Below are positions 1 through 64,000 of a stretch of 64,000 bases of DNA, one piece after another. The notes under the pieces are model-generated. The model searched no databases. It worked only from the letters and a program-made list of their open reading frames with translations, and was not told the DNA's origin. Source of the stretch: Verrucomicrobiaceae bacterium (GTDB lineage Bacteria; Verrucomicrobiota; Verrucomicrobiia; Verrucomicrobiales; Verrucomicrobiaceae); assembly GCA_019694165.1 (NCBI GenBank), contig JAIBCL010000001.1, positions 124,001-188,000 on the forward strand. The letters are read 5' to 3'. The number at the start of each line of letters is the position of its first letter. The stretch's first letter is position 1. The translations under genes and the position numbers were made by a program.

Positions 1-1229
1 TTGAAGCCAAACCCGCCGGGATCGAGCATCGCGGGATCAGAAGTGTTGCCGCTGGAGACGATGGCGACGATCCCCGGGTCCGCCTGGCGGAGCAGTTCCA
101 TCGCGCGCAGCCCGCCCATGCCGCTGGGGATGGTGAGATCAATGATGGCGAGGTCGATGGTCTTGCCCGCGCTCATGGCCTCGCGGTAGCGCAGCACGGC
201 CTCGCCGCCTTCGGAACTCTCGATGACCTCGAAACCCTTCGAGCGCAGGATGCGCACGATCATTCCGCGCAGCAGCAGATCGTCCTCAAGGATGAGCACG
301 CGGTGGAAGGACGGCGCGGGCGGCTGCGGCGCGGCAGGCTGCGGCGGCGCATCAGCCACCGGTGCGGCCCGGGTGCCGGGCGGCTTCGTTACGATCTCGA
401 AGATCGCCCGCTTGAAGTCCGCCACGCTCTGATAGCGCTGCGCGCGGTCCTGCATGAGCGCGCGCACGACGACGCCGTCGAGGCGCGGATCGGTGCCCGC
501 GTGTGCCGAGGGCGACTGCCATGCGCCGCGCGGCATGGTGCCGGTGAGCATCTGGTAAAGCAGCACGCCGAGCGCGTAGATGTCCGCGCGGTGGTCGATG
601 TCCGGCAGCGCATCGTGCTGCTCCGGCGCGGCGTAGTCCGGCGTGCCGAGCGCCATGTTGGTGTGCGTGACAAAGGCGTCCGGCTGGTCCAGCCGCTTCG
701 CCAGCCCGAAGTCCGTGAGCTTCACGCGCCCGTCGTTCGAGAGCATGATGTTTGCCGGCTTGATGTCGCGATGCACGATGCCGCGGCTGTGCGCGAATTC
801 CAAGGCATCACAGACAGGCGCGATGACGCGCATCGCCAGGTCCGGCGTCATCTGCCCCGCGCTCATCACCTGGTGCAGGTCCGTGCCCTCGACGAACTCC
901 ATCACCAGAAACAGATAGTCTGCGCCGATGAGGCCGAAATCATGCACGCTCACAATGTTCGGGTGATTGAGCTGCGCCATGGCCTGCGCCTCGAGCCGGA
1001 AGCGCTCGGCGTAGCGGTAGTCCTGTCCATGGCTGCGGTGCAGGATCTTGATCGCCACCTGCCGGCCCAGCGTCAATTGCCGCCCCAGATACACCGCCCC
1101 CATGCCGCCGGAGGCGATCAGCCGCTCAAACACATACCCGCCCGGTGTCAGGCGCGTGAGTTCCTCCGGCGGAGGATAGCTCGGCGTCGCGTGAGCGGGA
1201 CCGGGAGAGATGGCATGGGCGGTCTGCAT
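1..1229 (-). CDS. Ser/Thr protein kinase fused to a response-regulator receiver domain (partial, cut by window edge)
   Basis: Reading the minus strand from an ATG at 1229 gives an open frame that runs off the left edge without a stop (about 409 codons visible). Residues about 30-290 are a Hanks-type kinase: glycine loop ASGGMGAVYLG, lysine in VAIKIL, catalytic loop VHRDIKPANIM, DFG in LTDFGLAKRL, and YAAPEQ. A Pro/Ala-rich linker follows. From about residue 306 a CheY-like receiver begins (RVLILEDDLLLRGMI) with the acidic pair and the phospho-acceptor Asp in LAIIDLTIP. The domain is cut before its conserved Lys. By family knowledge it phosphorylates Ser/Thr on partner proteins, and the receiver would let a two-component signal modulate it. 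No transmembrane segment is visible, so it is likely cytoplasmic. Start choice is moderately sure because no clear Shine-Dalgarno precedes it. Confidence 0.88.
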   Translation of the reverse strand, partial: MQTAHAISPGPAHATPSYPPPEELTRLTPGGYVFERLIASGGMGAVYLGRQLTLGRQVAIKILHRSHGQDYRYAERFRLEAQAMAQLNHPNIVSVHDFGLIGADYLFLVMEFVEGTDLHQVMSAGQMTPDLAMRVIAPVCDALEFAHSRGIVHRDIKPANIMLSNDGRVKLTDFGLAKRLDQPDAFVTHTNMALGTPDYAAPEQHDALPDIDHRADIYALGVLLYQMLTGTMPRGAWQSPSAHAGTDPRLDGVVVRALMQDRAQRYQSVADFKRAIFEIVTKPPGTRAAPVADAPPQPAAPQPPAPSFHRVLILEDDLLLRGMIVRILRSKGFEVIESSEGGEAVLRYREAMSAGKTIDLAIIDLTIPSGMGGLRAMELLRQADPGIVAIVSSGNTSDPAMLDPGGFGF

Positions 1230-1545
1230 GAGGGAATGGCAGCGGGAAAGTTCGGGACAAACGCGAAATGCCGCAAGCATTCTCTTTGAGCGGACCGGCG
1301 ATTTTGTCTGCTCGCGGAGCCCGGCACGGCAGTCCCGCATTCCCGAAAACGTCAGTGCGCCGCCGCAACGCCCGCCCCGCACTTCCGGCCATGAAGCCGC
1401 GTGAGACGAATGCGAAGCACCGGAGTGACCGGCCGCCGGAAAGGAAGCCCGCCACGTCCGCCGCCTCGGACGCTTCGCTCCACAGCATTTGCTCTTGCCC
1501 ACCAATCCCCGGCACGACTACTCTCAACGGCACCATCACTCCCCG
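1230..1545. other. intergenic region, no gene seen
   Basis: The stretch separates the leftward kinase gene from the rightward TIR-STAND locus, so promoters for both should lie here. Open frames in it are antisense or low-complexity GC-rich shadows. I found no convincing RNA gene or strong -35/-10 pair. Confidence 0.4.
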
Positions 1546-1623
1546 ATGAAATCCCGGCCCACACTCTTCCTCAGCGGCGTGTCACACCAGTTCGCGATTC
1601 TTGACCGAAGGAGGGCGGCATGA
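1546..1623 (+). pseudogene. 25-codon leader ORF resembling the start of a DUF4062 domain
   Basis: ATG at 1546 opens a 25-codon frame containing TLFLSGVSHQFAILDRR and ends in a TGA that overlaps the ATG of the TIR gene (ATGA at 1620-1623). As I remember the family, DUF4062 domains at the N-terminus of STAND NTPases begin with a hydrophobic strand then an FLSSVS/FLSGVS-like motif and an acidic/aromatic F. The similarity covers only about 15 residues. I infer either a remnant left when a DUF4062 sensor was replaced by a TIR domain, or a translated leader coupled to the TIR gene. AAGGAGG at 1608-1614 near its end serves the downstream gene. Confidence 0.4.
1608..1614 (+). promoter_or_regulatory. 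Shine-Dalgarno for the TIR-STAND gene
   Basis: AAGGAGG lies 5 nt before the ATG at 1620. This strong site fixes that start although the ATG overlaps the stop of the short leader frame. Confidence 0.7.
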
Positions 1624-4600
1624 GCACAAAGACTGTCTTCATCAGCTACCGACGCGACTCGACGGGCAAGCTCTTTGGTCGGTCGATCAAGGAAGCTCTC
1701 ACCCATTTTGGATACGATGTGTTTCTCGATGTCGATCGCCTCGACGCGGGAAAGTGGGCCGCCCAAATCCTGACTCAAGTGCCGCTCCGGTCCCATTTCC
1801 TGTTGCTCCTCACACCGGGCTCTTTGGACCGCTGCGCGCAGGAGGACGATTGGGTCCGGAAGGAGTTGCTTGCTGCGATCCATTCCGGACGGAACATCGT
1901 TCCCGTTCGCGAAGAGTCGGTGAACTTGGACGAACTCAACACCTGCTGCCCGGAGTGCGTGAAGGCGCTCTTCGATTATCAGATTGCCACCGTCCAGCAC
2001 GCTGGATTTGAGTCGGACATCAAGATGCTGGTTGAGCGATTCATTCCTCCTCACAAAGCTCCGGCACCGAAAGCTGAATCAGCGGTTGCTATGCCGCACA
2101 CGGTTCCCGCCGACATCTCCCGCATCCTCCGCTACGCCCCCGCCGAACTCATCGGCCGCGAGTCAGACCTATCCGTCCTGTCCGTCGCATGGGAAAAAGT
2201 GCGCCATGCCACCACACCACGCCCCCACATCCTCACCTTCGTCGCGCTCGGAGGCGAGGGGAAAACCTCCCTCGTCGCCAAGTGGGCCGCCGAACTTGCC
2301 GCGCAGGACTGGCCCGGCTGCGACGCGGCGTTTGCGTGGAGCTTCTACAGCCAGGGCACGCGCGAGCAGATGGCTGCGTCGTCGGATTTGTTCTTGAAGG
2401 AAGCGCTGAACTTCTTCGCCCTCGACGACAAGGACCGCGAGTTTGCGGAGAGCAGCGCCGGCGCGTTCGAGAAAGGCCAGCGCCTCGCCCACCTCGTCGG
2501 CCAGCGGCGCAGCCTCCTCATCCTCGACGGCCTTGAGCCGCTGCAATACGCGCCCACCGCGCCCACGCCGGGCGAACTCAAGGACCAGGGCCTCGCCGCA
2601 CTGCTCAAAGGCCTGGCCGCCGCCAGCCACGGCCTGTGCGTCGTCACCACCCGGTATTCGCTGCCGGACCTGCGGGCCTTCTGGCAGTCCACCGCGCCGG
2701 AGGTGAAACTGCTGCGCCTCTCCCGCGACGCCGGCGTGCATCTGCTCAAAACCCTCGGCGTGCGCGGCACGGCGCAGGAATTCGCGGCGCTGGTCGAAGA
2801 CGTGAAAGGCCACGCCCTCACGCTGACCCTGCTGGGGAGCTACCTGACCGAATTCCACACCGGCGACATCCGCAAACGCGACCTCGTGAAGCTGGAGGTT
2901 GCGGACGAGGAAATCGAAGTCCTGCAAGACCACCCGCATCATGTGTTCAACGTCTTGGACGCGTATGTGAAGGAGTTCGAGGACGCCTCCTCTCCCCGGC
3001 CCTCTCCCCCATCACGAGATGGGGGAGAGGGTGGCCGCAGGCCGGGAGAGGGGGAGCGCGCCCAACGGATGCTCGCTCTCCTGCGACTCATGGGCCTGTT
3101 CGACCGCCCGGCGACCGCAGACTGTCTTGAGGCGCTTTGGAAGAAGCCCGCCATTCCCGGACTTACTGAACCGCTCGTCGAATTGAACGAGAGCCACCGC
3201 AACAGTGCACTCAAGCGATTGGAAGCCGCGAAGCTGCTCACGGTGAACCGCGACGCGGCCGGCGCGCTCGACTCGCTCGATGCGCATCCGCACCTGCGCG
3301 AATACTTCGCCCGGCAACTGCGCACGCAACAACCCGACGCCTGGCGCGCGGCCCACCGGCGGCTCTACGAACACCTCTGCGCGAGCACGAAGGAAGGCGA
3401 CCAACCAACGATCGAAGACCTCCAGCCGCTCTACCAAGCCGTGGCCCACGGCTGCCAGGCGGGGTTGCAGCAGGAGGCGTATGAGAAGGTGTATTTTGAG
3501 CGGATCAGAAGGCAGAACGAATACTATAGCGTGAGGAAGCTCGGCGCGTTCGGTGCTGATTTGGGAGCGATCGCTTGTTTCTTTGACGAGCCTTGGAAGC
3601 GAATCAGCCCTGCCTTGGAGAAGGAAAAGCAGGCATTGGTTTTTTCTCAGTCTGGCACTTGGCTGCGCGCTTTGGGGCGATTGAGAGAAGCTCTCGAACC
3701 AATGCGAACTTGCCTCGAAATTGGCGTGCATGAGAACGATTGGAAACGGTCTGCTATTCGCGCCAGCAACCTGAGCGAGCTGGAGCTGACGCTGGGCGAG
3801 GTGGCCGGGGCGGTGGGGGACGCCGAGCAGTCCGTGACCTACGCCGACCGCAGCGGCGATGCGTTTTGGAGGATGGGCACGCGCACGGCCCACGCCGACG
3901 CCCTGCACCAGGCGGGCCGCCGGGCCGGGGCGGAGACGCGCTTCCGCGAGGCCGAGCAAATGCAGAAGGAGAGGCAGCCCGCCTACCCGCTGCTCTACTC
4001 GCTGCAAGGCTTCCAGTATTGCGACCTGCTCCTCGCCGCCCCCGAGCGCGCCGCGTGGCAAAGTAGCCATCACGCTCCGCGTGATGAGCGGGGGACTGCC
4101 GTGACGGGGAACGCTGTCGATTCATCCAAACATGATCCTCATGCGGAAGCTGAGGCTCATCTCGCGGAGCGAGATGGCTACCTTGGGCGCTGCCGCGCCG
4201 TCTCCCAGCGCGCGGCGCAGACGCTCGATTGGTCGGTGAACGTCTTCAACTTCGGCCTGCTCTCCATCGCCCTCGACCACCTCACGCTGGGCCGCGCCGC
4301 GCTCTACGCGGCGATTCTGCAAGGTGGGGCGGGCAGTCCTCTGCCCGCCGCGGACGCCCTCGCGCCACCCGACGCTCCGCCACGTCCGGACGCCCAGCGG
4401 CGCGCGCGGAGCGACGCGCCCTACCTGGACACCGCCCTCGCGCCACCCGACTCTCCGCCACGTCCGGACACCCAGCGGCGCGCGCGGAGCGACGCGCCCT
4501 ACCTGGACACCGCCCGCCGCGAACTGGACGCCGCCGTCTCCGGCCTCCGCCGCGCCGGCACGACGCACCACATTCCCCTCGGCCTCCTCACCCGCGCCTG

Positions 4601-4910
4601 GCTGCGGTTTCTCACCGGCGCACGCACCGGCCCAGACAGCGCACAGGCGGACCTGGACGAAGCCTGGGAAATCGCCGAGCGCGGGCCGATGCGGCTGCAC
4701 ATGGCGGACGTGCTGCTGACGCGGGCGAGGTTGTTTGGAGTTCAGAGGACAGAGGTCAGGGATCAGAAGTCAGCGGCGGATGGGCAGAAGTATCCCTGGG
4801 AGTCGGCGGAGGCGGATTTGGCGGAGGCGGAGAGGTTGATCAAGCAGTGCGGCTACCACCGCCGCGACGAGGAACTGGCGGATGCGAAGCGGGCGCTGGG
4901 AGTGGGGTGA
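1620..4910 (+). CDS. TIR domain / STAND NTPase / TPR protein (bacterial NLR-like)
   Basis: 1,096 residues. Residues about 4-140 are a TIR domain (VFISYRRDSTGK at the start, FLDVDRLDAGKW, later WVRKELL with the candidate catalytic Glu). Residues about 185-420 form a STAND/NB-ARC-like NTPase: Walker A in ALGGEGKTSLVAKW, the family motif AWSFYSQGT, Walker B in SLLILDGLEPL, and VVTTRYSLPDL as sensor. After a winged-helix-like region, residues about 560-1090 are TPR-like helices. In known relatives TPRs sense a trigger, the NTPase oligomerises and TIR degrades NAD+ or makes a signal nucleotide, commonly in phage defence. That role is inferred here. The C-terminal half carries three low-complexity palindromic insertions, annotated separately. 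No partner gene is adjacent apart from the leader frame upstream. Confidence 0.85.
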   Translation: MSTKTVFISYRRDSTGKLFGRSIKEALTHFGYDVFLDVDRLDAGKWAAQILTQVPLRSHFLLLLTPGSLDRCAQEDDWVRKELLAAIHSGRNIVPVREESVNLDELNTCCPECVKALFDYQIATVQHAGFESDIKMLVERFIPPHKAPAPKAESAVAMPHTVPADISRILRYAPAELIGRESDLSVLSVAWEKVRHATTPRPHILTFVALGGEGKTSLVAKWAAELAAQDWPGCDAAFAWSFYSQGTREQMAASSDLFLKEALNFFALDDKDREFAESSAGAFEKGQRLAHLVGQRRSLLILDGLEPLQYAPTAPTPGELKDQGLAALLKGLAAASHGLCVVTTRYSLPDLRAFWQSTAPEVKLLRLSRDAGVHLLKTLGVRGTAQEFAALVEDVKGHALTLTLLGSYLTEFHTGDIRKRDLVKLEVADEEIEVLQDHPHHVFNVLDAYVKEFEDASSPRPSPPSRDGGEGGRRPGEGERAQRMLALLRLMGLFDRPATADCLEALWKKPAIPGLTEPLVELNESHRNSALKRLEAAKLLTVNRDAAGALDSLDAHPHLREYFARQLRTQQPDAWRAAHRRLYEHLCASTKEGDQPTIEDLQPLYQAVAHGCQAGLQQEAYEKVYFERIRRQNEYYSVRKLGAFGADLGAIACFFDEPWKRISPALEKEKQALVFSQSGTWLRALGRLREALEPMRTCLEIGVHENDWKRSAIRASNLSELELTLGEVAGAVGDAEQSVTYADRSGDAFWRMGTRTAHADALHQAGRRAGAETRFREAEQMQKERQPAYPLLYSLQGFQYCDLLLAAPERAAWQSSHHAPRDERGTAVTGNAVDSSKHDPHAEAEAHLAERDGYLGRCRAVSQRAAQTLDWSVNVFNFGLLSIALDHLTLGRAALYAAILQGGAGSPLPAADALAPPDAPPRPDAQRRARSDAPYLDTALAPPDSPPRPDTQRRARSDAPYLDTARRELDAAVSGLRRAGTTHHIPLGLLTRAWLRFLTGARTGPDSAQADLDEAWEIAERGPMRLHMADVLLTRARLFGVQRTEVRDQKSAADGQKYPWESAEADLAEAERLIKQCGYHRRDEELADAKRALGVG
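2988..3055. repeat. palindromic repeat element inserted in frame (element 1)
   Basis: A perfect 14-bp stem (3000-3013 with 3018-3031, loop ACGA) is framed by a second outer complementarity (CTCCCCGG near 2992, CCGGGAGAG near 3043). It is translated as a Ser/Pro/Arg/Gly-rich stretch unlike the flanking helices. Similar CCCTCTCCCC-type palindromes occur as dispersed repeats in many genomes. Here the element sits in coding sequence without breaking the frame. Confidence 0.75.
4060..4184. repeat. MITE-like element with 27-bp terminal inverted repeats, in frame (element 2)
   Basis: The ends 4063-4089 and 4155-4181 are inverted copies of each other differing at two positions. Each end is itself a perfect hairpin (ATCACGC/GCGTGAT with loop TCC, and ATCTCGC/GCGAGAT with loop GGA). 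The two differences are compensatory inside each hairpin, so stem structure is kept. The 125-bp unit is translated through as a His/Asp/Glu/Arg-rich segment in the TPR region of the TIR-STAND protein. Confidence 0.75.
4328..4511. repeat. hairpin plus 78-bp tandem duplication, in frame (element 3)
   Basis: A perfect 9-bp hairpin (4328-4336 with 4341-4349) precedes two tandem 78-bp units, 4356-4433 and 4434-4511, which differ at two positions. Each unit encodes 26 residues of a Pro/Arg/Ala-rich sequence ending PYLDT. The length is a multiple of three, so copy number can change without frameshift. The sequence looks like a dispersed high-GC repeat family rather than TPR coding sequence. Confidence 0.75.
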
Positions 4911-5190
4911 ATGGTGGGTTCGGAGGTGACCGGGGTCGTTGTTCACCACAGGGGCCGGGTTGTTCGCAACTTGTTCACAGAAATCGGGCGGCGTGACGGC
5001 GGGAGAACCACAACATCTTGTTTCAGCCCTCGAAGGAACGCCCAATATTTTGCGGTTTCGTGTTTTTTTGCTTGGCGGTTTGAGGGGCGGCGTGTTTAAC
5101 TCGCGACCTTCCGAAAATCGGTGGCGCATCCCGTTTCCGAGTCCGGCTCCGACACCAACCCAGCACTCTCCTTCCCCCCTTTCCCCGACC

Positions 5191-8100
5191 ATGTATCTCA
5201 AGACGCTGACCATCCACGGCTTCAAGTCCTTCGCGGACAAGACGCACTTTGAATTCCACCCCGGAGTGACCGGCATCGTGGGGCCGAACGGCTGCGGGAA
5301 ATCGAACGTGGTGGACGCGGTGCGCTGGGTGCTGGGTGAGACCTCCGCGAAGGCGCTGCGTGGCGACGAAATGGCGGACGTGATTTTCAACGGCACGGAC
5401 AAGCGCAAGCCGGTGGGCATGGCGGAGGTGCAGCTCACGTTTGGCGATTGCGAGCAGGCGCTCGGCGTGGACTACAACGAGGTGGCCATCTGTCGCCGCG
5501 TTTTCCGCGATGGTCGCTCGGAGTACCGTCTGAACGGGACGGTGTGCCGGCTGAAGGATTTCCAGGATTTGTTTGCCGGCACGGGCATCGGCCGCACGGC
5601 GTACTCGATCATGGCACAGGGGCAGATCGACATGCTGCTCAGCTCGAAGCCGGAGGACCGGCGCTCGGTGTTCGAGGAGGCGGCGGGCATCACGAAGTTC
5701 AAGTCGCAGAAGAAGGAGGCGCTGCGGAAGCTGGAGTTCACGGAGGCGAACCTGCTGCGCGTGGCGGACATCATCGCGGAGGTGAAGCGCCAGATGGGAT
5801 CGCTGCAAAGGCAGGCGGCCAAGGCGCGGCGTTATCAAAACTTCCTCGCTGATCTGCGGATGCTGGACACGCATCTGGCGCACAAGCACTGGCTGGATCT
5901 GAACGCGGAGAAATCGGAGTCGGAGACGCAGATTCGCACGCTGTCGCTGCAGCTCGACCAGCTCCAGCGCAGGCTGGCGGCGACGGAAAGCGAGACGAGC
6001 GAGACTCGCGAGGCCTACCACGCGGTGGAGAGCACGATCAATCAACTGCGCGGCCAGGCGCAGGAACTCCGCTCGCAAGTGCAGAGCGCGGAGGGCCGCA
6101 TCGGCTTCAATCGCGAACGTGCGGAGGAGCTGCAAATGCGCATCCAGCAGAATCGCGAGGACACGGACAAGAGCCGCGCGCTGCTCGATGATCAGCAGCG
6201 CGAGGTGGCGAGCGCGGACGAGCAGATCCGCGCGCTCTTCGCGAACATCGAAAGTCGCCAGCTCTCGCTGAACGAGCATCACGCGGTGCATCAGTCCATC
6301 GTGCCGGAGCGCACGGGCATCGAGTCGAACCGTCGCGCGATGCGCGAGCAGATTCGTGTGACGGAAGGCCAGATCGCCGCGGCGGAGGCGAAGATGCAGA
6401 GCCTCACGAATCAAATCTCGGCGGACCGCCAGCGGCACGAATCGCTGCAAAAAGACCGGCAGGCCGCGGCGCAGGCGCGCGAGACGAGCCAGGTGGAGTT
6501 TGACGAGCTGCAGCGCATGATTCACGAGGCGGAGGCGCAGCGGAACGAACTGGAAGAGAAGCTCAAGCAATGCGCCCGCGAGATCGTGGAGAAGCGCAAG
6601 CAGCGCGATGCGCTGGCCGACGAACTCAGCGAAATCCAGCGTGCAGCCACGCAACGCCGCTCGCGTCTCGAAGCGCTGGAGCAGCTTTTGCAAAAAGGCG
6701 AGGGCCTTGAGCAGGGCACGCAGCATGTGCTGCGCGGTCTGGACAATCCGGAGGTATACATGACCGGCGTGCGCGGCCTGCTGGCGTCGTCGATCGAAGT
6801 CGATCCGCAGTTCATTTCCGCAATCGAAGCCGCGTTGCGCGACAATTTGCAGGCGGTGCTGCTGGCGGATTCAGAACTCGCTTCGCAGATCGTCGATCGC
6901 CTCACGAGCCAGCAGCTCGGCAAGGCGGCGATCGTGCCGCAGGACTTCGTTTCACTGCGCGCCGCGCCGGATCGCCAGCTTCTGCCAGACGGCGCGATTG
7001 CGTGGGCGGTGGACAAGGTGAAGGCGGTGAACGGATCGCAATCGCTGGTCGATCATCTGCTGTGCAATGTTTTGATCGCCGAGGATCTGAACGCGGCCAT
7101 TCGCCTGAAGAAATCGCATCCCGATCTCGCGATCGCGACGATCAACGGTTCGCTCGTATCGACGGAAGGCGTGATCTTCGGCGGCGCGGGCAAGGAAGAG
7201 GCGGCATCGACGCTGCGCCGCGAAGCCGAGGTGCGCGGATTGCGCGGCGAGGTGGAGGCGCTGGAGCTTCAGCTTCACGAGAAGGAGGAACAGGTGCTGG
7301 CCATCCGCGCGCGGACCGAGGAGCAGCAGCACGAGGAGATCGCGCTGCGCGAGCAGAGCCAGCGTGCGCGCGAGGAATTCTCGCAGATGCAGGGCCAGGT
7401 GAGCGTGGTGCAGCGTGCGCTGCAGCAGGCGACGGCGAAGCTGGAGAGTTTTGACTGGGAGCAGGAGCAAATCGGCGGCCGCATGGCGGATGCCGAGGCG
7501 CAGATCGCCGCGCATCGCGAGACGATCGCCGCGGCGCAGCAGCAACTTGAAGCTGCCCGCGTGCGCGAAAGTGAGCTGGAGATCGAGATCGAAAACGTGA
7601 CGCGCCGCGAACTCGAATCACAGGAGCGGTTGAACGAATTGCGCACGGCGCTGGCGCTGGCGCAGAGTTCGCTGCAATCCGTCGAGCGCCAGAAGGCACC
7701 ACTCGCGATGCGCATCAGCGAACTGCAAAACGCGATCAACCGCTACGAGCAGGAAGTCGTGTCGTGGCAGCAGCGCGTCGAGACCGGGACTGCGGAGAAC
7801 GCGCGCCTCGGCGAGCAGATCGAGGAGCAGCGCTCGGCGGTCGGGCGCATCGAAGAAGAGCTGCAAATGCGGTCGAGTGATCGCGCGGCGGCGTTTGAAA
7901 AAGTCACCGCGCTGGAGAACCAGCTCACCGCATTGCGTCACCAGACCAGCGAGCTGAACGAATCACGCAGCCGCGCCGAAGTGCAGCTCACGCGTGTGGA
8001 TTTGCGCCTGGAGAACCTGAACAACCAGATCACCGAGCGGTACCAGATGCAGCTCGACGCCTTTGAGCCTGACCCGCATGAGCTGCTCCTCGCGATCAAC

Positions 8101-9030
8101 TCGCAGAAGAAAGCGCGTGCCCGCGGAGGCAAACGCAGGGATGCGATGGAAGCCAGCGATCAGCCGCCCGAAAGTGCGGAAGCCGAAACTCAGGAAGCAG
8201 CGTCCGAGGTGACTGAAGTGGCGGTCGCTGAAGATGTCGGCGACAAGATTGAACTGCCGGCGGAACTCACGGAAGGCGAGCCTGACTGGGATTTCGTGGC
8301 CGAGGCGGTGACCGAGCTGCGGCAGAAACTGGAAAGCATCGGTCCGGTGAATCTGGATGCGATCCAGGAATTCGCGGAACTCGAAGAGCGTCACAATTTC
8401 CTCGAGACGCAGCACAATGATCTCGTGAAATCGAAGGAGGAGCTGCTGCAGGTGATCCAGAAGATCAATGACACCACGAAGGCGATGTTCGCCGACACCT
8501 TTGCACAGGTGAGGCAGCACTTTCACGACAACTTCCGCGAACTCTTCGGCCCGCAGGCGAAGGCTGATTTGCTGCTCGTCGATGAAGCCGATCCGCTGGA
8601 GAGCGGCATCGAGATCATTGCGAAGCCGCCGGGCAAGAAGCTGCAAACCATCTCGCTGCTCTCTGGTGGCGAGCGCTCGATGACGGCGGTGGCGCTGCTC
8701 TTCTCGATCTACATGGTGAAGCCCTCGCCGTTCTGCATCTTGGACGAGCTGGACGCTCCGCTCGACGAGTCGAACATCGGCCGATTCCTGAACATGCTGG
8801 ACCGCTTCATCGCACAAAGCCAGTTCATCATCGTGACGCACAACAAGCGCACGATGAGCCGCGCGGATGTGATTTACGGCGTGACGATGCAGGAGTTCGG
8901 CGTAAGCAAGCCGATCGGCGTCCGCATGACCAAAGAAGAGGAGCCGCCCGCGAAGCAAGAAGCGCTCGTTTTGGATGCTGAGGCGGTCATGGATGAAGTC
9001 GAACGGGAGACGGTCGAGGCGGCGATGTAA
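5191..9030 (+). CDS. smc: chromosome segregation protein SMC
   Basis: 1,279 residues from the ATG at 5191 (MYLKTLTIHGFKSFADKT); the open frame extends upstream but that part is not SMC-like. Walker A GPNGCGKSN is near residue 31, followed by coiled coil, a hinge at about residues 520-670, a second coiled coil, signature LSGGERSMTAVAL at 1157 and Walker B ILDELDAPLDESN. SMC dimers bind DNA with ScpA/ScpB and compact and segregate the chromosome. The protein is about 100 residues longer than usual; the excess includes an acidic, low-complexity stretch at about residues 957-1034, just before the conserved SIGPVNLDAI. No scpA or scpB is nearby. Confidence 0.96.
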   Translation: MYLKTLTIHGFKSFADKTHFEFHPGVTGIVGPNGCGKSNVVDAVRWVLGETSAKALRGDEMADVIFNGTDKRKPVGMAEVQLTFGDCEQALGVDYNEVAICRRVFRDGRSEYRLNGTVCRLKDFQDLFAGTGIGRTAYSIMAQGQIDMLLSSKPEDRRSVFEEAAGITKFKSQKKEALRKLEFTEANLLRVADIIAEVKRQMGSLQRQAAKARRYQNFLADLRMLDTHLAHKHWLDLNAEKSESETQIRTLSLQLDQLQRRLAATESETSETREAYHAVESTINQLRGQAQELRSQVQSAEGRIGFNRERAEELQMRIQQNREDTDKSRALLDDQQREVASADEQIRALFANIESRQLSLNEHHAVHQSIVPERTGIESNRRAMREQIRVTEGQIAAAEAKMQSLTNQISADRQRHESLQKDRQAAAQARETSQVEFDELQRMIHEAEAQRNELEEKLKQCAREIVEKRKQRDALADELSEIQRAATQRRSRLEALEQLLQKGEGLEQGTQHVLRGLDNPEVYMTGVRGLLASSIEVDPQFISAIEAALRDNLQAVLLADSELASQIVDRLTSQQLGKAAIVPQDFVSLRAAPDRQLLPDGAIAWAVDKVKAVNGSQSLVDHLLCNVLIAEDLNAAIRLKKSHPDLAIATINGSLVSTEGVIFGGAGKEEAASTLRREAEVRGLRGEVEALELQLHEKEEQVLAIRARTEEQQHEEIALREQSQRAREEFSQMQGQVSVVQRALQQATAKLESFDWEQEQIGGRMADAEAQIAAHRETIAAAQQQLEAARVRESELEIEIENVTRRELESQERLNELRTALALAQSSLQSVERQKAPLAMRISELQNAINRYEQEVVSWQQRVETGTAENARLGEQIEEQRSAVGRIEEELQMRSSDRAAAFEKVTALENQLTALRHQTSELNESRSRAEVQLTRVDLRLENLNNQITERYQMQLDAFEPDPHELLLAINSQKKARARGGKRRDAMEASDQPPESAEAETQEAASEVTEVAVAEDVGDKIELPAELTEGEPDWDFVAEAVTELRQKLESIGPVNLDAIQEFAELEERHNFLETQHNDLVKSKEELLQVIQKINDTTKAMFADTFAQVRQHFHDNFRELFGPQAKADLLLVDEADPLESGIEIIAKPPGKKLQTISLLSGGERSMTAVALLFSIYMVKPSPFCILDELDAPLDESNIGRFLNMLDRFIAQSQFIIVTHNKRTMSRADVIYGVTMQEFGVSKPIGVRMTKEEEPPAKQEALVLDAEAVMDEVERETVEAAM

Positions 9031-9118
9031 GAGCAAGACGTTGTGCCGCCAAGATTCGGTCAATCCGCTGCTTCGGAGGTCTTCCTTGCGGATGCCGGCC
9101 AGCCGAGACTCCCTTTGT

Positions 9119-10234
9119 TCAGCGGTAGCGGATAGAGCACCCGCCACCACCCGAGAAGACGCCGCCGAGCCGCGGCGGCATCTCAATTTCAGGAAGCACC
9201 CAGACGTAGCGAAGCAGTCGCTTCCGCCGATGGCAGAGTGCCGCGTAAGCCAGCCCGCTGCCAACCAGACTGAGCAGCACGCCGAGAACCACAGAGTCCC
9301 ACGCGAGCGGAGAACGGCGCCCATTCACGTCGGCGTCCAGGAGCGCCGAGGCTAGCGCAGCCTCGCGTTTGGCGACCACCTCACCTGGCACTTCAGCAAC
9401 GCTCGAACGATCGAGCACAGGGGGCGGCTCGCCAATCATCCGCTCAAGCCAGAATAGACGTATCGAAAGACGGACCGTGAATCGGTGAAGTTGCTCCAAT
9501 GCGTCGGACACTTGCGATGCGTCCTTCGCGCAGTCTTTCACCATTTCCGCAAGGCGATCTGACGAGGCGATTCTTTGGAGTGAATTGCTCACAAACAGCC
9601 TGGCACGCCACGGATCACCGAGCGGAAAAGCGACGAGACAAGAGTCGCGGTCCTTCAGCGCTCCAGACGCAACGCCGGACAGATCAACGCCCGACGGCAC
9701 GCACTGGTCACCGTCCATGACAACGACATAAGCTGCGATCCGGGCGTCACGCGCGTGGAACGCCAGGAAGCGAAGCAGGTCTTCTCGTTGGGTCTCAGGC
9801 AGGTGGCTGTCTGGATCGATAAGGTGATCGCTGCCTGAAGTTTCAAGACACGCAGCCAAGAAGTCGCCATCGACGCAGCGGCGCGGCATGTCGCGGGAAG
9901 CGCCTCCCGGCTGGTCCGGACGGACGGCTCTACCAAGCAGGGCGTCAGGAAGAAACAAAGAGAGATCAGCCCTAGGTTGTGGCGAACCGGGATCGAGTCC
10001 AGGAGGCGACTCCCGTTCCGCAGGCAGGGCCGACACCGTCGGGACACCATCCTCAAAGCCTTCTGGAAACAGATCACCCCCCAGTCGAGGCGAGTTTTGT
10101 GACCTGTCCTGCGGCCACTGCGGAAGCGGCAGGACATCATCAATGCCCGCAGCGTACAGATTGAATGAGGCCACGAGCACCAGAATACCGCCGGATGCCC
10201 GGCACGGAGGCAAAACTCGAAGGCTCGATTTCAT
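9119..10234 (-). CDS. secreted or membrane-anchored protein of unknown function, paired with a TPM-domain protein
   Basis: 371 residues. An N-terminal signal-like segment (GGILVLVASFNLYAAG) is followed by a soluble region and a single C-terminal transmembrane helix near residues 320-340 (VVLGVLLSLVGSGLAYAAL), then a basic tail and a terminal Gly/Ser-rich GGVFSGGGGCS. That tail recalls the glycine-rich ends of TPM-domain proteins, and the middle (RFLAFHARDARIAAYVVV) could be a diverged TPM fold, but I cannot confirm this. It starts 3 bp after the stop of the TPM gene on the same strand, so the two are almost certainly one transcript acting together at the envelope. Confidence 0.7.
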   Translation of the reverse strand: MKSSLRVLPPCRASGGILVLVASFNLYAAGIDDVLPLPQWPQDRSQNSPRLGGDLFPEGFEDGVPTVSALPAERESPPGLDPGSPQPRADLSLFLPDALLGRAVRPDQPGGASRDMPRRCVDGDFLAACLETSGSDHLIDPDSHLPETQREDLLRFLAFHARDARIAAYVVVMDGDQCVPSGVDLSGVASGALKDRDSCLVAFPLGDPWRARLFVSNSLQRIASSDRLAEMVKDCAKDASQVSDALEQLHRFTVRLSIRLFWLERMIGEPPPVLDRSSVAEVPGEVVAKREAALASALLDADVNGRRSPLAWDSVVLGVLLSLVGSGLAYAALCHRRKRLLRYVWVLPEIEMPPRLGGVFSGGGGCSIRYR

Positions 10235-10237
10235 GAT

Positions 10238-10894
10238 TCAGTCGGCAGAATAACAAAGAACATCCCGCGGCGATCCGTTTGTCCGCACGGGCGAGCGCAG
10301 AGGCACCAAGCCGAGATCGGGTGCCACGGTGTGAGCCACCGAGACCCGGCCATCGACCATCTGCGCCTTGCCAGCGCGCCGAAGTCGTCGATCCAAATTT
10401 GCGATCGCATGTTTGACCGCCTCGCCATACTGACTGCGGGCAAGGCTCGCGCCGATTCCATCAAGGACTGCCTTGATGCCGATCCGATCAGCCAGTCCCT
10501 CCATCACATACCCCAAAGTGAAGCATGCCGTCCCCGCTGCCGGATCAATCACGAGCACGATTCCAAACTCGTTCCGCTTCGCGATGTCATGCGTCCCAAA
10601 GGCCGCATGATTTAGCAACCAGAAGCCAACCTCGGCAACCTTTATCCCCTGTGGCAGAACGCCGAAATAGACCGCAAAAAACACCTGTGGGAACCGACGC
10701 TCAAAATCGTCAAGTTGTGCCTCAAGACTCTGGCGTTCGCTCAAACGCAGGCAGTGAGCAGCATCCGTCAACCGGTCGAGCCTGACCCAATGGTCCCCAT
10801 GCTTTGAGCAAGACGCACGTGAATTGAATCCACACTCGGAGCAATGGTCTAGAGTAGCGGTGGGCAACAGTGAGTCGCAGCGAGGACATTTCAT
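10238..10894 (-). CDS. zinc-ribbon protein with a TPM-type domain
   Basis: 218 residues from an ATG giving MKCPRCDSLLP. Two CxxC pairs (CPRC, CSEC) form a zinc ribbon at the N-terminus. The central part (DDFERRFPQVFFAVYFGVL ... EFGIVLVIDPAAGTACFTLGY) follows the TPM/Psb32 pattern of alternating strands, a family linked to membrane-protein turnover and weak phosphatase activity in plants. An in-frame ATG at 11014 would add 40 residues including a hydrophobic helix. I prefer the shorter start because it begins right at the zinc ribbon and leaves the AT-rich stretch as a divergent promoter. Neither start has a clear Shine-Dalgarno. First gene of a two-gene unit. Confidence 0.65.
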   Translation of the reverse strand: MKCPRCDSLLPTATLDHCSECGFNSRASCSKHGDHWVRLDRLTDAAHCLRLSERQSLEAQLDDFERRFPQVFFAVYFGVLPQGIKVAEVGFWLLNHAAFGTHDIAKRNEFGIVLVIDPAAGTACFTLGYVMEGLADRIGIKAVLDGIGASLARSQYGEAVKHAIANLDRRLRRAGKAQMVDGRVSVAHTVAPDLGLVPLRSPVRTNGSPRDVLCYSAD

Positions 10895-11080
10895 TTTTAT
10901 GGATAATATGGTAAATAAAACCAAAAGCAACCAAAACGATAATCCCACCTGGAAAAAAGTGTTTACATTGCCAACCGCATATGGTTGAAATGATAAGGTC
11001 CAAATATTTGACATTTATTTCGTGCATCGCCGCTACAAATGATGTCAGATCAAGACAACCACCACGACTCCATCAACAAC
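10895..11080. promoter_or_regulatory. AT-rich divergent promoter region
   Basis: This 186-bp gap between divergent genes is far richer in A and T than the surrounding DNA, with runs such as TTTTTATGGATAATATGG on the left side. A TTGACA at 11008-11013 lies upstream of the rightward gene, but the nearest -10 candidates (CTACAA or TACAAA near 11033-11039) are 19-20 nt away, longer than ideal. The boundaries are approximate. Confidence 0.4.
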
Positions 11081-12367
11081 ATGAAGCCTTCTTCTGCGGT
11101 ATTGTTTTTCGTTGCATTCGCCTATCTGCCTGTAGTGCAAGCTGCGTGGCAGCAAGCTCCAAAGGTCGACAAGAGGCCCGTGGAGATCGCCACGAAAGTG
11201 ATCACCGGGGCCAAGCTTGTTTCCTCAAAAAACGTCGGTCAGGCCGACTCACTGCTGTCCGATGACCCTACGCTCGCTTCGACGCTTCCCACAGGTGCGA
11301 GTGAAGCGACGATCAATACTGGAACGCCCCGGCTCGTGGAGAATGTCATGTTCACGAATGACAACTCCGAAGGCAAGCTCGCAGCTTCGGGAAGCAGTGA
11401 TCTGAAAAACTGGACGTTGCTTGGGCAGGCAGTTTTCACGCCCGCTGACCGTTATGTCGGTTTGTCGTTTGCCGGGTCGCAGGTGAAGTACGTGCGCGTC
11501 CAATTCGAACTCTCGAAGGGAGGCACGATACGCAATTTTCAGTTGATCGGAGGTGACACGGACAAGGACTACAAGGTGGAGCAGAATGCCTCTGGCACCG
11601 GTGGGATGAAAATGAATCTAGCCAACGGCATGGGCGGTTCGCGGGTTATCTACGTTCACCCATCGCCGGCGAAGGATTCGGACGTTACTGAAATCGGGCG
11701 GGCACAGAGCAAATTCGACTTCCCCGAGTCTGACGAAAAATATAGGACCATAATCTACGACCTGGGCACCCCCCGTATGCTGTCCGAATTTGGCTCGGTT
11801 CACTCTCCGCGCCCCGTGAGATTTGAGGTGTTCACCTTTGATCAGCTTCCCGAGAAAGAAGACTGGAGAGGTCGTATGTCGTTTGACCCGAAAGCATTTG
11901 ATTCCACAAAACCGGTGGCGTCCAAGGAGGATCCTCAGGGCTTGGGTTACATCAAAATCAGGACTCAGAAGCCCGTTCGTGCCCGTTATGTCGCACTGCG
12001 CTGGGAACCGGATTTCAACCCACCTGCCTTCTCCGTGGGCGGCGTCGAGGTGGCTGGTGAAGGCTTTTCTCCGCCTCAGTATGTAGGCGGCGGCGGCGGT
12101 AATAGCGGTGGTGGAAATCAGGGACAGAACAACCAGCAGGGCGGCGATCAAACCGGTGGTGCCTATGGCGCTCAGGGTGGCGGCTCGGGTGGCGGCAGCC
12201 CATTCGGCTATGGAACTGGGGGATATGCAGGGGGCGGGGGAAGTCTGCCAACCGATAGTGGTAACACCACCGGCAATGCTAATGGCAATACCACAGGCAA
12301 CGCCAATGGCAATGCTAACGGCAACGCCAATGGCAATGCCAACGGGACTCCTTCAGGAAGTCCGTGA
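11081..12367 (+). CDS. secreted protein with discoidin-like regions and a Gly-Asn repeat tail
   Basis: 428 residues from the ATG at 11081, where a signal peptide begins (MKPSSAVLFFVAFAYLPVVQA). The open frame has an ATG 42 bp earlier but that adds a polar leader. The mature part has two regions resembling galactose-binding/discoidin folds (SSDLKNWTLLGQAVF ... YVRVQFELSKGG, and later PVRARYVALRWEPDF), which suggests carbohydrate or surface binding. Residues about 335 to the end are Gly/Asn/Gln-rich and finish with GN(A/T)xGN repeats. A strong terminator follows directly. I do not recognise a named family. It faces the TPM operon across an AT-rich divergent region. Confidence 0.8.
   Translation: MKPSSAVLFFVAFAYLPVVQAAWQQAPKVDKRPVEIATKVITGAKLVSSKNVGQADSLLSDDPTLASTLPTGASEATINTGTPRLVENVMFTNDNSEGKLAASGSSDLKNWTLLGQAVFTPADRYVGLSFAGSQVKYVRVQFELSKGGTIRNFQLIGGDTDKDYKVEQNASGTGGMKMNLANGMGGSRVIYVHPSPAKDSDVTEIGRAQSKFDFPESDEKYRTIIYDLGTPRMLSEFGSVHSPRPVRFEVFTFDQLPEKEDWRGRMSFDPKAFDSTKPVASKEDPQGLGYIKIRTQKPVRARYVALRWEPDFNPPAFSVGGVEVAGEGFSPPQYVGGGGGNSGGGNQGQNNQQGGDQTGGAYGAQGGGSGGGSPFGYGTGGYAGGGGSLPTDSGNTTGNANGNTTGNANGNANGNANGNANGTPSGSP
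12260..12345. repeat. 12-bp-type tandem repeats encoding Gly-Asn-Ala/Thr-Asn
   Basis: The 3' end of the secreted-protein gene repeats a 12-bp unit close to GGCAAYGCYAAY (with ACCACC variants), encoding GNANGN/GNTTGN. Units differ mostly at third codon positions, so selection acts on the protein. Such arrays change length by slippage. Confidence 0.75.
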
Positions 12368-12391
12368 TTGGACTGAGTGATGTTTTTCAAG

Positions 12392-12430
12392 AAGCCGTGT
12401 CCGGACACAGCCGGCACGGCTTTTCTTTTT
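12392..12430 (+). terminator. rho-independent terminator
   Basis: The stem AAGCCGTG/CACGGCTT (12392-12399 with 12415-12422) continues into CCGG/CCGG with one bulged T, has a 6-nt loop, and is followed by TTCTTTTT. It lies 25 bp after the stop of the secreted-protein gene. Confidence 0.85.
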
Positions 12431-12832
12431 GCAAGAAATCAAGGGGTGCCCCGCTATTACTGCTTTTGCACACCATTCGCCGTCCTGGCAACGAGTGGTA
12501 GCGAGTTGGTATGGTCCCAGCACTCCCGCCTGCCGGCAAACCCTGCGCAGGCCGGAAGATGGCGACGCCTTGCTGGTTTCAGGGGACCACTCACATAACT
12601 GGTTGTTACCTCCCCCTCCACGTCGGATCTCCAGCGCAAGGATCACCGTCCTCCACAACCGAGATTGCCAACGATTCAGCAATCCCGTGGGCAAAATGTC
12701 CTGAGGTGTAGCATCCTCGAGCGACGACGAGTCACCCGCGAAGAGCATGATAGATCCCGTGAACTGCACCGGAGCACTCAAGAAGACGATGTCTGGTGCC
12801 TGGATTAACAACTCTCTGATTCCCCTTGATCC
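12431..12832. other. intergenic region, nothing recognised
   Basis: About 400 bp between the terminator and the folP stop. The open frames here are short, unlike any family I know, and have mixed composition. No tRNA-like or repeat structure was seen. Confidence 0.4.
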
Positions 12833-13678
12833 TCATCTTCTGGCAAGAATCGCCTCGGCCATGCGCATGGCCTCCATGTTTGGACGCACATCATGTACCC
12901 GGACAACCGCGGCTCCGTGCTCCCGGGCGAAAGCAGTGAGGGCCACCGTGGGCCAGAAACGATCATCCATGTCGTCGCTACCGATGACACGACCAATCAT
13001 AGATTTGCGTGAGACACCAACAAGGAACGGCCGGCCCTCGACCCGTATCGAAGGCAGGCTCCTCATGAGGGCAAGGTTGTGCGCCAGTGACTTGCCGAAG
13101 CCGAAACCTGGGTCAAGCACCACGCGAGTGATATCGATCCCCGCTTCCTGCAGAGCCGACAGCCGCGATGCAAGAAAGGCTCTCACCTCCGCCGCAACGT
13201 CGCCATACGCGGGCTGCTGCTGCATGGTGCGCGGCGTGCCTTTCATGTGCATCACCACAATGCCTGCGTCACAAGCAGCAGCCACCTCCACCATGCCGGA
13301 ATCACCGGTCATGCCCGAGACGTCATTGATGACATGGGCGCCGGCCTCGACCGCGGCTCGAGCGACCGAAGCCTTCATCGTATCAATGGAAAGCAACACC
13401 CCGGTCTTTTCCCGCAAAGCACGTATCACGGGCAGTACGCGGCGCATTTCCTCATCGCAGGCGACCGGCTCTGCTCCTGGCCGGGTGGACTCACCTCCTA
13501 TGTCAAGGATGTCAGCGCCTTCCATAGCGAGCCGGATGCCGAGTTCGATCGCCTTGCCGGCGTCAAGATAGCGTCCACCATCCGAGAACGAGTCAGGCGT
13601 CACGTTCACGATTCCCATCACAAGTCCCCGCGCCGAAGTGTCGATGTCCCGACCGCAAACACGCCAAAACGTTTTCAT
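12833..13678 (-). CDS. folP: dihydropteroate synthase
   Basis: 281 residues. It joins p-aminobenzoate to 6-hydroxymethyl-dihydropterin pyrophosphate in folate synthesis and is the sulfonamide target. Both family signatures are clear: MGIVNVTPDSFSDGG and DIGGESTRPGAEPV; further on are LSIDTMKASVA, INDVSG, and the substrate-binding DPGFGFGKSLAHN and SRKSMIG. I start at the second ATG (MKTFWRV), since the 13 extra residues upstream are polar and not family-like. No other folate gene is adjacent and the downstream side is the unexplained stretch before the terminator. Confidence 0.95.
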   Translation of the reverse strand: MKTFWRVCGRDIDTSARGLVMGIVNVTPDSFSDGGRYLDAGKAIELGIRLAMEGADILDIGGESTRPGAEPVACDEEMRRVLPVIRALREKTGVLLSIDTMKASVARAAVEAGAHVINDVSGMTGDSGMVEVAAACDAGIVVMHMKGTPRTMQQQPAYGDVAAEVRAFLASRLSALQEAGIDITRVVLDPGFGFGKSLAHNLALMRSLPSIRVEGRPFLVGVSRKSMIGRVIGSDDMDDRFWPTVALTAFAREHGAAVVRVHDVRPNMEAMRMAEAILARR

Positions 13679-14702
13679 TCCAGATGATCGCGGCAGCCGG
13701 GTGTTGCTCAATCGCAAATCAACGCCCCACCTGATTCACCTCACCCAGATAATCTTCACGCGAAATGCTGCCAGACGAGCATCGGCCTTGCGACTGCCTC
13801 AAACCTCACCTGGGATGAGTCCGTGACGATTTCGATCGCGCCCCCGCCAACGCCCACATTACTGTTCGGGCAACAATTCTTCTGCTCTCACTTTGCAACA
13901 CATGGATCCTCGGCAGAGAAACATACGCCGAGAAACGAGTTCGAAGCGGAAACCGGGGTCACTTTTTGGTTCTCGGCGGGTTTTGACGGGTGATGAATTC
14001 GGTGCAAGCGGGTCAATGCCGAATGACCAATTCCTGCATCAGCACTGGCATCGCCTTCCACTATCCGGCCCGGGATTGGGATCAAATTGCCAGTCACCAG
14101 CGAACTCGTTCTCGTCCTAGGAGGCTTCCATCTCCAAGTCTGGCTACTCTTAGTCACACTACCGAGTCAGCGCGGGAGTTCAGGTCCTGGAAGTGAAACT
14201 GCGCCCCTTGCATATCGGACCTTGGCGCACGGGCAGTTCAGTAGTGTGCTGTCCGTAACGCCGGAGCCGCGCGAATTTCAAACCGTGGATCAGCAGCTCT
14301 CGTTGTACTTTCACCTACCTATCGTGCCAGAGATGCTGTCGATCTACGCGCATCTGGCGAAGTTCGGCGGAGGGCTGGTGCCGGCCTTGTTTGGTTCGCA
14401 ACATTTTGCGTACCAGGAGGCCGCGATTGTGAAAGCCAGCGGTCTCCAGTTCGTCCGGCGAGGAATTCGCGGAAGTGCCGACGCTCACGTCCGACCGAAC
14501 AATATCTCCTTCCACACGCTCATGGCCCGTGACAGTATGGAGTGTGCCGCCATGCTGCGACCTTCAGCACCAACTCAAATGCAGGCAGCCGACGGTCGGC
14601 GCACGGTGAAGGGATCTTCTGCACGAGGAGCACCGGCAAATTCCGCCACGGAATCGTTAGCACATCGGGACGCCTGTGATAACCTCCGCCTCCCCACCCG
14701 CC
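13679..14702. other. kilobase stretch without a confident gene
   Basis: About 1 kb between folP and the ABC ATPase, less GC-rich than its flanks. The longest frame, 14087-14770 on the plus strand, encodes 227 residues but has no recognisable motif and runs into the ABC gene in another frame. A minus-strand frame at 13888-14157 (89 codons) is equally featureless. The region may be a decayed gene or acquired DNA. The promoter of the ABC/rodA pair must lie near its right end. Confidence 0.35.
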
Positions 14703-15491
14703 ATGGCCCTCGTCAGCGTCTCCGGTCTCAAAGTCCACTTCCCGGTTTACTCGGGCTGGTGGCGTCGTGAAACGGACTCGGTGAAGGCGGTGGACGATGT
14801 GAGCTTCGACGTGGAGGAAGGACGGACGCTCGGTCTCGTCGGCGAGAGCGGCAGTGGCAAATCCACCGTTGCACGCGCGTTGCTCAAGCTCATCAAGCAT
14901 ACCGCCGGTGAGGTGCGTTATCGGGACCAGGAGATTCTCTCGCTGCCGGAAGGCCAATTCCGCCCCCTGCGCAAAGACCTGCAGATGGTGTTTCAGGATC
15001 CGTTCGGCTCGCTCAATCCCCGCATGACCATTGAGCAGATCATCGGTGAGCCCTTGGGCATCCACTTCAAGGACATGAGCAGGCGTGACCGTGCGGACGC
15101 CGCTGCCGCGCTGCTCGAGCGCGTGGGCCTTGCCGCTGAGTCGCTCGACCGCTATCCGCACGAGTTCAGTGGCGGGCAGCGCCAGCGCATCGGCATCGCA
15201 CGAGCGCTGGCCGTGCGGCCGAAGTTCCTCATCTGCGACGAGCCGGTGAGCGCCCTCGACGTGAGCGTGCAGGCGCAGATCCTGAATCTCCTGAAGGACA
15301 TTCAGGACGAATTCCAACTCACCAGCCTCTTTATCGCCCACGATCTCGCCGTTGTCCGGCACATGAGCGACGAGATCATCGTGATGTACCGCGGCAAGAT
15401 CGTCGAGCATGGCCAGGCCGATGCCGTGTGTGAGAACCCGCAGCATGACTACACCCGCAAGCTGCTCTCCGCGGTGCCCAGACTGGACTGA
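14703..15491 (+). CDS. peptide/nickel-type ABC transporter ATP-binding protein (OppF/DppF-like)
   Basis: 262 residues from ATG 14703; a GTG 27 bp upstream is possible. Walker A GESGSGKST, Q-loop MVFQDPFGSLNPR, signature FSGGQRQRIGIARAL, Walker B FLICDEPVSALD, H-loop FIAHDLAVV, and the C-terminal oligopeptide-transporter motif YTRKLLSAVP. The family powers uptake of di/oligopeptides as the second ATPase of a five-gene transporter. Here it is alone: no permease, binding protein or partner ATPase is in the window, so its partners are elsewhere or it has another job. It is followed after 15 bp by rodA, so the two may be co-transcribed. Confidence 0.92.
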   Translation: MALVSVSGLKVHFPVYSGWWRRETDSVKAVDDVSFDVEEGRTLGLVGESGSGKSTVARALLKLIKHTAGEVRYRDQEILSLPEGQFRPLRKDLQMVFQDPFGSLNPRMTIEQIIGEPLGIHFKDMSRRDRADAAAALLERVGLAAESLDRYPHEFSGGQRQRIGIARALAVRPKFLICDEPVSALDVSVQAQILNLLKDIQDEFQLTSLFIAHDLAVVRHMSDEIIVMYRGKIVEHGQADAVCENPQHDYTRKLLSAVPRLD

Positions 15492-15506
15492 TCGCATCCC
15501 CGCCGC

Positions 15507-16703
15507 ATGACGCCTCTTTTCAGAAAATTTCTCGGCACAAACTGGCTGCTCGTCGTCAACATGGCGGCCATCATTGTCTTCGGCGTGTATGCCATCTACA
15601 ACGCATCCTCCTATCGTGAAGGCGCGCTCTCCACGGTCTGGAACCAGCAAATCCGCTGGGCTCTCATCGGCATCCCCGTCTTCTTCGCGGCGGCATTGAT
15701 CGACTACAAGTGGGTGCGCTGGGGTGCCTGGCCGATCTATCTCCTCGGCATCGTCAGCCTGATCGTGCTGCAAAAGTACGGCGTCGAAGTGCTGGGCCAG
15801 AAACGTTTGCGCGTGGGAGGCCTCGGCGAGGTGAATCCGCCGCAGATCGCCATCATGGGCGGCATCCTCTGCTTGTCCGTCGTCTTTGGCGACTTGCAAC
15901 GTTGGATACCCGTCTTCCGCTATCCGTCGCTGCGCATGATCGCCGCAGGCATCGTCGCAGGCATCCCGGGTGCCATGGTGCTGAAGGTGGATTTCGGTTC
16001 GGCCACCGTGTGGGGTCCCGTGTTCTGTGGCATGCTCCTCGTGGGCAGCATCCCTTTCCGCTACCTCATCACGCTCACGCTCATCGTGCTCTGCGTCGTG
16101 CCCATCGGTTACTTCTTCGCGCTGAAACCCTATCAACAGAAGCGCATCGACACATGGATGTTCCTGCTCACCAACCAGGAGCACAAGGTGGACCTGAAGG
16201 ACGAGGGCTGGGTGCCGAACTTCCTGCTCACCGCAGTGGGATCGGCCGGCATGGAGGGCAAAGGCCCGCTCTCCCAGAAAGTCGAGGACCGTGCGTCCAT
16301 CCACCGCACCTTTTTCCCGAACGAGTCCATCAACGACTTCATCTTCTCCGTCGTCGCCGAGGAGTTTGGCTTCCGCGGTGCCATCCTGCTGCTCTCGGCC
16401 ATGGCTCTGCTTCTCTTGCAAAGCATCTTCGTGGCCTTCTGTTCGCGGGACCAGCTCGGGCGGCTCATCGTCGTAGGCATCGTGGCCATGCTATTCATCC
16501 ACTCGTTTGAGAACGCCGGGATGAATATTCTGCTCACCCCCATCACCGGCCTGCAATTCCCCTTTGTGAGTTACGGCGGCACTTTCCTGGTCGTCTGCAT
16601 GTTCATGATGGGCCTCGTGCAAAGCGTCTGGATCCACCGGAACATCTCGCCCGTGGCGAAAGCTGGCGCGGACGAGCAGGATGAGGACGCGGACGAACGC
16701 TGA
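15507..16703 (+). CDS. rodA: SEDS-family peptidoglycan glycosyltransferase RodA
   Basis: 398 residues with about ten hydrophobic helices. SEDS landmarks: GQKRLRVGGLGEVNPPQIA in the middle, LKVDFGSATVWGPVF, and near the end GMNILLTPITGLQFPFVSYGG. RodA polymerises glycan strands during cell elongation together with a class B PBP in the inner membrane. RodA is favoured over FtsW because no cell-division genes flank it, though no mreBCD/pbp2 cluster does either. The long loop between helices (QKRIDTWMFL ... EGWVPNFLLTAVGSAG) holds the catalytic region typical of this family. It lies 15 bp after the ABC ATPase. Confidence 0.9.
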   Translation: MTPLFRKFLGTNWLLVVNMAAIIVFGVYAIYNASSYREGALSTVWNQQIRWALIGIPVFFAAALIDYKWVRWGAWPIYLLGIVSLIVLQKYGVEVLGQKRLRVGGLGEVNPPQIAIMGGILCLSVVFGDLQRWIPVFRYPSLRMIAAGIVAGIPGAMVLKVDFGSATVWGPVFCGMLLVGSIPFRYLITLTLIVLCVVPIGYFFALKPYQQKRIDTWMFLLTNQEHKVDLKDEGWVPNFLLTAVGSAGMEGKGPLSQKVEDRASIHRTFFPNESINDFIFSVVAEEFGFRGAILLLSAMALLLLQSIFVAFCSRDQLGRLIVVGIVAMLFIHSFENAGMNILLTPITGLQFPFVSYGGTFLVVCMFMMGLVQSVWIHRNISPVAKAGADEQDEDADER

Positions 16704-16773
16704 GAGCAAACCGCCGGGATCAACGACGCCTCTTTGCCGCCAAGTGCCACTTTGACCGCGTCCGGCGGGCAGA

Positions 16774-17943
16774 TCAGCGTCTCCCCAGCTCATCACACAG
16801 CGCCAGGGCCTTGAGCGCCTGACAGGTGGCGATGTACGTGATGAACTGGTAGTTCCCACGATACAGCGACTGCATCCACCAGCGCCCGCTCACGCGCTGC
16901 TCGCGCTTCAGCCACGCGATGCCGCGGCGCACGCGCTCATCACCCGCGGGCACACCGTCCTGCCGCATGAGGATTACGGCCAGTGCGGTCATGTAGGCAT
17001 CACTCTCCGGCCTTGCGGCATCGGGCTGGCTGGTGATGAGCTTCACCACCGTCTCGCTCATCTTGAAGTGCCAGTCACTCAAGGCGGACATGTCCCGCAG
17101 CGACCAGCCTCCATCGGCATGCTGCCTGCGCGTGAGCAGGTCGAGCGCCTCCGCACGTTGTTCGCTTGTGACGACGCCAGGCAGGTAGCTCGCGAGCTGG
17201 AGGCGCAGCACCCGGTCGAAGTCGTTCTTCGGCGTCGCCCCACGCAGCCACGACTTCATTTTCTCCACACGCGCATCCAAGGCTGCATCCTTGTCCTTCA
17301 GACCGGCCAGCCAGCCGGGTGCGGCGGTGATGGCGCGGGCAGCCTGCAGCGTCAGCTCGAAGTCCGTGGTGATGTGCGGGATCTCCACCTCGCCGTAGCT
17401 GACAAAAGAGCCATTGTCGGACTGCCGCATGAACATCTCCTGGAGCGACTGCTCCGTCTCCGGCGATATCTTGCCGCCACGCACATGTTTGTCCCACTCA
17501 GCGAGCCCGAGCGAACGCCACACCGACGTCCATGAGCCGGGGTAGTACTTCAGACCGTCCTTATCCGTCTCCTTGCCCGAGAGCTTGGCAGGCAGCGACT
17601 TGACGAAATTCTCACGAATCTCCTCCTTGGGCGCGCCTGGCAGCATCAAGAGCGCGGGCCGCTCGCTCATGTAGGGGCCGGTGGTGTGGCAGTTCACACA
17701 CGACTTCTCACGCACCCAGCAAAGCGCGCCGTCGTCGAGGTACTTCGCCGCGGCCTTGATGCTCTCCGCGCCGAACGCCTTCACGCGCGGCTCGTCCGCT
17801 GTCGGAATGCTCACCTGGATGCCTTCGGTCTTGTATTGGAATTCCGGCCTCGGCTTTTGCTCCTCCGCACACGCCCGCCCGCCGGGCTGCAAACACAGCG
17901 GAAGAAGCATGAGGGAACGGACAGTGCTGCGGAGGTGATTCAT
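16774..17943 (-). CDS. secreted alpha-toroid (prenyltransferase/squalene cyclase-like) protein with a CxxCH haem motif
   Basis: 389 residues with a signal peptide (LMLLPLCLQPGGRACA). Residues about 60-100 contain CVNCHTTG, a single c-type haem attachment motif, in a context like WVREKSCVNCHTTGPYM. The remainder consists of helical repeats (MRQSDNGSF, RRQHADGGWSLRDM, WLKREQRVSGRWW) with the QxxDGGW pattern of squalene-hopene cyclases and prenyltransferase alpha-toroids. The cyclase DXDD motif is not visible, so I do not expect terpene cyclisation. The family occurs in Planctomycetes and Verrucomicrobia as a periplasmic protein of unknown role. It converges with rodA. Confidence 0.78.
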   Translation of the reverse strand: MNHLRSTVRSLMLLPLCLQPGGRACAEEQKPRPEFQYKTEGIQVSIPTADEPRVKAFGAESIKAAAKYLDDGALCWVREKSCVNCHTTGPYMSERPALLMLPGAPKEEIRENFVKSLPAKLSGKETDKDGLKYYPGSWTSVWRSLGLAEWDKHVRGGKISPETEQSLQEMFMRQSDNGSFVSYGEVEIPHITTDFELTLQAARAITAAPGWLAGLKDKDAALDARVEKMKSWLRGATPKNDFDRVLRLQLASYLPGVVTSEQRAEALDLLTRRQHADGGWSLRDMSALSDWHFKMSETVVKLITSQPDAARPESDAYMTALAVILMRQDGVPAGDERVRRGIAWLKREQRVSGRWWMQSLYRGNYQFITYIATCQALKALALCDELGRR

Positions 17944-18115
17944 GGCAGGCTCATACGTTCGATCGACCTTGAGTCGTGCATCGTCAGAGGCATTGACACG
18001 GGTTCACGGAGCGCGGTAGCATCAGCCGAAATTCAGCAGAAAATTCCAGCGAACTTTTTCGCTGACGCGCGGCCCGCGTCGTGAGAAAGCACCGCCACCA
18101 CTCCATCTCCCGATC

Positions 18116-20080
18116 ATGAATGCTCCCGCACGCTCAGGTCTTCCCGCGTATCGCTATCTCCGAGGCTACGCGCTCGATCCCGGATTCTCCACGCGGCTCG
18201 ACACGGCTTCGATCAATGAAGTCACCTACCGCATCCCCTTTGAAAAACTCGACCCCGGACCGGCGGGCGAGTACGTGGAGGTGATCGACTTCGATCCCGC
18301 AAGCGGCTGCTGGTATGATCCTGTGGATCTCTCGGACGAGCGCATCGCCTCGCAGGGCGGACTCGCGCCGAGCGAGGGGAATCCGCAGTTTCACCAGCAG
18401 TTCGTCTATGCGGTGGCGATGAAGACCATCCGCCACTTCGAGCGCGCGCTGGGACGAAAGATCATCTGGTATCCGCGTGTGATGTGGAGCCGGAAACCAG
18501 GCGACGACGTCAAGGACGTGCGCTGGCCTCGCAAGTACGTCCACCGCCTCCGCATCCACCCGCACGCGATCCGGGAACCCAACGCCTACTACGATCCGGA
18601 GAAGAAGGCGGTTCTGTTCGGCTACTTCGATGCAGCGAACCAGTTCCAGGGCGCCAACTATCCCGGCGGACTGGTCTTCACCTGCCTGAGCCCCGACATT
18701 GTCGCGCACGAGATGACGCACGCGATTCTCGACTCCATCCACCACCGCTATCTGGAGGAGACCAATCCGGACGTGGCCGCCTTTCACGAGGGCTTCGCGG
18801 ACATCGTCGCGCTGCTGCAGCGTTTCACTTTCAATGAACTCGTCGAGCATCAGCTCTACGCCAGCGGCGGCCGCATGGACCGCTACACGGTGCTCGGCGA
18901 GCTGGCCACGCAGTTCGGCGAGGCGCTGGAGGGAAACCGCGGCGCGCTGCGCGGCATGATCGGCCGCTGGAATGAGAAGAACGAATGGGAGCCGCTCAAG
19001 CCCAGCCCGCACGACTATGTGAAAAACCTCGAGTGCCACGACCGCGGCGCGGTGCTCGTGGCCACGATCTTCGATGCCTTCCAGCGCATCTACACCTTCA
19101 AGACGCGCGACCTGCTGCGCATCGCCACGAGCGGCACCGGTGTGCTGCCCGAGGGCAGTGTGAGCCGCGACCTGGTGCACCGGCTCGCCGGCGAGGCGGG
19201 CGAGATCGCGGAGCACCTGCTGCACATCTGCATCCGCGCGCTGGACTACTGCCCGCCGAATGACATCACCTTCGGCAGTTACTTCCGCGCGCTGATCACC
19301 GCTGACCTCGACATTGCGCCCGAGGATGAAAACGGCTACCGCATCGCACTCATCGAGGCCATGCGCGCCCGCGGCATCTTCCCCGCGCGGGTGAACACGC
19401 TCTCCGTGGAGAGCCTGCGCTGGAGTTCCGTATCGTTCACCAAAAAGGAGCGCGATGCCATCGACTGGATCGCCGATCAGATGAAAAATGACATTCGCGC
19501 ACTGGTGGAGACTCCGGACCGCGAAGAACTCTACAAGCGCTCCCTCAAGGCACAGGCAAAACTTCACGCGCTGCTGATGGGAAAGCAGCAGGTGCTTCTC
19601 GGACCGGCTCAGTGGGAGAGTTTCCTCAACAAGCTGGGCATGACGTCCCTGCCCGTGTCGCAGCTCTTCGGCAAGAACTCGAAGAAGGTCCGCTTCCTAC
19701 TCCACGGCAAGCCGTTCAACAACTACACACCGGCCATTGAAGTCCACACGGTGCGCCCGGCCTTCCGCGCCGGGCGCGAGGGCCGGCAGATCGAGCAGGT
19801 CATCGTCACGCTCACGCAGCGCGTGACCGTGGACCTCGGCAAGGATGGTGAGCAGAAACGCATGATCTTCCGCGGCGGCTGCTCGCTCATTCTCAGCTTC
19901 GGCAGTCTGAACACAGTGGAGCACGTCGTGGTGAAGAACATCAAGAGCTACCGCCGCTTCCGCCAGCAGGCGGCCTACATGAGTGGCGGCGGTGCAGAGC
20001 CGTCCGCCGCCGCGACCTCCACCTACATCCGCCCGGCGCACGGACGTGAAATGGACTTTCGCCGCCTGCATCGTCACTGA
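18116..20080 (+). CDS. gluzincin metallopeptidase (thermolysin-like), paired with an MBL hydrolase
   Basis: 654 residues. The zinc site HEMTH is at residues 198-202, and EGFADI, equivalent to the thermolysin NEAISD motif, supplies the third ligand near residue 225. No signal peptide and no typical M4 propeptide are visible, so the enzyme is probably cytoplasmic, unlike secreted thermolysins. The N-terminal 190 residues and the C-terminal 200 (about 450-654) are unassigned. The end (LTQRVTVDLGKDGEQK ... FRGGCSLILSFG) may be a beta-rich domain. A metallo-beta-lactamase-fold gene follows after 25 bp, and the pair is probably one functional unit. Its substrate cannot be read from sequence. Confidence 0.8.
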   Translation: MNAPARSGLPAYRYLRGYALDPGFSTRLDTASINEVTYRIPFEKLDPGPAGEYVEVIDFDPASGCWYDPVDLSDERIASQGGLAPSEGNPQFHQQFVYAVAMKTIRHFERALGRKIIWYPRVMWSRKPGDDVKDVRWPRKYVHRLRIHPHAIREPNAYYDPEKKAVLFGYFDAANQFQGANYPGGLVFTCLSPDIVAHEMTHAILDSIHHRYLEETNPDVAAFHEGFADIVALLQRFTFNELVEHQLYASGGRMDRYTVLGELATQFGEALEGNRGALRGMIGRWNEKNEWEPLKPSPHDYVKNLECHDRGAVLVATIFDAFQRIYTFKTRDLLRIATSGTGVLPEGSVSRDLVHRLAGEAGEIAEHLLHICIRALDYCPPNDITFGSYFRALITADLDIAPEDENGYRIALIEAMRARGIFPARVNTLSVESLRWSSVSFTKKERDAIDWIADQMKNDIRALVETPDREELYKRSLKAQAKLHALLMGKQQVLLGPAQWESFLNKLGMTSLPVSQLFGKNSKKVRFLLHGKPFNNYTPAIEVHTVRPAFRAGREGRQIEQVIVTLTQRVTVDLGKDGEQKRMIFRGGCSLILSFGSLNTVEHVVVKNIKSYRRFRQQAAYMSGGGAEPSAAATSTYIRPAHGREMDFRRLHRH

Positions 20081-20105
20081 CCCTCACCCTCCATCCCCGC
20101 ACACC

Positions 20106-21530
20106 ATGCCTGCTCATGTGAAAGCCCGCATCACCATGTACCGCATGCAGGAGCTAGGAGACTGCTTCCTGCTCACCTTCACCGCCGGCCGCGACGTCAG
20201 CCGGATGTTGATCGACTGCGGCTGCTTCCGCAACAGCGGCAGTTCCATCGCGCGCATCAAGACCGTCGTCGCGGACATCAAGACCACGCTCGATGGCGCG
20301 CCGCTCGACGTGGTGGCCGGGACGCATCAGCACAATGATCATGTGAACGGCTTCTTCCATGCGGAGAAGGAGTTTCGCGACATCGGCGTGAAGCAGACGT
20401 TTCTCTCGTGGCTGGACAATCCCGAGGACAGGCGGGCGCAGGAGGTGGGAGACAAGTTTCACAATCTCAGGAAGCAGATCGTTCAGATTCGGGACGGGCT
20501 GCACAAGAAGCTGCGCGGCGCCAGGAACGCTGCCACGCGCGGCACGGAGGCTTTCCAGCTCTTGGACGGCCTGCTCGGTTTCTTTGGCGCGCAGAAGAAC
20601 GCGGACGGCCCGCCTGAAGTGCCGGCCAAAGGCATCGGAGTGCTGAAGAAGATCGGCACGGTGAAGCCGGAGTATTTGAAGCCTGGACGCAGCCTCGACA
20701 TGCCCGGGTTGCCAGCCGGCACGGTGCGCATCCATGTCCTCGGACCGCCTCGCGAGACCGAGCTTCTCTACCGCAAGGATCCGCGCGAAGGCGAGAGCTA
20801 CGACCGCGAACTCGCGGCCGCCAGCCTGCACGCAGACAGATTCCTCTCCGCCGTCGCAGGCAAAAGCGACGGCTCCTCACGCCAGGAGGACAACTACCCC
20901 TTCAACGCCGAATTCAAACGCACCCGGCCCGCAAGCGGCTCGGCGCTGGCGCGGGTGATGAAACGCTATCGCCACACGGGGGAATCATGGCGCACCATCG
21001 ACGAAGACTGGATGGACCAGGCTGGCGCGCTCGCGCTTTATCTCGACACGTACACGAACAACTCCAGCCTCGCCCTCGCCATCGAACTGGTCGCCAGCAG
21101 GAAGGTGCTGCTTTTCGCAGCCGATGCACAGACGGGCAACTGGCTGAGTTGGAAGAATGTGAAATGGGATGATCCGAAGGTCACCACCGACAGCCTCATC
21201 GAGCGCACCGTCTTCTACAAAGCAGGCCATCACGCCAGCCACAACGCCACGCTGCCCGAAGTTTTCGACAAGATGAACCATCCCGACCTCGTCGCACTCA
21301 TCCCGGTGGACAAATCGGACCCCAACATCAAAAAGGACGACGGTTGGAAAATGCCTGCGGAACACTTGTTCGAGCACCTGAAAAAGCAGACCAGCAACCG
21401 CGTGCTCCAGATGGACGACCGCAACCCTCCAGAGTGCAATCCGGACAAGGCGGCGAAGGGCGCGTGGAAGAAGGTCGGCATCAAGCCCAAGGTTACGGAC
21501 CTTTCGATCACGCTCGACATCAAAGGCTGA
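20106..21530 (+). CDS. metallo-beta-lactamase-fold hydrolase (ComEC-like MBL domain)
   Basis: 474 residues from ATG 20106 (MPAHVKARITMYRMQELGD); the open frame begins inside the preceding gene. The opening YRMQELGDCFLLTF, LIDCG, and metal motif THQHNDHVNG (H74, H76, D78, H79) are typical of the MBL subfamily related to ComEC C-terminal domains. A second site is FYKAGHHASHNATLP. The insert at about residues 110-260 has no clear match. Such proteins hydrolyse phosphodiester or nucleotide substrates, and several members sit in defence or conflict operons, but the reaction here is unknown. It is coupled to the peptidase gene and converges on the DUF1501 gene with 15 bp between stops. Confidence 0.82.
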   Translation: MPAHVKARITMYRMQELGDCFLLTFTAGRDVSRMLIDCGCFRNSGSSIARIKTVVADIKTTLDGAPLDVVAGTHQHNDHVNGFFHAEKEFRDIGVKQTFLSWLDNPEDRRAQEVGDKFHNLRKQIVQIRDGLHKKLRGARNAATRGTEAFQLLDGLLGFFGAQKNADGPPEVPAKGIGVLKKIGTVKPEYLKPGRSLDMPGLPAGTVRIHVLGPPRETELLYRKDPREGESYDRELAAASLHADRFLSAVAGKSDGSSRQEDNYPFNAEFKRTRPASGSALARVMKRYRHTGESWRTIDEDWMDQAGALALYLDTYTNNSSLALAIELVASRKVLLFAADAQTGNWLSWKNVKWDDPKVTTDSLIERTVFYKAGHHASHNATLPEVFDKMNHPDLVALIPVDKSDPNIKKDDGWKMPAEHLFEHLKKQTSNRVLQMDDRNPPECNPDKAAKGAWKKVGIKPKVTDLSITLDIKG

Positions 21531-21545
21531 CGCGATGCCAAGCCG

Positions 21546-22961
21546 TCACGCCAGCACGCCCTTCACGATCTCGCCGTGGATGTCGGTGAGGCGGTAGTCG
21601 CGGCCTTGGAAGCGATAGGTCAGTCGCATGTGATCGATGCCCATCAGGTGCAAAGCCGTCGCGTTGAGATCGTGGATATGCACGGGGTCCTTCACGATGT
21701 TGTAGCTGAAGTCGTCGGTCTCGCCGTGAACGTGGCCTTTGCGGACGCCTGCACCGGCCATCCAGAGGCTGTAGCAGCGCGGGTGATGATCGCGGCCGTA
21801 GTTGTCCTTCGTCAGCACGCCCTGCGAATACACGGTGCGGCCAAACTCGCCGCCCCAGATAATGAGCGTGTCGTCCATCATGCCGCGCTCCTTGAGTTCA
21901 GCCATCAGCGCAGCCGTGGGTTGGTCGGTATCGTGGCACTGGCTCTTGATGCCGCTGGGCAGGTTGTTGTGCTGGTCCCAGCCACGATGATAGAGCTGGA
22001 TGAAACGCACACCGCGCTCGGCGAGCCGGCGCGCGAGGATGCAGTTCGCCGCATACGTGCCGGGCTTCTTCGACTCGGGACCGTAGCGATCGTAGATGTC
22101 CGCGCGTTCCTTCGACAGGTCGGCCAGTTCAGGCACCGCCGACTGCATGCGGAACGCCATCTCGTATTGATCAATGCGCGCCAGCGTCTCGGGATCGTGA
22201 TGCGACTCGAGCTTCATGCGGTTCAAGGCAACCACATCGTCGAGCATCGCACGGCGGCGCTCGGTGGTGATGCCCGGCGGATTCGAGAGGAACAACACGG
22301 GGTCCTTGCCCGAGCTGAAGCGCACGCCCTGATACTTCGACGGCAGGAAACCCGCGCCCCACATGCGTTCGTGCAACGGCTGTGCGTTCGTCGGTCCGCT
22401 CGGTCGCGAGATGAGTGCGACGAAGGCCGGCAGATCCGAGTTCTCCGAGCCGAGGCCATACGACACCCAGGCACCGAACGCAGGCCGACCGCCAATTTGA
22501 TGGCCCGTTTGCAGCAGCGTCATCGCAGGATCGTGATTGATCGCCTCCGTGTGCAGCGTGCGGATCAAGCAGATCTCATCCGCGAACTTCGAGGTGTGCG
22601 GCATCAGCTCGCTCAGCCACATGCCGCTCTGGCCGTGCTGCTGAAACTTGAACACGGACGGCGCGATCGGAAACCGCTTCTGCCCCGCCGTCATGCCCGT
22701 GAGCCGTTGTTCGCCGCGCACCGAGTTCGGCAAGTCCTTGTCGAACTGCGAGGCGAGCCCCGGCTTGTAATCGAAGAGATCGAGCTGCGACGGCGCACCC
22801 GCCTGCGTCAGCCAGATGATGCGCTTCGCTTTCGGCGCAAAGTGCGGTGACTGCGCGGAAGCGAAGAGCTTCGGATTGATCAGCGACGCCAGCGCCACTC
22901 CGCCGATGCCTTTGAGCAAGGTGCGACGGGTTGATTCGAGGGCATGCGGCGGGGTAACCAT
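21546..22961 (-). CDS. DUF1501 family Tat-exported protein (sulfatase-like fold)
   Basis: 471 residues. A twin-arginine signal (TRRTLLKGIGGVALASL) is followed by IIWLTQAGAPSQLDLFDYKP and later DDTLIIWGGEFGRTVYSQ and GRDHHPRCYSLWMAGAGV, the DUF1501 landmarks. The family is abundant in Planctomycetes and Verrucomicrobia and is normally encoded directly beside a DUF1549/DUF1553 cytochrome protein; the pair is thought to act on carbohydrate or sulfated substrates in the periplasm. Here the partner is missing: divergent lptD lies on one side and the MBL gene on the other. The start includes an N-terminal MVTPPHALES, short for a Tat leader but acceptable. Confidence 0.9.
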   Translation of the reverse strand: MVTPPHALESTRRTLLKGIGGVALASLINPKLFASAQSPHFAPKAKRIIWLTQAGAPSQLDLFDYKPGLASQFDKDLPNSVRGEQRLTGMTAGQKRFPIAPSVFKFQQHGQSGMWLSELMPHTSKFADEICLIRTLHTEAINHDPAMTLLQTGHQIGGRPAFGAWVSYGLGSENSDLPAFVALISRPSGPTNAQPLHERMWGAGFLPSKYQGVRFSSGKDPVLFLSNPPGITTERRRAMLDDVVALNRMKLESHHDPETLARIDQYEMAFRMQSAVPELADLSKERADIYDRYGPESKKPGTYAANCILARRLAERGVRFIQLYHRGWDQHNNLPSGIKSQCHDTDQPTAALMAELKERGMMDDTLIIWGGEFGRTVYSQGVLTKDNYGRDHHPRCYSLWMAGAGVRKGHVHGETDDFSYNIVKDPVHIHDLNATALHLMGIDHMRLTYRFQGRDYRLTDIHGEIVKGVLA

Positions 22962-23147
22962 GGAAAAGAAGACAAGGGGGTGCTCGGTGCCACCGAAGAA
23001 CGCACATCCGAAGCCCGAGCTATCGGCGCAACGGCCTCTTGGTCGGGCCTCGGCGCAGGCTGATCCGCTCCCATCCTTGCGGAACAGCCCCCTTTTCGAT
23101 CGTCGAGAAGCCCCTCGGACGGCCGAGGAAAAAACTGCTCCTTTTTC

Positions 23148-23176
23148 TTGTCACTGCCAGACGCCTCGACTATTTC
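23148..23176 (+). promoter_or_regulatory. candidate sigma-70-type promoter of lptD
   Basis: TTGTCA (23148-23153), 17 nt, TATTTC (23171-23176), 67 bp before the lptD ATG in the divergent gap shared with the DUF1501 gene. The spacing is ideal and the -35 is one mismatch from consensus; the -10 is weaker. Confidence 0.4.
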
Positions 23177-23243
23177 ATAGGCCGACTGCCTTTCGATCCC
23201 CATTCTGCCCGGACAGGCCGCCCCACTCACCGCTCTCAGACCT

Positions 23244-25574
23244 ATGACATTGACCCGCCTCCCTCTTCTTGCGCTGGCCATCATGGTGGCATCCGCCCCG
23301 AAGCTCGGCGCGCAGAGCGTGCTCGACACGGTGTCGAGCAACATCAACATCGAAGGGCTGGAGACGACCTTCGACCCCGACACCGGGATCGCCACGGCGA
23401 ACGGCAATGTGCACATCAAGTTCTCCGGCACCGAGATCACCGCCAGCCACGCAGACTACAACTCAAACACGGGCGACATCATGGCCCGCGGCGAGGTGAC
23501 GGTGTGGAAGCAGGGCATCACGTACAAGGGTGAGAACTTGATGTACAACATCAAGACCAACGAGTTGACGGGCAATCTCATCCGAAGCGGAATGGGCCAC
23601 GGCCAGGGCACCGTTTTTTACAACACCGAGAAGTTCGAGACGGAGACAAAGTTCATCGACCGCATCGACGGCGGACTGACGTTCCTGACCACCCACGATT
23701 ACGAAAATCCGAACTTCCGCATCAAGTGCAAGCAGATGACCATCTACCCGGACGACCGCATCGTGATGCGCAACATCACGATGTACGTGAACAACACCCC
23801 GGTGTTCTGGTTCCCGTACCTCGTCCAGCCTCTCGATGACGAGCTGGGGTATCGTTTCACGCCGGGCTACAGCGATCTCTGGGGAGCCTTCCTCTTGAAC
23901 CAGTGGGGCGTGATCCACGGCGACCACACTCTGGCCAAGTACCACTTTGACCTCCGCAGTGCCCGTGGCGTGGCGGGCGGCGCGGAGTACATCTCCCTCC
24001 GGCACAAGGACAACGAAGAGAACTTCGGCACGCTCCAATGGTACGTGGCCAGTGACAGCGACGGTCAGGCCACCACGGGCGCCGGATCACGCTCCACCGT
24101 GGTGGACAGCACCCGCTACCGTGTGAACTTCCAGCATCGCATCTACCTGCCCGGCCCCGAAGAGAGCACTTGGTTCATGGATTTTGACCTCAACAAGATG
24201 AGCGACATCCATTTCTACGAGGATTACTTCCTCGATGAATTCCGCCGGAACCGCGAGCCGGACAACCAGATTTCCCTCATCCACACGGACCCGAAGTACG
24301 TGGCCACCCTGATGGGCAAATTCCAGATCAACGATTTCTACCGCACCGAGACACGACTCCCTGAACTCTCCGTGGACTTCATCCGCCACCAGCTCGGAAA
24401 CTCGAACTTCTTCTACCAGGGCACCACCTCGGCGGGCATCCTGCGCGAGAAGTACTCCACGGAGGAGGAGGCGAAATTCAAGTCATCCCTCGACAACCTC
24501 AAGGCCAGCGTGGACGAGCCTGGCTTCACGCGCTTCCACAGCTACCACGAGTTTCTCTACCCGAAAACGTTCGGCGGCTGGCTGAACGTGGTGCCGCGCA
24601 TCGGCGGCGGCCTCACATATTACGGTGACGTGCAGGGCGGCAAAGACGGCCAGGGAGATGAACTCAAGGGCATCTTCCACGCTGGTCTCGACGTGTCCTT
24701 CAAGGCCACCAAGACTTGGGACGACGTGCAGAACGAGACCATGGGCCTCGACGGTCTGCGTCATGTCATCCGCCCCTATCTGAACTACTCCTACCTCAAC
24801 GCGAACGATCCCGAAGGTCTGCCATCAATCGACAGGCTTTCCCCCACCACGCGCGCGCGCACCATTGACGTGCCGCTCTTCACGGCCATCGACGACCTGC
24901 GCTCCTGGAACATCGCCCGCGTCGGCGTGCAGCAGCTCTTCCAGACCCGGCGCGACTACCAGTCCTTCGATGCCTCGCAGTCAAAATTCCGCGCGGCGAA
25001 TGCCGCATCGACCCAGACCTACAACTGGGCGGGCGTGAACACGTATGTGGACCTCTTTGCGGAGGATCCGGAGTATGACAGGAGCCTCTCGAACCTCTAC
25101 AACGAAGTCTTCTGGAGGCCGCTGCCTTGGATCACGTTCTTCTCGGATACCCAGCTCCCCATCGGCAGCAGCGACTTCAATTTCACCGAGTTGAACCACG
25201 GCATCACCTGGTTGCCGAATGACAGGCTCTCCATCACTCTGCAGCACCAGTTCATCGCCGATCATCCTTTCCTGGAGGACAGCAGCCGCGTCTCCTCGAC
25301 GATCTATGCCCGCATGTCTGAAAACTGGGGCCTGTCGATGAACCATGTCTATGAGATCGACGACGGCACGCTGCAGTATCAGAGTTATGCGCTGCATCGA
25401 GACCTCAGCAGTTGGATCATGACCCTGGGACTGCGCATGCTCGACAGCAAGGGCGGCAAGGGCGACATGGCCGTCCTGCTCTCATTCACCTTGAAGGACT
25501 TCCCGCAGGTCTCGCTTCCCGTCGATGGCGCGCAGAACGTCGTGAACAATCACGGCAGTCATGGCGGCTTCTGA
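23244..25574 (+). CDS. lptD: LPS-assembly protein LptD-like outer-membrane protein
   Basis: 776 residues with a signal peptide (LPLLALAIMVASAPKLGAQS). Residues about 35-200 are an OstA/LptA-like beta-jellyroll (GIATANGNVHIKFSGTEITA, YNSNTGDIMARGEVTVWKQG, ITMYVNNTPVFWFPYLVQP). Residues about 210-760 form an aromatic-rich outer-membrane barrel. LptD inserts LPS in the outer leaflet with LptE. The four cysteines of E. coli LptD are not conserved here, which is common outside Proteobacteria. The gene has its own candidate promoter and precedes ugd by 138 bp, so both could serve surface polysaccharide. Confidence 0.85.
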   Translation: MTLTRLPLLALAIMVASAPKLGAQSVLDTVSSNINIEGLETTFDPDTGIATANGNVHIKFSGTEITASHADYNSNTGDIMARGEVTVWKQGITYKGENLMYNIKTNELTGNLIRSGMGHGQGTVFYNTEKFETETKFIDRIDGGLTFLTTHDYENPNFRIKCKQMTIYPDDRIVMRNITMYVNNTPVFWFPYLVQPLDDELGYRFTPGYSDLWGAFLLNQWGVIHGDHTLAKYHFDLRSARGVAGGAEYISLRHKDNEENFGTLQWYVASDSDGQATTGAGSRSTVVDSTRYRVNFQHRIYLPGPEESTWFMDFDLNKMSDIHFYEDYFLDEFRRNREPDNQISLIHTDPKYVATLMGKFQINDFYRTETRLPELSVDFIRHQLGNSNFFYQGTTSAGILREKYSTEEEAKFKSSLDNLKASVDEPGFTRFHSYHEFLYPKTFGGWLNVVPRIGGGLTYYGDVQGGKDGQGDELKGIFHAGLDVSFKATKTWDDVQNETMGLDGLRHVIRPYLNYSYLNANDPEGLPSIDRLSPTTRARTIDVPLFTAIDDLRSWNIARVGVQQLFQTRRDYQSFDASQSKFRAANAASTQTYNWAGVNTYVDLFAEDPEYDRSLSNLYNEVFWRPLPWITFFSDTQLPIGSSDFNFTELNHGITWLPNDRLSITLQHQFIADHPFLEDSSRVSSTIYARMSENWGLSMNHVYEIDDGTLQYQSYALHRDLSSWIMTLGLRMLDSKGGKGDMAVLLSFTLKDFPQVSLPVDGAQNVVNNHGSHGGF

Positions 25575-25712
25575 TTCGACCCGCGTGCCGCGGCGGCCGT
25601 CGTGTCGGAGCGGTATGCCGGAGGATGGCACCAAGATGCCGGCGGGTTCAAGACAAGGCGGGAGCCGGCCTTGGTCCGAGCGCACATCGCCTACACCGTC
25701 ACCTTTGCAGTC

Positions 25713-27032
25713 ATGAAACTCACCATCATCGGATCTGGATACGTAGGACTGACCACGGGCGCTTGTTTTGCCGACGTGGGTCATCATGTCGTCTGCGTGG
25801 ACAACGACGAGCGGAAAGTCAAGACGCTGCACGAGGGCAAGATTCCGATCTACGAGCCCGGCCTAGAGCAGCTCGTGCGCAAGAACGTGGCCTCGAAGCG
25901 CCTGCGCTTCACCACCAGCACTGAAGAGGGCGTCGATCACGGCGAGGTGCTCTTCATCGCCGTGCCCACGCCGCCGCAGCCGGATGGCAGCGTCGATCTC
26001 AGCTTCATGGAGAAAGTGGCGAGAGAGATCGCCCAGTACCTCGACAGCTACCGCGTCGTGGTGGACAAGAGCACCGTGCCGGTGAAGACCGGCGAGCGCG
26101 TGGCCCAGACCATCCGTCGCTACGCACGGCCTGGCGTCGAGTTCGATGTAGTGAGCAATCCAGAGTTCCTCCGCGAAGGCAGCGCCGTGGAGGACCTCAT
26201 GAAGCCGGACCGTATCGTGATCGGCGGCAACAGCGACCGTGCGCTGGCCATCATGCAGAAAGTGTACGAGCCCTTCATGGCGCCCGTGCTCGTCACCGAC
26301 ATCAACAGTTCCGAGCTGATCAAGCACGCCGCCAACAGCTTCCTTGCCCTCAAGATCAGCTACATCAACGCCATCTCGGAAATCTGCGAGGCCGCCGGTG
26401 CGGACGTGCTCAAGGTGGCTGACGGCATCGGCGCCGACAAACGCATCGGCCGCGAATTCCTCAACGCGGGCCTCGGCTATGGCGGCTCGTGTTTCCCAAA
26501 GGACATCGCCGCCTTCATCGCCATCAGCGAGCAGCTCGGCACTCCCTTCAACCTGCTCAAGGAAGTGGAGCGCATCAACGCACGGCAGATCCAGCGTTTC
26601 ATCGACGGCATCCGCGAGGCGCTCTGGCTGCTCAAAGACAAGCGCCTCGCCGTCTGGGGCCTGAGTTTCAAACCGAACACGGACGACGTGCGCTCGTCCG
26701 TCGCCGTCAGCCTCGTCGAGCGCCTCGTGGCCGAAGGCGCGCACGTCGTGGCCTACGATCCGAAGGCCATGGACAAGGCCCGCGAGCTGCCGCTGGCGGG
26801 CAAGATCGAACTTGCCCCCAGTGCCATGGAGGCGGCCTCCGGTGCCGAGGCGCTGGTCATAGCCACCGAGTGGCCCGAGTTTTCCGCCGTCGATCTCTCC
26901 GAACTCCGCGAAAAGATGCGCACGCCGCTCATCTTCGACGGGCGGAATATCTTTGATCCCGGAGTGGCAGCCAGCTTCGGATTTCAGTATCGCGGCATCG
27001 GCCGGGGCGTCGTGACCGCACGCACACCGTGA
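25713..27032 (+). CDS. ugd: UDP-glucose 6-dehydrogenase
   Basis: 439 residues from ATG 25713 (MKLTIIGSGYVGLTTGACF). NAD site GSGYVG at the N-terminus, KSTVPVKTG, the middle-domain motif NPEFLREGSAV, catalytic Cys in GYGGSCFPKD near residue 259, and LSFKPNTDDVRSSVA in the C-terminal domain. It oxidises UDP-glucose to UDP-glucuronate with two NAD+, for capsule or exopolysaccharide precursors. The open frame extends 111 bp upstream, but the Rossmann fold begins right at this ATG. Its stop overlaps the GTG start of rsmB (GTGA), so the two are translationally coupled. Confidence 0.95.
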   Translation: MKLTIIGSGYVGLTTGACFADVGHHVVCVDNDERKVKTLHEGKIPIYEPGLEQLVRKNVASKRLRFTTSTEEGVDHGEVLFIAVPTPPQPDGSVDLSFMEKVAREIAQYLDSYRVVVDKSTVPVKTGERVAQTIRRYARPGVEFDVVSNPEFLREGSAVEDLMKPDRIVIGGNSDRALAIMQKVYEPFMAPVLVTDINSSELIKHAANSFLALKISYINAISEICEAAGADVLKVADGIGADKRIGREFLNAGLGYGGSCFPKDIAAFIAISEQLGTPFNLLKEVERINARQIQRFIDGIREALWLLKDKRLAVWGLSFKPNTDDVRSSVAVSLVERLVAEGAHVVAYDPKAMDKARELPLAGKIELAPSAMEAASGAEALVIATEWPEFSAVDLSELREKMRTPLIFDGRNIFDPGVAASFGFQYRGIGRGVVTARTP

Positions 27033-28333
27033 AGCACGCTCCCCGCCAGGAGCCGGCCCGGACACGCCGTGGCACGCGCGACGGCGCAGGCGCGCGCGGC
27101 GTGTCCGTGCGCGAGATTGCGCTGGACGTGCTCGGCGAGTGGTCCCATCAGCGCCAGTACGCGCAGGACCTGCTGGACACCGCCTGTCGGCGGCATTCGC
27201 TCTCAGGGCCGGATGCGGCGCTGCTGCACCTCATCGTCCTCGGAGTCGTCCGCCACCTCTCATTGCTCGACCATTGGACGGACGAACTGTGCTCTCACCG
27301 GCATCTCGACCACCGCTCCCGTTGGGTGTTGCGCATCGGCCTCGTGCAGGTGTTGGTGCTCGACCTCCCGCCACACGCCGCGGTCAATGAGTCCGTCAAC
27401 ATCGCCGGACGCGCGCGCGGCCTGGTCAATGCCGTGCTCAGGCGCGCAGTGCGCGAGCGGGAGCAGTGGCTCGCCGCGGCGGACGCGTGGCCGCTGGAGA
27501 TACGCACATCACATCCGGCATTTCTCGTCGCGCGCTGGCAGGAGGCGTTCGGCGGGCCGAGGACCCGCGCATTGTGCGAGTGGAACCAGCAGCCTGCGGC
27601 GAATTACGTGCGCTTGAACCCGCTTCATCCCGACGCGGCCGGATGCGTCGGCCGCATGGCGGAGAGTGAAGACCTGGGCGGTGGCTTTCACCGGTGCGCC
27701 ACCCTGCCCCGCGATGCCCTGGCCGCCGGCCAGTGCTACGCACAAGATCCTTCCACGGCCATTGCGCCGCTCATGCTCGGCGCGCGCCCTGGAGAGCTGG
27801 TGCTGGATGCCTGCGCCGCCCCCGGCGGCAAGACGGCCATCCTCGCCGCCGCCATGCAAAACACCGGGCGCATCATTGCCGCCGACTCGTCGTCAGCGCG
27901 GCTGCCCCGGCTGCGCGACAATCTCAGGCGTCTCCGTGTCGCCAATGCGGTGGTGTTCGAACACGACCTCACATCTCGCCGCGCCGCTCCCTGGGGTGAC
28001 CAAAAGTTCGACCGCATCCTGCTCGACGCGCCGTGCTCGAACACGGGCGTCATGCGCCGGCGCGTGGATGTGCGCTGGCGGCTGCACGAGGACGACTTCG
28101 AGATTCTTGCCGCCGTGCAGCGCCGTCTCCTGCAAGCGGCCGTCCCGCTCTTGAAGCCGGGCGGCAGTCTTGTGTACAGCACATGCAGCGTCGATGCCGC
28201 GGAAAACCGCGCCGTGGTCGAAGCCGCGCTCGCGGAGCACCCCTTCCTTGCCTTGGACGCAGAGCGTTTCGCCTTCCCTCCCGAAGCAGGCAGCGACGGA
28301 GCCTACGCCGCCCTTCTCACGAGCCGCAAGTGA
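27029..28333 (+). CDS. rsmB: 16S rRNA (cytosine-5)-methyltransferase RsmB-like
   Basis: 434 residues from a GTG overlapping the ugd stop. Residues about 25-165 are a NusB-like helical domain (VREIALDVLGEWSHQRQYAQ, LVNAVLRRAV). The methyltransferase follows: SAM motif LDACAAPGGKTA, RIIAADSSSAR, and the two catalytic cysteines in LLDAPCSNTGVMRR and LVYSTCSVD. It methylates C967 of 16S rRNA in E. coli. The first 25 residues are Arg-rich and may not be part of the fold, and a start a few codons later is possible. No def/fmt partner is nearby. Confidence 0.9.
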   Translation: MKHAPRQEPARTRRGTRDGAGARGVSVREIALDVLGEWSHQRQYAQDLLDTACRRHSLSGPDAALLHLIVLGVVRHLSLLDHWTDELCSHRHLDHRSRWVLRIGLVQVLVLDLPPHAAVNESVNIAGRARGLVNAVLRRAVREREQWLAAADAWPLEIRTSHPAFLVARWQEAFGGPRTRALCEWNQQPAANYVRLNPLHPDAAGCVGRMAESEDLGGGFHRCATLPRDALAAGQCYAQDPSTAIAPLMLGARPGELVLDACAAPGGKTAILAAAMQNTGRIIAADSSSARLPRLRDNLRRLRVANAVVFEHDLTSRRAAPWGDQKFDRILLDAPCSNTGVMRRRVDVRWRLHEDDFEILAAVQRRLLQAAVPLLKPGGSLVYSTCSVDAAENRAVVEAALAEHPFLALDAERFAFPPEAGSDGAYAALLTSRK

Positions 28334-28465
28334 TGCGCGAACGCGCTCAAGACACTCCCCCGGTCCTCGGAAAAGCGAGGCGTGAGGACGGTTCGCGAGC
28401 TGCATTGACGCTGAATTTAGCAAGCAGGGACGCATGATTTGACTGGCGACCAGCGGATTCTCCGT

Positions 28466-28999
28466 ATGGATCAACGTGTGACCGATCCGTCTCGATTCCA
28501 GACCGCATGTGAATGGCTGCGCAGACAGCCGTTTCGCTTTCATTGGGCGCTGGTGCTGCTGATGGCCGTGATCATTCCGATCCTCACGCGACATACCGAG
28601 AAGCCGGGCGAGTTTTATCCCTTCTCGAATTTCCCGATGTACTCCCGCTTCGCGCCGGACACCTACTACGTTTACGTGACCGACCTGCAGGACAAACCGG
28701 TCCCGGTCGGAGCGACGTTTGGGACGGCGATCTCGAACGTGAAGAAGGCCTACGACCGCAAGCTCACCAACCTGAAAAAGGAGAGCGGCACCAAGGACAA
28801 GAAGATCGACATGCCGCTGGAAACCAAGCGTGTGGCCGCCGATGAAGTGCTGCACTGGCTGGCCGAGAACGCACCTGACAAGCGATCACTCAATTCCCAC
28901 GCCGGACTTCGCCTCTACGAAGTGAATGTGATGTACCGCGAGGGACGGGTAAGCAAAGCCGGACGCCAGGTGGGCGAGATCAAGCTGCCAGGATCATGA
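28466..28999 (+). CDS. membrane-anchored protein of unknown function, partner of an HTTM protein
   Basis: 177 residues from ATG 28466; a TTG 27 bp upstream would add nine residues. One transmembrane helix (HWALVLLMAVIIPIL) is followed by EFYPFSNFPMYSRFAPDTYYVYV. The motif YPFSNFPMYS recurs in proteins encoded next to HTTM/gamma-carboxylase-like membrane proteins. The rest is a soluble alpha/beta region with many Lys/Arg. Its stop overlaps the start of the HTTM gene (ATGA at 28996), so the two are coupled and probably form a complex. The function is unknown. Confidence 0.72.
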   Translation: MDQRVTDPSRFQTACEWLRRQPFRFHWALVLLMAVIIPILTRHTEKPGEFYPFSNFPMYSRFAPDTYYVYVTDLQDKPVPVGATFGTAISNVKKAYDRKLTNLKKESGTKDKKIDMPLETKRVAADEVLHWLAENAPDKRSLNSHAGLRLYEVNVMYREGRVSKAGRQVGEIKLPGS

Positions 29000-30000
29000 A
29001 CACCGCCCCGCAAAGCCCCCCGCTCTGGAAGCGCGCCGTGGATTTCTGGCTCGCTCACGAGCCCGTACGCCATGCGCGATGGGAGATCGTGATGCTGCGT
29101 TTCGTGCTCGCGCTGCTGTTCTGGGACATCCACGCGTCGTGGGTGCCCCTGTGGCGCGAGCCGTCACGGGCCGTGATGCAAATGGTCTCGCCTTCATCCG
29201 GGACGGATCTCAAGTACCAGAGCCTGCCGCATCCGAACGGCTTTGCCTCATTCGTCGATCTGTCTTTCCTCGCGAATGATGCCGTGGAGCAGCCTTTGCG
29301 CATGGCCACTGCTGCGTCGCTCGTGCTTTTCGTGCTGGGCGTGCCTGCGGCCTTCACTCTCGCCATCCCCGCGCTGTTCGGCATCGGCGTCACCACAGTG
29401 ATCAATTCCCAGGGAGCCATCGCGCACAACGCACAGGGCCTGCAGCTCGTGCTGCTGTGCATGTGGCTGGCGGGCTTGTGGTCGTGGTGGTGCAAATCGC
29501 GCGGCAGGCCGCTGCCGTGGGAATTCACACCGGCGCAGCTCGAACTCGACTGGGCGCGCCAGGGCCTCATGGCGGCCTACGTCACCTCGGCAGTCACGAA
29601 GATCGTGAATTCCGATGGCAACTGGCTTTCCGATGCACGCTTCTTCCCGCTGCACATGGCGAAGAACAATGACATGGAATTCTACGACACGCTGAACGCC
29701 GCGGCCTTGAAGATGGACTGGCTGCCGCAGGTGCTTATGGACCACCCTGGGCTGTGCATTTTCTTCTTCGGCCTGGCTCTTCCGCTGGAACTCCTCGCCT
29801 TCCTCGGTCTCTACAACCGCCGCATCGCGCTGCTCTTCGGGCTCGGCCTCATCGGATTCCACGAGACCGTGTCGCTGCTCACGCACCTCGCCTTCATCTT
29901 CAACAAGCTGCTGCTCCTCATCCTGTTCGTCAGCCCGCAGTGGTGGATCGTCCAAGGCTGCAAGAAGCTCACGCACCGCAACGGCGCGAAACCCGCATGA
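28996..30000 (+). CDS. HTTM-type (vitamin K gamma-carboxylase-like) membrane protein
   Basis: 334 residues with about eight hydrophobic helices. Family landmarks: VMLRFVLALLFWDIHASW near the N-terminus, LLCMWLAGLWSWW, ARQGLMAAYVTSAVTKIVN with a Lys, and GIHET-like LIGFHETVSLLTHLAFIFNK. HTTM proteins are related to the lipid-embedded part of vitamin K-dependent gamma-glutamyl carboxylase; the bacterial members have no proven reaction. The coupled small protein upstream is the usual partner. It ends about 200 bp before purD. Confidence 0.78.
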   Translation: MNTAPQSPPLWKRAVDFWLAHEPVRHARWEIVMLRFVLALLFWDIHASWVPLWREPSRAVMQMVSPSSGTDLKYQSLPHPNGFASFVDLSFLANDAVEQPLRMATAASLVLFVLGVPAAFTLAIPALFGIGVTTVINSQGAIAHNAQGLQLVLLCMWLAGLWSWWCKSRGRPLPWEFTPAQLELDWARQGLMAAYVTSAVTKIVNSDGNWLSDARFFPLHMAKNNDMEFYDTLNAAALKMDWLPQVLMDHPGLCIFFFGLALPLELLAFLGLYNRRIALLFGLGLIGFHETVSLLTHLAFIFNKLLLLILFVSPQWWIVQGCKKLTHRNGAKPA

Positions 30001-30012
30001 TCCCAGGAACGA

Positions 30013-30088
30013 GGGACATTCCGTGCTGTCCCGCAGGAGGCCTTCTGTGTCCCTCTCGCGAGAAACGTCCCGGGGAGAAGAATGTCCC
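30013..30088. repeat. inverted repeat in the gap before purD
   Basis: GGGACATTC (30013-30021) and GAATGTCCC (30080-30088) are perfect 9-bp inverted copies flanking a stretch rich in GTCCC/GGGAC variants. It could be a dispersed palindromic element or a structured leader. It does not look like a classic terminator because no T-run follows. Confidence 0.4.
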
Positions 30089-30202
30089 GGGTCCGGTCAA
30101 GCGCGTCCTCCCGGCGGGAACACCACGGAGCGCAGCGTTGCGCCCGGGTGATCTCCTGCTAGCTGTCGGACTCGCACCATCACCTCCTCATCCAGCGCAT
30201 CC

Positions 30203-31462
30203 ATGAAAATTCTCGTCACCGGCAAAGGCGGCCGCGAGCACGCCATTCTCACCGCTTTGAGCGAATCGCCCTCGAAGCCGCAGCTTTTCGCCTGGCCGGG
30301 CAGCGACGCGATCTCGCCCCTGGCCGCTTGCGTGAAGGCGGCCGATCTCGGCGAGTTGGTCGCCTTCATGCAGCGCGAGGGCATCGACCTCTGCGTGGCG
30401 GGAGAAGAGGCGTGGCTCGTGAAGGAGCGCGGTCTGGCCAACATGTGCGCGGAAGCCGGCATCCCCTGCTGGGGACCGCGCAAGGAGTCGGCACAGCTTG
30501 AGGCGAGCAAGGTTTTCGCCAAACACTTCTTCAGGCGCCACGGCATCCCGACGGCGGATTTTGTCGTGTGCGACACCAAGGAACAGGCGCTCGCCGCGAT
30601 CACCAGCTACCCGATCGTGCTCAAATACGACGGACTCGCCGCCGGCAAAGGCGTTGCCGTCTGCCCTGACGCCACTGAGGCCGGCGCATTTCTCGACGAC
30701 GTGTTTGTGAAGCGCGTCTTTGGCGAAGGCCGCCTCATCGTCGAGCAGTGTCTGACCGGGCCTGAGATTTCCATCTTCGTGAGCGTTTGCGAGGGCCGCC
30801 ACCATGTACTGATGCCCGCGCGCGACTACAAGCGGATACGCGACAACGACCAGGGGCCGAACACCGGCGGCATGGGCGCGGTGGCCTCCCGCGAGCTGGC
30901 CACCCCTGCCCTGATGCAGCGCATCGAGACCGAGATCATCGAGCCTACCGTGGCCGGCCTCACGAAAGACGGCCTTCCCTACCGCGGCTTCCTCTACTTC
31001 GGCATCATGCTCACGCCGGACGGACCGCGGATGATCGAGTACAACTGCCGCTTCGGCGATCCCGAGGCCGAGGCCGTGCTGCCGATGGTTCGAGGCGATT
31101 TCGCGCAATACTGCCTCGCCGGTGCCACCGGGAAGCTCGCGCCCGACCTCATTCACTTCGCCGACGGCTGGAGCGTGTGCGTCATCCTCGCGAGTGCCGG
31201 TTATCCGGCCTCGTCACACAGCGGCGATGTCATCTGCGGCCTCGATCTAGTGTGCGGCGCACGCGTGTACCACTGCGGCACCCGCAAGAACGCCGCCGGC
31301 CGGTTTGAAACCAACGGCGGTCGCGTGCTGGCCATCGTCGCGCAGGCCGCATCACGGGACGCCGCACGCGAGGCGGCCTACGCCAACGCTGAAAAAATCT
31401 CCTTCGACGGCCGCCAGAGGCGCACAGACATAGCCCGGCTGCACTTCGAACAGTCCCTATAG
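30203..31462 (+). CDS. purD: phosphoribosylamine-glycine ligase
   Basis: 419 residues. It ligates glycine to 5-phosphoribosylamine with ATP, step two of purine synthesis. The N-terminal ILVTGKGGREHAI, ATP-grasp region YPIVLKYDGLAAGKGV, IVEQCLTGPEISIF, the signature RIRDNDQGPNTGGMGAV, and metal-binding MIEYNCRFGDPEAE are all present, and the length is normal. The usual N-terminal GSGGREHA reads GKGGREHA here. It stands alone, without purH, purM or purN. Confidence 0.96.
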   Translation: MKILVTGKGGREHAILTALSESPSKPQLFAWPGSDAISPLAACVKAADLGELVAFMQREGIDLCVAGEEAWLVKERGLANMCAEAGIPCWGPRKESAQLEASKVFAKHFFRRHGIPTADFVVCDTKEQALAAITSYPIVLKYDGLAAGKGVAVCPDATEAGAFLDDVFVKRVFGEGRLIVEQCLTGPEISIFVSVCEGRHHVLMPARDYKRIRDNDQGPNTGGMGAVASRELATPALMQRIETEIIEPTVAGLTKDGLPYRGFLYFGIMLTPDGPRMIEYNCRFGDPEAEAVLPMVRGDFAQYCLAGATGKLAPDLIHFADGWSVCVILASAGYPASSHSGDVICGLDLVCGARVYHCGTRKNAAGRFETNGGRVLAIVAQAASRDAAREAAYANAEKISFDGRQRRTDIARLHFEQSL

Positions 31463-31642
31463 GCCCATTTATCGAGGCCATCCCCAGCCCACGCCCCCGG
31501 CTCGATCGCCTCGTCCGCCAGCCCGGTTCCCCCTCCGTCGATGGCCTTCTCCCCGGTCCACCGCTCGTGCAAGCTGCCCATGGCGTTCCGAAAAAGGCCG
31601 GCTGCCGGCCCGGCACGCCTGCTGAAAAACTCAAAACCGGGG

Positions 31643-31671
31643 TTGTCACCGGGGAAATCAGTTGCTAGGCA
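31643..31671 (+). promoter_or_regulatory. weak candidate promoter of the SWIB gene
   Basis: TTGTCA (31643-31648), 17 nt, TAGGCA (31666-31671). The -35 and spacing match the lptD candidate, but the -10 is poor. It lies 65 bp upstream of the SWIB ATG at the end of the 273-bp gap after purD, where nothing else was recognised. Confidence 0.25.
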
Positions 31672-31736
31672 ATGGGAACACGGGAGGCGGCTCTGATGGG
31701 GCTGGCCTCTGAACCACCCAACTCCACTCCAAAACC

Positions 31737-32015
31737 ATGTCCACTCCTGAAGCACCGAAGAAGAGGAAGCCAAATCCCGCGCTCATGAAACCCGTGCAGC
31801 CGGACGATGTCCTCGCGGCCGTCGTCGGTTCCACCCCCCTGCCCCGCGGCGAACTGACCAAGAAGATCTGGGACCACATCAAGAAGCACGGCCTCCAGGA
31901 TCAGGCGAACAAGCGCATGATCAATGCCGACGATGCCCTCAAGGCCATCTTCGGTGGCAAGAGCCAGGTCAGCATGTTTGAAATGACGAAGCTCGTGTCG
32001 AACCACGTCAAGTAG
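31737..32015 (+). CDS. SWIB/MDM2-domain protein
   Basis: 92 residues, almost entirely one SWIB domain after a basic leader (APKKRKPNPALMKPV). LAAVVGSTPLPRGELTKKIW and DHIKKHGLQDQANKRMINAD match the SWIB/MDM2 fold best known from eukaryotic chromatin remodellers. Bacterial stand-alone SWIB proteins occur in Chlamydiae, Verrucomicrobia and other PVC members. They are thought to be DNA-associated, and the basic N-terminus fits that. The gene is monocistronic, with its own gap upstream and a terminator 25 bp downstream. Confidence 0.92.
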   Translation: MSTPEAPKKRKPNPALMKPVQPDDVLAAVVGSTPLPRGELTKKIWDHIKKHGLQDQANKRMINADDALKAIFGGKSQVSMFEMTKLVSNHVK

Positions 32016-32040
32016 GCGGCACTCCATGGGCACTTTCCGG

Positions 32041-32080
32041 CCCGCTGCGCGCCTTCCGGCGTGCAGCGGGCTGTTTTTTT
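32041..32080 (+). terminator. rho-independent terminator after the SWIB gene
   Basis: CCCGCTGC (32041-32048) pairs with GCAGCGGG (32063-32070), followed by CTGTTTTTTT. This is a clear GC stem with a T-run. Confidence 0.88.
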
Positions 32081-32160
32081 GCGCGGCGCGCCACAGCCGA
32101 TGATTCACGGCAACGTGCAGCCTGCTGCGCGGAGGAGCGTCGTGGGAGCCTCCTCCGCAC

Positions 32161-32652
32161 TCAGCCGTGCGCCTTCAGGTAGGCAACAAACGCGACCATC
32201 AGGGCGGCGACTGACAGCATGATTGAGCAGCGCAGCCAGCGGTACTTTTTCCTCAGCACCCGGGCAGCGAAAAAATTCTGCACGCAGTATTGCTCGTCGA
32301 GAAAACCCTCGTTGAGCACCCGCTGGAAGCGTTCCTGATAGGATTTGAAGTCCGGCGAGGCTGCGATGTCGCCCCAGAAGATGATGCTGTTCCCGGACTT
32401 TGGCAGCCGCGGGAAGATCACCCCTCCCGCCGCGAGGATGGCAGCACCAAAGAGCGCCAGAGCCAGGTAAAAGGCCGCCCGCCCGCCGTCGCTCGACGGC
32501 ATGGCGCCAAGGTAGAACGACGCCACGGCCACGTTCCCGGCGAGGAAGGCGCTCGCCTTCGTGTCCATCACCACGATGTACTGGTTGATCTGGTCGTTGA
32601 TGGACTTTGCCGCGGCGGCCTTTTGGAGATCATCAGGGATGTCGAGCGGCAT
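32161..32652 (-). CDS. two-TM protein of the Pycsar-effector (PycTM/DUF5706) type
   Basis: 163 residues. The N-terminal helix carries NQYIVVMDTKASAFLAGN, the DxKAS signature just before the first transmembrane segment. A second hydrophobic segment (YLALALFGAAILAAGGVIF) follows, then FWGDIAASPDFKSYQERF, then a helix and a third hydrophobic stretch at the end after RKKYRWLRCSIML. This layout matches the membrane effector of Pycsar and related cyclic-nucleotide defence systems, which opens the membrane when activated. No cyclase or HD-domain partner lies next to it in this window, so it is an orphan or has a partner elsewhere. Assignment is from remembered motif patterns. Confidence 0.7.
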   Translation of the reverse strand: MPLDIPDDLQKAAAAKSINDQINQYIVVMDTKASAFLAGNVAVASFYLGAMPSSDGGRAAFYLALALFGAAILAAGGVIFPRLPKSGNSIIFWGDIAASPDFKSYQERFQRVLNEGFLDEQYCVQNFFAARVLRKKYRWLRCSIMLSVAALMVAFVAYLKAHG

Positions 32653-32813
32653 GGGAGCGAGTCAGGGGTTGGGGGGGAGTAGTCGGGCGGTTGTAATCAT
32701 GGCACTGACGGACGGTCGGACTGGCGCGAGGCATGTTGTCTTGTCTGAGGGAAGCCCCCGCCCTGTTCCAGGCGGGCCTGATTCAGCGGGCGTGCGGGAA
32801 CTGCAAACGAGCA

Positions 32814-35168
32814 TCATCGCTGCACGTAGAGCAGCAGACGGTCATGCGCGAGCAGGCAGAGGTCGGGCTTGCCATCGGCGTTGATGTCCATGGCGGCGTA
32901 GTCGTGCGGTTCGTTGTCGAACCCGGTCTTGCCACGGTAGTGCGGATCGATCTGGAAGACGCGGAAATAGAGGAAGCTCTGCCAGTCATGGGCATCACCC
33001 TCGGCACTGCGGAAGAACTCGAGCACGCGGCTTTTCCTGGAATCGACCAGCATGAGATCGTCGGCGGCGCGGCCGGTGAAAGGCGCGGGCAGGATGTCGC
33101 CGGCCTGGGTGTCGCGCAGCTCGGTGGCGAAGGTGGCGGCACGCTCAAGATTCATCGTGCGGCCGGTGAGCGGCACGATCTCGAAGCTCTGTCTGCCGAG
33201 CATGAGCAGCGCGGTGTCCGCGCCGTGCGTGGTGAGGCGGATGTCGTCGGCGGCGAGGTCGCTGAGCTTGCGCGTGCGACTCACCCGATGCACGCCGTCG
33301 GCTCCTGCGCGCAGCTCGTGGAGATTGTGCGCGGCGGCGTCGATGAGAAGCACGGTTCGGGACTTCTCCTTGCCGGATGTGGGAGGCACGATGGCGGCGG
33401 CGAGCTGCGCATTGCCTTCGGGCGCATTGAACTGCTCCACGATCTTCGCCTTCCCCTGCGCATCGACCTTGAAGGCGCGGGCGAGCTGATCGCGCGCGGC
33501 GATGAGTTCGGGCTTGCCGTCGCCGTCGATGTCCGCCTCGGTGAGGGCGCCGGGCGCGAGCTTCGTGGTGAGTGAATCGGGCAGACCATCGACCTTGAGC
33601 AGCGGCTGCTTCGCGTCCTCGCGGGAGAGGAGTATCTGCATGGGCGCAAGCGTGGAAAAGAGTGCGACGTCGCCCTGGCCGTCCTGATTGGCATCGACGA
33701 CGCGCAGGCCTGTCACCTTCGACGGCGGGTTGGCGAGTTCAGCCGTGGTGGTGGCAAACTTCTTCTCCGCCGCGCTCCAGCGCAGGGTAAGCAGCGCGGT
33801 CTTCTGCTTCTCGTCCTTCACGCAGAGGATCGCGTCGTATGACGTCTTCGCGCCAGGCTGGCCGGTCGTCATCGCTGTGAGCGTGCCGCCGGACTGCAAA
33901 ATGGTCTCGGGATAAGCAAGGCGCGCACCCTCCCAGTGCGAGACGGCGATGATCTTCTCCGACGGACTGAGCATCACCAGCTCGGGTTTCCTGTCATCGT
34001 CGACATCGGCCACGGACATCGACTCGATGCCGCTGAGCGCGGGATATTCCCTGCCCTCCTCGAAGCTGCCGTCCGCGCGGCCGATGAAAACCCACACGCG
34101 TGCACGCTTCGGTTCGGCGATGATCACATCGGGCACTTTGTCGCCGGTGAGGTCGCCATACGCAGTCGCGCCGGTCTTTGTGTCGGAAGGCGGGATGGCC
34201 TGGCGCAGTGTCGCCGGCTGCGTGGCATCAGGAGTGTCGGTCTTCTTCAAACGCGCCAGCTCGACCATGCCGGTGCCTTTTTGCAGCCACGCCAAGGCCA
34301 CGCCGCTGCTCTGCACGACGGGCCGCACGAGCGACTGCGCCGTCTGGATGCCGATGCGCCATTCCTTGCTGAACGCACCGTCCGCCGACTGAAAGCGCGC
34401 GAGCACCGCATCACCTCCGGAGCTGGTGGTGAAGAGGTCGGTGCGTCCGTCGCCGTCGAGATCCGCGGCCTGAAGGCCGGTGCATCCGGCATCGGTGAGC
34501 GCATAGGTGCGCGGCTCGTCCCACTCTCCACCGGCGCGCTGCGTGATGACCATGAGCCGCGTCTGCGTGAGCAACGCGAGATCGGCGCGCTTGTCGCCAT
34601 TCAAGTCAGCGGCCAGAAGCGAGTCGCCGTCGTTCACAACGGTGTCGAGCATGAACTCGCGCTTCTGGCTCCAGTCCGTCTGCGTCCTGCCGTGAAAGCG
34701 CAGCACGAGCGACTTGTCCTCCGTGGTGTACGCGATGTCGCTGCGGCCGTCGCCATTGAAATCGCCGACGGCCAGCGAGTAAAGATTCCCGCCGACAACG
34801 AGCGGCTGCTTCTCAAAACGCGATATTTCGAGCAGGGGATTCCACAAGTCGCGCCGTGAGGTGGCCTCGGGCTTGCCGGGCTTCACACCGTCCGCGCCTT
34901 GCAGCAGGAACTCAATGCGCGCCCGATCCTGATTGATGAGCACGATGTCAGCGCGGCCGTCGCCATTGAAATCCGCGCAGCGCGGCGAGCGTGTGTTCCA
35001 CCCGAGCTTCAAGACCTCCGGCTCGCCGAAATGCGCGAGCGGCGGCGCCTCGGCACCCGCAAACTGGACGCAAGCCGCGAGCAGCGGTGCCGCCAGGCGC
35101 GACATCTGGGCGAGTGTGCTCCGCGCGCGCTGCATCGACGGCGAAGAAGTGGAAGTGGGGAATTTCAT
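32814..35168 (-). CDS. secreted FG-GAP/VCBS repeat protein
   Basis: 784 residues. After a signal region (MSRLAAPLLAACVQFAGAEA) the whole protein is built of FG-GAP/VCBS blades with Ca-binding loops: ADFNGDGRADIV, GDFNGDGRSDIAY, ADLNGDKRADLAL, ADLDGDGRTDLF, EADIDGDGKPELI, AMDINADGKPDLCLL. Such proteins form beta-propellers outside the cytoplasm and often bind ligands or matrix. The annotated start precedes a polar leader, and a later ATG at the hydrophobic stretch could be the true one. It may be in one transcript with the next two genes upstream (112-bp gap). Confidence 0.85.
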   Translation of the reverse strand: MKFPTSTSSPSMQRARSTLAQMSRLAAPLLAACVQFAGAEAPPLAHFGEPEVLKLGWNTRSPRCADFNGDGRADIVLINQDRARIEFLLQGADGVKPGKPEATSRRDLWNPLLEISRFEKQPLVVGGNLYSLAVGDFNGDGRSDIAYTTEDKSLVLRFHGRTQTDWSQKREFMLDTVVNDGDSLLAADLNGDKRADLALLTQTRLMVITQRAGGEWDEPRTYALTDAGCTGLQAADLDGDGRTDLFTTSSGGDAVLARFQSADGAFSKEWRIGIQTAQSLVRPVVQSSGVALAWLQKGTGMVELARLKKTDTPDATQPATLRQAIPPSDTKTGATAYGDLTGDKVPDVIIAEPKRARVWVFIGRADGSFEEGREYPALSGIESMSVADVDDDRKPELVMLSPSEKIIAVSHWEGARLAYPETILQSGGTLTAMTTGQPGAKTSYDAILCVKDEKQKTALLTLRWSAAEKKFATTTAELANPPSKVTGLRVVDANQDGQGDVALFSTLAPMQILLSREDAKQPLLKVDGLPDSLTTKLAPGALTEADIDGDGKPELIAARDQLARAFKVDAQGKAKIVEQFNAPEGNAQLAAAIVPPTSGKEKSRTVLLIDAAAHNLHELRAGADGVHRVSRTRKLSDLAADDIRLTTHGADTALLMLGRQSFEIVPLTGRTMNLERAATFATELRDTQAGDILPAPFTGRAADDLMLVDSRKSRVLEFFRSAEGDAHDWQSFLYFRVFQIDPHYRGKTGFDNEPHDYAAMDINADGKPDLCLLAHDRLLLYVQR

Positions 35169-35279
35169 GGCTGGACAGCGAATCTAAGAAATACACGGCA
35201 GCGACACGCACGCAGGATGGAAGGTCTCCGTCTTCTCCCGCCTCCCGCGTCACTCATAACTCATGACCCATCACCCGGC

Positions 35280-37175
35280 TCACTTCGCCCCGACGGGCAG
35301 GGCGATGAACTTCACCACCGTGGCATCGGGTTCGGAATAGTTTCCCGAGGCGCTTACTCCGAAGTAGCGGGCGAAGACGTCGTCGCCAGGGACGGCTTTA
35401 GGATCGAAGGTTGGTCCGCTTGCAGCGGGCTTTGCGGCGGCGCCGCCCGCGGGTTTTTCACCAGGTTTCGCTCCCTTCGGACCCTTGCGCGGCGTGGCGG
35501 CCTTGGGGCCAACGGCACCGCCTGCCATGTTTTGCAACTGGCCGAACATCGTGGCCATAGTCTTCAGCAGCGTCGCACCATTGCTCACCGCCATGCCGGT
35601 GTAACCCTTCGGCAGCGCGGCGATGGCGGCCTGTGAAGCGGGTGCCTCCCAGATGCTGCCGTCCGCGGCCTTCGACTTCAGGCGTGCCAGCACTTTTTGC
35701 AGCATGTCCGTCGATCCCTGTGAAAAGAGCAGGTAGTCGTCCGTCACCGCATATGCGATCTGGTTGGCGTTTGGCGATGCACCGGGCGCATCGGCTCCTC
35801 CCGCGAGGGAGGGCTTGAGCGTGTGCACCTTTTGCCCCTCGATCTCCGTCTCCTCGAAGACGCCGAAGCCGTTGCCCGCGATGGCGAGCACGGCATTGAG
35901 CGCGGCCTGGAAGCGCGCGTGATCCTTGAGCTTGATGGCGGTGACCTGGCTTACTTCGGGCAGACCGTTCGCGCCGGACTTCAGCGTCTGCGCCTGCGCC
36001 ATCACGTCATCCATGCTGCCGAACAAATCCTTCCGCAGGCTCAACCCCACCTTCTGCTCCATCTGGTCTAGCTGCATGGTGACCATGGCGGACATCGGTC
36101 CGAGCTTCTGCACGGCGGCCATGAGCGCGTCGTAAATGTTGGCAAAGCTCTGGCGCGAGCAACTGGCCTGATCCGCCCCGCCGGGAAGGAACTCCGGTTG
36201 CGGCACCTCCGTGCTCGTGCCGCGCATCATCATCGGGATGATGCCCTGCGGCTTCTCGGTGTGGAGCAGGATGAAGTTCCCGCTGCTGCGTTCATCGGTC
36301 AGATCGAGCGTCAATGCGAGTCCCTTCAACTCTTCGAGGCCGAGGACTGACAGAATCATTTGTTCGGGAGCACCCAGAGGCCCCGCGCTCTTGCCCTGGC
36401 TCTCCGTCATCTTCTTCTGCATCACCGCGATGAGGGATTCAAGATCGGCCAGCACCGTCACATCCGATGTGCCGCCGTTGATTTCGGCCACACGCGCGAG
36501 CTGCTCCGCCTTCTTGGCGGCATCACCGCCGGACTTCACGGAGGCGATGGCTCGCTCGATGGCATCGCGGTCGCGCGATTCGATCTGCACGCCGTCCACG
36601 ATGGCGGATGCGACGAGCCACTTCGCCTTCTCCCCCTCGTCGGCCGCGAGGACGGTGGTTTTCACGCCGGCGATGTCGATGGTCTTGAGCACGGCGTTCG
36701 GATACTGCTTTTTCTTCTTCGCCTCGAGCTTGCGGGCGAAGGCGTCGTCCACCTCCTTTTCCTTGCCCGCCATGTCGCTGATCTCCACGACGACGGGTTC
36801 CTTCGAATCGCCGGCGATCATCGGCGTGAAGTCAAAGCCGACCGCCGTCGCCCCGGGATTCACGCTGATGCTCTCGCGGAAGCTCATGCCGGATTCTTCC
36901 TTCGCCGACCGGTTCCACTTCGACTCGCCGTCCTTGTCGTACATCGGCGCCATCCACTTCTTCGCCTCATCGCACTCCATGAAGCGGCCGATGCCGCTGG
37001 CATCCCAGTCCTTGATCAGCTCGGGGTTGCTTTTGACGCAGAAGATCAGGCTCGCGGATTGCGGCAGCATCTTCGCCAGCTCCTCGATGCGCTCTGCGCC
37101 GCGCGCCGCGGGCGCAAAAGCGGAAGCAGCGCCGAGCAGCGCGGAGAAAAGTGAAAACGGCAGGCGTGATTTCAT
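35280..37175 (-). CDS. large secreted protein of unknown function (DUF3352-like)
   Basis: 631 residues with a signal peptide (RLPFSLFSALLGAASAFA). The body is a repeated alpha/beta architecture (KMLPQSASLIFCVKSNPEL, DVTVLADLESLIAVMQK, QVTAIKLKDHARFQAALNAVL, AYAVTDDYLLFSQGSTDML), in the style of DUF3352 proteins of PVC bacteria and cyanobacteria. The C-terminal fifth contains a Lys/Pro/Gly-rich linker. Its first codon overlaps the stop of the upstream protease gene by 4 nt (37172-37175), so the two are translationally coupled and likely act together in the periplasm. Confidence 0.75.
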   Translation of the reverse strand: MKSRLPFSLFSALLGAASAFAPAARGAERIEELAKMLPQSASLIFCVKSNPELIKDWDASGIGRFMECDEAKKWMAPMYDKDGESKWNRSAKEESGMSFRESISVNPGATAVGFDFTPMIAGDSKEPVVVEISDMAGKEKEVDDAFARKLEAKKKKQYPNAVLKTIDIAGVKTTVLAADEGEKAKWLVASAIVDGVQIESRDRDAIERAIASVKSGGDAAKKAEQLARVAEINGGTSDVTVLADLESLIAVMQKKMTESQGKSAGPLGAPEQMILSVLGLEELKGLALTLDLTDERSSGNFILLHTEKPQGIIPMMMRGTSTEVPQPEFLPGGADQASCSRQSFANIYDALMAAVQKLGPMSAMVTMQLDQMEQKVGLSLRKDLFGSMDDVMAQAQTLKSGANGLPEVSQVTAIKLKDHARFQAALNAVLAIAGNGFGVFEETEIEGQKVHTLKPSLAGGADAPGASPNANQIAYAVTDDYLLFSQGSTDMLQKVLARLKSKAADGSIWEAPASQAAIAALPKGYTGMAVSNGATLLKTMATMFGQLQNMAGGAVGPKAATPRKGPKGAKPGEKPAGGAAAKPAASGPTFDPKAVPGDDVFARYFGVSASGNYSEPDATVVKFIALPVGAK

Positions 37176-38260
37176 GGTGTGGCGGCGGGTTTGGCGGGGG
37201 CGGGTGCGGGTGATACCGCCGCAGATGCAGACGGTGTCGAAGGAGCTGGTGCCGCCGGTTTGGCCTTTGCGGCAGGCGGCGGTGCCGACGGCTTGGCCGC
37301 ATCCGGCGGCGGCAGGTAGCGGAAGCCGTTGTTCGGATTGGCCGCATCGAAGGCGAAGGCGTCGCGATTCTTCAGAAACAACTCGAGGAGACTTGCCGGG
37401 ATCGCAAAGCCCACGCCTTCGAGGCCCACACCCGCCAGCTTCATGTTCGTGACGCCCACCACCTCACCGCGGCCATTGAAGAGCGGGCCGCCGGAATTAC
37501 CCGGATTGATCTGCGCCGTGGTCTGGATGAACCACCGTCCGCTGTTCTCACGCGCGCGCACGCTCACGATGCCCTGCGAGACGCTGCGCTCCAGGCCGAG
37601 CGGGCTGCCGATGGCGAAGACGTGCTCGCCCTGCGCGATCGCATCCGAGTCGCCGAAGACGACATGCGGCAGCTTTGCCACGGCTTTTTCATCTTCGATC
37701 TGCAGCAGGGCAAGGTCGAGGAAGCCGTTCATGGCGACGATCTTCACCTTGTCGAAGGTCTGCTTCTCCAGCCCGCTCGCGCCCTGGTGATAGAAGATCA
37801 CGCGAAGCTGCTGCTCACCGGCGATGACGTGCTGGTTTGTCACCACATGACCGAGCGAATTGATGATGAATCCCGAGCCGAGGCCGCTGGCCGTCTGAAT
37901 CTGCACCACGCCCTCGGAAACCCGGCGCACGTTCGACTCCACCGTCATCGCCTGCCGGCCCGGCTCGATGAAGAACAAATCCTCCGCAATCTGCTGCTTC
38001 GCGCCTGCCTTGCCGGCGGGGGCATCGCGCACGACTTCCAGCACGTCCGTGCGCGGCACGCTGAGCACGGAGAAGCCGAGATCGACGGCGAGCGACTGCT
38101 CCGACTCCTTCAATACCTCACCTCGAATCTCCGCACCATTTTTCAGCCGGACGGTCACCGGTGGCGCGGCACAAAGCGGCAGCGCAACCGAGGCCACCGC
38201 GAGGAGGGGGATGAATTTCGCGAGAAACACAGGCGGGATTCTAACGGACGGTGCGGGCAC
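37172..38260 (-). CDS. secreted trypsin-like serine protease (DegP/HtrA-type, no PDZ)
   Basis: 362 residues with a signal peptide. Residues about 30-75 form a small beta domain (VTVRLKNGAEIRGEVLKE). The protease follows with all triad residues: His in VVTNQHVIAG, Asp in NGFLDLALLQI, Ser in INPGNSGGPLFNG. No PDZ domain is present; instead the last 60 residues are Ala/Pro/Lys-rich. HtrA-type proteases degrade or refold envelope proteins. It overlaps the DUF3352-like gene by 4 nt, which suggests the second protein is its partner or substrate. Confidence 0.9.
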   Translation of the reverse strand: MPAPSVRIPPVFLAKFIPLLAVASVALPLCAAPPVTVRLKNGAEIRGEVLKESEQSLAVDLGFSVLSVPRTDVLEVVRDAPAGKAGAKQQIAEDLFFIEPGRQAMTVESNVRRVSEGVVQIQTASGLGSGFIINSLGHVVTNQHVIAGEQQLRVIFYHQGASGLEKQTFDKVKIVAMNGFLDLALLQIEDEKAVAKLPHVVFGDSDAIAQGEHVFAIGSPLGLERSVSQGIVSVRARENSGRWFIQTTAQINPGNSGGPLFNGRGEVVGVTNMKLAGVGLEGVGFAIPASLLELFLKNRDAFAFDAANPNNGFRYLPPPDAAKPSAPPPAAKAKPAAPAPSTPSASAAVSPAPAPAKPAATP

Positions 38261-38482
38261 CGCGAGACTATTTTTCGTGCCAGCGGGGAAATATTGTTTC
38301 GGTTGTCATGGAATTTTGGCCTGGCAGCCGGGCCGTTTGCCGTAGTCCCTCCCGCCAGGCGGCCCGGACGCGCCGTGAGCACCATGCGAGAGTGAGCGAG
38401 CGAACGAATGCAGACACCGCGCGCATGACCGCGCTTAAGCCGGAACTCCAACGGGCCGCAATGAGCGCACTTCCCGCGCGCC

Positions 38483-41218
38483 TCACTTCACCGCGGCCGC
38501 CCGCATCTTCTGAAACGGCACGCTCTCACAAACGGCGATGATCATGTCCTGGAAGCGGTGCTGCGCGACCTTGGTGCGTGACACGATCTCACGCACCGCA
38601 GGCTTGTCGAAGTGCTCGAGCCCGCGGCCGAGCGCGTAGGTGAGCAGGCTCTCGGCGAGATTGCGCTCGAAGTCGCCGGACATCTCGCGCACGAGCAGTT
38701 CACGAAGCTCGACGAAGTTGCCGAACTTCTGACCGCGCACCAGCTCGCCGCCGGCGTCGATGGGATTGCCTTTGTCCGTGTCGCGCCAGCGGCCGACGGC
38801 GTCGTAGTTCTCGAAGGCGAGGCCCATGGGATCGAGGAAGGCATGGCAGCCGGCACACGAAGCATTCGTGCGGTGCTCCTCCATCTGCTGGCGCAGCGTG
38901 AGGCGGCCGAAGTCGATTTTCCGGTCATCGAGCGGCGGCACGCCTCCGGGCGCTGGCGGCGGAGGTGTGCCGAGGATGTTCTCTAGCATGAACTTGCCGC
39001 GCTTCACCGGCGAGGTGCGCGTGGGATTCGAGGTGAGCGTGAGGATGCTGCCTTGCGTCATCACTCCGCCGCGCGGCGTGCCTTTGAGCGAGACTTTCTC
39101 GAACTTGCTCCTGTCGCCACCCTTCGGGCCATCAAGGCCGTAGTAACGGGCGAGGGTGGAGTTCAGAAAGGTGTAGTCGGCATTCAGGAACTCGATCACG
39201 GAGCGGTTCTCGTGCAGGATGTAGTCGAAGAAGTTCTGTGTCTCCTTTTTCATCGAGTAGGCGACGCCGCTCTTGAAGTCGGGGAAGCGTTTCTCACTCG
39301 GCGTGACCACGTCCATGTCGCGCAATTGCAGCCACTGCCCGGCGAAGTTCTCCGCCATCGAGTAGGCGCGCCAGTCGCCGATCATGCGCCTCACCTCGGC
39401 GACGAGGTTTTTGCGCAGCTCGTTCTTCGCGGCGAGTTGCAGGAGGCGGTCGTCCGGCGGAGCGGCCCAGAGAAAATATGACAGCCGCGAGGCGAGGCTG
39501 TACTCGTCGATCAGAGCGGAGCCGTTGCTGGCGGCGCCGGCTGTGCGAGGCTCACCGCGGAAAAGAAACGACGGCGAGACGAGCATCCCTTCGAGAACGA
39601 TCTCCAGCGTCTCAAGCGGACCGGCATCCTCTTTGAGAGCCGCGGCGGCGAGCGCGGACCACCGGGTCTTCTCCTCCGCGGTCGCGGGCCGGCGGAAAAG
39701 TCGCGCCGTCATGCGCTCGATGAGCGCGGGCATCTCGGCGGCGCTGAGCGCGTCCTTGGCATCGCCCTGACGCACATGCAGTTCATGCACCCAGAGGTTC
39801 CTGTCGGCCTTGGTCTTCGGGTCGTAGAAGTCGTTGAGGAACCAGATCTGCATTTCATGCCTGCCGGCGGGCAACGCTGCCTTGCACTCGAACCACTGCG
39901 GTGCCTGGTCCTTCGCTGTCACGCTGAATGCGCCGATGGTCTTGCCGCCGATGCGCAGCTCGAATTTCGCCGGCTCATTTCCCGCCTGGATGGAGCCGAC
40001 CTTCATCCGGAAGCCGAACTGGCCGGGAGCGGCGAGTTCGAGCGCATGGCGCACGTAGCCGCTCGTGGCCAGCGTGATGGTGCCCGTATCGATCTGGGAG
40101 ACGCCCTCGCCCTTTTCAAAATCCTCGCCAGTCAGATCGAGTCCCGGCGCGCCTACCGGCCGGCCGTCGAGCAGCCAGCCGAGAAAGCGGCTGGGGCGCG
40201 GTGTGCTGAGACCGAAGGGGCCATCGACGGCGACTTCATCGAGCGCGAGGTTGCGGTCGCGTTTGTTCGGATCGGGGTTCTTGTCATCGGCGAAGTCATT
40301 GATGAAGGCGACGGTCAGCTTCGAGTCGCCCTTTGGCAGCTTCACCTCGCGGGTGATGGACTGCCACGGCCCCTTGTCGCCGCGGTAAACGGTGGTCACT
40401 TCGTGCGTGCCGAGGTCTTCGTTGCCGAGGTGCGCCTGCAATTTCGCGGGTTCGCTACCGGCCTGGGTGGCCGCCACACGCAGGGTGATCTTGTAGGTGC
40501 CCTCGGCGGGCACGGTGACCTTGGCGGCAATCTCGGCGTTGTTGTTGAACCAGCGCGAGCCAGACCACTCGCTGGTCTTGCCTTTCTGATTCCAGAACTT
40601 CGCCGGCCCGAGCAGCAGATGCGCGTGCTCCGGCGGCTTTACGGTGATGGCGGCGTCCGCCACCTGCCGTGCGGCGCGCATGTACTTTTCCATAAGCATG
40701 GGCGAGAGCGTGAGCACATCGCCGATGTTGTCGAAGCCGTAGCCCGTGTCGTCGGGCGGAAATTCGTCGGCGGGCCGGAGATCGACGAGCAGGCAGTCGC
40801 GGATGGTGTTGTTGTACTCCGTGCGGTTCAGACGGCGGGCGGTGACGTGCCCGGGATCGATCTTCGCAGGGTCGAACCAGAACACGGCGTCGTCGATCCA
40901 CGCCAGGATCGCGTCGCGCTCGGCGAGAGTGGGCCTGGGCTTTTTCTCCGGCGGCATCACATGTGTGGCCAGCATGTGCCGAGCGTGATCCCAGAGCACC
41001 ATGTCCGCGCGCAGGTCGGCAAAGGTCTTGTGCTCGTCGAAGGCGAAATCGCCCTTCTCCACGCCGTCCGAGTGGCAGTCGAAGCAGTATTTCTCCAGCA
41101 GCGGTTCGACCTTGTTTTTGAACTCGGCCTCGCCACGGGCCGCGGCGGCGGAGTCCAGGCCGGAGGAGAATCCGGCGGTGCTTAGACACAGAATGCAGGG
41201 GGCAAGAATCAGTCGCAT
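38483..41218 (-). CDS. cytochrome-linked DUF1587/1595/1592/1588/1585 protein (planctomycete type)
   Basis: 911 residues from ATG 41218 (MRLILAPCILCLSTAGF); the open frame runs on upstream across the promoter and is not coding there. After the signal comes a haem site, LLEKYCFDCHSDG, then DUF1587 (RRLNRTEYNNTIRDCLLVD), a jelly-roll carbohydrate-binding-like insert at about residues 200-430 (two GSEPAKL/GNEPAKF repeats), and DUF1595/1592 (RLSYFLWAAPPDDRLLQLA). DUF1588 (HRTNASCAGCHAFLDPMG) and DUF1585 (SLLTYALGRGLEHFDKP) end it. The family is linked to polysaccharide use in PVC bacteria. The usual neighbouring DUF1552 gene is absent. Confidence 0.92.
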   Translation of the reverse strand: MRLILAPCILCLSTAGFSSGLDSAAAARGEAEFKNKVEPLLEKYCFDCHSDGVEKGDFAFDEHKTFADLRADMVLWDHARHMLATHVMPPEKKPRPTLAERDAILAWIDDAVFWFDPAKIDPGHVTARRLNRTEYNNTIRDCLLVDLRPADEFPPDDTGYGFDNIGDVLTLSPMLMEKYMRAARQVADAAITVKPPEHAHLLLGPAKFWNQKGKTSEWSGSRWFNNNAEIAAKVTVPAEGTYKITLRVAATQAGSEPAKLQAHLGNEDLGTHEVTTVYRGDKGPWQSITREVKLPKGDSKLTVAFINDFADDKNPDPNKRDRNLALDEVAVDGPFGLSTPRPSRFLGWLLDGRPVGAPGLDLTGEDFEKGEGVSQIDTGTITLATSGYVRHALELAAPGQFGFRMKVGSIQAGNEPAKFELRIGGKTIGAFSVTAKDQAPQWFECKAALPAGRHEMQIWFLNDFYDPKTKADRNLWVHELHVRQGDAKDALSAAEMPALIERMTARLFRRPATAEEKTRWSALAAAALKEDAGPLETLEIVLEGMLVSPSFLFRGEPRTAGAASNGSALIDEYSLASRLSYFLWAAPPDDRLLQLAAKNELRKNLVAEVRRMIGDWRAYSMAENFAGQWLQLRDMDVVTPSEKRFPDFKSGVAYSMKKETQNFFDYILHENRSVIEFLNADYTFLNSTLARYYGLDGPKGGDRSKFEKVSLKGTPRGGVMTQGSILTLTSNPTRTSPVKRGKFMLENILGTPPPPAPGGVPPLDDRKIDFGRLTLRQQMEEHRTNASCAGCHAFLDPMGLAFENYDAVGRWRDTDKGNPIDAGGELVRGQKFGNFVELRELLVREMSGDFERNLAESLLTYALGRGLEHFDKPAVREIVSRTKVAQHRFQDMIIAVCESVPFQKMRAAAVK

Positions 41219-41371
41219 CGAATTTGGGGGGACAGTAGAACGGCGGCCCGGGGCGCAAACGTTCAGCCTGGGACAAGCTGAATTGCACCGTTCTTTGCGG
41301 TGCACGCCGGCATTCAGCCGGACACACAAATCAGTTGTCACCGGGCCGGGGCGCAGTACCGCATAAGCGTC

Positions 41372-42562
41372 ATGATCATCGCTCCAAAAATCCGCGGATT
41401 CATCTGCACCACCGCCCACCCTGAAGGCTGCGCACGGCATGTGGCGCAGCAAGTCGCCGTCGTGAAACAGCGCGGGCCCATCACGGGCGGACCGAAGAAG
41501 GTGCTCGTCATCGGCGCATCCACGGGCTACGGACTGGCCTCGCGCATCGCCGCGGCGTTCGGTTCGGGCGCGGCCACCATCGGTGTGTTCTTTGAGCGGC
41601 CGGGAGAGGCTGACCGCACCGCAACGGCCGGCTGGTACAATTCCGCCGCCTTTGAGAAGGAAGCGGCGGCGGCGGGCCTCTACGCACGCTCGTTCAATGG
41701 CGACGCGTATTCCGATGCGATGAAAGCCGAGGTGATCTCGGCGATCAAGGCCGACCTCGGCCAGGTGGACTGCGTGGTTTACAGCCTCGCTTCTCCGCGC
41801 CGGACCCATCCGAAAACGGGAGAGGTCTTCAAGTCGGTGCTCAAGCCGATCGGCGAGACCTACACGAACAAGAATCTGAACACGGGCACCGGTGTGGTGA
41901 ACGAGGTCACCATCGAGCCCGCGCAGGGCGACGACATCGCTCAGACAGTGGCCGTCATGGGCGGCGAGGACTGGCAGATGTGGATCGATGCGCTGCTCGC
42001 CGCCGATGTGCTCGCGCCCGGCGTGCAGACCGTCTCCTACTCCTACATCGGCCCGGCGGTCACGTGGCCGATTTACAAGAACGGCACCATCGGCCGCGCC
42101 AAAGAAGATCTGGAGCGCGTGCAGAAGGTGCTCGATGCCACGCTCGCGCCGCTCAAGGGCAAGGCATGGGTGTCGGTGAACAAGGCCCTGGTGACCCAGG
42201 CCAGCTCCGCCATCCCCGTGGTGCCGCTTTACATCTCCCTGCTCTACAAAGTGATGAAGGACGCCGGAAGCCACGAGGACTGCATCGAGCAGATGGACCG
42301 CCTGTTCCGCGACCGGCTCCATGGCGGCGATCCGCAGCCCGACGAGGCGGGCCGCATCCGCGTGGACGACTGGGAGATGGCTCCCGCCGTGCAGAACCTC
42401 GTGGCGCAGCGATGGAAGGATGTGAACACCGAGAATCTTGCGCAGCTCGCCGACTTCGCGGGCTACCAGAGCAGCTTCCTGCGGCTCTTCGGCTTCGGTC
42501 TTGATGGCGTGGACTACGCAGCAGACACCAATCCCGACGTTCCCATCCCATCGATCAACTGA
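41372..42562 (+). CDS. fabV: enoyl-ACP reductase FabV
   Basis: 396 residues from ATG 41372 ([20 protein letters not shown]). NAD-binding [17 protein letters not shown] near residue 50, then the FabV active site [20 protein letters not shown] with Tyr and the Lys pair eight residues on. FabV is the NADH-dependent, usually triclosan-resistant enoyl reductase that completes each fatty-acid elongation cycle. Length and termini are normal. It is divergent from the DUF1592 gene; the 153-bp gap must hold both promoters. Confidence 0.96.
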
Positions 42563-42621
42563 TCAGCCCTGTTCTTTCATCGCGTTCTCCATTCAACCAC
42601 CCCATTCCCCGTCCACCAGCC

Positions 42622-43515
42622 ATGTCCCCCATCCTCCACCGCCGTAAGTTCATCACCACCCTCCTCGGAGCCGGCGCGGCATCGCTGGCTGCCGCGGAGG
42701 ACAAGCTCAGCTACAAAGGCGAGAACATCCAGTTCGGCCTCGTCACCTACATGTGGGGTGCCGATCTTGATCTGCCCGCACTCATCTCCGCGCTCGAGAA
42801 GGCGAAGATTCTCGGTGTCGAACTGCGCGTCGATCACGCGCACGGCGTAAGCCCCAAGCTCACTCCGAAGGAGCGCGCCGAGGTGCGAAAACGCTTCGGC
42901 GACTCGCCGGTGGACTGCGTCGGCATGGGCACCAACTTTGAATTCCACTCGCCGAAGCCCGAAGAACTGCGGAAAAACATCGAGGGGGCGATGGAGCACA
43001 TCAAACTCAGCCACGACATCGGCGCCTCCGGCGTGAAGGTGAAACCGAACGCGCTGCCGAAAGAAGTGGAGAAGGAAAAAACACTGGAGCAGATCGCCAG
43101 GGCGTTGCAGCAGCTCGGCGACCACGCGTTGGGCTTCGGCCAGGAAATCCGCCTCGAAGTGCATGGCGGCGTCACCGACCTCGGCGATATCGCCACGATC
43201 ATGAAGACCGCCGCGCGCGACAACGTGCGCGTGTGCTGGAACTCGAATCAGAAGGACATCGAAGGCGAGGGCATCGAGGCGAACTTCGCCAAAGTGCGCG
43301 ACTATCTCGGCCACACCCTGCACATCCGCGGCGCGACCGTGGAGGGCTATCCATGGGACAAGCTCGCGAAGCTGCTGGTGGACGCCGACTGGGAAGGCTG
43401 GGTGCTCCTCGAAGCCGGTGGCAAACGCCCCGACGGCGATCCCGCAGCCGTCCTCGGCGCCCAGCGGGATGCCTTCATGCAGCTCGTGACCACCGCACGC
43501 AAGGCCGCGGCGTAG
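42622..43515 (+). CDS. sugar phosphate isomerase/epimerase-family TIM barrel (AP2Ec), exported
   Basis: 297 residues. A signal of Tat style (RRKFITTLLGAGAASLAAAE) precedes a xylose-isomerase-like barrel (QFGLVTYMWGADLDLPALI, LEVHGGVTDLGD, VCWNSNQKD). Metal ligands are plausible at the Glu of IRLEVHGG and the later His/Asp residues. Substrate unknown. The next gene, 62 bp downstream on the same strand, is a Gfo/Idh/MocA oxidoreductase, the usual companion in PVC sugar-acid or inositol-like catabolism. Confidence 0.85.
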   Translation: MSPILHRRKFITTLLGAGAASLAAAEDKLSYKGENIQFGLVTYMWGADLDLPALISALEKAKILGVELRVDHAHGVSPKLTPKERAEVRKRFGDSPVDCVGMGTNFEFHSPKPEELRKNIEGAMEHIKLSHDIGASGVKVKPNALPKEVEKEKTLEQIARALQQLGDHALGFGQEIRLEVHGGVTDLGDIATIMKTAARDNVRVCWNSNQKDIEGEGIEANFAKVRDYLGHTLHIRGATVEGYPWDKLAKLLVDADWEGWVLLEAGGKRPDGDPAAVLGAQRDAFMQLVTTARKAAA

Positions 43516-43577
43516 CGGCAGGCTGCGTTGAAGAATTGACACTGCGCGCGCGTTTTGTTCTGCTCTCACTCCACACC

Positions 43578-44615
43578 ATGAAAAAATACAACGTCGGAAT
43601 CATCGGATACGGCTGGGCGGCTGGCGCGCACATCGACGCCATCAACGCCACGGACAAGGCACAGGTCACGGCCATCTACTCTTCGCGCAAACTCGATGAC
43701 GCGGAGGTGAGCAAGAAGCACGGCATGGCGATCAAGACTTACACCGACCTCGACAAGATGCTGGCCGACAAGGACCTCCATGTGGTGGACATCACCAGCT
43801 ATCCCAGCCAGCACAGCGCCCAGGCCGTGGCTGCCGCGAATGCGAAGAAGCACATCATCCTCGAGAAGCCGATGGCCAACACGCTCCAGGAGTGCCGCGA
43901 CATCGTCGCCGCCGCGGAGAAGAACAAGGTCAGGGGCTGCGTGTGCTTTGAGTGCCGCTGGTCGAACCAGTTCACCGTCACCAATTCCGTCATCAAGGAA
44001 GGTCTTCTCGGCGACCTGCACTACGCCGAGGTCGATTACTACCACGGCATCGGCCCCTGGTACGGCCAGTTCCGCTGGAACACCGGCAAGAAGGACGGCG
44101 GCTCCGCGCTGCTCACCGCCGGCTGCCATGCACTGGACTCCCTTCTCATGTTCATGGGCACCGAGGTCGAGGCCGTCAGCAGCTTCTCGGCGAAATCGAA
44201 GAGCAGTATTTTCAAGCCCTACGAGTACGACACCACCAGCGTGACCATCATCCACTTCAAAGGCGGCAAGGTCGGCAAGTGCGCGGCCGTGGTGGACTGC
44301 CTCCAGCCCTACTACTTCCACACCCACCTCGTCGGCAGCCAGGGCAGCCTGCTCGACGACCGCTTCCACTCGATGAAGCTCCACACCGACAAGCATCACT
44401 GGAGCAAGCTCTCCATGAAAATGCTCGATTCCGGCGACGTGAGCGATCATCCCTACCAGTCTCAGTTCCAAGCCTTCTTCGACGCGCTCGACGCCGGCAA
44501 GGACATGCCGCTCACCAGTCTCAAGGAATCCTTCAAGAGCTTCGAAGTCATCTTCGCCGCCGACAAGAGCGCCGCGGAAGGCGGACGGCCAGTGAGGATC
44601 GAGGAACTGGAGTAG
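43578..44615 (+). CDS. Gfo/Idh/MocA-family oxidoreductase
   Basis: 345 residues from ATG 43578. Rossmann start YNVGIIGYGWAAGAHIDAI, then HIILEKPMANT with the catalytic EKP motif, and the C-terminal domain GGSALLTAGCHALDSLLMF with the His of the active site. It oxidises or reduces a sugar or sugar acid with NAD(P). The open frame extends into the isomerase gene, but homology begins at this ATG. No signal peptide is present, in contrast to its exported neighbour, so the two may act in sequence on either side of the membrane, or the neighbour's signal is not used. Confidence 0.9.
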   Translation: MKKYNVGIIGYGWAAGAHIDAINATDKAQVTAIYSSRKLDDAEVSKKHGMAIKTYTDLDKMLADKDLHVVDITSYPSQHSAQAVAAANAKKHIILEKPMANTLQECRDIVAAAEKNKVRGCVCFECRWSNQFTVTNSVIKEGLLGDLHYAEVDYYHGIGPWYGQFRWNTGKKDGGSALLTAGCHALDSLLMFMGTEVEAVSSFSAKSKSSIFKPYEYDTTSVTIIHFKGGKVGKCAAVVDCLQPYYFHTHLVGSQGSLLDDRFHSMKLHTDKHHWSKLSMKMLDSGDVSDHPYQSQFQAFFDALDAGKDMPLTSLKESFKSFEVIFAADKSAAEGGRPVRIEELE

Positions 44616-44817
44616 CGACCGATGCCCTCCGCCACTTGGCAACGGCTGGCCGGCATCGGTGAAAAACCGCCGGCACCCTCACGCTGCTCTGATGCAGAGG
44701 GCCGGATGGCCGGATGAGCGCCTTTCGCCAATCCGCCGTGGATTGTGGTGGTTTTCCGCTCGCCAAACAACCCGCCTTTTGCCACACTCGCCGCGTAATT
44801 CCCGCCTCCAGCGCACC

Positions 44818-47800
44818 ATGACGACTACCGCCAGCACTCCAGATCTGCGCCGTATTAGAGCGCGCACATTATTTTCCCGCATGGCAGACTGCCTGCTCAT
44901 GCTCGGCTTGTGCCAGGTCGCGACACTGCGCGGACAGAGCATCTGGGACGGTGCTGGCGCTGACAACAACTGGACGACGGGGGCGAACTGGGGCGGCACC
45001 GCGCCGGTGGCGGGCGCCAGCCTGCAATTCGGCGGCACGACGCGGCTCACGAACACGAACGCCTTCGTCGCGGACACGCTCTTCAATGGCATCACCTTCA
45101 ACAGCGGCGCCGGATCTTTCGTATTGGGCGGCAACCGCATCACGCTGGGCGGCAACGTGGTGAACAACGACGACAGCGACCAGACCTTCAATCTCAACCT
45201 GATGCTCAACGGCACACGCACCTTTAGCAGCGTGAACCCTGGAACAGGCATCGTGATCAATGGCGTGATCTCGGAGACTGGCGGCTCGCAGGGGATCGTG
45301 GTGAACATGAACGGAGCCCTGACCTTGAACAATGCCAACACCTTCACCGGCGGGGTGAACATCCAGAAGGGCAACATTTACGCCTACAGCGCTGGCGCGC
45401 TGAACTCCACCACGCCGAACGCGCTCACCTTCACCAACACCGGTGGCGACAGCGCCGGACTGACGATTTTCGGCGTGGGCGTGGAGGTTTCGGGACTGAG
45501 CGGCGCATCGTCCTCGACATTGATCACCAGCGGATACCTCGGCGGCTCGCCCACCGGCAGCCTCACTGTCAGAAACACCACCGACTCAACCTTTGCAGGC
45601 CGGTTCAGGAACGGTGCCTCTGGTGCCGGCAACCTTGATTTGTTCAAGGCCGGGAGCGGGACTCTGACACTCACCAACACGCTGTCGGATCACGCCGGCT
45701 TCACCATCGTCTATGAGGGCACGCTGCGAAACGGCGCCAGCAACGTCCTGTCCGACAACAGCACCACGGTGGTGGCTGCCAGCGCCGGGAAGACTGCCAC
45801 GCTCGATCTCAATGGCTTTGACGATGCCGTCTCTGGCCTGACCTTCGGCGGCTATGGTGCCTCTGTGGTGCAGACGGGAGCTGGCACGCTCACTCTCAAT
45901 GGCAACGTGACCTTCAACGCCGCGTTCAACTCCCTCGCCGCGTCGCTGACCGGCAAGCTCGCCCTTGGTTCCTCGACACGCACCTTTAACATCGTGGACA
46001 GCACCAACGCGACCGAGGAACTCACCGTCAGCGCGGTCATCAGCGGCGCCGGGGGGATCACGAAAGATGGCACGGGTGTGCTTAAGCTTTCGGGTGCGAA
46101 CATCCACACCGGAGCCACATCCATCGCTGCGGGCACTCTCGCAATCAACACCGATGGCAGCCTCGGTGCCGTGCCCGGCTCTGCGAGCACCAACCTGCAA
46201 TTCACCGGCAGCGGAACCCTGCGTAGTGACGCGACGATCACGCTGAACGCCAACCGCAATGTGAGCATTGCCAGCGGGGCGACGGCGACTTTCGACAGCA
46301 ACGGCAACACCTTGCGCATCAACGGCATCATCAGCGGCAGTGGCAGCCTGGCGGCCGCCGGCGCGGGCACGGTGACGCTGGCGGCGAACAACACCTACGG
46401 CGGCAGCACCAACGTCGCCGCCGGGACTACGCTGCGCCTCGGCACTGGCGGAGCCAACGGCTCCCTCGGCAGCGGCTCCGTGGTCAACAACGGCGAGGTG
46501 ATCTTCAACCGCACCGCCAACTACACGCTCTCCAATGGCATGAGCGGTGGCGGCTCGGTGACGAAACTGGCGGCGAACACTCTTTTCATCACCGGCACGA
46601 AAAGCTACACCGGCACCACGACCATCTCAGCAGGGACGCTGAGCCTCGGCAATCCGAGCGTGGATGGCGGAACGGAGGTCATCACTTACGTCGACGGCGC
46701 GCTGAGTCCTTCCAGCAGCATCGTAAACAATGCCACGTTGCGCATGGCGCGGCAGACGGCCACGCAGGGCACTCACTTCGGGGCGATCTCCGGCACGGGT
46801 GACGTGAACGTCAACTATGGCGCGGTCACCCTCAATGCCAGCAACACCTACTCGGGCAAGACTTCCATCCTGCCTGGATCGGGCCTTGGCAACAGCCCCT
46901 CCATCACCTTCAACTCCATCGCGAATGTCGGCGGCGGCCCCAGCGCCCTCGGTGCTCCCACCACCGTGGGCAACGGCACCATTGACCTCGGCACCACGAA
47001 TTTCGCCACCAGCAAAAGCGTGAGCCTGATTTACAATGGCACCGGCCACACCTCGGACAGGGTGCTCAATCTCAGCTCGCAGACCGATCAGGTGACGCTG
47101 AGCCACGCGGGCAGCGGTCTGCTGAAATTCACCAGCAATCTCACCGCCACCGGCAGCGGCTCCAAGAATTTTGAACTCAACGCCGTCACCGGTGCCACAG
47201 GCGAACTCGCGGGCGCAATACCGGACAACAGCGTCACGAACAAGACCAGCGTTTCGAAAACCGGCACCGGAACCTGGGTGCTCAGCGGCGCGAACACTTA
47301 CACCGGAGCCACCACGGTTTCCCAAGGCATTCTCCAGATCGGCAACGGCGGAACCAGTGGATCGCTCTCGACCAGCAGCAACACCTCCATCTCCTCCGGC
47401 GCAACGCTGGCCTTCAATCGCAGCGACACCGTCTTGCAGGGCACTCATTTTGAGAACTCGCTAAGCGGCGCGGGCAAGGTGCGTCAGGACGGAATCGGGA
47501 CTCTCGTGCTCAGTGGCACGAACAGCTACACGGGCAGCACCACCGCCACTGCGGGCACGCTGCACTTCGCCAAACAGACCGCGCTTTACAACAACACGCC
47601 CGCGAGCTGGACGGCGGCCAATCTCAATGTAAAGAGCGGCGCGACGCTCGCCTTCAACGTCGGCGGCACGGGCGAGTTCACCACGGGCAATGTCACCACG
47701 CTGCTCACCAACCTCGCCGCCAGCACCAGCGCCACCAATGGCATGAACGCGGGATCATTCCTCGGCTTTGACACCAGCAACGCGGCGGGCGGCAGCTTCA

Positions 47801-48936
47801 CTGTCGCCGATGTCATCGCAGACACCACGGGTGCATCCGGCGGTGCTCGTGGCCTCACCAAGCTCGGCGACAACACACTTTTACTCACCAACGGCAACAC
47901 CTACACCGGCGCGGCGACGATCAGCGGCGGTACGCTCGAAGTCAGCGCCAACAACGCGCTCGGCACCAACGCTGCGGGCACCACCGTCGCCAGCGGCGCG
48001 ACGTTGCGGCTCAATGGCGTGAGCTACACCACCGCTGAGGCTCTCGCGATCAATGGCACCGGCGTCAGTGGTGGCGGCGCGTTGGTGAATGCAGGCACGA
48101 GCAGCTACGCGGGCCAGATCACTGCCGCGACGAATTCCACCATCAACGCCGGCGGCGGCACACTCACCGTCACCGGCGGCCTCGTGAAGAACGGCACCAC
48201 GCTCACCATCGCGGGCGGCGGCAGCGTCATCGTGAACACCACCGGCATCAGCGGCGCGAGCGCGAACAGCGACCTCGTCGTGGATGGCACCACGCTGGTG
48301 GTGAACGCCAACAGCAACTACAACGGCCCCACCACGGTGCAGAACAGTGGCACGCTCGTCGCCAATGCCACCGTGACCACCACGCAGGTCACCGTCACGA
48401 GCAACAGCACGCTCAGCGGCACCGGCAGCATCGACAATGGCGCGGGCCTCGTGTCCCTGGGCGGCGCGCTCGTCGTCGGCGACACCACGCTAGGCTCGCC
48501 CTTCGTCTCTGACCTGGAGATCAGCGGCACCGGCAGCACCGTGCTCGGTTCATCGAGCACACTGAGCTTTGACATCTTCGCGCGTGGCGGCAATCTCACT
48601 GCCAACGCCGCTGCTGCCGACCGGCTCCGCCTGTTCGGCACGCTCGATGCCACGCTCGGCGGCACATTCGTGCTCGGCAATCCCGCCGCGCTCACCGGAT
48701 TTGCCGCCGGTGACGAATGGCTGCTCGTGGACCTGCAAGGCGGCGCGAGCATCACGGGCGCGCTGGGATTGAATTACACCTCCCTCAATCTCGGCCCCGG
48801 CCTCACTGGCAGTTTCAACAATAGCACCGGCGTGTTTAGCATTACCGCCACCCCCGAGCCTTCACGCACCATCCTGCTGCTGGCAGGATTTGCCATCTCT
48901 GTTTTGGGGAGGAGACGCAGACAGTTGCGTCCGTGA
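44818..48936 (+). CDS. autotransporter-associated beta-strand-repeat protein with PEP-CTERM tail
   Basis: 1,372 residues from ATG 44818. A signal region (MADCLLMLGLCQVATLRGQS) leads into IWDGAGADNNWTTGANWGG, the typical start of PATR-type beta-solenoid proteins. More than a dozen repeats of the GxLTLxGxNTYTGxTTVxxGTL kind follow (examples GTLVLSGTNSYTGSTTATAG, GANTYTGATTVSQG). The end is a PEP-CTERM sorting signal: TPEPSRTILLLAGFAISVLG and a basic tail RRRRQLRP. Exosortase removes that tail and links the protein to the surface or exopolysaccharide; no exosortase gene is in the window. The protein is a large adhesin-like surface fibre. Confidence 0.88.
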   Translation: MTTTASTPDLRRIRARTLFSRMADCLLMLGLCQVATLRGQSIWDGAGADNNWTTGANWGGTAPVAGASLQFGGTTRLTNTNAFVADTLFNGITFNSGAGSFVLGGNRITLGGNVVNNDDSDQTFNLNLMLNGTRTFSSVNPGTGIVINGVISETGGSQGIVVNMNGALTLNNANTFTGGVNIQKGNIYAYSAGALNSTTPNALTFTNTGGDSAGLTIFGVGVEVSGLSGASSSTLITSGYLGGSPTGSLTVRNTTDSTFAGRFRNGASGAGNLDLFKAGSGTLTLTNTLSDHAGFTIVYEGTLRNGASNVLSDNSTTVVAASAGKTATLDLNGFDDAVSGLTFGGYGASVVQTGAGTLTLNGNVTFNAAFNSLAASLTGKLALGSSTRTFNIVDSTNATEELTVSAVISGAGGITKDGTGVLKLSGANIHTGATSIAAGTLAINTDGSLGAVPGSASTNLQFTGSGTLRSDATITLNANRNVSIASGATATFDSNGNTLRINGIISGSGSLAAAGAGTVTLAANNTYGGSTNVAAGTTLRLGTGGANGSLGSGSVVNNGEVIFNRTANYTLSNGMSGGGSVTKLAANTLFITGTKSYTGTTTISAGTLSLGNPSVDGGTEVITYVDGALSPSSSIVNNATLRMARQTATQGTHFGAISGTGDVNVNYGAVTLNASNTYSGKTSILPGSGLGNSPSITFNSIANVGGGPSALGAPTTVGNGTIDLGTTNFATSKSVSLIYNGTGHTSDRVLNLSSQTDQVTLSHAGSGLLKFTSNLTATGSGSKNFELNAVTGATGELAGAIPDNSVTNKTSVSKTGTGTWVLSGANTYTGATTVSQGILQIGNGGTSGSLSTSSNTSISSGATLAFNRSDTVLQGTHFENSLSGAGKVRQDGIGTLVLSGTNSYTGSTTATAGTLHFAKQTALYNNTPASWTAANLNVKSGATLAFNVGGTGEFTTGNVTTLLTNLAASTSATNGMNAGSFLGFDTSNAAGGSFTVADVIADTTGASGGARGLTKLGDNTLLLTNGNTYTGAATISGGTLEVSANNALGTNAAGTTVASGATLRLNGVSYTTAEALAINGTGVSGGGALVNAGTSSYAGQITAATNSTINAGGGTLTVTGGLVKNGTTLTIAGGGSVIVNTTGISGASANSDLVVDGTTLVVNANSNYNGPTTVQNSGTLVANATVTTTQVTVTSNSTLSGTGSIDNGAGLVSLGGALVVGDTTLGSPFVSDLEISGTGSTVLGSSSTLSFDIFARGGNLTANAAAADRLRLFGTLDATLGGTFVLGNPAALTGFAAGDEWLLVDLQGGASITGALGLNYTSLNLGPGLTGSFNNSTGVFSITATPEPSRTILLLAGFAISVLGRRRRQLRP

Positions 48937-49043
48937 ACGGAGTCGGCACACCGAGATCAGCGCTCAACCGGATGCCTCGCGGTCACGAGGAGCACGGAGG
49001 AATGGACCTCAACGATGCTTGCACCTGCCGCAGGCCCATGCTG

Positions 49044-49111
49044 TGATCCGCCATGCCCTCCGCCCTCGCCATCTTCGCCCGTCCTGACGACATCGAGTTC
49101 GTCGCCGCCGG
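49044..49111 (+). pseudogene. truncated duplicate of the PIG-L gene start (direct repeat, copy 1)
   Basis: 68 bp match copy 2 at 49641-49708 with two mismatches. It includes the ATG and the first 20 codons of the PIG-L gene, with RPDD where the intact gene has AHPDD. After GCCGCCGG similarity stops. The two copies bracket hicBA, so this is a footprint of how the toxin-antitoxin pair was inserted. Confidence 0.85.
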
Positions 49112-49157
49112 AACCTCTGCGGCCTTGCTTTCAACATGCACGGCGCAATAGTCCGGC

Positions 49158-49388
49158 ATGAGCAGGCAGCCCATCAAGATCGTCGTCGAGAAGCACCCGG
49201 ATGGCTACATCGCCTACCCACTCGGTGTGACAGGCGGTGTCGTCGGCCAGGGCGACACCTATGAGGAGGCGCTTGCGGACGCGAAGTCGGCGATCTCCTT
49301 TCACATCGAGACGTTTGGGGAGTCCGTTCTCAAGGATGACTCACCCGTGCTTGAGGCATTCGTCGCGGAAACGGTCCTGGCCGACTAG
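49158..49388 (+). CDS. hicB: HicB-family antitoxin
   Basis: 76 residues. IKIVVEKHPDGYIAYPLGV ... GVVGQGDTYEEALADAKSAI matches the HicB partial RNase-H fold (VExxxDGYxAxxPxxxG, TxxEAxxNxxEAI). No C-terminal DNA-binding domain follows, so it is a short HicB. It should neutralise the HicA ribonuclease encoded 15 bp downstream. The unit is hicB-hicA ordered and lies between two copies of a PIG-L gene start. Confidence 0.88.
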   Translation: MSRQPIKIVVEKHPDGYIAYPLGVTGGVVGQGDTYEEALADAKSAISFHIETFGESVLKDDSPVLEAFVAETVLAD

Positions 49389-49403
49389 TGCGAGTCTGAC
49401 GTT

Positions 49404-49643
49404 ATGCCCAAGTTTCCGGTGGATGCTCCTCTGGCTCGTGTCATCAGGGCGTTTGAATCGCTTGGGTTTGCAGTGGTCCGCCCCGGCAATCACATCGCCA
49501 TGTCACGAGACGAGCCGGACGGCAAGAAGACACCACTTACTCTGCCTAGTCATCGCACCCTGAAAAGCTCCACTCTCCGGATGATTCTCACTCAAACCGG
49601 TGTGAGCCGGGAAGATTTTCTTCAAGCCTACGACAACACCTGA
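49404..49643 (+). CDS. hicA: HicA-family mRNA interferase toxin
   Basis: 79 residues. The dsRNA-binding-like fold is seen in FESLGFAVVRPGNHIAMSR, with the catalytic His in GNHI (usually GSHH), then LPSHRTLKSSTLRMILTQTG and VSREDFLQAY. HicA cleaves mRNA when free from HicB. Its stop lies 6 bp before the intact PIG-L start, and the direct repeat begins within its stop codon, so the acquisition joined the toxin gene very tightly to the chromosomal gene. Confidence 0.87.
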   Translation: MPKFPVDAPLARVIRAFESLGFAVVRPGNHIAMSRDEPDGKKTPLTLPSHRTLKSSTLRMILTQTGVSREDFLQAYDNT

Positions 49644-49708
49644 TCCGCCATGCCCTCCGCCCTCGCCATTTTCGCCCATCCTGACGACATCGAGTTCGTC
49701 GCCGCCGG
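49641..49708 (+). repeat. direct repeat, copy 2 (intact PIG-L gene start)
   Basis: Copy 2 of the 68-bp repeat, 597 bp downstream of copy 1. It overlaps the last bases of hicA and runs into the coding region of the PIG-L gene. The only differences are C/T and G/A exchanges. Confidence 0.85.
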
Positions 49709-50435
49709 CACTTTGCTGCTGCTCAAGGAGCGCGGGTGGGACATCCACTACATGAACCTGTGCAGCGGCAATTGCGGCAGTGTGCAGATGGATGCGGAGA
49801 CCACGGCGCGAAAGCGGCTGGCTGAGGCTCAAGAAGCGGCACGGATTCTTGGCGCGGCATTTTATCCGCCGGTGTGCGATGACATGGAGCTGGCCTACAC
49901 CCCGCAGCTTCTGCGCAAGGTGGCCGCCGTGGTGCGCGAAGCGAAGGCGGAGGTGGTGCTCACCCATGCGCCGAGCGACTACATGGAGGATCATATGGAG
50001 GCATGCCGCCTCGCCGTGAGCGCCGCCTTCGCACATGGCATCCCAAATTTTGCCACCGATCCGCCGCGCGAGGCGTTCTTCCACGACGTGACCGTGTATC
50101 ACGCGATGCCGCACGGACTCTGCACGCCGTTGCGCGTGCCAGTGAAGGCGGACGCATTCGTGAACACGACCTCGGTGCATGAGATCAAGCGCCGCTCGCT
50201 CGCCGCGCATGAGAGCCAGAAGCACTGGCTGGACGTGAGCCAGGGCATGGATTCCTACCTCGTGAGCATGGACGATGCGTCCCGCCGCGTGGGCGGGCTC
50301 TCCGGCCGGTTCGAATTTGCCGAAGGCTGGCGCCGCCATCTCCATCTCGGCTTCAGCGCTGCGGAGATAGATCCGCTCAGGGACGCACTCGGCGATGCCT
50401 GGATGACGAATTCCGGACGGGAGAGCGCGGACTGA
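49650..50435 (+). CDS. PIG-L family N-acetylglucosaminyl deacetylase (BshB-like)
   Basis: 261 residues. The metal site AIFAHPDDIEF opens the protein, with VLTHAPSDYMEDHMEA in the middle and the closing His in YHAMPHG. PIG-L enzymes remove acetyl groups from GlcNAc conjugates, including bacillithiol precursors (BshB1) and lipid-linked sugars. No bshA or bshC is nearby, so the substrate is open. Its stop codon abuts the stop of the convergent TPR gene. The gene start carries the direct repeat shared with the fragment upstream of hicB. Confidence 0.9.
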   Translation: MPSALAIFAHPDDIEFVAAGTLLLLKERGWDIHYMNLCSGNCGSVQMDAETTARKRLAEAQEAARILGAAFYPPVCDDMELAYTPQLLRKVAAVVREAKAEVVLTHAPSDYMEDHMEACRLAVSAAFAHGIPNFATDPPREAFFHDVTVYHAMPHGLCTPLRVPVKADAFVNTTSVHEIKRRSLAAHESQKHWLDVSQGMDSYLVSMDDASRRVGGLSGRFEFAEGWRRHLHLGFSAAEIDPLRDALGDAWMTNSGRESAD

Positions 50436-52994
50436 TCACTTCGCCATCTCCAGCAGGAGCCGGTGAGCATCGCGGAAGCGCGGGGCGAGGACGAGGGCGT
50501 CGATGAGATGGCGGCGGGCTGCGGCGTCGTCTTTGCCGTGCAGCAACTTGGCGAGGCGATAGTTGGTGTCGGCTGGATTGTCGGGCTCGAGGATGAGAAG
50601 GCGGCGCCAGGCTTCGATGGCGGCGTCGGCCTGACCGGTGGCGTCGAGGGCCTCGGCGATGGATTGCTGCGGTGACTTGAGGAACGGATTCAAAGCGGTG
50701 GCGCGGTTCGCATTCGCGAGCACTTCGGGCCAGCGTTTGGCTGCGGTGTCGAGTTCGAGAAGGCGGAGGAAGATCGGCATCGCATCGGACGCACGCGACG
50801 CGAAGTACCGCAGGAGTTCCGCCTCCTGGTCGCGTTGGTTCATCTGCCTAAGCGCCTTCGCCTTGATGAAGTAACCACTTTCTGTGGAGATGTCGTCGGG
50901 AACGAGATCGATGAGCTTCTGGCCGATCTCCGCCGCCTTTTTCCATTCTTTCGACTCCAGCAAATCGTCCGCACTCTTCATCAACGCCCAGCGATTGGTC
51001 GGGTTCTTTTTCAAAAACGCGGCGAAGGACTCCTCGTCGAGCGGGTTCACCTCCTCGGGCGTGGGCTGCTTCCAGTCGAGCTTGCCGCCAAAGTCCGCGG
51101 CCTTCTGCTCCATGAGCGCGGCGAATTCCTTCTCGATCTTCTCCACGGGCTGCGTGTTTGCGGTGATGGCGTCGTTGATGCGCTTCCCGGCGGCGAGGTC
51201 GCGCAGGATGCCCTGGAACTTTTCCTTGCCGAACTTGTCGAGCAGGAACTTCACGGCCTGGCTGGCCTCGTAGTAGGCGAACATGAGGTGGTCCTCGCTC
51301 TTCGGATGCAGGAACGCGCCGCTCATCTGGCTCATGGCCGTGAGCGCCTCTTCATCGGTGATCATTTTGCGATACTTCGCATTCATGTTCATGCCCCAGG
51401 CCGGATCGCGCTGCGCCTCTTCGTAAACCGAAATGCCCTCGCTCAGCCAGCGCGGCATTCGGTTCTTCGTAACTGTGAGCGTGACGACGTGGCAGAACTC
51501 ATGCCACAGGGTCGATTCCCAATTGTTCCGACCGTGCGCGAGGCCGCCGGGCTGGTTCATGGTCACCACGGAGCCGAAGCACGCGCCGAGAATCCCCTGC
51601 CCGCCGAGATTGCCGAAGGTGCGGATGGCGAAATCCTGCTGCGAGGGGAAAAACTCCACGAGCACCGGGTGGTCGAGCGTGAGGCCGTAACGCTCGCACA
51701 AAACCGTGCGCGCCTCGCGGAGCAACGTGAGCGCGCGGCTGCCGTACACATTCCAGTCGCGCTCGGGCAGCTTGATGACGAAGTCGTCGAACTGCTTGAT
51801 CGAGAACTTCGCCACTTCCTTCTCCAGCAGGCCGATGTTGTGCGCCTGGAGGTTGTAGCCGTCGGCGCTGCGAATCTCGTCCGCCAGCTTCCATGCCTCG
51901 TCTTCCTTGCCGAGGCGCATCAGCACGTGGCAGAGCTGCACCTTGGCCGGCAGATGCGTGGCGTCGAATGCCAGCGAGGCGCGCAGATGCTCCGCCGCCT
52001 CGGCAAAGCGATACGCGCGCGAGAGGCAGCGGCCGATGACTTGATCGACGAGGGGATTCTGCGGCCAGAGGGCCAGCGCGCTATCGCGCGAGGCTCTGGC
52101 TTTTTCGCCATCGACGAGGATGGACGCGATCGCCGAGCGCAGCGCCCACGCCCTGGCCGAGTGCTCGTTCACATCGATCACTGATTGGATCGCCGCCTCG
52201 GCCTCGACAAACTTTTCCGCGCCCATGAGCTGCTCCGCGCGCACGAGCAGCGCGCCCTCGTGCTTCTGATTGATCTCCAGCACGCGCTTGAGGTTCTCGT
52301 CGGCCTTCTCGCGGTCGCTGGATTCAAAAGCGCGCGCCAGACCGAAGCGCAGCGCGGTTGTCTCGCCGTGCTCTTTGAGCCCCTTGCGGAATTCGTCGGC
52401 GGCGCGCGCGAAGTCCTCCTTCTGCAAGGCCAGCTCCCCGGCCGCCACGTAAGGTTCCTCGGCTTTCGCGTCCTTCTTCTTCGCAGCGTCGAAGTAGTTC
52501 GCCAGCACCTTCTTCGCATCCGCACCCAGCGCGAGAGCCCCCTGCCCCAGCGCGACGAGTTCCGCCGCCGTGCGATCTTTGACCGGCTTCTTCTTGGCTG
52601 CATCGTTGAACTTCGCGAGCGCATCCTTCGCGATGTCCTTCTTCCCAACGCCGGCGGCGAGATCGTGCCTCAGCATGAGCAGCGGCAGATCCTCCGGAAA
52701 TTTCTTGATGAATTCCGCGCTCTCCGTCAGCGCCTCGCCCGTCTGCCCCGTCGCGGCCAGCGCGCGCATGCGCAGCAGCCGCCACACCACCGAGGGCTGG
52801 TCGCGCTTGATCGCGGCATCGCAGATGCGCGCACCCAGATCGTACTCACCTGCCTCCACCATGCTGGCGACGGGCAGCAGATTCCTCTCGTCGAAAATCT
52901 TCGCCACATCGAGCTGCTGCGCGGCTGCTCCCGTGGCGACGATGCAGGGCAGCAGCTTGAAGACCAGAGAAAGGATGCGGTGTGTGCCGTGCAT
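50436..52994 (-). CDS. secreted TPR-rich protein with an HExxH (peptidase MA-like) domain
   Basis: 852 residues with a signal peptide (VFKLLPCIVATGAAAQQ). TPR-like helices fill about residues 25-420. A gluzincin-type domain follows: zinc site LWHEFCHVVTL, then PRWLSEGISVYEEAQRD with the downstream Glu, as in DUF1570/peptidase MA proteins. Further TPRs end the protein (residues about 630-850). It probably cleaves or binds envelope proteins, but activity is unproven. The gene is isolated: it converges with PIG-L and its upstream side is divergent from the next gene. Confidence 0.82.
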   Translation of the reverse strand: MHGTHRILSLVFKLLPCIVATGAAAQQLDVAKIFDERNLLPVASMVEAGEYDLGARICDAAIKRDQPSVVWRLLRMRALAATGQTGEALTESAEFIKKFPEDLPLLMLRHDLAAGVGKKDIAKDALAKFNDAAKKKPVKDRTAAELVALGQGALALGADAKKVLANYFDAAKKKDAKAEEPYVAAGELALQKEDFARAADEFRKGLKEHGETTALRFGLARAFESSDREKADENLKRVLEINQKHEGALLVRAEQLMGAEKFVEAEAAIQSVIDVNEHSARAWALRSAIASILVDGEKARASRDSALALWPQNPLVDQVIGRCLSRAYRFAEAAEHLRASLAFDATHLPAKVQLCHVLMRLGKEDEAWKLADEIRSADGYNLQAHNIGLLEKEVAKFSIKQFDDFVIKLPERDWNVYGSRALTLLREARTVLCERYGLTLDHPVLVEFFPSQQDFAIRTFGNLGGQGILGACFGSVVTMNQPGGLAHGRNNWESTLWHEFCHVVTLTVTKNRMPRWLSEGISVYEEAQRDPAWGMNMNAKYRKMITDEEALTAMSQMSGAFLHPKSEDHLMFAYYEASQAVKFLLDKFGKEKFQGILRDLAAGKRINDAITANTQPVEKIEKEFAALMEQKAADFGGKLDWKQPTPEEVNPLDEESFAAFLKKNPTNRWALMKSADDLLESKEWKKAAEIGQKLIDLVPDDISTESGYFIKAKALRQMNQRDQEAELLRYFASRASDAMPIFLRLLELDTAAKRWPEVLANANRATALNPFLKSPQQSIAEALDATGQADAAIEAWRRLLILEPDNPADTNYRLAKLLHGKDDAAARRHLIDALVLAPRFRDAHRLLLEMAK

Positions 52995-53151
52995 GATGCG
53001 GAGGAATGACCGAGGCTAGAACGCGGCCCGCGGCTGCCAGTTTCAGGCCGACAATAGTTCAAAATGCGCTTTGCCAGCCCGTGCGTGTTTCTTTATAAGA
53101 CTCACACCGCACCAGCCCCGCGCTGCTTCCCACCTGTACACCCTGCCCGTC

Positions 53152-54054
53152 ATGAACCATCGCTCTCACCCTTTCCGCGTCCTTAGCTCTCTAGCCCCGC
53201 TGCTGCTCGGAGCTTCGTCTCTCTCCGCGGAAGTGCCGCGGGCGCAGCAGAAGGACTTTGTCACCTCGCACAACTCCGTGCGCATGACGTGGAACCCGCA
53301 GGGTTACTGGGTGAGCAAGCCGGGGGCCTTCATCGGCAACGGCAGCACCAAGGAAGTCTGCGATGTCTATACGCGGAGCGCCCTCTCGCTCGGGAAGATT
53401 CCAAAGGGCTACCGCTTCCAGGTGAGCACGACGGGACAATTCGTCGTCTGCGACCGTCCGCTCGATCAGCTCGCCACCGCCCGCCCTGCTGCACCGCCGC
53501 CCGCATCGAAGCCGCTGCCGTCGGTCCCGCCCCCGCCGGCACCGGCTCCCGCCGCCGCGACTGAGCCTGCGTCTCCTCCACCGTCGTTTCCAAATGCGGA
53601 CTCGATTCCCGTCCGACGCGCGGCCATCGTCGATGACACGCCGTCCCTCGCTCAGGCGCGCGGTGCCGACGCCTCTCCCATGCCGTCAGCCCGCCGCACG
53701 GCCGTGCTCGATCCCGTTCATGCGACGGCACCAGCGGGCGGCCCGCCGGATTCGTTTCAGGTTCCCAGTCCGTCCTCGCTGCCCATTCCCCCACCGCCCG
53801 ACAGCCGCCCGGAGGTCAATGGCGTTCCCGGCTCGATGCAGACGAGCTTCCTGAGCAAACACAAGTCAGTCTTCATGACCTACGACAAGAAGGCCGGCAA
53901 GTGGCACAGCAGCGAAGGCGCGATCAAAGACGACGCCACCGCCGACGAGTGGTGCAAGGAAGCCACCGTCGCCGATCGCCTTGCGCGACACATCCCGGGA
54001 TCGTTTTCCTACAAACATGTCGGCGGCGGCCAGGTGGAGGTGACACGAGATTGA
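53152..54054 (+). CDS. secreted protein with two copies of a short domain and a Pro-rich linker
   Basis: 300 residues from ATG 53152 (MNHRSHPFRVLSSLAPLLLG), where the signal peptide begins; an upstream ATG would give a polar leader. Residues about 35-110 (DFVTSHNSVRMTWNPQGYWV ... GKIPKGYRFQVSTTGQFVV) and about 235-300 (SFLSKHKSVFMTYDKKAGKW ... ARHIPGSFSYKHVGGGQVEV) are diverged copies of one roughly 65-residue domain. Between them is a Pro/Ala/Ser-rich linker. I do not recognise the domain. It lies 64 bp before cysS on the same strand. Confidence 0.72.
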   Translation: MNHRSHPFRVLSSLAPLLLGASSLSAEVPRAQQKDFVTSHNSVRMTWNPQGYWVSKPGAFIGNGSTKEVCDVYTRSALSLGKIPKGYRFQVSTTGQFVVCDRPLDQLATARPAAPPPASKPLPSVPPPPAPAPAAATEPASPPPSFPNADSIPVRRAAIVDDTPSLAQARGADASPMPSARRTAVLDPVHATAPAGGPPDSFQVPSPSSLPIPPPPDSRPEVNGVPGSMQTSFLSKHKSVFMTYDKKAGKWHSSEGAIKDDATADEWCKEATVADRLARHIPGSFSYKHVGGGQVEVTRD

Positions 54055-54118
54055 CCAACCGACCACTGAACGCCGACCACTCCCGTCCCCTCCCCGCCCG
54101 GCCACTGCCGCGCCCACC

Positions 54119-55522
54119 ATGCTCAAGCTCCACGACACCCTCACCCGCTCCGAACGCGAACTCCGCCCGCTCGATGGCAAAACGCTCCGCTTCTACTGCT
54201 GCGGCCCCACGGTCTATGGTCCCGCTCACATCGGGAACTTCCGCACCTTCGTCGGGCAGGATGTCATGCGCCGCGTCGTCGAGCTCAGCGGCACACCCAC
54301 GCTCCATGTGCGGAACATCACCGACGTCGATGACAAAACGATCCGCGACTCCATCAAGGCCGGCCAGACGCTCGCCGACTTCACCCGCGGCTGGACCGCG
54401 AAATTTCACGCCGATTGCCAGGCGCTCAATCTCCTCCCGCCTCACGTCGAGCCCTCCGCCGTCGCGCATATCCCGCATCAGGTGCGGATGATCGAGACAC
54501 TCGTCGCGAGAGGTCACGCCTACGCCGGCTCGGACGGCTCCGTCTATTTCCGCATCGCCTCCTTCAAGGACTACGGCCGCCTCTCGCACCTCGAGGACCG
54601 CGAGCTGCGCCTCGGCGCTTCCGAGGCCGCCTCCGCGCAGGACAGCGACGAGTACTCGAAGGATTCCCTCGCCGACTTCGTCCTCTGGAAGGCGCGCAAG
54701 CCCGAGGACGGCGACAACTTCTGGCCCAGCCCCTGGGGCGAAGGCCGCCCCGGCTGGCACCTCGAATGCAGCGCCATGATCCAGGAGTATCTCGGCGACG
54801 ATTTCGATCTGCACGGCGGCGGCGTCGATCTCATCTTCCCGCATCATGAGAATGAAATCGCGCAGAGCTGCTGCGCCACGCACGGGAAGTTTGCGCATCA
54901 CTGGATGCACTCCGCCCACCTCATGGTCGATGGCGGAAAGATGAGCAAGAGCCTCGGCAACCTCTACACCCTCGCCGACCTCGAGCAGCGCGGCTACACC
55001 GCGAACGAAGTCCGCTACGTCCTCATCTCCGGTCACTACCACAAGCCGCTGAACTTCACCTTCGACTCCCTCACCGCCGCGCGCTCCGGTTTGCAAACTC
55101 TTGCCAAACACGAAGCCGCCCTGCGGGAAAAGATCGGCGCCTCCCAGCCGCCCTCGCATGGCGAACTCATCACCCACGGCACCCCCGGCCTGTTCGCCGA
55201 CGCCTGGGAGAACCTGCTCAACGACCTGAATGTCCCCGGCGCGCTCGGCTGCGTGTTTTCCAAAATCAAAGACATCCCCGCCACCCGCGACGCCTGGCTC
55301 TCCCTCTGGTTCATCCTCGACGCCCTCGGCCTCACCCTCCCGCCGCCCGCCGGCAGTGAGACTGTCGATGTCCCCGCCGACATCCAGGCCCTCGCCGAGA
55401 AACGCTGGCAAGCCAAGCAAGCCAAAGACTGGGCCGCCTCCGACACCCTCCGCAAAGAACTCGAAGCCGCCGGCTGGCTCATCAAAGACAGCAAAGACAG
55501 CTACACCATCGTTCCGAAGTAA
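54119..55522 (+). CDS. cysS: cysteinyl-tRNA synthetase
   Basis: 467 residues. It charges tRNA-Cys. The class I HIGH motif appears as GPAHIGNFRTFV; zinc ligands are the Cys of RFYCCGPTVYG, the Cys of GWHLECSAMI, and the His of DLIFPHHENEIAQS; MSKS appears in GGKMSKSLGN. The C-terminal anticodon-binding helices are complete (DIQALAEKRWQAKQAKDWAA ... SYTIVPK). Its stop is 18 bp from the degenerate last attC-like repeat of the integron array, so the array abuts cysS tail to tail. Confidence 0.97.
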   Translation: MLKLHDTLTRSERELRPLDGKTLRFYCCGPTVYGPAHIGNFRTFVGQDVMRRVVELSGTPTLHVRNITDVDDKTIRDSIKAGQTLADFTRGWTAKFHADCQALNLLPPHVEPSAVAHIPHQVRMIETLVARGHAYAGSDGSVYFRIASFKDYGRLSHLEDRELRLGASEAASAQDSDEYSKDSLADFVLWKARKPEDGDNFWPSPWGEGRPGWHLECSAMIQEYLGDDFDLHGGGVDLIFPHHENEIAQSCCATHGKFAHHWMHSAHLMVDGGKMSKSLGNLYTLADLEQRGYTANEVRYVLISGHYHKPLNFTFDSLTAARSGLQTLAKHEAALREKIGASQPPSHGELITHGTPGLFADAWENLLNDLNVPGALGCVFSKIKDIPATRDAWLSLWFILDALGLTLPPPAGSETVDVPADIQALAEKRWQAKQAKDWAASDTLRKELEAAGWLIKDSKDSYTIVPK

Positions 55523-55540
55523 GCAGATCTCGGTGGCACC

Positions 55541-55630
55541 TCATCGCCGGAGCTGTGGCGACGGCGAGCGCAAGACTCCGCTTATGCGACAGACTGCTAC
55601 GAGCCGTTGCCACCAGCATTTTGGTGTTGG
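55541..55630 (-). repeat. degenerate attC-like site E (end of array)
   Basis: The L arms still pair: GCTGTGGCGACGGC near 55552-55565 against GCCGTTGCCACCAGC near 55603-55617, again with one extra G. The R boxes are not recognisable and the expected GTTCGGC, predicted from the 5' end of cassette 6, is missing. It looks like a decayed attC closing the array next to cysS. Confidence 0.55.
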
Positions 55631-55666
55631 TGGCGTCGGATCATTTCGATGTCGGGTAAGAGATTG

Positions 55667-56053
55667 TCATGGTTGTTTGGGAGATTGCACCACCCCGGTA
55701 TACTCTGCCCATGAAGGTTGAAATCTGTCATCGATCTCGAAAGCAAATCTCCGATTCACCCGAACGAATAGGCGCTGTCGCCCCTCGGGACTCAAAGTCA
55801 CGTCGTATGGCGTGAGGGCAGAAACCCTCAGTTCTGGGTCGAATGACGCGAGGTCCTCCAGACTAGCTGGGCCGCGACCAAACTTCTCTTCATATGCCTT
55901 CATGGACTGGGCCATCGGCCAAATCGTCTGAACGAGCGGTTCAGCCTCTCCATAATCCTCTCGCCACGAAAGCATAGTCCAAACAGGCCGCCCAAGGACA
56001 ATGACAAGCGCGATGGCGAGCACGACCCAGATCGTTTTCTTCAGGTGCTTCAT
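55667..56053 (-). CDS. cassette 6: small membrane-anchored protein
   Basis: 128 residues. One N-terminal transmembrane or signal helix (TIWVVLAIALVIVLGRPVW) is followed by a soluble region (SMKAYEEKFGRGPASLEDLA) reminiscent of pilin-like or type II secretion G-like proteins after their hydrophobic helix. I cannot name the family. It is the last cassette, starting 18 bp after attC A and ending 36 bp before the decayed attC E. Confidence 0.65.
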   Translation of the reverse strand: MKHLKKTIWVVLAIALVIVLGRPVWTMLSWREDYGEAEPLVQTIWPMAQSMKAYEEKFGRGPASLEDLASFDPELRVSALTPYDVTLSPEGRQRLFVRVNRRFAFEIDDRFQPSWAEYTGVVQSPKQP

Positions 56054-56071
56054 GGTGCGCTCTGTTTCTTG

Positions 56072-56164
56072 GCCGAACGACCCGGATCAGGCGACGGCGA
56101 GCGCAAGACGTTGCTGACACGACAGATAGCCTTCGAGCCGTTGCCTGCATCCGTTTTGTTCTGC
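56072..56164 (-). repeat. attC site A (cassette 5)
   Basis: 93 bp. Read on the minus strand: R'' GCAGAAC (56164-56158), spacer AAAAC, L'' GGATGCAGGC, variable centre, L' GCCTGATCC, spacer GGGTC, R' GTTCGGC (56078-56072). L'' has one extra G relative to L'. R'' GCAGAAC is the exact complement of GTTCTGC at the 5' end of the same cassette. Confidence 0.85.
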
Positions 56165-56172
56165 TTGGTGCA

Positions 56173-56685
56173 TTATTCGAGATCTTTGGTGAACAGATCC
56201 TCGAGTTGGTTCGCAGGATTCTCTGATTCGCTTGCTTTGGTGTAGCGCGTCCAAAAATCCCCGAGCCGATCTCCCATGTTTTTGACCAGGAACCCACCAA
56301 CAAGGGAGGGATCGTAGTAGCCTTCGGGGGAGCATCCTGCCTCGACGAAGTCGAGAAACTCGTTCAAAATCGCAACACAACTCGGCGCGTTCACTTGCTT
56401 TAGCGCATCGAGAACACCCACGACCTCATCTGGGTAAGCCTGATCGAAGCCGTCACCGAAAATGAGGCTCTCGAACTCCTGCAGCCGCGTCAATGGATCG
56501 GTATGTGGGGGGCTTTCAAGATCTCTGGTAAGGCGCTTTTTCTCTCGAAGAGACTTTTCATACGCTTGCATTCGCGCGATGCGTCCCGGATCGCGGCTGC
56601 ATGGCATACACCTTCCATCTGTCCGCAGGGCAGTGGCTACGAGGATTTTGGCACCGCAGATGTTGCATGAAATACGGTCGCTCAT
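56173..56685 (-). CDS. cassette 5: zinc-ribbon protein of unknown function
   Basis: 170 residues. An N-terminal zinc ribbon (CNICGAKIL ... GRCMPC) is followed by a charged helix (ARMQAYEKSLREKKRLTRDL) and a helical domain (VVGVLDALKQVNAPSCVAIL). No family recognised. Its ATG lies only 5 nt after the R' box of attC B and its stop is 9 nt before attC A, a compact cassette typical of integrons. Confidence 0.72.
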   Translation of the reverse strand: MSDRISCNICGAKILVATALRTDGRCMPCSRDPGRIARMQAYEKSLREKKRLTRDLESPPHTDPLTRLQEFESLIFGDGFDQAYPDEVVGVLDALKQVNAPSCVAILNEFLDFVEAGCSPEGYYDPSLVGGFLVKNMGDRLGDFWTRYTKASESENPANQLEDLFTKDLE

Positions 56686-56690
56686 TTGTC

Positions 56691-56783
56691 AGCAGAACGT
56701 CTCGGATCAGGCGACGGCGAGCGCAAGACGTTGCTGACACGACAGATAGCCTTCGAGCCGTTGCCTGCATCCGTTTTGTTCGC
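56691..56783 (-). repeat. attC site B (cassette 4)
   Basis: 93 bp, nearly identical to site A. Minus strand: R'' GGCGAAC (56783-56777), L'' GGATGCAGGC, L' GCCTGATCC, spacer GAGAC, R' GTTCTGC (56697-56691). R'' matches the GTTCGCC at the 5' end of cassette 4 (site C R'). Confidence 0.87.
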
Positions 56784-56787
56784 CCCG

Positions 56788-57474
56788 TTATCGTTGGTGT
56801 TGGGTAAGGTAGTCAGGGTAGTTCGCATACGAATCACGCTGGAGAAGATACCTCCGGTAAGCCGATAGGTGAAAGGATGCTTCTTCAATGAGTTCAGCAT
56901 CGGTTTCGGTGGCACCGATGTCATCACAGAGTTTGGCATAGTCCGCCAGTTCCTCGATCATCTCGGCGCATTGCTCTACCGTAGCTCCGTTGTGACCATA
57001 GAGAACTCCAGTCGGCAACTCGTGCAATGAATAGTCAAAACGAGATTGGAGGATCGCTCTGAGTCTGTGCTTCGCCCGACTGTCCGTCGGATCACGTCTG
57101 ACAGCCTCCAAAATGAGGCCATGTTCGCTCTGAAGCTCTGGTGCCAGTTGGTCACGACAGTTCTGAGAATGATAAAGCAACTGGCTGAATCCCGCCAGCC
57201 ATCGAGCGGCCGACGCACTGCCAGCAACCACTTCAGTGTGGAGAGCTGGAAACAGAACTGAACGAAAAAGGGGCATTCTAACCGGCAAATCAATACCGTT
57301 ATCAACGACTTCGGTGGCGATCTCTATAGCCCAAGGGTGCCACTCGGCTACTGGCCGCAGAAGGAGTTCAGTGATGAAGGACTCAAGCTGTGTGAGTGCT
57401 ACTGACCGAACACCAGTCCGTTCCTCGGCGAGGTAGGCATCCCACTTGGCGATGATGTTGGGGGGCAGGCTCAC
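56788..57474 (-). CDS. cassette 4: helical protein of unknown function
   Basis: 228 residues from a GTG 7 nt after attC C. The sequence is mostly helical (SVALTQLESFITELLLRPVA, HGLILEAVRRDPTDSRAKHR, QCAEMIEELADYAKLCDD), soluble, without motifs I can name. Similar proteins are met in cassette arrays and near immunity genes, but no function is known. Stop 4 nt before attC B. Confidence 0.72.
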   Translation of the reverse strand: MSLPPNIIAKWDAYLAEERTGVRSVALTQLESFITELLLRPVAEWHPWAIEIATEVVDNGIDLPVRMPLFRSVLFPALHTEVVAGSASAARWLAGFSQLLYHSQNCRDQLAPELQSEHGLILEAVRRDPTDSRAKHRLRAILQSRFDYSLHELPTGVLYGHNGATVEQCAEMIEELADYAKLCDDIGATETDAELIEEASFHLSAYRRYLLQRDSYANYPDYLTQHQR

Positions 57475-57481
57475 GACTCAG

Positions 57482-57574
57482 GGCGAACGACCCGGATCAG
57501 GCGACGGCGAGCGGGAAGCGTCGATGACACGACAGATGCCATTCGAGCCGTTGCCTGCATCCGTTTTGTTCGCC
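57482..57574 (-). repeat. attC site C (cassette 3)
   Basis: 93 bp. Minus strand: R'' GGCGAAC (57574-57568), L'' GGATGCAGGC, L' GCCTGATCC, spacer GGGTC, R' GTTCGCC (57488-57482). The centre differs from A and B by several substitutions, while the arms are conserved. Confidence 0.87.
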
Positions 57575-57596
57575 TTTGGTTGGCTGTGATTGGCGT

Positions 57597-58034
57597 TCAT
57601 ATCTTGATCTTCCCTGATAACCACCAATCGAGATAAGTCGGAAGACACGGTGCTACCCATGTGCGGCTGTCATCCTCGTGACTCCAACAGAAGATGTCCG
57701 TCCTCGTGATCTCACCCCCACACAGACTGTATCCAAACTGATCTCCGTTCCCAGCGTCTCCGAAGAAAAGCAGGGCATCGAAAGGCATGTAAAGTGATCG
57801 GAACTCGGAGAACGTCCTAAAGTGCTCATTCCGGCTCACGATCTCATCCAGTGGCCAGATCAACCCAAGTCCATAGTCACCTGAAAGGCCGTCACTGGTA
57901 GTCAGTAGCGAAACAAGCTCGTCGGGAAAGGCTGCTCCCAACTTCGATGAAGCCGTCTCCACTCGCTCACGGGCTACCGCTGGATGGGTTTCCAGATTCG
58001 GATGGTGAATCGCTAGATGTGTCTTCCAGTCCAT
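57597..58034 (-). CDS. cassette 3: SMI1/KNR4 (SUKH) family protein
   Basis: 145 residues. VETASSKLGAAFPDELVSLL, LSGDYGLGLIWPLDEIVSRN, and DALLFFGDAGNGDQFGYSL are the classic SUKH fold landmarks. Bacterial SUKH proteins are mostly immunity proteins against polymorphic toxins; a lone copy in a cassette may protect against incoming toxin from competitors. ATG 27 bp after attC F, stop 22 bp before attC C. Confidence 0.86.
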   Translation of the reverse strand: MDWKTHLAIHHPNLETHPAVARERVETASSKLGAAFPDELVSLLTTSDGLSGDYGLGLIWPLDEIVSRNEHFRTFSEFRSLYMPFDALLFFGDAGNGDQFGYSLCGGEITRTDIFCWSHEDDSRTWVAPCLPTYLDWWLSGKIKI

Positions 58035-58061
58035 GTCGAACGTGGTGGCGCTTTGAGGTTA

Positions 58062-58151
58062 GGCGAACGTTCAAGCCCAGCCAGCGGCGGAAGGGAACTC
58101 CGTGATGCGACAGTGCGCGGTCGCCGCTTGGCTGCGGCGCTGTGGTTCGTC
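58062..58151 (-). repeat. attC site F (cassette 2), a divergent sequence with the same fold
   Basis: 90 bp. Minus strand: R'' GACGAAC (58151-58145), R' GTTCGCC (58068-58062). Between them CCAGCCAGCGGCG pairs with CGCCGCTTGGCTG, with one extra T as the extrahelical base. The primary sequence is unrelated to A-D, yet the architecture is the same. R'' GACGAAC complements GTTCGTC at the 5' end of cassette 2. Confidence 0.82.
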
Positions 58152-58352
58152 CGGGTTTGCTTCGTTCATGGATAAGGGTGATTGAATCAGGTTCGCAGCG
58201 GCGCTGGCAAGCTCTAACTCATGATGCTGATGAGGTTTCGTCGATGGGTGCGGTGCTCGGCAGGCCAGACTCGATCTTTGGTTCAGGGACAAAGGTGCTC
58301 CGCAGTCGGGCGGCGTGGGTGGGTGCGGGACAAGGAAATCCTGGGGACCCAA
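58071..58352 (-). CDS. cassette 2: doubtful 93-codon ORF; the cassette may be ORF-less
   Basis: Cassette 2 spans about 58152-58398. Its only sizeable sense frame starts at 58352 and runs into attC F, giving a Pro/His/Ser-rich product without motifs. Many integron cassettes carry no real gene; this one may carry a promoter, a small RNA or nothing. Listed for completeness. Confidence 0.2.
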   Translation of the reverse strand: MGPQDFLVPHPPTPPDCGAPLSLNQRSSLACRAPHPSTKPHQHHELELASAAANLIQSPLSMNEANPDEPQRRSQAATAHCRITEFPSAAGWA

Positions 58353-58398
58353 TCCTTGGTTGGAGCGTCAGTTGAACTTCGTTGCTGCCTGCTCTGAG

Positions 58399-58491
58399 GA
58401 CGAACGTCTCGGATCAGGCGACGGCGAGGGGTGGACTTTGAATACACGACAGATAGCCTTCGAGCCGTTGCCTGCATCCGTTTTGTTCGCC
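58399..58491 (-). repeat. attC site D (cassette 1)
   Basis: 93 bp. Minus strand: R'' GGCGAAC (58491-58485), L'' GGATGCAGGC, L' GCCTGATCC, spacer GAGAC, R' GTTCGTC (58405-58399). The centre is diverged from A-C. R'' matches the GTTCGCC in the attI-side junction at 59066-59060. Confidence 0.87.
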
Positions 58492-58534
58492 CTTGGTTGG
58501 TCGTGGATAGACTTCGGTGGAATGTTTCGGCGAG

Positions 58535-59041
58535 CTACTGGAGGACATGTCGCTGAAGGTGCGTGCGTATCTCCATGATACATCGTGAAACATTGGCAGT
58601 CTCCGGAAATGGTGGACTACACCAGATGAAACTAGTCCGCCGGAGAGCTCCCCAAAATGCTGGCGCCCAACTCACATCATCGGTGGGCATCAACTCACAA
58701 GCTTCTGCTATCATACCCCAAAGGGACTCCTGAACATTGGCAGTGGGGTCAGTGTGAAGGATGTAACCGACGAATGGCATGGCAGGAATGATAGCCGGGT
58801 AAACTGCAACATGCTGATGAACTAGTGCACAGTTATCTAGCCAATCTGCGGCTTTCTCCCTCACGGCAGTGCTCGGATCGAGAAGTCTAATAAGGTTGTC
58901 GCCCACGAAAGACTGCTGTCCGACATCGTTGTAGGCCGACTGAAAATCTCTCCACGGAAACTTCAGGACTCTCGAACGATAGTCCTCCGAGCTGTAAGGG
59001 ACAATGTCCAGTCCTGAAATCTGAGCGATATCGATCTGCAC
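58535..59041 (-). CDS. cassette 1: HEAT-like protein, possible immunity protein
   Basis: 168 residues from a GTG at 59041, 18 bp inside the attI-side junction. The central FVGDNLIRLLDPSTAVREKAADW repeats a helical HEAT-like pattern (shown in two runs: FVGDNLIRLLDPSTA and VREKAADW). The rest (MPFVGYILHTDPTANVQ, SLWGMIAEACELMP) is helical too. Such small HEAT-like proteins often act as toxin immunity proteins. Stop 43 bp before attC D, as the first cassette of the array. Confidence 0.7.
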   Translation of the reverse strand: MQIDIAQISGLDIVPYSSEDYRSRVLKFPWRDFQSAYNDVGQQSFVGDNLIRLLDPSTAVREKAADWLDNCALVHQHVAVYPAIIPAMPFVGYILHTDPTANVQESLWGMIAEACELMPTDDVSWAPAFWGALRRTSFIWCSPPFPETANVSRCIMEIRTHLQRHVLQ

Positions 59042-59059
59042 GGGTGGCTCCGTTAGTTG

Positions 59060-59145
59060 GGCGAACGTTGTTTAGCCACAATAAATTGTGGGCGAATCAG
59101 ATTCGTCCACAGTTTTTTGTGGCTATCCAGGGTCGGGTGGTGGTA
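59060..59145. other. presumed attI region between cassettes and the integrase remnant
   Basis: Contains the junction GGCGAAC (59060-59066 plus strand, GTTCGCC on minus), where cassette 1 was inserted. Next to it are nested palindromes: TAGCCACAA (59073-59081) with TTGTGGCTA (59117-59125), CCACAA/TTGTGG, and CGAAT/ATTCG (59092-59104). These resemble accessory binding sites of an attI or an operator for the divergent promoters. AT-rich compared with its flanks. Confidence 0.55.
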
Positions 59146-59157
59146 GAACAGGGGTTC
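59146..59157 (+). promoter_or_regulatory. weak SOS-box-like palindrome upstream of the integrase remnant
   Basis: GAAC AGGG GTTC, a GAAC-N4-GTTC palindrome 19 bp before the ATG at 59177. It resembles the Gram-positive SOS box rather than the TGTTC-N4-GAACA arrangement I recall for Verrucomicrobia, so LexA control is only a possibility. Confidence 0.2.
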
Positions 59158-59176
59158 AATTGGGTGGGATTTGGTT

Positions 59177-59473
59177 ATGAATAAGCCGATGGAAGCGAAA
59201 AGGGCGCCGGAGGTCAAGCCTTGGGTGCGCCGCGTGGTCGAGGCGGCGGGGGTGGTCCTGCCCGCCAACGCGGATGGGGAGCGGCGACTGGGCTGGTGGG
59301 GGGTGGAGATGGCGCGGTTTTTGAAGTTCTGCAAAAGCCTGCCGGAGGGGACGGATTTGCGCCCGGCGATGGAGGGCTATGGGCGCTATTTGAAGAGCAT
59401 TGTGCCGCCGCCGCAGGACTGGCAGCTCGAGCAGGTGCGGGAGGGGCTGCGCTGCTTCCAAAGCCATCATTGA
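59177..59473 (+). pseudogene. truncated integron-type tyrosine recombinase (N-terminal domain only)
   Basis: 98 codons from ATG 59177, then a stop. The sequence VEMARFLKFCKSLPEG ... GYGRYLKSIVPPPQDWQLEQ and REGLRCFQ fits the N-terminal SAM-like DNA-binding domain of IntI/Xer-type recombinases (W-Q-x-x-Q-x-x-x-x-L pattern). The whole catalytic domain with R-H-R-Y is absent. It is divergent from the cassettes and adjacent to the presumed attI, exactly where intI should be. At about 59460 the sequence switches to the Fn3-type gene, so a deletion or recombination fused the two. It cannot be functional. Confidence 0.72.
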
Positions 59474-60087
59474 TTTCACCGACTACTCGGCCCCCGAGCT
59501 GGGGACCGTAGGCCAAGACATCCATGACAAGATGCTGCTCGATGCCGCAACCTTCACCGACCCGCCCATTGCCATGACCGCCCTGCAGACGCTCATCACC
59601 GACTACCTCACCAAGCAGGCGGCCAAGGCCAGCCGGGCCAAGGCGGACGTGCTCGCCGCCCGGGTGGCGCGCGAGGGCCTGGAGGAAACACTGGCGGACC
59701 TCGGCGGGTATGTGAACACGGTGGGTGGCCAAGGGCGACCCCGTCATCATCGAGAAAAGCGGCATCCCCTCGTATGACACGGCGCACACGCCCACCGCCG
59801 GTCCGCCCGCCGCGCCGACCAACCTGCGCCTGAGCACGGGCGGCCTGAGCGGTCAGCTAAGTGCCCGCTACAAACCGGACCGCAGGCCGAGCACCAACGA
59901 GGTGCAGGTCAACACCGGCGACCCCAACAGCGAACCCGGCTGGCACACGAAGGGCATCTTCCAAAGCGGCAAGGCCGTGCTCAACGGGCTGACCCCCGGT
60001 GCCTGCGTGTGGGTGCGCGTGCGCACCGTCGGCCTCAACGGCGTGATGGGCGCCTGGAGCGATCCGGCGGAAATCATGGTGGTGTGA
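59463..60087 (+). pseudogene. frameshifted Fn3-type protein, lacking its start
   Basis: The 5' part (IIDFTDYSAPELGTVGQDIH ... GLEETLADLGGYVNTV) and the 3' part (KGDPVIIEKSGIPSYDTAHT ... VWVRVRTVGLNGVMGAWSDP) together make a known type of about 210-residue protein: a helical N-terminal half and an Fn3-like C-terminal half. They are in different frames. GTGGGTGG at about 59721-59728 looks like a 4-nt duplication of GGTG where other copies read GTGGCC, which explains the shift. No start codon precedes the homology, because the gene begins at the fusion with the integrase remnant. Confidence 0.75.
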
Positions 60088-60575
60088 TCCATGCCGAAGC
60101 GGTGACGAAGGGGGCTGGGAGACAAGGAGAAAAAGCGGCCGAACCGAGTCTCCATGTGACCAAGGAACCAATGAACAAAGCCCCACCGCGAGAGATCAGG
60201 AAGGCGCAAGAGAGCGGAATTCCGAGGGTATTTGAGCCAGTTGCAAAACCTCGGAGTTTGAAAGTCCGATCTGTTGAATTCATTCTCCTGCCCCCATTCT
60301 CGCGTCATTCCAAACCATGATGACAGGAGAATGGGTTTTGCCATGGGAGGACAACAACCGGTGCCTGGCGGTGTGCCGGTCCACTCCACGCCAGAGGTCA
60401 CGCCGCCGTTCAGTGGGGCGGCGCTGCGGGTGCAGGCGAATTCGATGATGGTGCCGTTGCGTTGCGCCGGCACGGTCAGGACTCTGGCAGCCGTCGGGGT
60501 CGATCGACAGGCTCACTCGAGCAGGTTTTTCGAGTCGTCGGCATCACGCGCTATTGGCGGTTTTGCCGGCAGACA
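60088..60575. other. unassigned stretch after the Fn3 pseudogene
   Basis: About 490 bp of moderate GC. A minus-strand frame near 60300-60473 encodes Cys/Thr/Pro-rich sequence (TIIEFACTRSAAPLNGG) that may be a relic of another gene, but no start, family or neighbour supports it. No attC-like site was found. Confidence 0.3.
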
Positions 60576-60749
60576 GATTCCTGGCCAGGGGTTACGCATG
60601 AAATGCCTCTGTGAGTCTGGTGCTTCTGAGTTGTCCCCCAAGATTCAGGGTTCCGCAGATGGAATGAAGCTGGAATTGAATCTGTGAAGTCCTGAATCTT
60701 GTGGTAATCCACTCCAAATGTCTTCATGCGTAAGCCCTGATTCCTGGCC
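60576..60749. repeat. MITE-like inverted-repeat element with 11-bp direct repeats
   Basis: GATTCCTGGCC occurs at 60576-60586 and 60739-60749. Inside them GGGGTTACGCATGAA (60588-60602) and TTCATGCGTAAGCCC (60723-60737) are inverted with one mismatch, and a second inner pair CAAGATTCAGG (60639-60649) / CCTGAATCTTG (60691-60701) is perfect. No open frame is inside. The layout is that of a small non-autonomous element or a large structured leader upstream of the next gene. Confidence 0.6.
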
Positions 60750-60812
60750 GCCACAATCCGGTTCTCATTTGCGTCCGATGTGCTCTCTTGTGGCCTGCAT
60801 CGCTCCCATCGC

Positions 60813-61835
60813 ATGGCCCTGCCCTCGTTTCGTCTCATCAAGTGGTTCCTGATGCTCGCGCTGATCGCGGGCGTGGGTGCGTACGTGGCGGGTGAATCGG
60901 TCTTCAATCTGAGCAGCAACTTCGTGGCGGTGACGGTGAAGGACTCGAAGACGCCGTTTGAGCTGCGCACGAAAAAGGGCGGCTGGAAGAAGCTGCCGGA
61001 TGCCAGCGCGGCCGAGCTGCAGGCGGCGCTGGTGGAGCGGCACAAGGAGGACGGCCTGCGCTGGAGCAGCCTCGCGGTGCGGCGGCAGCCGGACGGGTTC
61101 CTGCAACGGTTCTCACAGGGCCTCTTCGGAGCGGAGGTGAATGTGATCTCCATCGCGCCGGACAAGTTTGACTTCCAGACGACCTTTCTGCCGAAGTTTG
61201 CCGTGACGACGGCGGCGGAGCGCATGGCGGCGGAGGAGTTGTGGTTCGCGATCACGGCAAACTTCCGCGATCCGGACGGCAAGCCGCTGGGCTGGGTGTA
61301 CCACGAGGGCCGGGAGGTTCACGGGCCGTTTCCGGCGTGGAAGGGTTGTTTCTTTGTGAAGGGGGGGAAGCCGTTCTTCGGCCCGAAGTCGTTGCTCGAC
61401 TCGGTGCCGGGACCGATCGAGGAGGGCACGCAGGGCTATCCCTCGGTGATGAAGGACCACACGGTGTTCCCGTATGTGGATCTCGCGCCGAACAAGTTTT
61501 TCGACGGCTCGAAGCTTACCTACCGTGCGCTGGCCGGCATGAAGCGCGATGGCACGATCGTCTTTGTGCTCTCGGGCGACGGCAGCGTGATGAGCGTGGG
61601 CGAGGTGACGGACATCGCCAGGAAGCTCGACGTGCAGCACGCCACGCTGCTCGACGGCGGGCGTGCCCTGCAATACTCGATCCGCACGGAGAGCGGCGCA
61701 CGGCACTTCCATGCCTTCAACACGACGCTCAATTTCAAGCACGCGTGGCTGGAGCGGCAGCGCTCGCCGGTATTCATCGGCGTGAGGCGCAAGGCACCGC
61801 GGATCGTCACGCCCGGGAGGACGGAGGCCCGGTGA
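60813..61835 (+). CDS. phosphodiester glycosidase (NAGPA/DUF2233-type) family protein
   Basis: 340 residues from ATG 60813 (MALPSFRLIKWFLMLALIAG); the frame is open 33 bp upstream. One N-terminal membrane anchor, then a region ending in the NAGPA-like fold: PGPIEEGTQGYPSVMKDHTV, DGTIVFVLSGDGSVMSVGEV, and DVQHATLLDGGRALQYSIR. Eukaryotic NAGPA uncovers mannose-6-phosphate, and bacterial members probably act on phosphodiester-linked sugars of cell wall or exopolysaccharide. The protein should face the periplasm. Confidence 0.82.
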   Translation: MALPSFRLIKWFLMLALIAGVGAYVAGESVFNLSSNFVAVTVKDSKTPFELRTKKGGWKKLPDASAAELQAALVERHKEDGLRWSSLAVRRQPDGFLQRFSQGLFGAEVNVISIAPDKFDFQTTFLPKFAVTTAAERMAAEELWFAITANFRDPDGKPLGWVYHEGREVHGPFPAWKGCFFVKGGKPFFGPKSLLDSVPGPIEEGTQGYPSVMKDHTVFPYVDLAPNKFFDGSKLTYRALAGMKRDGTIVFVLSGDGSVMSVGEVTDIARKLDVQHATLLDGGRALQYSIRTESGARHFHAFNTTLNFKHAWLERQRSPVFIGVRRKAPRIVTPGRTEAR

Positions 61836-61995
61836 GCGGTGAAATCGGTTTTGCGAGCTGCTGGCAGCAGACAGGCTGGCAGGCCAGTTCAGCGCCCTGC
61901 GTGCCTTTTGTGGCGAACCTTTTGTGGTGAACCAGTCCCGGTCTTGGTTTCAATGAGTTGCCCGTCCTCCGGCGAGGCGCTACTCTGCGCGCCTG

Positions 61996-62988
61996 ATGCT
62001 TCCGTGGTTCGCCCATGACCGATTTCCGCTCTACCTCGCGCCGATGGCGGGCGTGACGGATGCGATTTTTCGCGGCCTGTGCAAGGAACTGGGGGCTGAT
62101 GTGATGGTGACCGAGTTCGTCTCAGCGGAGGGCATCATGCAGGCGGACGGGCGCACGAGGAAGTACACGGAATTCGACGACGCCCAGCGGCCCGTGGGCG
62201 TGCAGCTCTTTGGGGCAGACGGTGTGCGGATGGGCGAGGCGGCGCGCAAGATCATCGACTGGAAGCAGCCCGACTTCATCGACATCAACTTCGGCTGCCC
62301 GGTGAACAAGGTGGTGGCGAAGAACGGCGGCTCCTCCCTGCTCAAGGACTGCCCGCTGCTGGAGAGCGTGGCGAGGGAAATCGTGAAGGCCGTGCCGATT
62401 CCCGTGACCGCGAAGATGCGCGTCGGTTGGGACGCGAAAAACATCAATGCCACCGACGTGGCCCGGAGGCTGGAAGACAGCGGCGTGCAGGCCATCGCGG
62501 TGCACGGTCGCACCCGCGCGCAAGGGTACTCGGGCCTGGCTGACTGGGATGTGATCGGTGCGGTGGCTGATGCCGTGAGGATTCCGATCATCGGCAACGG
62601 TGACATCGCCACCGGCGCGGATGTGGAGCTGCGCCGTGCGCAGACGAATGTGCGCGGAGTGATGATCGGCCGCGCGGCGATGGCAAACCCCTGGGTGTTT
62701 CAGGAAGCGAAGCACTACCTCACCCATGGCGTGCAGCCCGCGCCGGCGAGCATCGAGGACCGCCTCGGCTTCATGGTGCGGCACTGCCGGCTGCTCGTCG
62801 AATCACGCCGGAACGGCGATGAACTCCAGACGATGCGCTCGATGCGCTCGCGGCTGATGAATTACACAAAGTGCCTGCCAGCCGGCAGATTGCTGCGCAT
62901 CCGCTTCGCGCACATCGCCAGCCTGATGGAACTCGAAGACATCGCCGCGGAATACCTGGCGCACCGCCAGCCCGCAGTGGCGGCGTGA
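61996..62988 (+). CDS. dusB: tRNA-dihydrouridine synthase (DusB-like)
   Basis: 330 residues. FMN barrel start LYLAPMAGVTDAIFR, catalytic Cys in DINFGCPVNKVVAKNGGSSL, AVHGRTRAQGYSG with the phosphate-binding His-Arg, and IIGNGDIATG. The C-terminal helical domain (MRSMRSRLMNYTKCLPAGRL) is complete. It reduces specific uridines in tRNA with NADPH. It is followed after 26 bp by a 3-hydroxyacyl-CoA dehydrogenase; no fis, as in enterics. Confidence 0.94.
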   Translation: MLPWFAHDRFPLYLAPMAGVTDAIFRGLCKELGADVMVTEFVSAEGIMQADGRTRKYTEFDDAQRPVGVQLFGADGVRMGEAARKIIDWKQPDFIDINFGCPVNKVVAKNGGSSLLKDCPLLESVAREIVKAVPIPVTAKMRVGWDAKNINATDVARRLEDSGVQAIAVHGRTRAQGYSGLADWDVIGAVADAVRIPIIGNGDIATGADVELRRAQTNVRGVMIGRAAMANPWVFQEAKHYLTHGVQPAPASIEDRLGFMVRHCRLLVESRRNGDELQTMRSMRSRLMNYTKCLPAGRLLRIRFAHIASLMELEDIAAEYLAHRQPAVAA

Positions 62989-63014
62989 CCGGGCAGCCTC
63001 TCAACAAACGAATC

Positions 63015-63983
63015 ATGGAACGAATGAGCAAGAACGAAAAGCCAGAGCAGGTCGCCGTCGTGGGCCTCGGATTGCTGGGACGCGGCATCGCGGCCTGCCT
63101 TCTGGGCCGCGGACTCCATGTGGTGGGCGTGGAGACAGGTGCAGATCAGCTCGCCAAAGCGCGGGCGGAGATTCAGACGATGATGGACGAGCTGGTGGAT
63201 CTAGGCGGCGCTGATGCCGGGCTGCGCGACGAGTGGCACGGGCGCTACACGGGGACCACGGATTTCGCGGCCCTGCGCGAGAGCGTGTTCATCGTCGAGA
63301 GCGTGACCGAGGACGCCGCCGTCAAGAACCAGGTGATGGACGCCATCGAGTCCGTGGCAGGCGAGCAGGTGGTCATCGCCAGCAACACGTCGGCCATTCC
63401 GATCAGTCTGTTGCAGCGGGGCCGCAAGCATCCAGGCCGCTTCGTGGGCATGCACTGGGCCTCGCCGGCTCATGCCACGCGGTTCATGGAGATCATCCGC
63501 GGCGAGCAGACGACTGATGAGGCGGTGGCGGCCACGGCGGAAATGGCGCGGCGGCTGGGCAAGGATCCGTGCCCGTGCCAGCGGGACATGCCTGGCTTCA
63601 TCGTGAACCGCATCGCGTATGCGATGTACCGCGAGGCGCTGAATCTGCTCGAGTCCGGCATGGCGGACGCCGAGACCATCGATGCGGCCGTGCGCAACGG
63701 CCTGGGCCTGTGGGCCTCGCTGTGCGGACCGCTGCGCTGGATCGACATCTCGGGCGGCCCTGAACTTTACGCGAAGGCCATGTCCCGTGTGCTGCCAACG
63801 CTCAGCAAGGCCGACGCGGTGCCTGCCCCGCTGCAAGAGCTGGCGGATGCAAATGCGCGCGGCACCATCAACGGACGCGGCTTTTACAGCTACACCGACG
63901 AGGAGGCGCGGCGTTGGGAAGACCTCTACCGCCTTCACGCGTGGCGCATCGTGCGAATGCAAAACGAGAACGCCGCCACATGA
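63015..63983 (+). CDS. 3-hydroxyacyl-CoA dehydrogenase family protein
   Basis: 322 residues from ATG 63015, with another ATG nine bases later. Rossmann motif AVVGLGLLGRGIAACLLGRG, then IVESVTEDAAVKNQVMDAIE, IASNTSAIPISLLQ, the catalytic His region GRFVGMHWASPAHAT, and the C-terminal domain GFIVNRIAYAMYREALNLLE. It oxidises 3-hydroxyacyl-CoA or related 3-hydroxy acids with NAD+. The usual thiolase/enoyl hydratase neighbours are not in the window, so L-carnitine or other 3-hydroxy acids are alternative substrates. The last 17 bp of the window beyond its stop hold nothing. Confidence 0.9.
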   Translation: MERMSKNEKPEQVAVVGLGLLGRGIAACLLGRGLHVVGVETGADQLAKARAEIQTMMDELVDLGGADAGLRDEWHGRYTGTTDFAALRESVFIVESVTEDAAVKNQVMDAIESVAGEQVVIASNTSAIPISLLQRGRKHPGRFVGMHWASPAHATRFMEIIRGEQTTDEAVAATAEMARRLGKDPCPCQRDMPGFIVNRIAYAMYREALNLLESGMADAETIDAAVRNGLGLWASLCGPLRWIDISGGPELYAKAMSRVLPTLSKADAVPAPLQELADANARGTINGRGFYSYTDEEARRWEDLYRLHAWRIVRMQNENAAT

Positions 63984-64000
63984 GAGCCGCCGCCGAAGAG

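Follow-up and report, generated by a model that had tools for sequence, protein, structure and literature searches.

A conserved gluzincin-MBL gene pair from a Verrucomicrobiaceae genome, a candidate metalloprotease variant of the gated nuclease systems

Introduction

'Gated' pro-nucleases, Avs1a among them, become active through the action of a partner protease, either a trypsin or a caspase (Tuck et al. 2025, PMC12799240). To date, the reported cases of pro-nucleases activated by proteolysis involve trypsin-like and caspase proteases, and the defense MBL relatives studied cut DNA and not RNA (PMC12799240). The same paper states, in connection with its fig. S2, that proteases of "other diverse families" are also found together with nuclease homologs; therefore, the gluzincin-MBL pair described here may already figure in that supplement. 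None of the papers listed by our literature searches, which did not extend to subscription papers and preprints, describes a metalloprotease paired with a gated MBL.

The window analyzed is a 64,000-nucleotide stretch of a Verrucomicrobiaceae genome, to which all coordinates refer. It carries a gluzincin gene of 654 amino acids (18116..20080, + strand; start MNAPARSGLPAYRYLRGYALDP) and, 25 bp 3' of it, an MBL-fold hydrolase gene of 474 amino acids (20106..21530, +; ATG start). The initial annotation had described this arrangement, and both frames are indeed open in the genome record. An alternative, longer MBL start (GTG at 19983 in the ORF list) falls within the gluzincin gene, and a weak promoter-like TTGACA-18-TAGCAT match (one found versus 0.4 expected) lies 5' of the gluzincin (17993..18022, +).

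The gluzincin

Residues 9-433 (18140..19414, +) form an M4/M36-like catalytic domain, whose fold resembles those of fungalysin (M36; Z 23.7) and thermolysin (M4; Z 19.2), and the label "thermolysin-like" given at first holds at this level. Foldseek returned a single match with an E value below 0.001 (3nqz_B); its remaining rows, with E ≥ 0.23 and probability ≤ 0.14, were disregarded. The domain contains the HEMTH zinc motif (residues 198-202; 18707..18721, +), the third zinc ligand E225, 27 residues past H198 (18788..18790, +), and H308 (19037..19039, +), presumably the counterpart of thermolysin His231 as judged by eye. The HExxH residues, E225, and H308 are invariant in the alignment of 19 relatives, and HExxH and the downstream Glu were found in 39/39 sequences. 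Together with the fold, they identify the protein as a gluzincin (HExxH + E), a group that we take to be clan MA(E). It has no PADLOC family and no Pfam or NCBIfam family above cut-off, scoring 12.5 bits against peptidase family M4 (PF01447), under the Pfam gathering score of 22.4.

In a simple Kyte-Doolittle test, none of the 19 family members had a hydrophobic stretch in the first 45 residues, and therefore a signal peptide is not visible in the gluzincin, as the initial annotation had noted. In comparison with thermolysin (M4) and fungalysin (M36) peptidases, the protein has the same fold and HExxH...E site, but it lacks a visible signal peptide or propeptide, its Pfam scores are below cut-off, and it has an extra C-terminal domain. 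A secreted nutritional protease was rejected on the grounds of the missing signal peptide and propeptide.

The C-terminal domain (residues 440-654; 19433..20077, +) consists of helices, four strands, and a conserved tail by secondary structure. Weak NTF2-like matches (E ≥ 0.85) for this domain were not used. A tblastn search of plasmids with the same domain from one relative (L032) found 22 records, all of them gluzincin records too. We propose that it is a regulatory or docking part.

The MBL-fold protein and its insertions

The ComEC MBL domain (9ic4; Z 23.0, rmsd 2.8, 255 aligned) is the top match of the MBL in both Foldseek and VIA-align, and the name "ComEC-type" is justified at the fold level. 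The metal site comprises the HQHNDH motif (residues 74-79; 20325..20342, +), D340, a ligand by its position (21123..21125, +), and the GHH motif (residues 374-376; 21225..21233, +), with H74, H76, D78, H79, D340, H375, and H376 invariant among 19 sequences. At the sequence level, the MBLs match the PADLOC models of LmuA (PDLC03854, 19/19), DRT-associated MBL (RTasMBL, 15/19), and Avs1a (12/19), which supports the initial suggestion of a possible conflict effector.

The window MBL carries two low-confidence insertions that have no counterpart in ComEC and are positioned as in an Avs1a homolog. Insertion 1 (approximately residues 121-170; 20466..20615, +) has a mean pLDDT of 50-68 per ten-residue block, and insertion 2 (approximately residues 231-310; 20796..21035, +) falls below 50 at residues 244-277 and 279-282; we propose both as gates, and their low pLDDT may come partly from the shallow alignment of 19 sequences. 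The spacings from HxHxDH to LGPP and from LGPP to NNxSL are 131 and 107 residues in the window MBL and 116-152 and 97-131 across 19 aligned MBLs. A true Avs1a, L039, which exceeds the NCBIfam cut-off, has spacings of 116 and 70, whereas those of two ComEC domains are just 62-67 and 12, a thin control because only 2 of 10 ComEC loci had a measurable MBL domain. Among 20 plasmid MBLs, the spacing pattern failed in three for the first spacing and in five for the second, and it also failed in L041. A profile of the MBL family matched three Avs1a-like MBLs with an E value of 5.9e-17 over 312 columns, compared with 0.001 over 79 columns for the ComEC control. The partner gene in L039 codes for a Trypsin_2 protein that also matches NACHT/AAA weakly, and the partner gene in L040 codes for a caspase.

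Both insertions contain conserved residues that are candidate cleavage sites. P265-F266 in insertion 2 (20898..20903, +) lies in a stretch with a pLDDT of 37, the loop of lowest confidence, and Pro is present in 39/39 sequences and Phe in 34/39 (absent from L033, L034, L037, L038, and L076). The candidate first cut region, F159-G161 in insertion 1 (20580..20588, +), is less uniform, with Phe in 29/39 and Gly in 30/39. Known gated MBLs are cut at Ile or Gly and not at Phe, and the residues conserved here (F159/G161 and, in insertion 2, P-F) differ from those.

Pairing, distribution, and genomic context

Both genes occur in identical order in 17/17 related loci of the genome collection. Likewise, the MBL follows downstream in all 24 plasmid records that hold 80% or more of the gluzincin, at a distance of no more than 400 bp in 22 of them and of about 1.6 kb in two, and the genes overlap or are separated by at most 25 bp in 36 of 39 measured pairs. 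The two-gene protease-MBL system of the initial annotation is thus a real module, paired beyond chance, and chance neighbors were rejected. The distance matrices of both proteins are correlated (38 pairs, r 0.89, with 0/5000 permutations as high), which supports their co-inheritance. A locus whose gluzincin is cut by a contig end (L008) was excluded from the gluzincin sets, and one whose MBL match is split in two pieces across two annotated genes (L071) from the sequence sets. No conserved third gene was found: beyond the pair, there are three gene clusters, each in 2/17 loci.

Copies of the module are spread over several phyla and also reside on conjugative plasmids. Elsewhere in the genome of the window lies another, diverged pair with both genes in the same order (L027). 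A viral origin was rejected, as scans of viral contigs found no relative of the MBL and only six remote matches at the zinc site (24-31% identity); in 50,697 phage records, both genes were found in one (MT836994.1, 9.5 kb).

No recognized defense gene lies beside the window copy or the second copy. Some relatives adjoin CBASS cyclase, Hachiman (HamAB), LmuB-like, patatin, or ThiF genes, and some are fused to subtilisin. In the first nine plasmid records, a conflict-type gene was present in 6/9 pair stretches versus 3/9 control stretches from the same plasmids, a weak enrichment that falls short of significance (about 0.17, calculated by hand) and was counted with a keyword list compiled after the pair stretches had been seen. 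The squalene-hopene-cyclase-like gene flanking the window pair is present in relatives, but the surrounding gene order is different, and therefore an empty site could not be demonstrated; the DUF1501 flank was of no use for this because it has 61 matches in its own genome.

Proposed mechanism and alternatives

We lean, with modest confidence, towards the gluzincin cleaving the gates and freeing the MBL nuclease for abortive defense. The two genes would form a mobile conflict module, most likely antiphage, in which the MBL would be a ComEC-type nuclease whose activity is blocked by two loops, inserted so as to cover the active site or lie close to it. When infection is sensed, the cytoplasmic gluzincin, as the putative activating protease, would cut these loops, probably at the conserved Pro-Phe of insertion 2 and near Phe159 of insertion 1, and the released nuclease would degrade DNA, such that the infected cell no longer supports the phage. 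The trigger may be sensed by the C-terminal domain of the gluzincin where the pair stands alone and elsewhere by a neighbor, for example, the LmuB-like ATPase encoded directly upstream of the pair in two Hymenobacter plasmids (L065 and L068). For the inactive precursor, its cleavage, its activity as a DNase, and the role in defense, we draw on the analogy with the gated nucleases of PMC12799240. Points against this reading are the lack of a recognized defense gene beside either copy in this genome, the weak island enrichment, the low Avs1a score of the window MBL, the Phe at the candidate cut sites and its absence from five sequences, and the gluzincins that accompany a caspase.

The two proteins could instead be independent effectors, the protease cutting cellular or phage proteins and the MBL attacking nucleic acid or another substrate, with neither activating the other. 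The patatin, DUF2235, subtilisin, and endonuclease genes that adjoin some pairs resemble effector collections, and similar gluzincins in L028 and L087 accompany a caspase protein, with no neighboring MBL found, so the gluzincin need not serve the MBL alone. Still, we regard this as unlikely: MBLs of this type occur rarely, if ever, without the gluzincin (35 of 37 plasmid MBL records also have a gluzincin match; the remaining two are MBL matches with E 0.9, and their accessions are absent among the 40 gluzincin matches listed), and it is difficult to see why the MBL would have two long insertions, with a conserved dipeptide, if it were not cleaved. There is also a small chance that both are cargo of a type VI or contractile-injection system, injected or released to act on rival cells. 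DUF2235 appears in 5 of the 21 annotated plasmid stretches (L032, L033, L037, L069, and L077), and the surroundings of L009, L070, L071, and L074 include cell-wall hydrolase, amidase, GH25, or peptidoglycan-binding genes; against this, no injection gene names were found in those 21 stretches, no immunity-like third gene recurs in the 17 loci, and the PADLOC relatives of the MBL are intracellular defense proteins.

The substrate of the MBL, gated or not, might be RNA, a small molecule, or a lipid, considering that phosphorylcholine esterase (Z 20.6) and then RNase J (Z 16) follow ComEC in the structure list. We find this improbable, with ComEC ranked first by both search tools and the defense relatives of PMC12799240 cutting DNA and not RNA. 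Finally, a housekeeping pair for processing or stress, unrelated to conflict, would suit the ordinary chromosomal genes around the window copy (FtsW, squalene-hopene-cyclase-like, DUF1501, and LptD-like) and its GC content, equal to that of the surroundings and giving no foreign signal. Nevertheless, the occurrence of the pair is patchy, the MBL being found in a single genome, that of the window, among the 288 sampled from the phylum and a partial gluzincin match in only one (G405) of 28 other relatives. In addition, the best relative that we found (74%) comes from an Acidobacteria bin and many copies are on plasmids, all of which makes a housekeeping role very improbable.

Comparison with known systems

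Beyond cleavage of the gates by the gluzincin, a broader reading is possible, although we hold it as doubtful: M4/M36-like metalloproteases would be a third independent class that switches on gated MBLs, the pair would be a minimal two-gene defense whose protease senses the trigger itself via its C-terminal domain, and the family would serve repeatedly as an interchangeable trigger, whether fused to a subtilisin or combined with LmuB-like ATPases or caspase partners. If a metalloprotease does activate a gated MBL, unrelated proteases were recruited to one type of gated nuclease, a compact module of several phyla and conjugative plasmids would be added to those described, and pairs annotated as 'hypothetical protein' and 'MBL fold metallo-hydrolase' would receive a function.

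The window MBL has the fold, metal ligands, and two insertions of the gated pro-nucleases of the HamM/Avs1a/CanC type. With the systems in which such MBLs are paired to trypsin-like proteases (HamM/HamA, Avs1a/Avs1b, Lamassu, and DRT versions; PMC12799240), it shares the ComEC-type MBL with insertions at the same places, the adjacent but separate protease gene, and recurrent transfer between systems. However, the protease here is neither trypsin-like nor a caspase but an M4/M36-like gluzincin, whose gene lies upstream and usually stands alone, Pro-Phe is conserved in the insertion in place of Ile, and the window has no core defense enzyme. AVAST type 1 does not apply either, as the NCBIfam Avs1a model, whose cut-off is 420 bits, gives the window MBL a score of 30 and the window ORFs include no trypsin-STAND partner gene beside the pair. 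The caspase-nuclease system Canu (CanABC; PMC12799240) also has a protease gene upstream of an MBL with dual insertions, whereas the window has a metalloprotease instead of a caspase and two genes, with no CanB-like gene recognized. Lamassu (LmuA/LmuB) is approached through the LmuA matches and the two Hymenobacter plasmids, but the window lacks a LmuB-like gene among its flanks and its MBL is partnered by a metalloprotease.

Pairing and co-inheritance of the two genes

The gluzincin gene (positions 18116 to 20080, 654 amino acids) is followed after 25 bp by the MBL gene (ATG at 20106, end at 21530, 474 amino acids), in agreement with the positions and the spacing of the initial annotation. 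Both proteins score under the Pfam cut-offs (12.5 bits for M4, where the cut-off is 22.4; 16.3 bits for Lactamase_B, cut-off 22.7). A PADLOC search with the gluzincin gave no match, and the MBL was only weakly matched by PADLOC to LmuA (4.8e-11) and Avs1a and by NCBIfam to Avs1a (2.2e-7) and 6A-MBL.

The initial annotation had suggested a neighborhood search for conservation of the pair, and such a search found it conserved: a genome collection queried with the gluzincin yielded 17 loci, in records named Acidobacteria, Bacteroidota, Glaciecola, Glacieibacterium, Planctomycetaceae and a PVC bacterium, and all 17 have an MBL just downstream. No third gene recurred in more than two of them. The genome of the window itself carries a second pair (47% identity for the gluzincin and 39% for the MBL in the genome search). 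In plasmids, co-occurrence was counted by comparing the gluzincin and MBL match lists. Among the gluzincin matches listed (40 of 74), the 24 records that match 80% or more of the gluzincin all carry an MBL downstream of it, within less than 400 bp in 22, and 35 of 37 plasmid MBL records also contain a gluzincin match. Two Rhizobium plasmids (NZ_CP149878.1, 1674397-1675987; NZ_CP148092.1, 435228-436818) have ca. 1.6 kb between the two matches, possibly an insertion when compared with the other 22.

In all 39 pairs measured the gluzincin precedes the MBL, with an overlap or a spacing of 25 bp or less in 36. Gluzincin and MBL distances are correlated over 38 pairs (r 0.89; none of 5000 permutations as high), which shows that both genes are co-inherited, although this correlation speaks to co-inheritance and not to interaction. 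The gluzincin-MBL pair is a module.

The gluzincin

In 39/39 sequences HExxH is conserved, as is a Glu 27 residues past its first His; the alignment of 19 gluzincins shows no variation at H198, E199, H202, E225 or H308. Between residues 9 and 433, the predicted structure (pLDDT 82.8) matched M36 fungalysin (7z6t; Z 23.7, rmsd 4.3, 323 aligned residues, 12% identity) as well as thermolysin (1kei; Z 19.2, rmsd 4.7, 281 aligned), in keeping with the thermolysin-like label first given to it. The absence of a signal peptide also held: a crude test for hydrophobic stretches at the N terminus was negative for all 19 gluzincins and positive for 1 of 19 MBLs (L023). Residues 440 to 654 form an additional domain, and the 22 plasmid records matching it are all gluzincin records.

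Four of 21 plasmid-stretch gluzincins are annotated as S8 peptidases, all longer proteins containing the gluzincin (L031, 6270-9830; L032, 6717-9815; L070, 6150-9860; L071, 6504-9839); in the two tested, L031 and L032, a subtilase domain lies N-terminal to it. The gluzincin family is not bound to MBLs alone, because relatives in L028 (6662-8608) and L087 (1186-3378), with 44% and 36% identity in the genome search, lie directly downstream of a C14-caspase-domain protein, a second pairing; no MBL neighbor was found at either locus.

Genomic context and distribution

The window pair is not within an island, its neighbors being FtsW, a squalene-hopene-like gene and DUF1501. The DUF1501 gene (21546-22961) has 61 family matches in the same genome at E <=1e-50. 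Conflict-type product names occur in 13 of 21 annotated plasmid stretches, by a list compiled after the pair stretches had been inspected (SIR2, DUF1837, CBASS or SAVED, ThiF or multiubiquitin, caspase, CHAT, Mov34/MPN, restriction endonuclease, DNA methylase, toxin-antitoxin). In the first nine plasmids, such genes stood beside the pair in 6/9 versus 3/9 for the opposite-side control (Shedu, toxin-antitoxin, restriction endonuclease), which is not significant. DUF1837 and DEAD-helicase genes directly follow the pair in L035 and L066; PADLOC identified HamA at each of these two loci, and HamB at L066, the only one whose helicase was included in the scan. In two Hymenobacter plasmids (L065 and L068), an LmuB-matching ATPase (2.2e-20 and 3.9e-24) lies directly upstream. 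A patatin-like phospholipase gene adjoins the pair in 5/21 plasmid stretches (L035, L066, L067, L074, L075) and in 2 of 10 genome loci whose neighbors were scanned (L013, L014); two others of these ten have a SLATT_2 gene (L009) or a YhcG nuclease (L012) nearby. DUF2235 genes occur in the stretches around the pair in L032, L033, L037, L069 and L077.

Among 288 sampled genomes of the phylum, only that of the window has the MBL, and the gluzincin matched four genomes, two over only ca. 100 residues and one (G143) with a caspase-linked relative. Searching 28 other relatives gave one partial match (G405). The closest relative found, at 74%, belongs to an Acidobacteria bin, and plasmid copies come from Rhizobium, Agrobacterium, Hymenobacter, Deinococcus and others. 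GC content at the window locus gave no foreign signal, and no empty site was demonstrated in relatives. A 9.5-kb record labeled Bacteriophage sp. (MT836994.1, 2937-5880) has a gluzincin (40%) followed by an MBL (28%), the order of the window.

The MBL and comparison with known systems

The predicted MBL structure (pLDDT 80.7) bears out the earlier ComEC-type label: the ComEC MBL domain 9ic4 is the top structural match (Z 23.0, rmsd 2.8, 255/266 aligned), and the ComEC MBL domain also ranks first in Foldseek. The residues outside this alignment are mainly two low-confidence insertions (ca. 121-170 and 231-310). HxHxDH and LGPP are 131 residues apart, and LGPP and NNxSL 107 (116-152 and 97-131 in the 19 aligned MBLs), whereas two ComEC domains have only 62-67 and 12. 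The corresponding spacings are 116 and 70 in the L039 MBL, a bona fide Avs1a (NCBIfam 428 bits, cut-off 420) whose partner gene encodes a trypsin domain and matches NACHT/AAA weakly. The MBL profile matched three Avs1a-like MBLs over 312 columns (E 5.9e-17) versus 79 columns (E 0.001) for a ComEC control that was thin and possibly divergent. PADLOC models matched among the 19 MBLs were LmuA (19), RTasMBL (15), Avs1a (12) and PDC-M48B (12).

Insertion 1 keeps Phe159 in 29/39 sequences and Gly161 in 30/39. Insertion 2 (local pLDDT ca. 37) has Pro265 in 39/39 and Phe266 in 34/39, the exceptions being L033, L034, L037, L038 and L076. Since thermolysin-type enzymes cleave before bulky hydrophobic residues, Pro|Phe (265/266) is a plausible candidate for the gluzincin cut site. 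The conserved spots of both insertions are 107 residues apart, and the sites mapped in HamM (I118, I218), like the Avs1a sites (I134, I234) given in PMC12799240, are 100 apart.

None of the papers listed by literature searches reports the gluzincin-MBL pair. Passages on conflict systems mention rare metallopeptidase effectors (PMC7159879) and inactive zincin-like domains (PMC8195603). The main text of PMC12799240 contains none of the words "metalloprotease," "thermolysin" or "peptidase," but states that nuclease homologs are also found with proteases of other diverse families, documented in its supplement. It shows MBL nucleases with two active-site-blocking insertions to be proenzymes, cut by a partner trypsin in Hachiman and AVAST and activated by a caspase in Canu, which then degrade DNA and provide defense. 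The window MBL has the same two-insertion layout as these proenzymes and is consistently paired with a protease; from this analogy, we infer that the gluzincin would open the gate of the MBL, as trypsin or caspase does in those systems.

Follow-up and report, generated by a model that had tools for sequence, protein, structure and literature searches.

An integron integrase reduced to its N-terminal extension beside an intact attI site and cassette array, probably one of a recurrent class of orphan integron heads in Verrucomicrobiales

Loss of the integron integrase is usually taken as the end of an array's evolution. The locus described here lies in a stretch of 64,000 nucleotides (the window, G000:C22:124001-188000) of a 7.8-Mb draft genome of a Verrucomicrobiaceae bacterium, and it raises the question of what is left of an integron after such a loss, and for what use. 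A reading frame of 98 codons (59177..59473, from the ATG at 59177 to a stop ending at 59473) runs on the plus strand, divergent from a cassette array on the minus strand:

59177..59473, plus strand: intI stub ORF; codons 1-95 are homologous to intact IntI, and the remainder is read-through into the partner gene
59062..59176, plus strand: attI and intI leader, intact, identical at four loci of the genome
59074..59124, no strand assigned: attI palindrome with 25-nt arms, its sequence conserved in relatives, with no covariation
58535..59041, minus strand: gene of cassette 1, 168 aa, function not recognised
58396..58493, minus strand: attC, 105 bits
58059..58153, minus strand: weak attC, 29 bits, ending a cassette without a clear gene (cassette 58060-58395)
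57597..58034, minus strand: cassette gene of the SMI1/KNR4 (SUKH) family, from a domain search
57479..57576, minus strand: attC, 114 bits
56788..57474, minus strand: cassette gene, 228 aa, function not recognised
56689..56786, minus strand: attC, with 89 nt that recur unchanged in one attC of the array on C56
56173..56685, minus strand: cassette gene, 170 aa, function not recognised
56069..56166, minus strand: attC, 118 bits
55667..56053, minus strand: cassette gene, 128 aa, function not recognised
55536..55632, minus strand: last attC, 75 bits, 13 bp from the end of cysS

Contig C38 of the same genome carries an intact integron integrase of 470 aa, which matches TIGR02249 with 393.5 bits (cut-off 265) and has the SAM-like core-binding domain (PF13495) at residues 157-239 and the catalytic domain (PF00589) at residues 257-456. 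Its residues 164-468 align with the solved structure of IntI4 (2a3v), and all catalytic residues and the IntI-specific region are present and invariant among relatives. Over residues 1-96 the stub is 95% identical to this protein; in DNA, the identity is 98% over codons 1-95 and also over a 411-bp span that includes attI. The homology stops at codon 95, and the recognised domains start only at residue 157. Judged by this alignment, the stub comes from an integron integrase and comprises solely the N-terminal extension that precedes the recognised domains. The initial annotation correctly saw in this frame a truncated integrase heading the array, but believed that the SAM-like domain had been retained and the catalytic domain alone lost; in fact, both are missing. 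The lost 3' part, including the catalytic half, is found in this genome inside the intact C38 gene and nowhere else.

Profile searches with the 98 residues gave no match in Pfam or NCBIfam, and the relation to IntI comes through the C38 protein. A comparison of the stub with the core domain by hhalign returned a weak match (38 columns, E 0.004 for a single comparison, probability 8%), by which the N-terminal extension might be a second SAM-like copy; the predicted structure of the extension, a low-confidence model, produced no fold match. The gene at the window locus appears to have been coding until recently, because six of the seven differences between the stub and the C38 gene are at third codon positions. 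These differences, none of which falls in the 115 bp before the start codon, suggest, as far as a sample of seven goes, that intI here was coding through most of the divergence of the two copies. The intact intI is closely followed, at L034:10426-10668, by part of another tyrosine recombinase (38% over 86 residues).

The attC sites were located with a covariance model built from eleven sites, these same ones included, with the relatives serving as the independent test. It detects five strong attC and one weak attC in the window, all in cassette orientation, and 28 in the entire genome, on C11, C22 (two places), C34, C46, C56, C14 and C20. Because several structured attC sites, all pointing the same way, adjoin attI, the locus is an integron cassette array; with only an intI stub adjoining, it is also a CALIN, though unlike a plain CALIN it has kept attI. 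A search of the window against Rfam gave no match. An identical stretch of 115 bp leads up to the intI start codon at four places: at C38, beside the intact intI; in the window; at C11, beside a stub of 44 codons; and at C56, where the match to intI breaks off after codon 3 and the following sequence looks like the end of an IS3-family element. The C56 contig stops within this IS3-like end (L098, head at 5108-5241), and C9 has a further, weaker relic of intI. Since the arms of the attI palindrome pair without covariation, the palindrome is conserved as sequence; pairing in RNA was rejected as an explanation, given that the variable pair columns 31/45 are Watson-Crick in 34/81 against 37.5 expected by shuffling.

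From the loss of the integrase the initial annotation had concluded that the array was frozen and hence stable. This does not follow, and nothing observed pointed to stability either: the array is not established as frozen, because an intact IntI and an identical attI both exist in the same genome, and the C38 integrase could, judging by these sequences, act in trans at the window site. An array frozen by integrase loss, a static relic in which the intI remnant and attI have no function, is in our view unlikely. It would agree with the fact that intI at this locus is dead and that the window array has no cassette gene in common with the other arrays of the genome, only attC sites, but it sits poorly with the intact IntI and its identical attI, and with attC sites that are up to 100% identical between arrays. 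The missing overlap in cassette genes, which gives no sign of recent activity in the window array, we also count against our own explanation.

At its 3' end, the stub runs into another broken gene on the same strand:

59458..59462, no strand assigned: junction; CCAAA is common to intI and most homologues of the partner gene, a putative microhomology deduced from these homologues
59460..60087, plus strand: remnant of the Fn3-type gene, with the first four or so codons missing and a frameshift near 59720

A fusion at about 59460 to an Fn3-type gene had been proposed. The junction stands; a Pfam search of the partner gave no significant fn3 match. The accompanying claim that both partners are broken is borne out: intI ends after codon 95, identity with it extending to 59462, and the partner, besides lacking about four codons, carries its own frameshift. 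Homologues of the partner start with M-x-x-T-KAIIDF, and the window copy starts at about the fifth codon of this. The sequences at the junction are TTCCAAAAGG in intI, ACCAAAGC in most partner homologues and TTCCAAAGCC in the window, and a single deletion at CCAAA accounts for the window sequence; comparison with the homologues indicates that it probably took place at this microhomology. The undeleted or pre-insertion locus was not found; in relatives, the genes that follow the array are not within 1.5 kb after cysS.

Could the junction have arisen in assembly? Repeats do disturb assembly here: integron heads lie at or close to the ends of contigs C38 and C56, and attC sites stand at the start of C34 and C46. 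The window copy, however, is on a contig of 748 kb whose nearer end is about 183 kb away, its break matches the end of no other copy, and truncation is seen again in many assemblies made independently, all of which makes an artefact highly improbable.

Relatives with the same gene, where named, are MAGs of Verrucomicrobiales, mostly of Verrucomicrobiaceae. The attI sequence is present in 34 of the 68 genomes of the family, with up to about eight distinct copies per genome (raw counts of attI matches take in both strands of the palindrome). It also occurs in a second family of the order, where one locus (L206) has an intact extended IntI, 58-60% identical, beside attI. We collected 86 copies of attI heads, some of them related by descent (e.g., L113 and L144). 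For 80 heads there was enough sequence towards the array to look for attC: 45 of them carry a correctly oriented site there within 4 kb, and two carry one on the opposite side. Arrays headed by attI and devoid of intI are thus spread through the family, a pattern invisible from one window. In five genomes with many heads each (G045, G022, G050, G052, G055), nothing resembles an integron integrase beyond the level of XerC/XerD. That several relatives keep heads and arrays without any such enzyme is a further point for the static relic.

The stubs share a truncation boundary. Near the 5' end of intI, which is about 1410 nt in full length, the hexamer GTCAAG occupies nt 37-42 (codons 13-14). The 41 measurable truncation ends are distributed as follows: one at nt 1-36, 14 at nt 37-60, 25 at nt 61-306 and one later (nt 483). 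Hence 40 of 41 lie 3' of GTCAAG, 14 of these within 18 nt of it, a distribution to be read knowing that ends 5' of the motif are hard to detect and that 41 further heads have no measurable end. GTCAAG is the commonest hexamer to the right of attI, found in 48 of 83 heads against one of 83 in a control stretch; about 35 of the 83 do without the exact motif, some of these with arrays. Five heads (L126, L128, L129, L138, L143) have GTCAAG in place while their flanks are at chance level in a motif-blind test, and the same boundary recurs in the second family (L207, L209). Across 34 stubs, conservation is the same at all three codon positions, with GTCAAG standing out, so that constraint at the peptide level is unsupported. 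Progressive shortening of stubs with age is likewise unsupported (length against identity to the nearest intact intI, a crude proxy of age: rho 0.23, p 0.17).

On the cassette strand the motif reads CTTGAC; weak -10-like hexamers come 16-17 nt after it, in the one family as in the other. In the window, the candidate elements of the cassette promoter, Pc, are:

59213..59218, minus strand: candidate -35 box of Pc (GTCAAG on the plus strand, TTGAC on the cassette strand), with a presumed promoter function
59189-59194, minus strand: candidate -10 of Pc (TTCCAT), weak

A standard sigma-70 promoter scan reported no promoter at the stub locus. In class 1 integrons the cassette promoter lies inside the intI coding region. 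The simplest reading of GTCAAG may be that it is part of a Pc inside intI, and the position of the breakpoints suggests a cassette promoter within the gene as the point where deletions stop. A truncation pile-up 3' of one motif speaks against the static relic, since pure decay predicts nothing of the kind.

The history that we consider likely is that a once complete integron lost the 3' part of its intI by deletion, and that the remnant keeps attI, the Pc region and the array. It draws on the homology of the stub, the intact copy, the identical attI sites, the recurrence of heads, the breakpoint distribution and the conservation of the motif. At the start, intI, attI and cassettes would all have been present here as a complete integron. 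A deletion, for which the CCAAA microhomology is the probable site, would have removed intI from codon 96 on, the intervening DNA and the start of the downstream gene on the same strand, so that 95 codons of intI remained together with attI and the array. The remnant would probably still be useful DNA, as the candidate Pc in the first 14 codons reads into the array, and with attI intact the C38 integrase could insert cassettes here in trans. The same process seems to have occurred many times in the family: deletions take intI from the 3' side, and what tends to survive is attI with the Pc region. A single truncation of intI is an event of an ordinary, known kind; the stub in the window is probably a member of a recurrent, promoter-bounded class of orphan integron heads.

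Might the unit of stub and attI instead spread as a stub, heads being copied within a genome after truncation by some unspecified mechanism? Two pairs of heads match past the breakpoint (G053 C6/C3, with 407 bp aligned at 84%, and G045 C11/C19), G106 has its three heads on one contig, and two stubs of G040 run into one and the same attC-like sequence. Yet the breakpoints differ among the four copies in the genome studied here, and the junction in the window fits a simple deletion in place, so that copying is a doubtful account. Returning to deletion from complete integrons, one may go further and propose, tentatively, that integrons of these Verrucomicrobiales have several ports: dispersed heads, each made of attI and a promoter remaining from intI, would have been selected for capture and expression, served in trans by one integrase or outliving it, as functional modules and not mere relics.

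How do these heads compare with known systems? About one third of intI genes are inactive ('pseudo-integrons'), and near-identical functional and broken copies have been reported within one genome (Nemergut et al. 2008, PMC2426708). Inactive intI genes, and near-identical intact and broken copies side by side in a genome, are seen here as well, whereas neither attI heads nor a shared truncation boundary are described there. The same study notes an IntI clade about 120 aa longer than usual (PMC2426708), and the IntI described here is likewise long. In chromosomal integrons of Xanthomonas, arrays outlive frameshifts or large deletions of intI (PMC12444791), and CALINs are considered degraded integrons whose arrays can be mobilised in trans (PMC9024848, PMC12444791). 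Persistence of arrays after the loss of intI is common to these systems and ours; however, intI in Xanthomonas is at one locus (ilvD), and here attI and the 5' end of intI have been retained in numerous dispersed heads. An active IntI1 can impose a cost and is then quickly lost (PMC3510236); this offers a reason why intI should disappear repeatedly and the cassettes remain, although those losses were frameshifts in experimental class 1 integrons and ours are large 3' deletions in nature. The Pc of the V. cholerae superintegron lies near attI, runs opposite to intI, overlaps the promoter of the integrase gene and drives expression of the first cassettes (PMC3948777); the candidate described here has the same proximity and direction, but is inside the intI coding region. 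Our search for dispersed or orphan attI sites found no paper, with most subscription journals outside its coverage; as a weak negative from incomplete coverage, recurrent heads with a common truncation boundary appear undescribed.

One genome thus has four arrays with identical attI and an intact integrase at one only, and truncations pile up at one motif in two families. If this motif is the cassette promoter, the heads reveal what it pays to retain of an integron that has lost its enzyme, and they open a way to attI sites other than those of class 1, which have so far been poorly described (PMC9024848); the idea of a single integrase at work on many arrays would also become testable.

Several loci deserve separate mention. 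The three attI-like heads of G106 (L205, contig C253) point in the same direction, 2-3 kb apart, and have their right-hand sequence in common. Both G040 stubs (L142 and L155, on C66 and C114) are fused at the same place, so that the head stands directly after attC DNA. A second, distant tyrosine recombinase is found on the array side of one head (L064:1815-2591, in G049), and the sequence adjoining attI at L101 (G036) is nearly the same as at this locus. Heads from different genomes (L100, L108, L117, L130, L157) have the same right-hand flank, as if their common ancestor had already carried a head there. Finally, relics of about 27 codons from the 5' end of intI occur without attI or nearby attC (L052, L053, L058, L057, L036:2958); two relics of this length from different genomes are nearly identical and have unrelated flanks.
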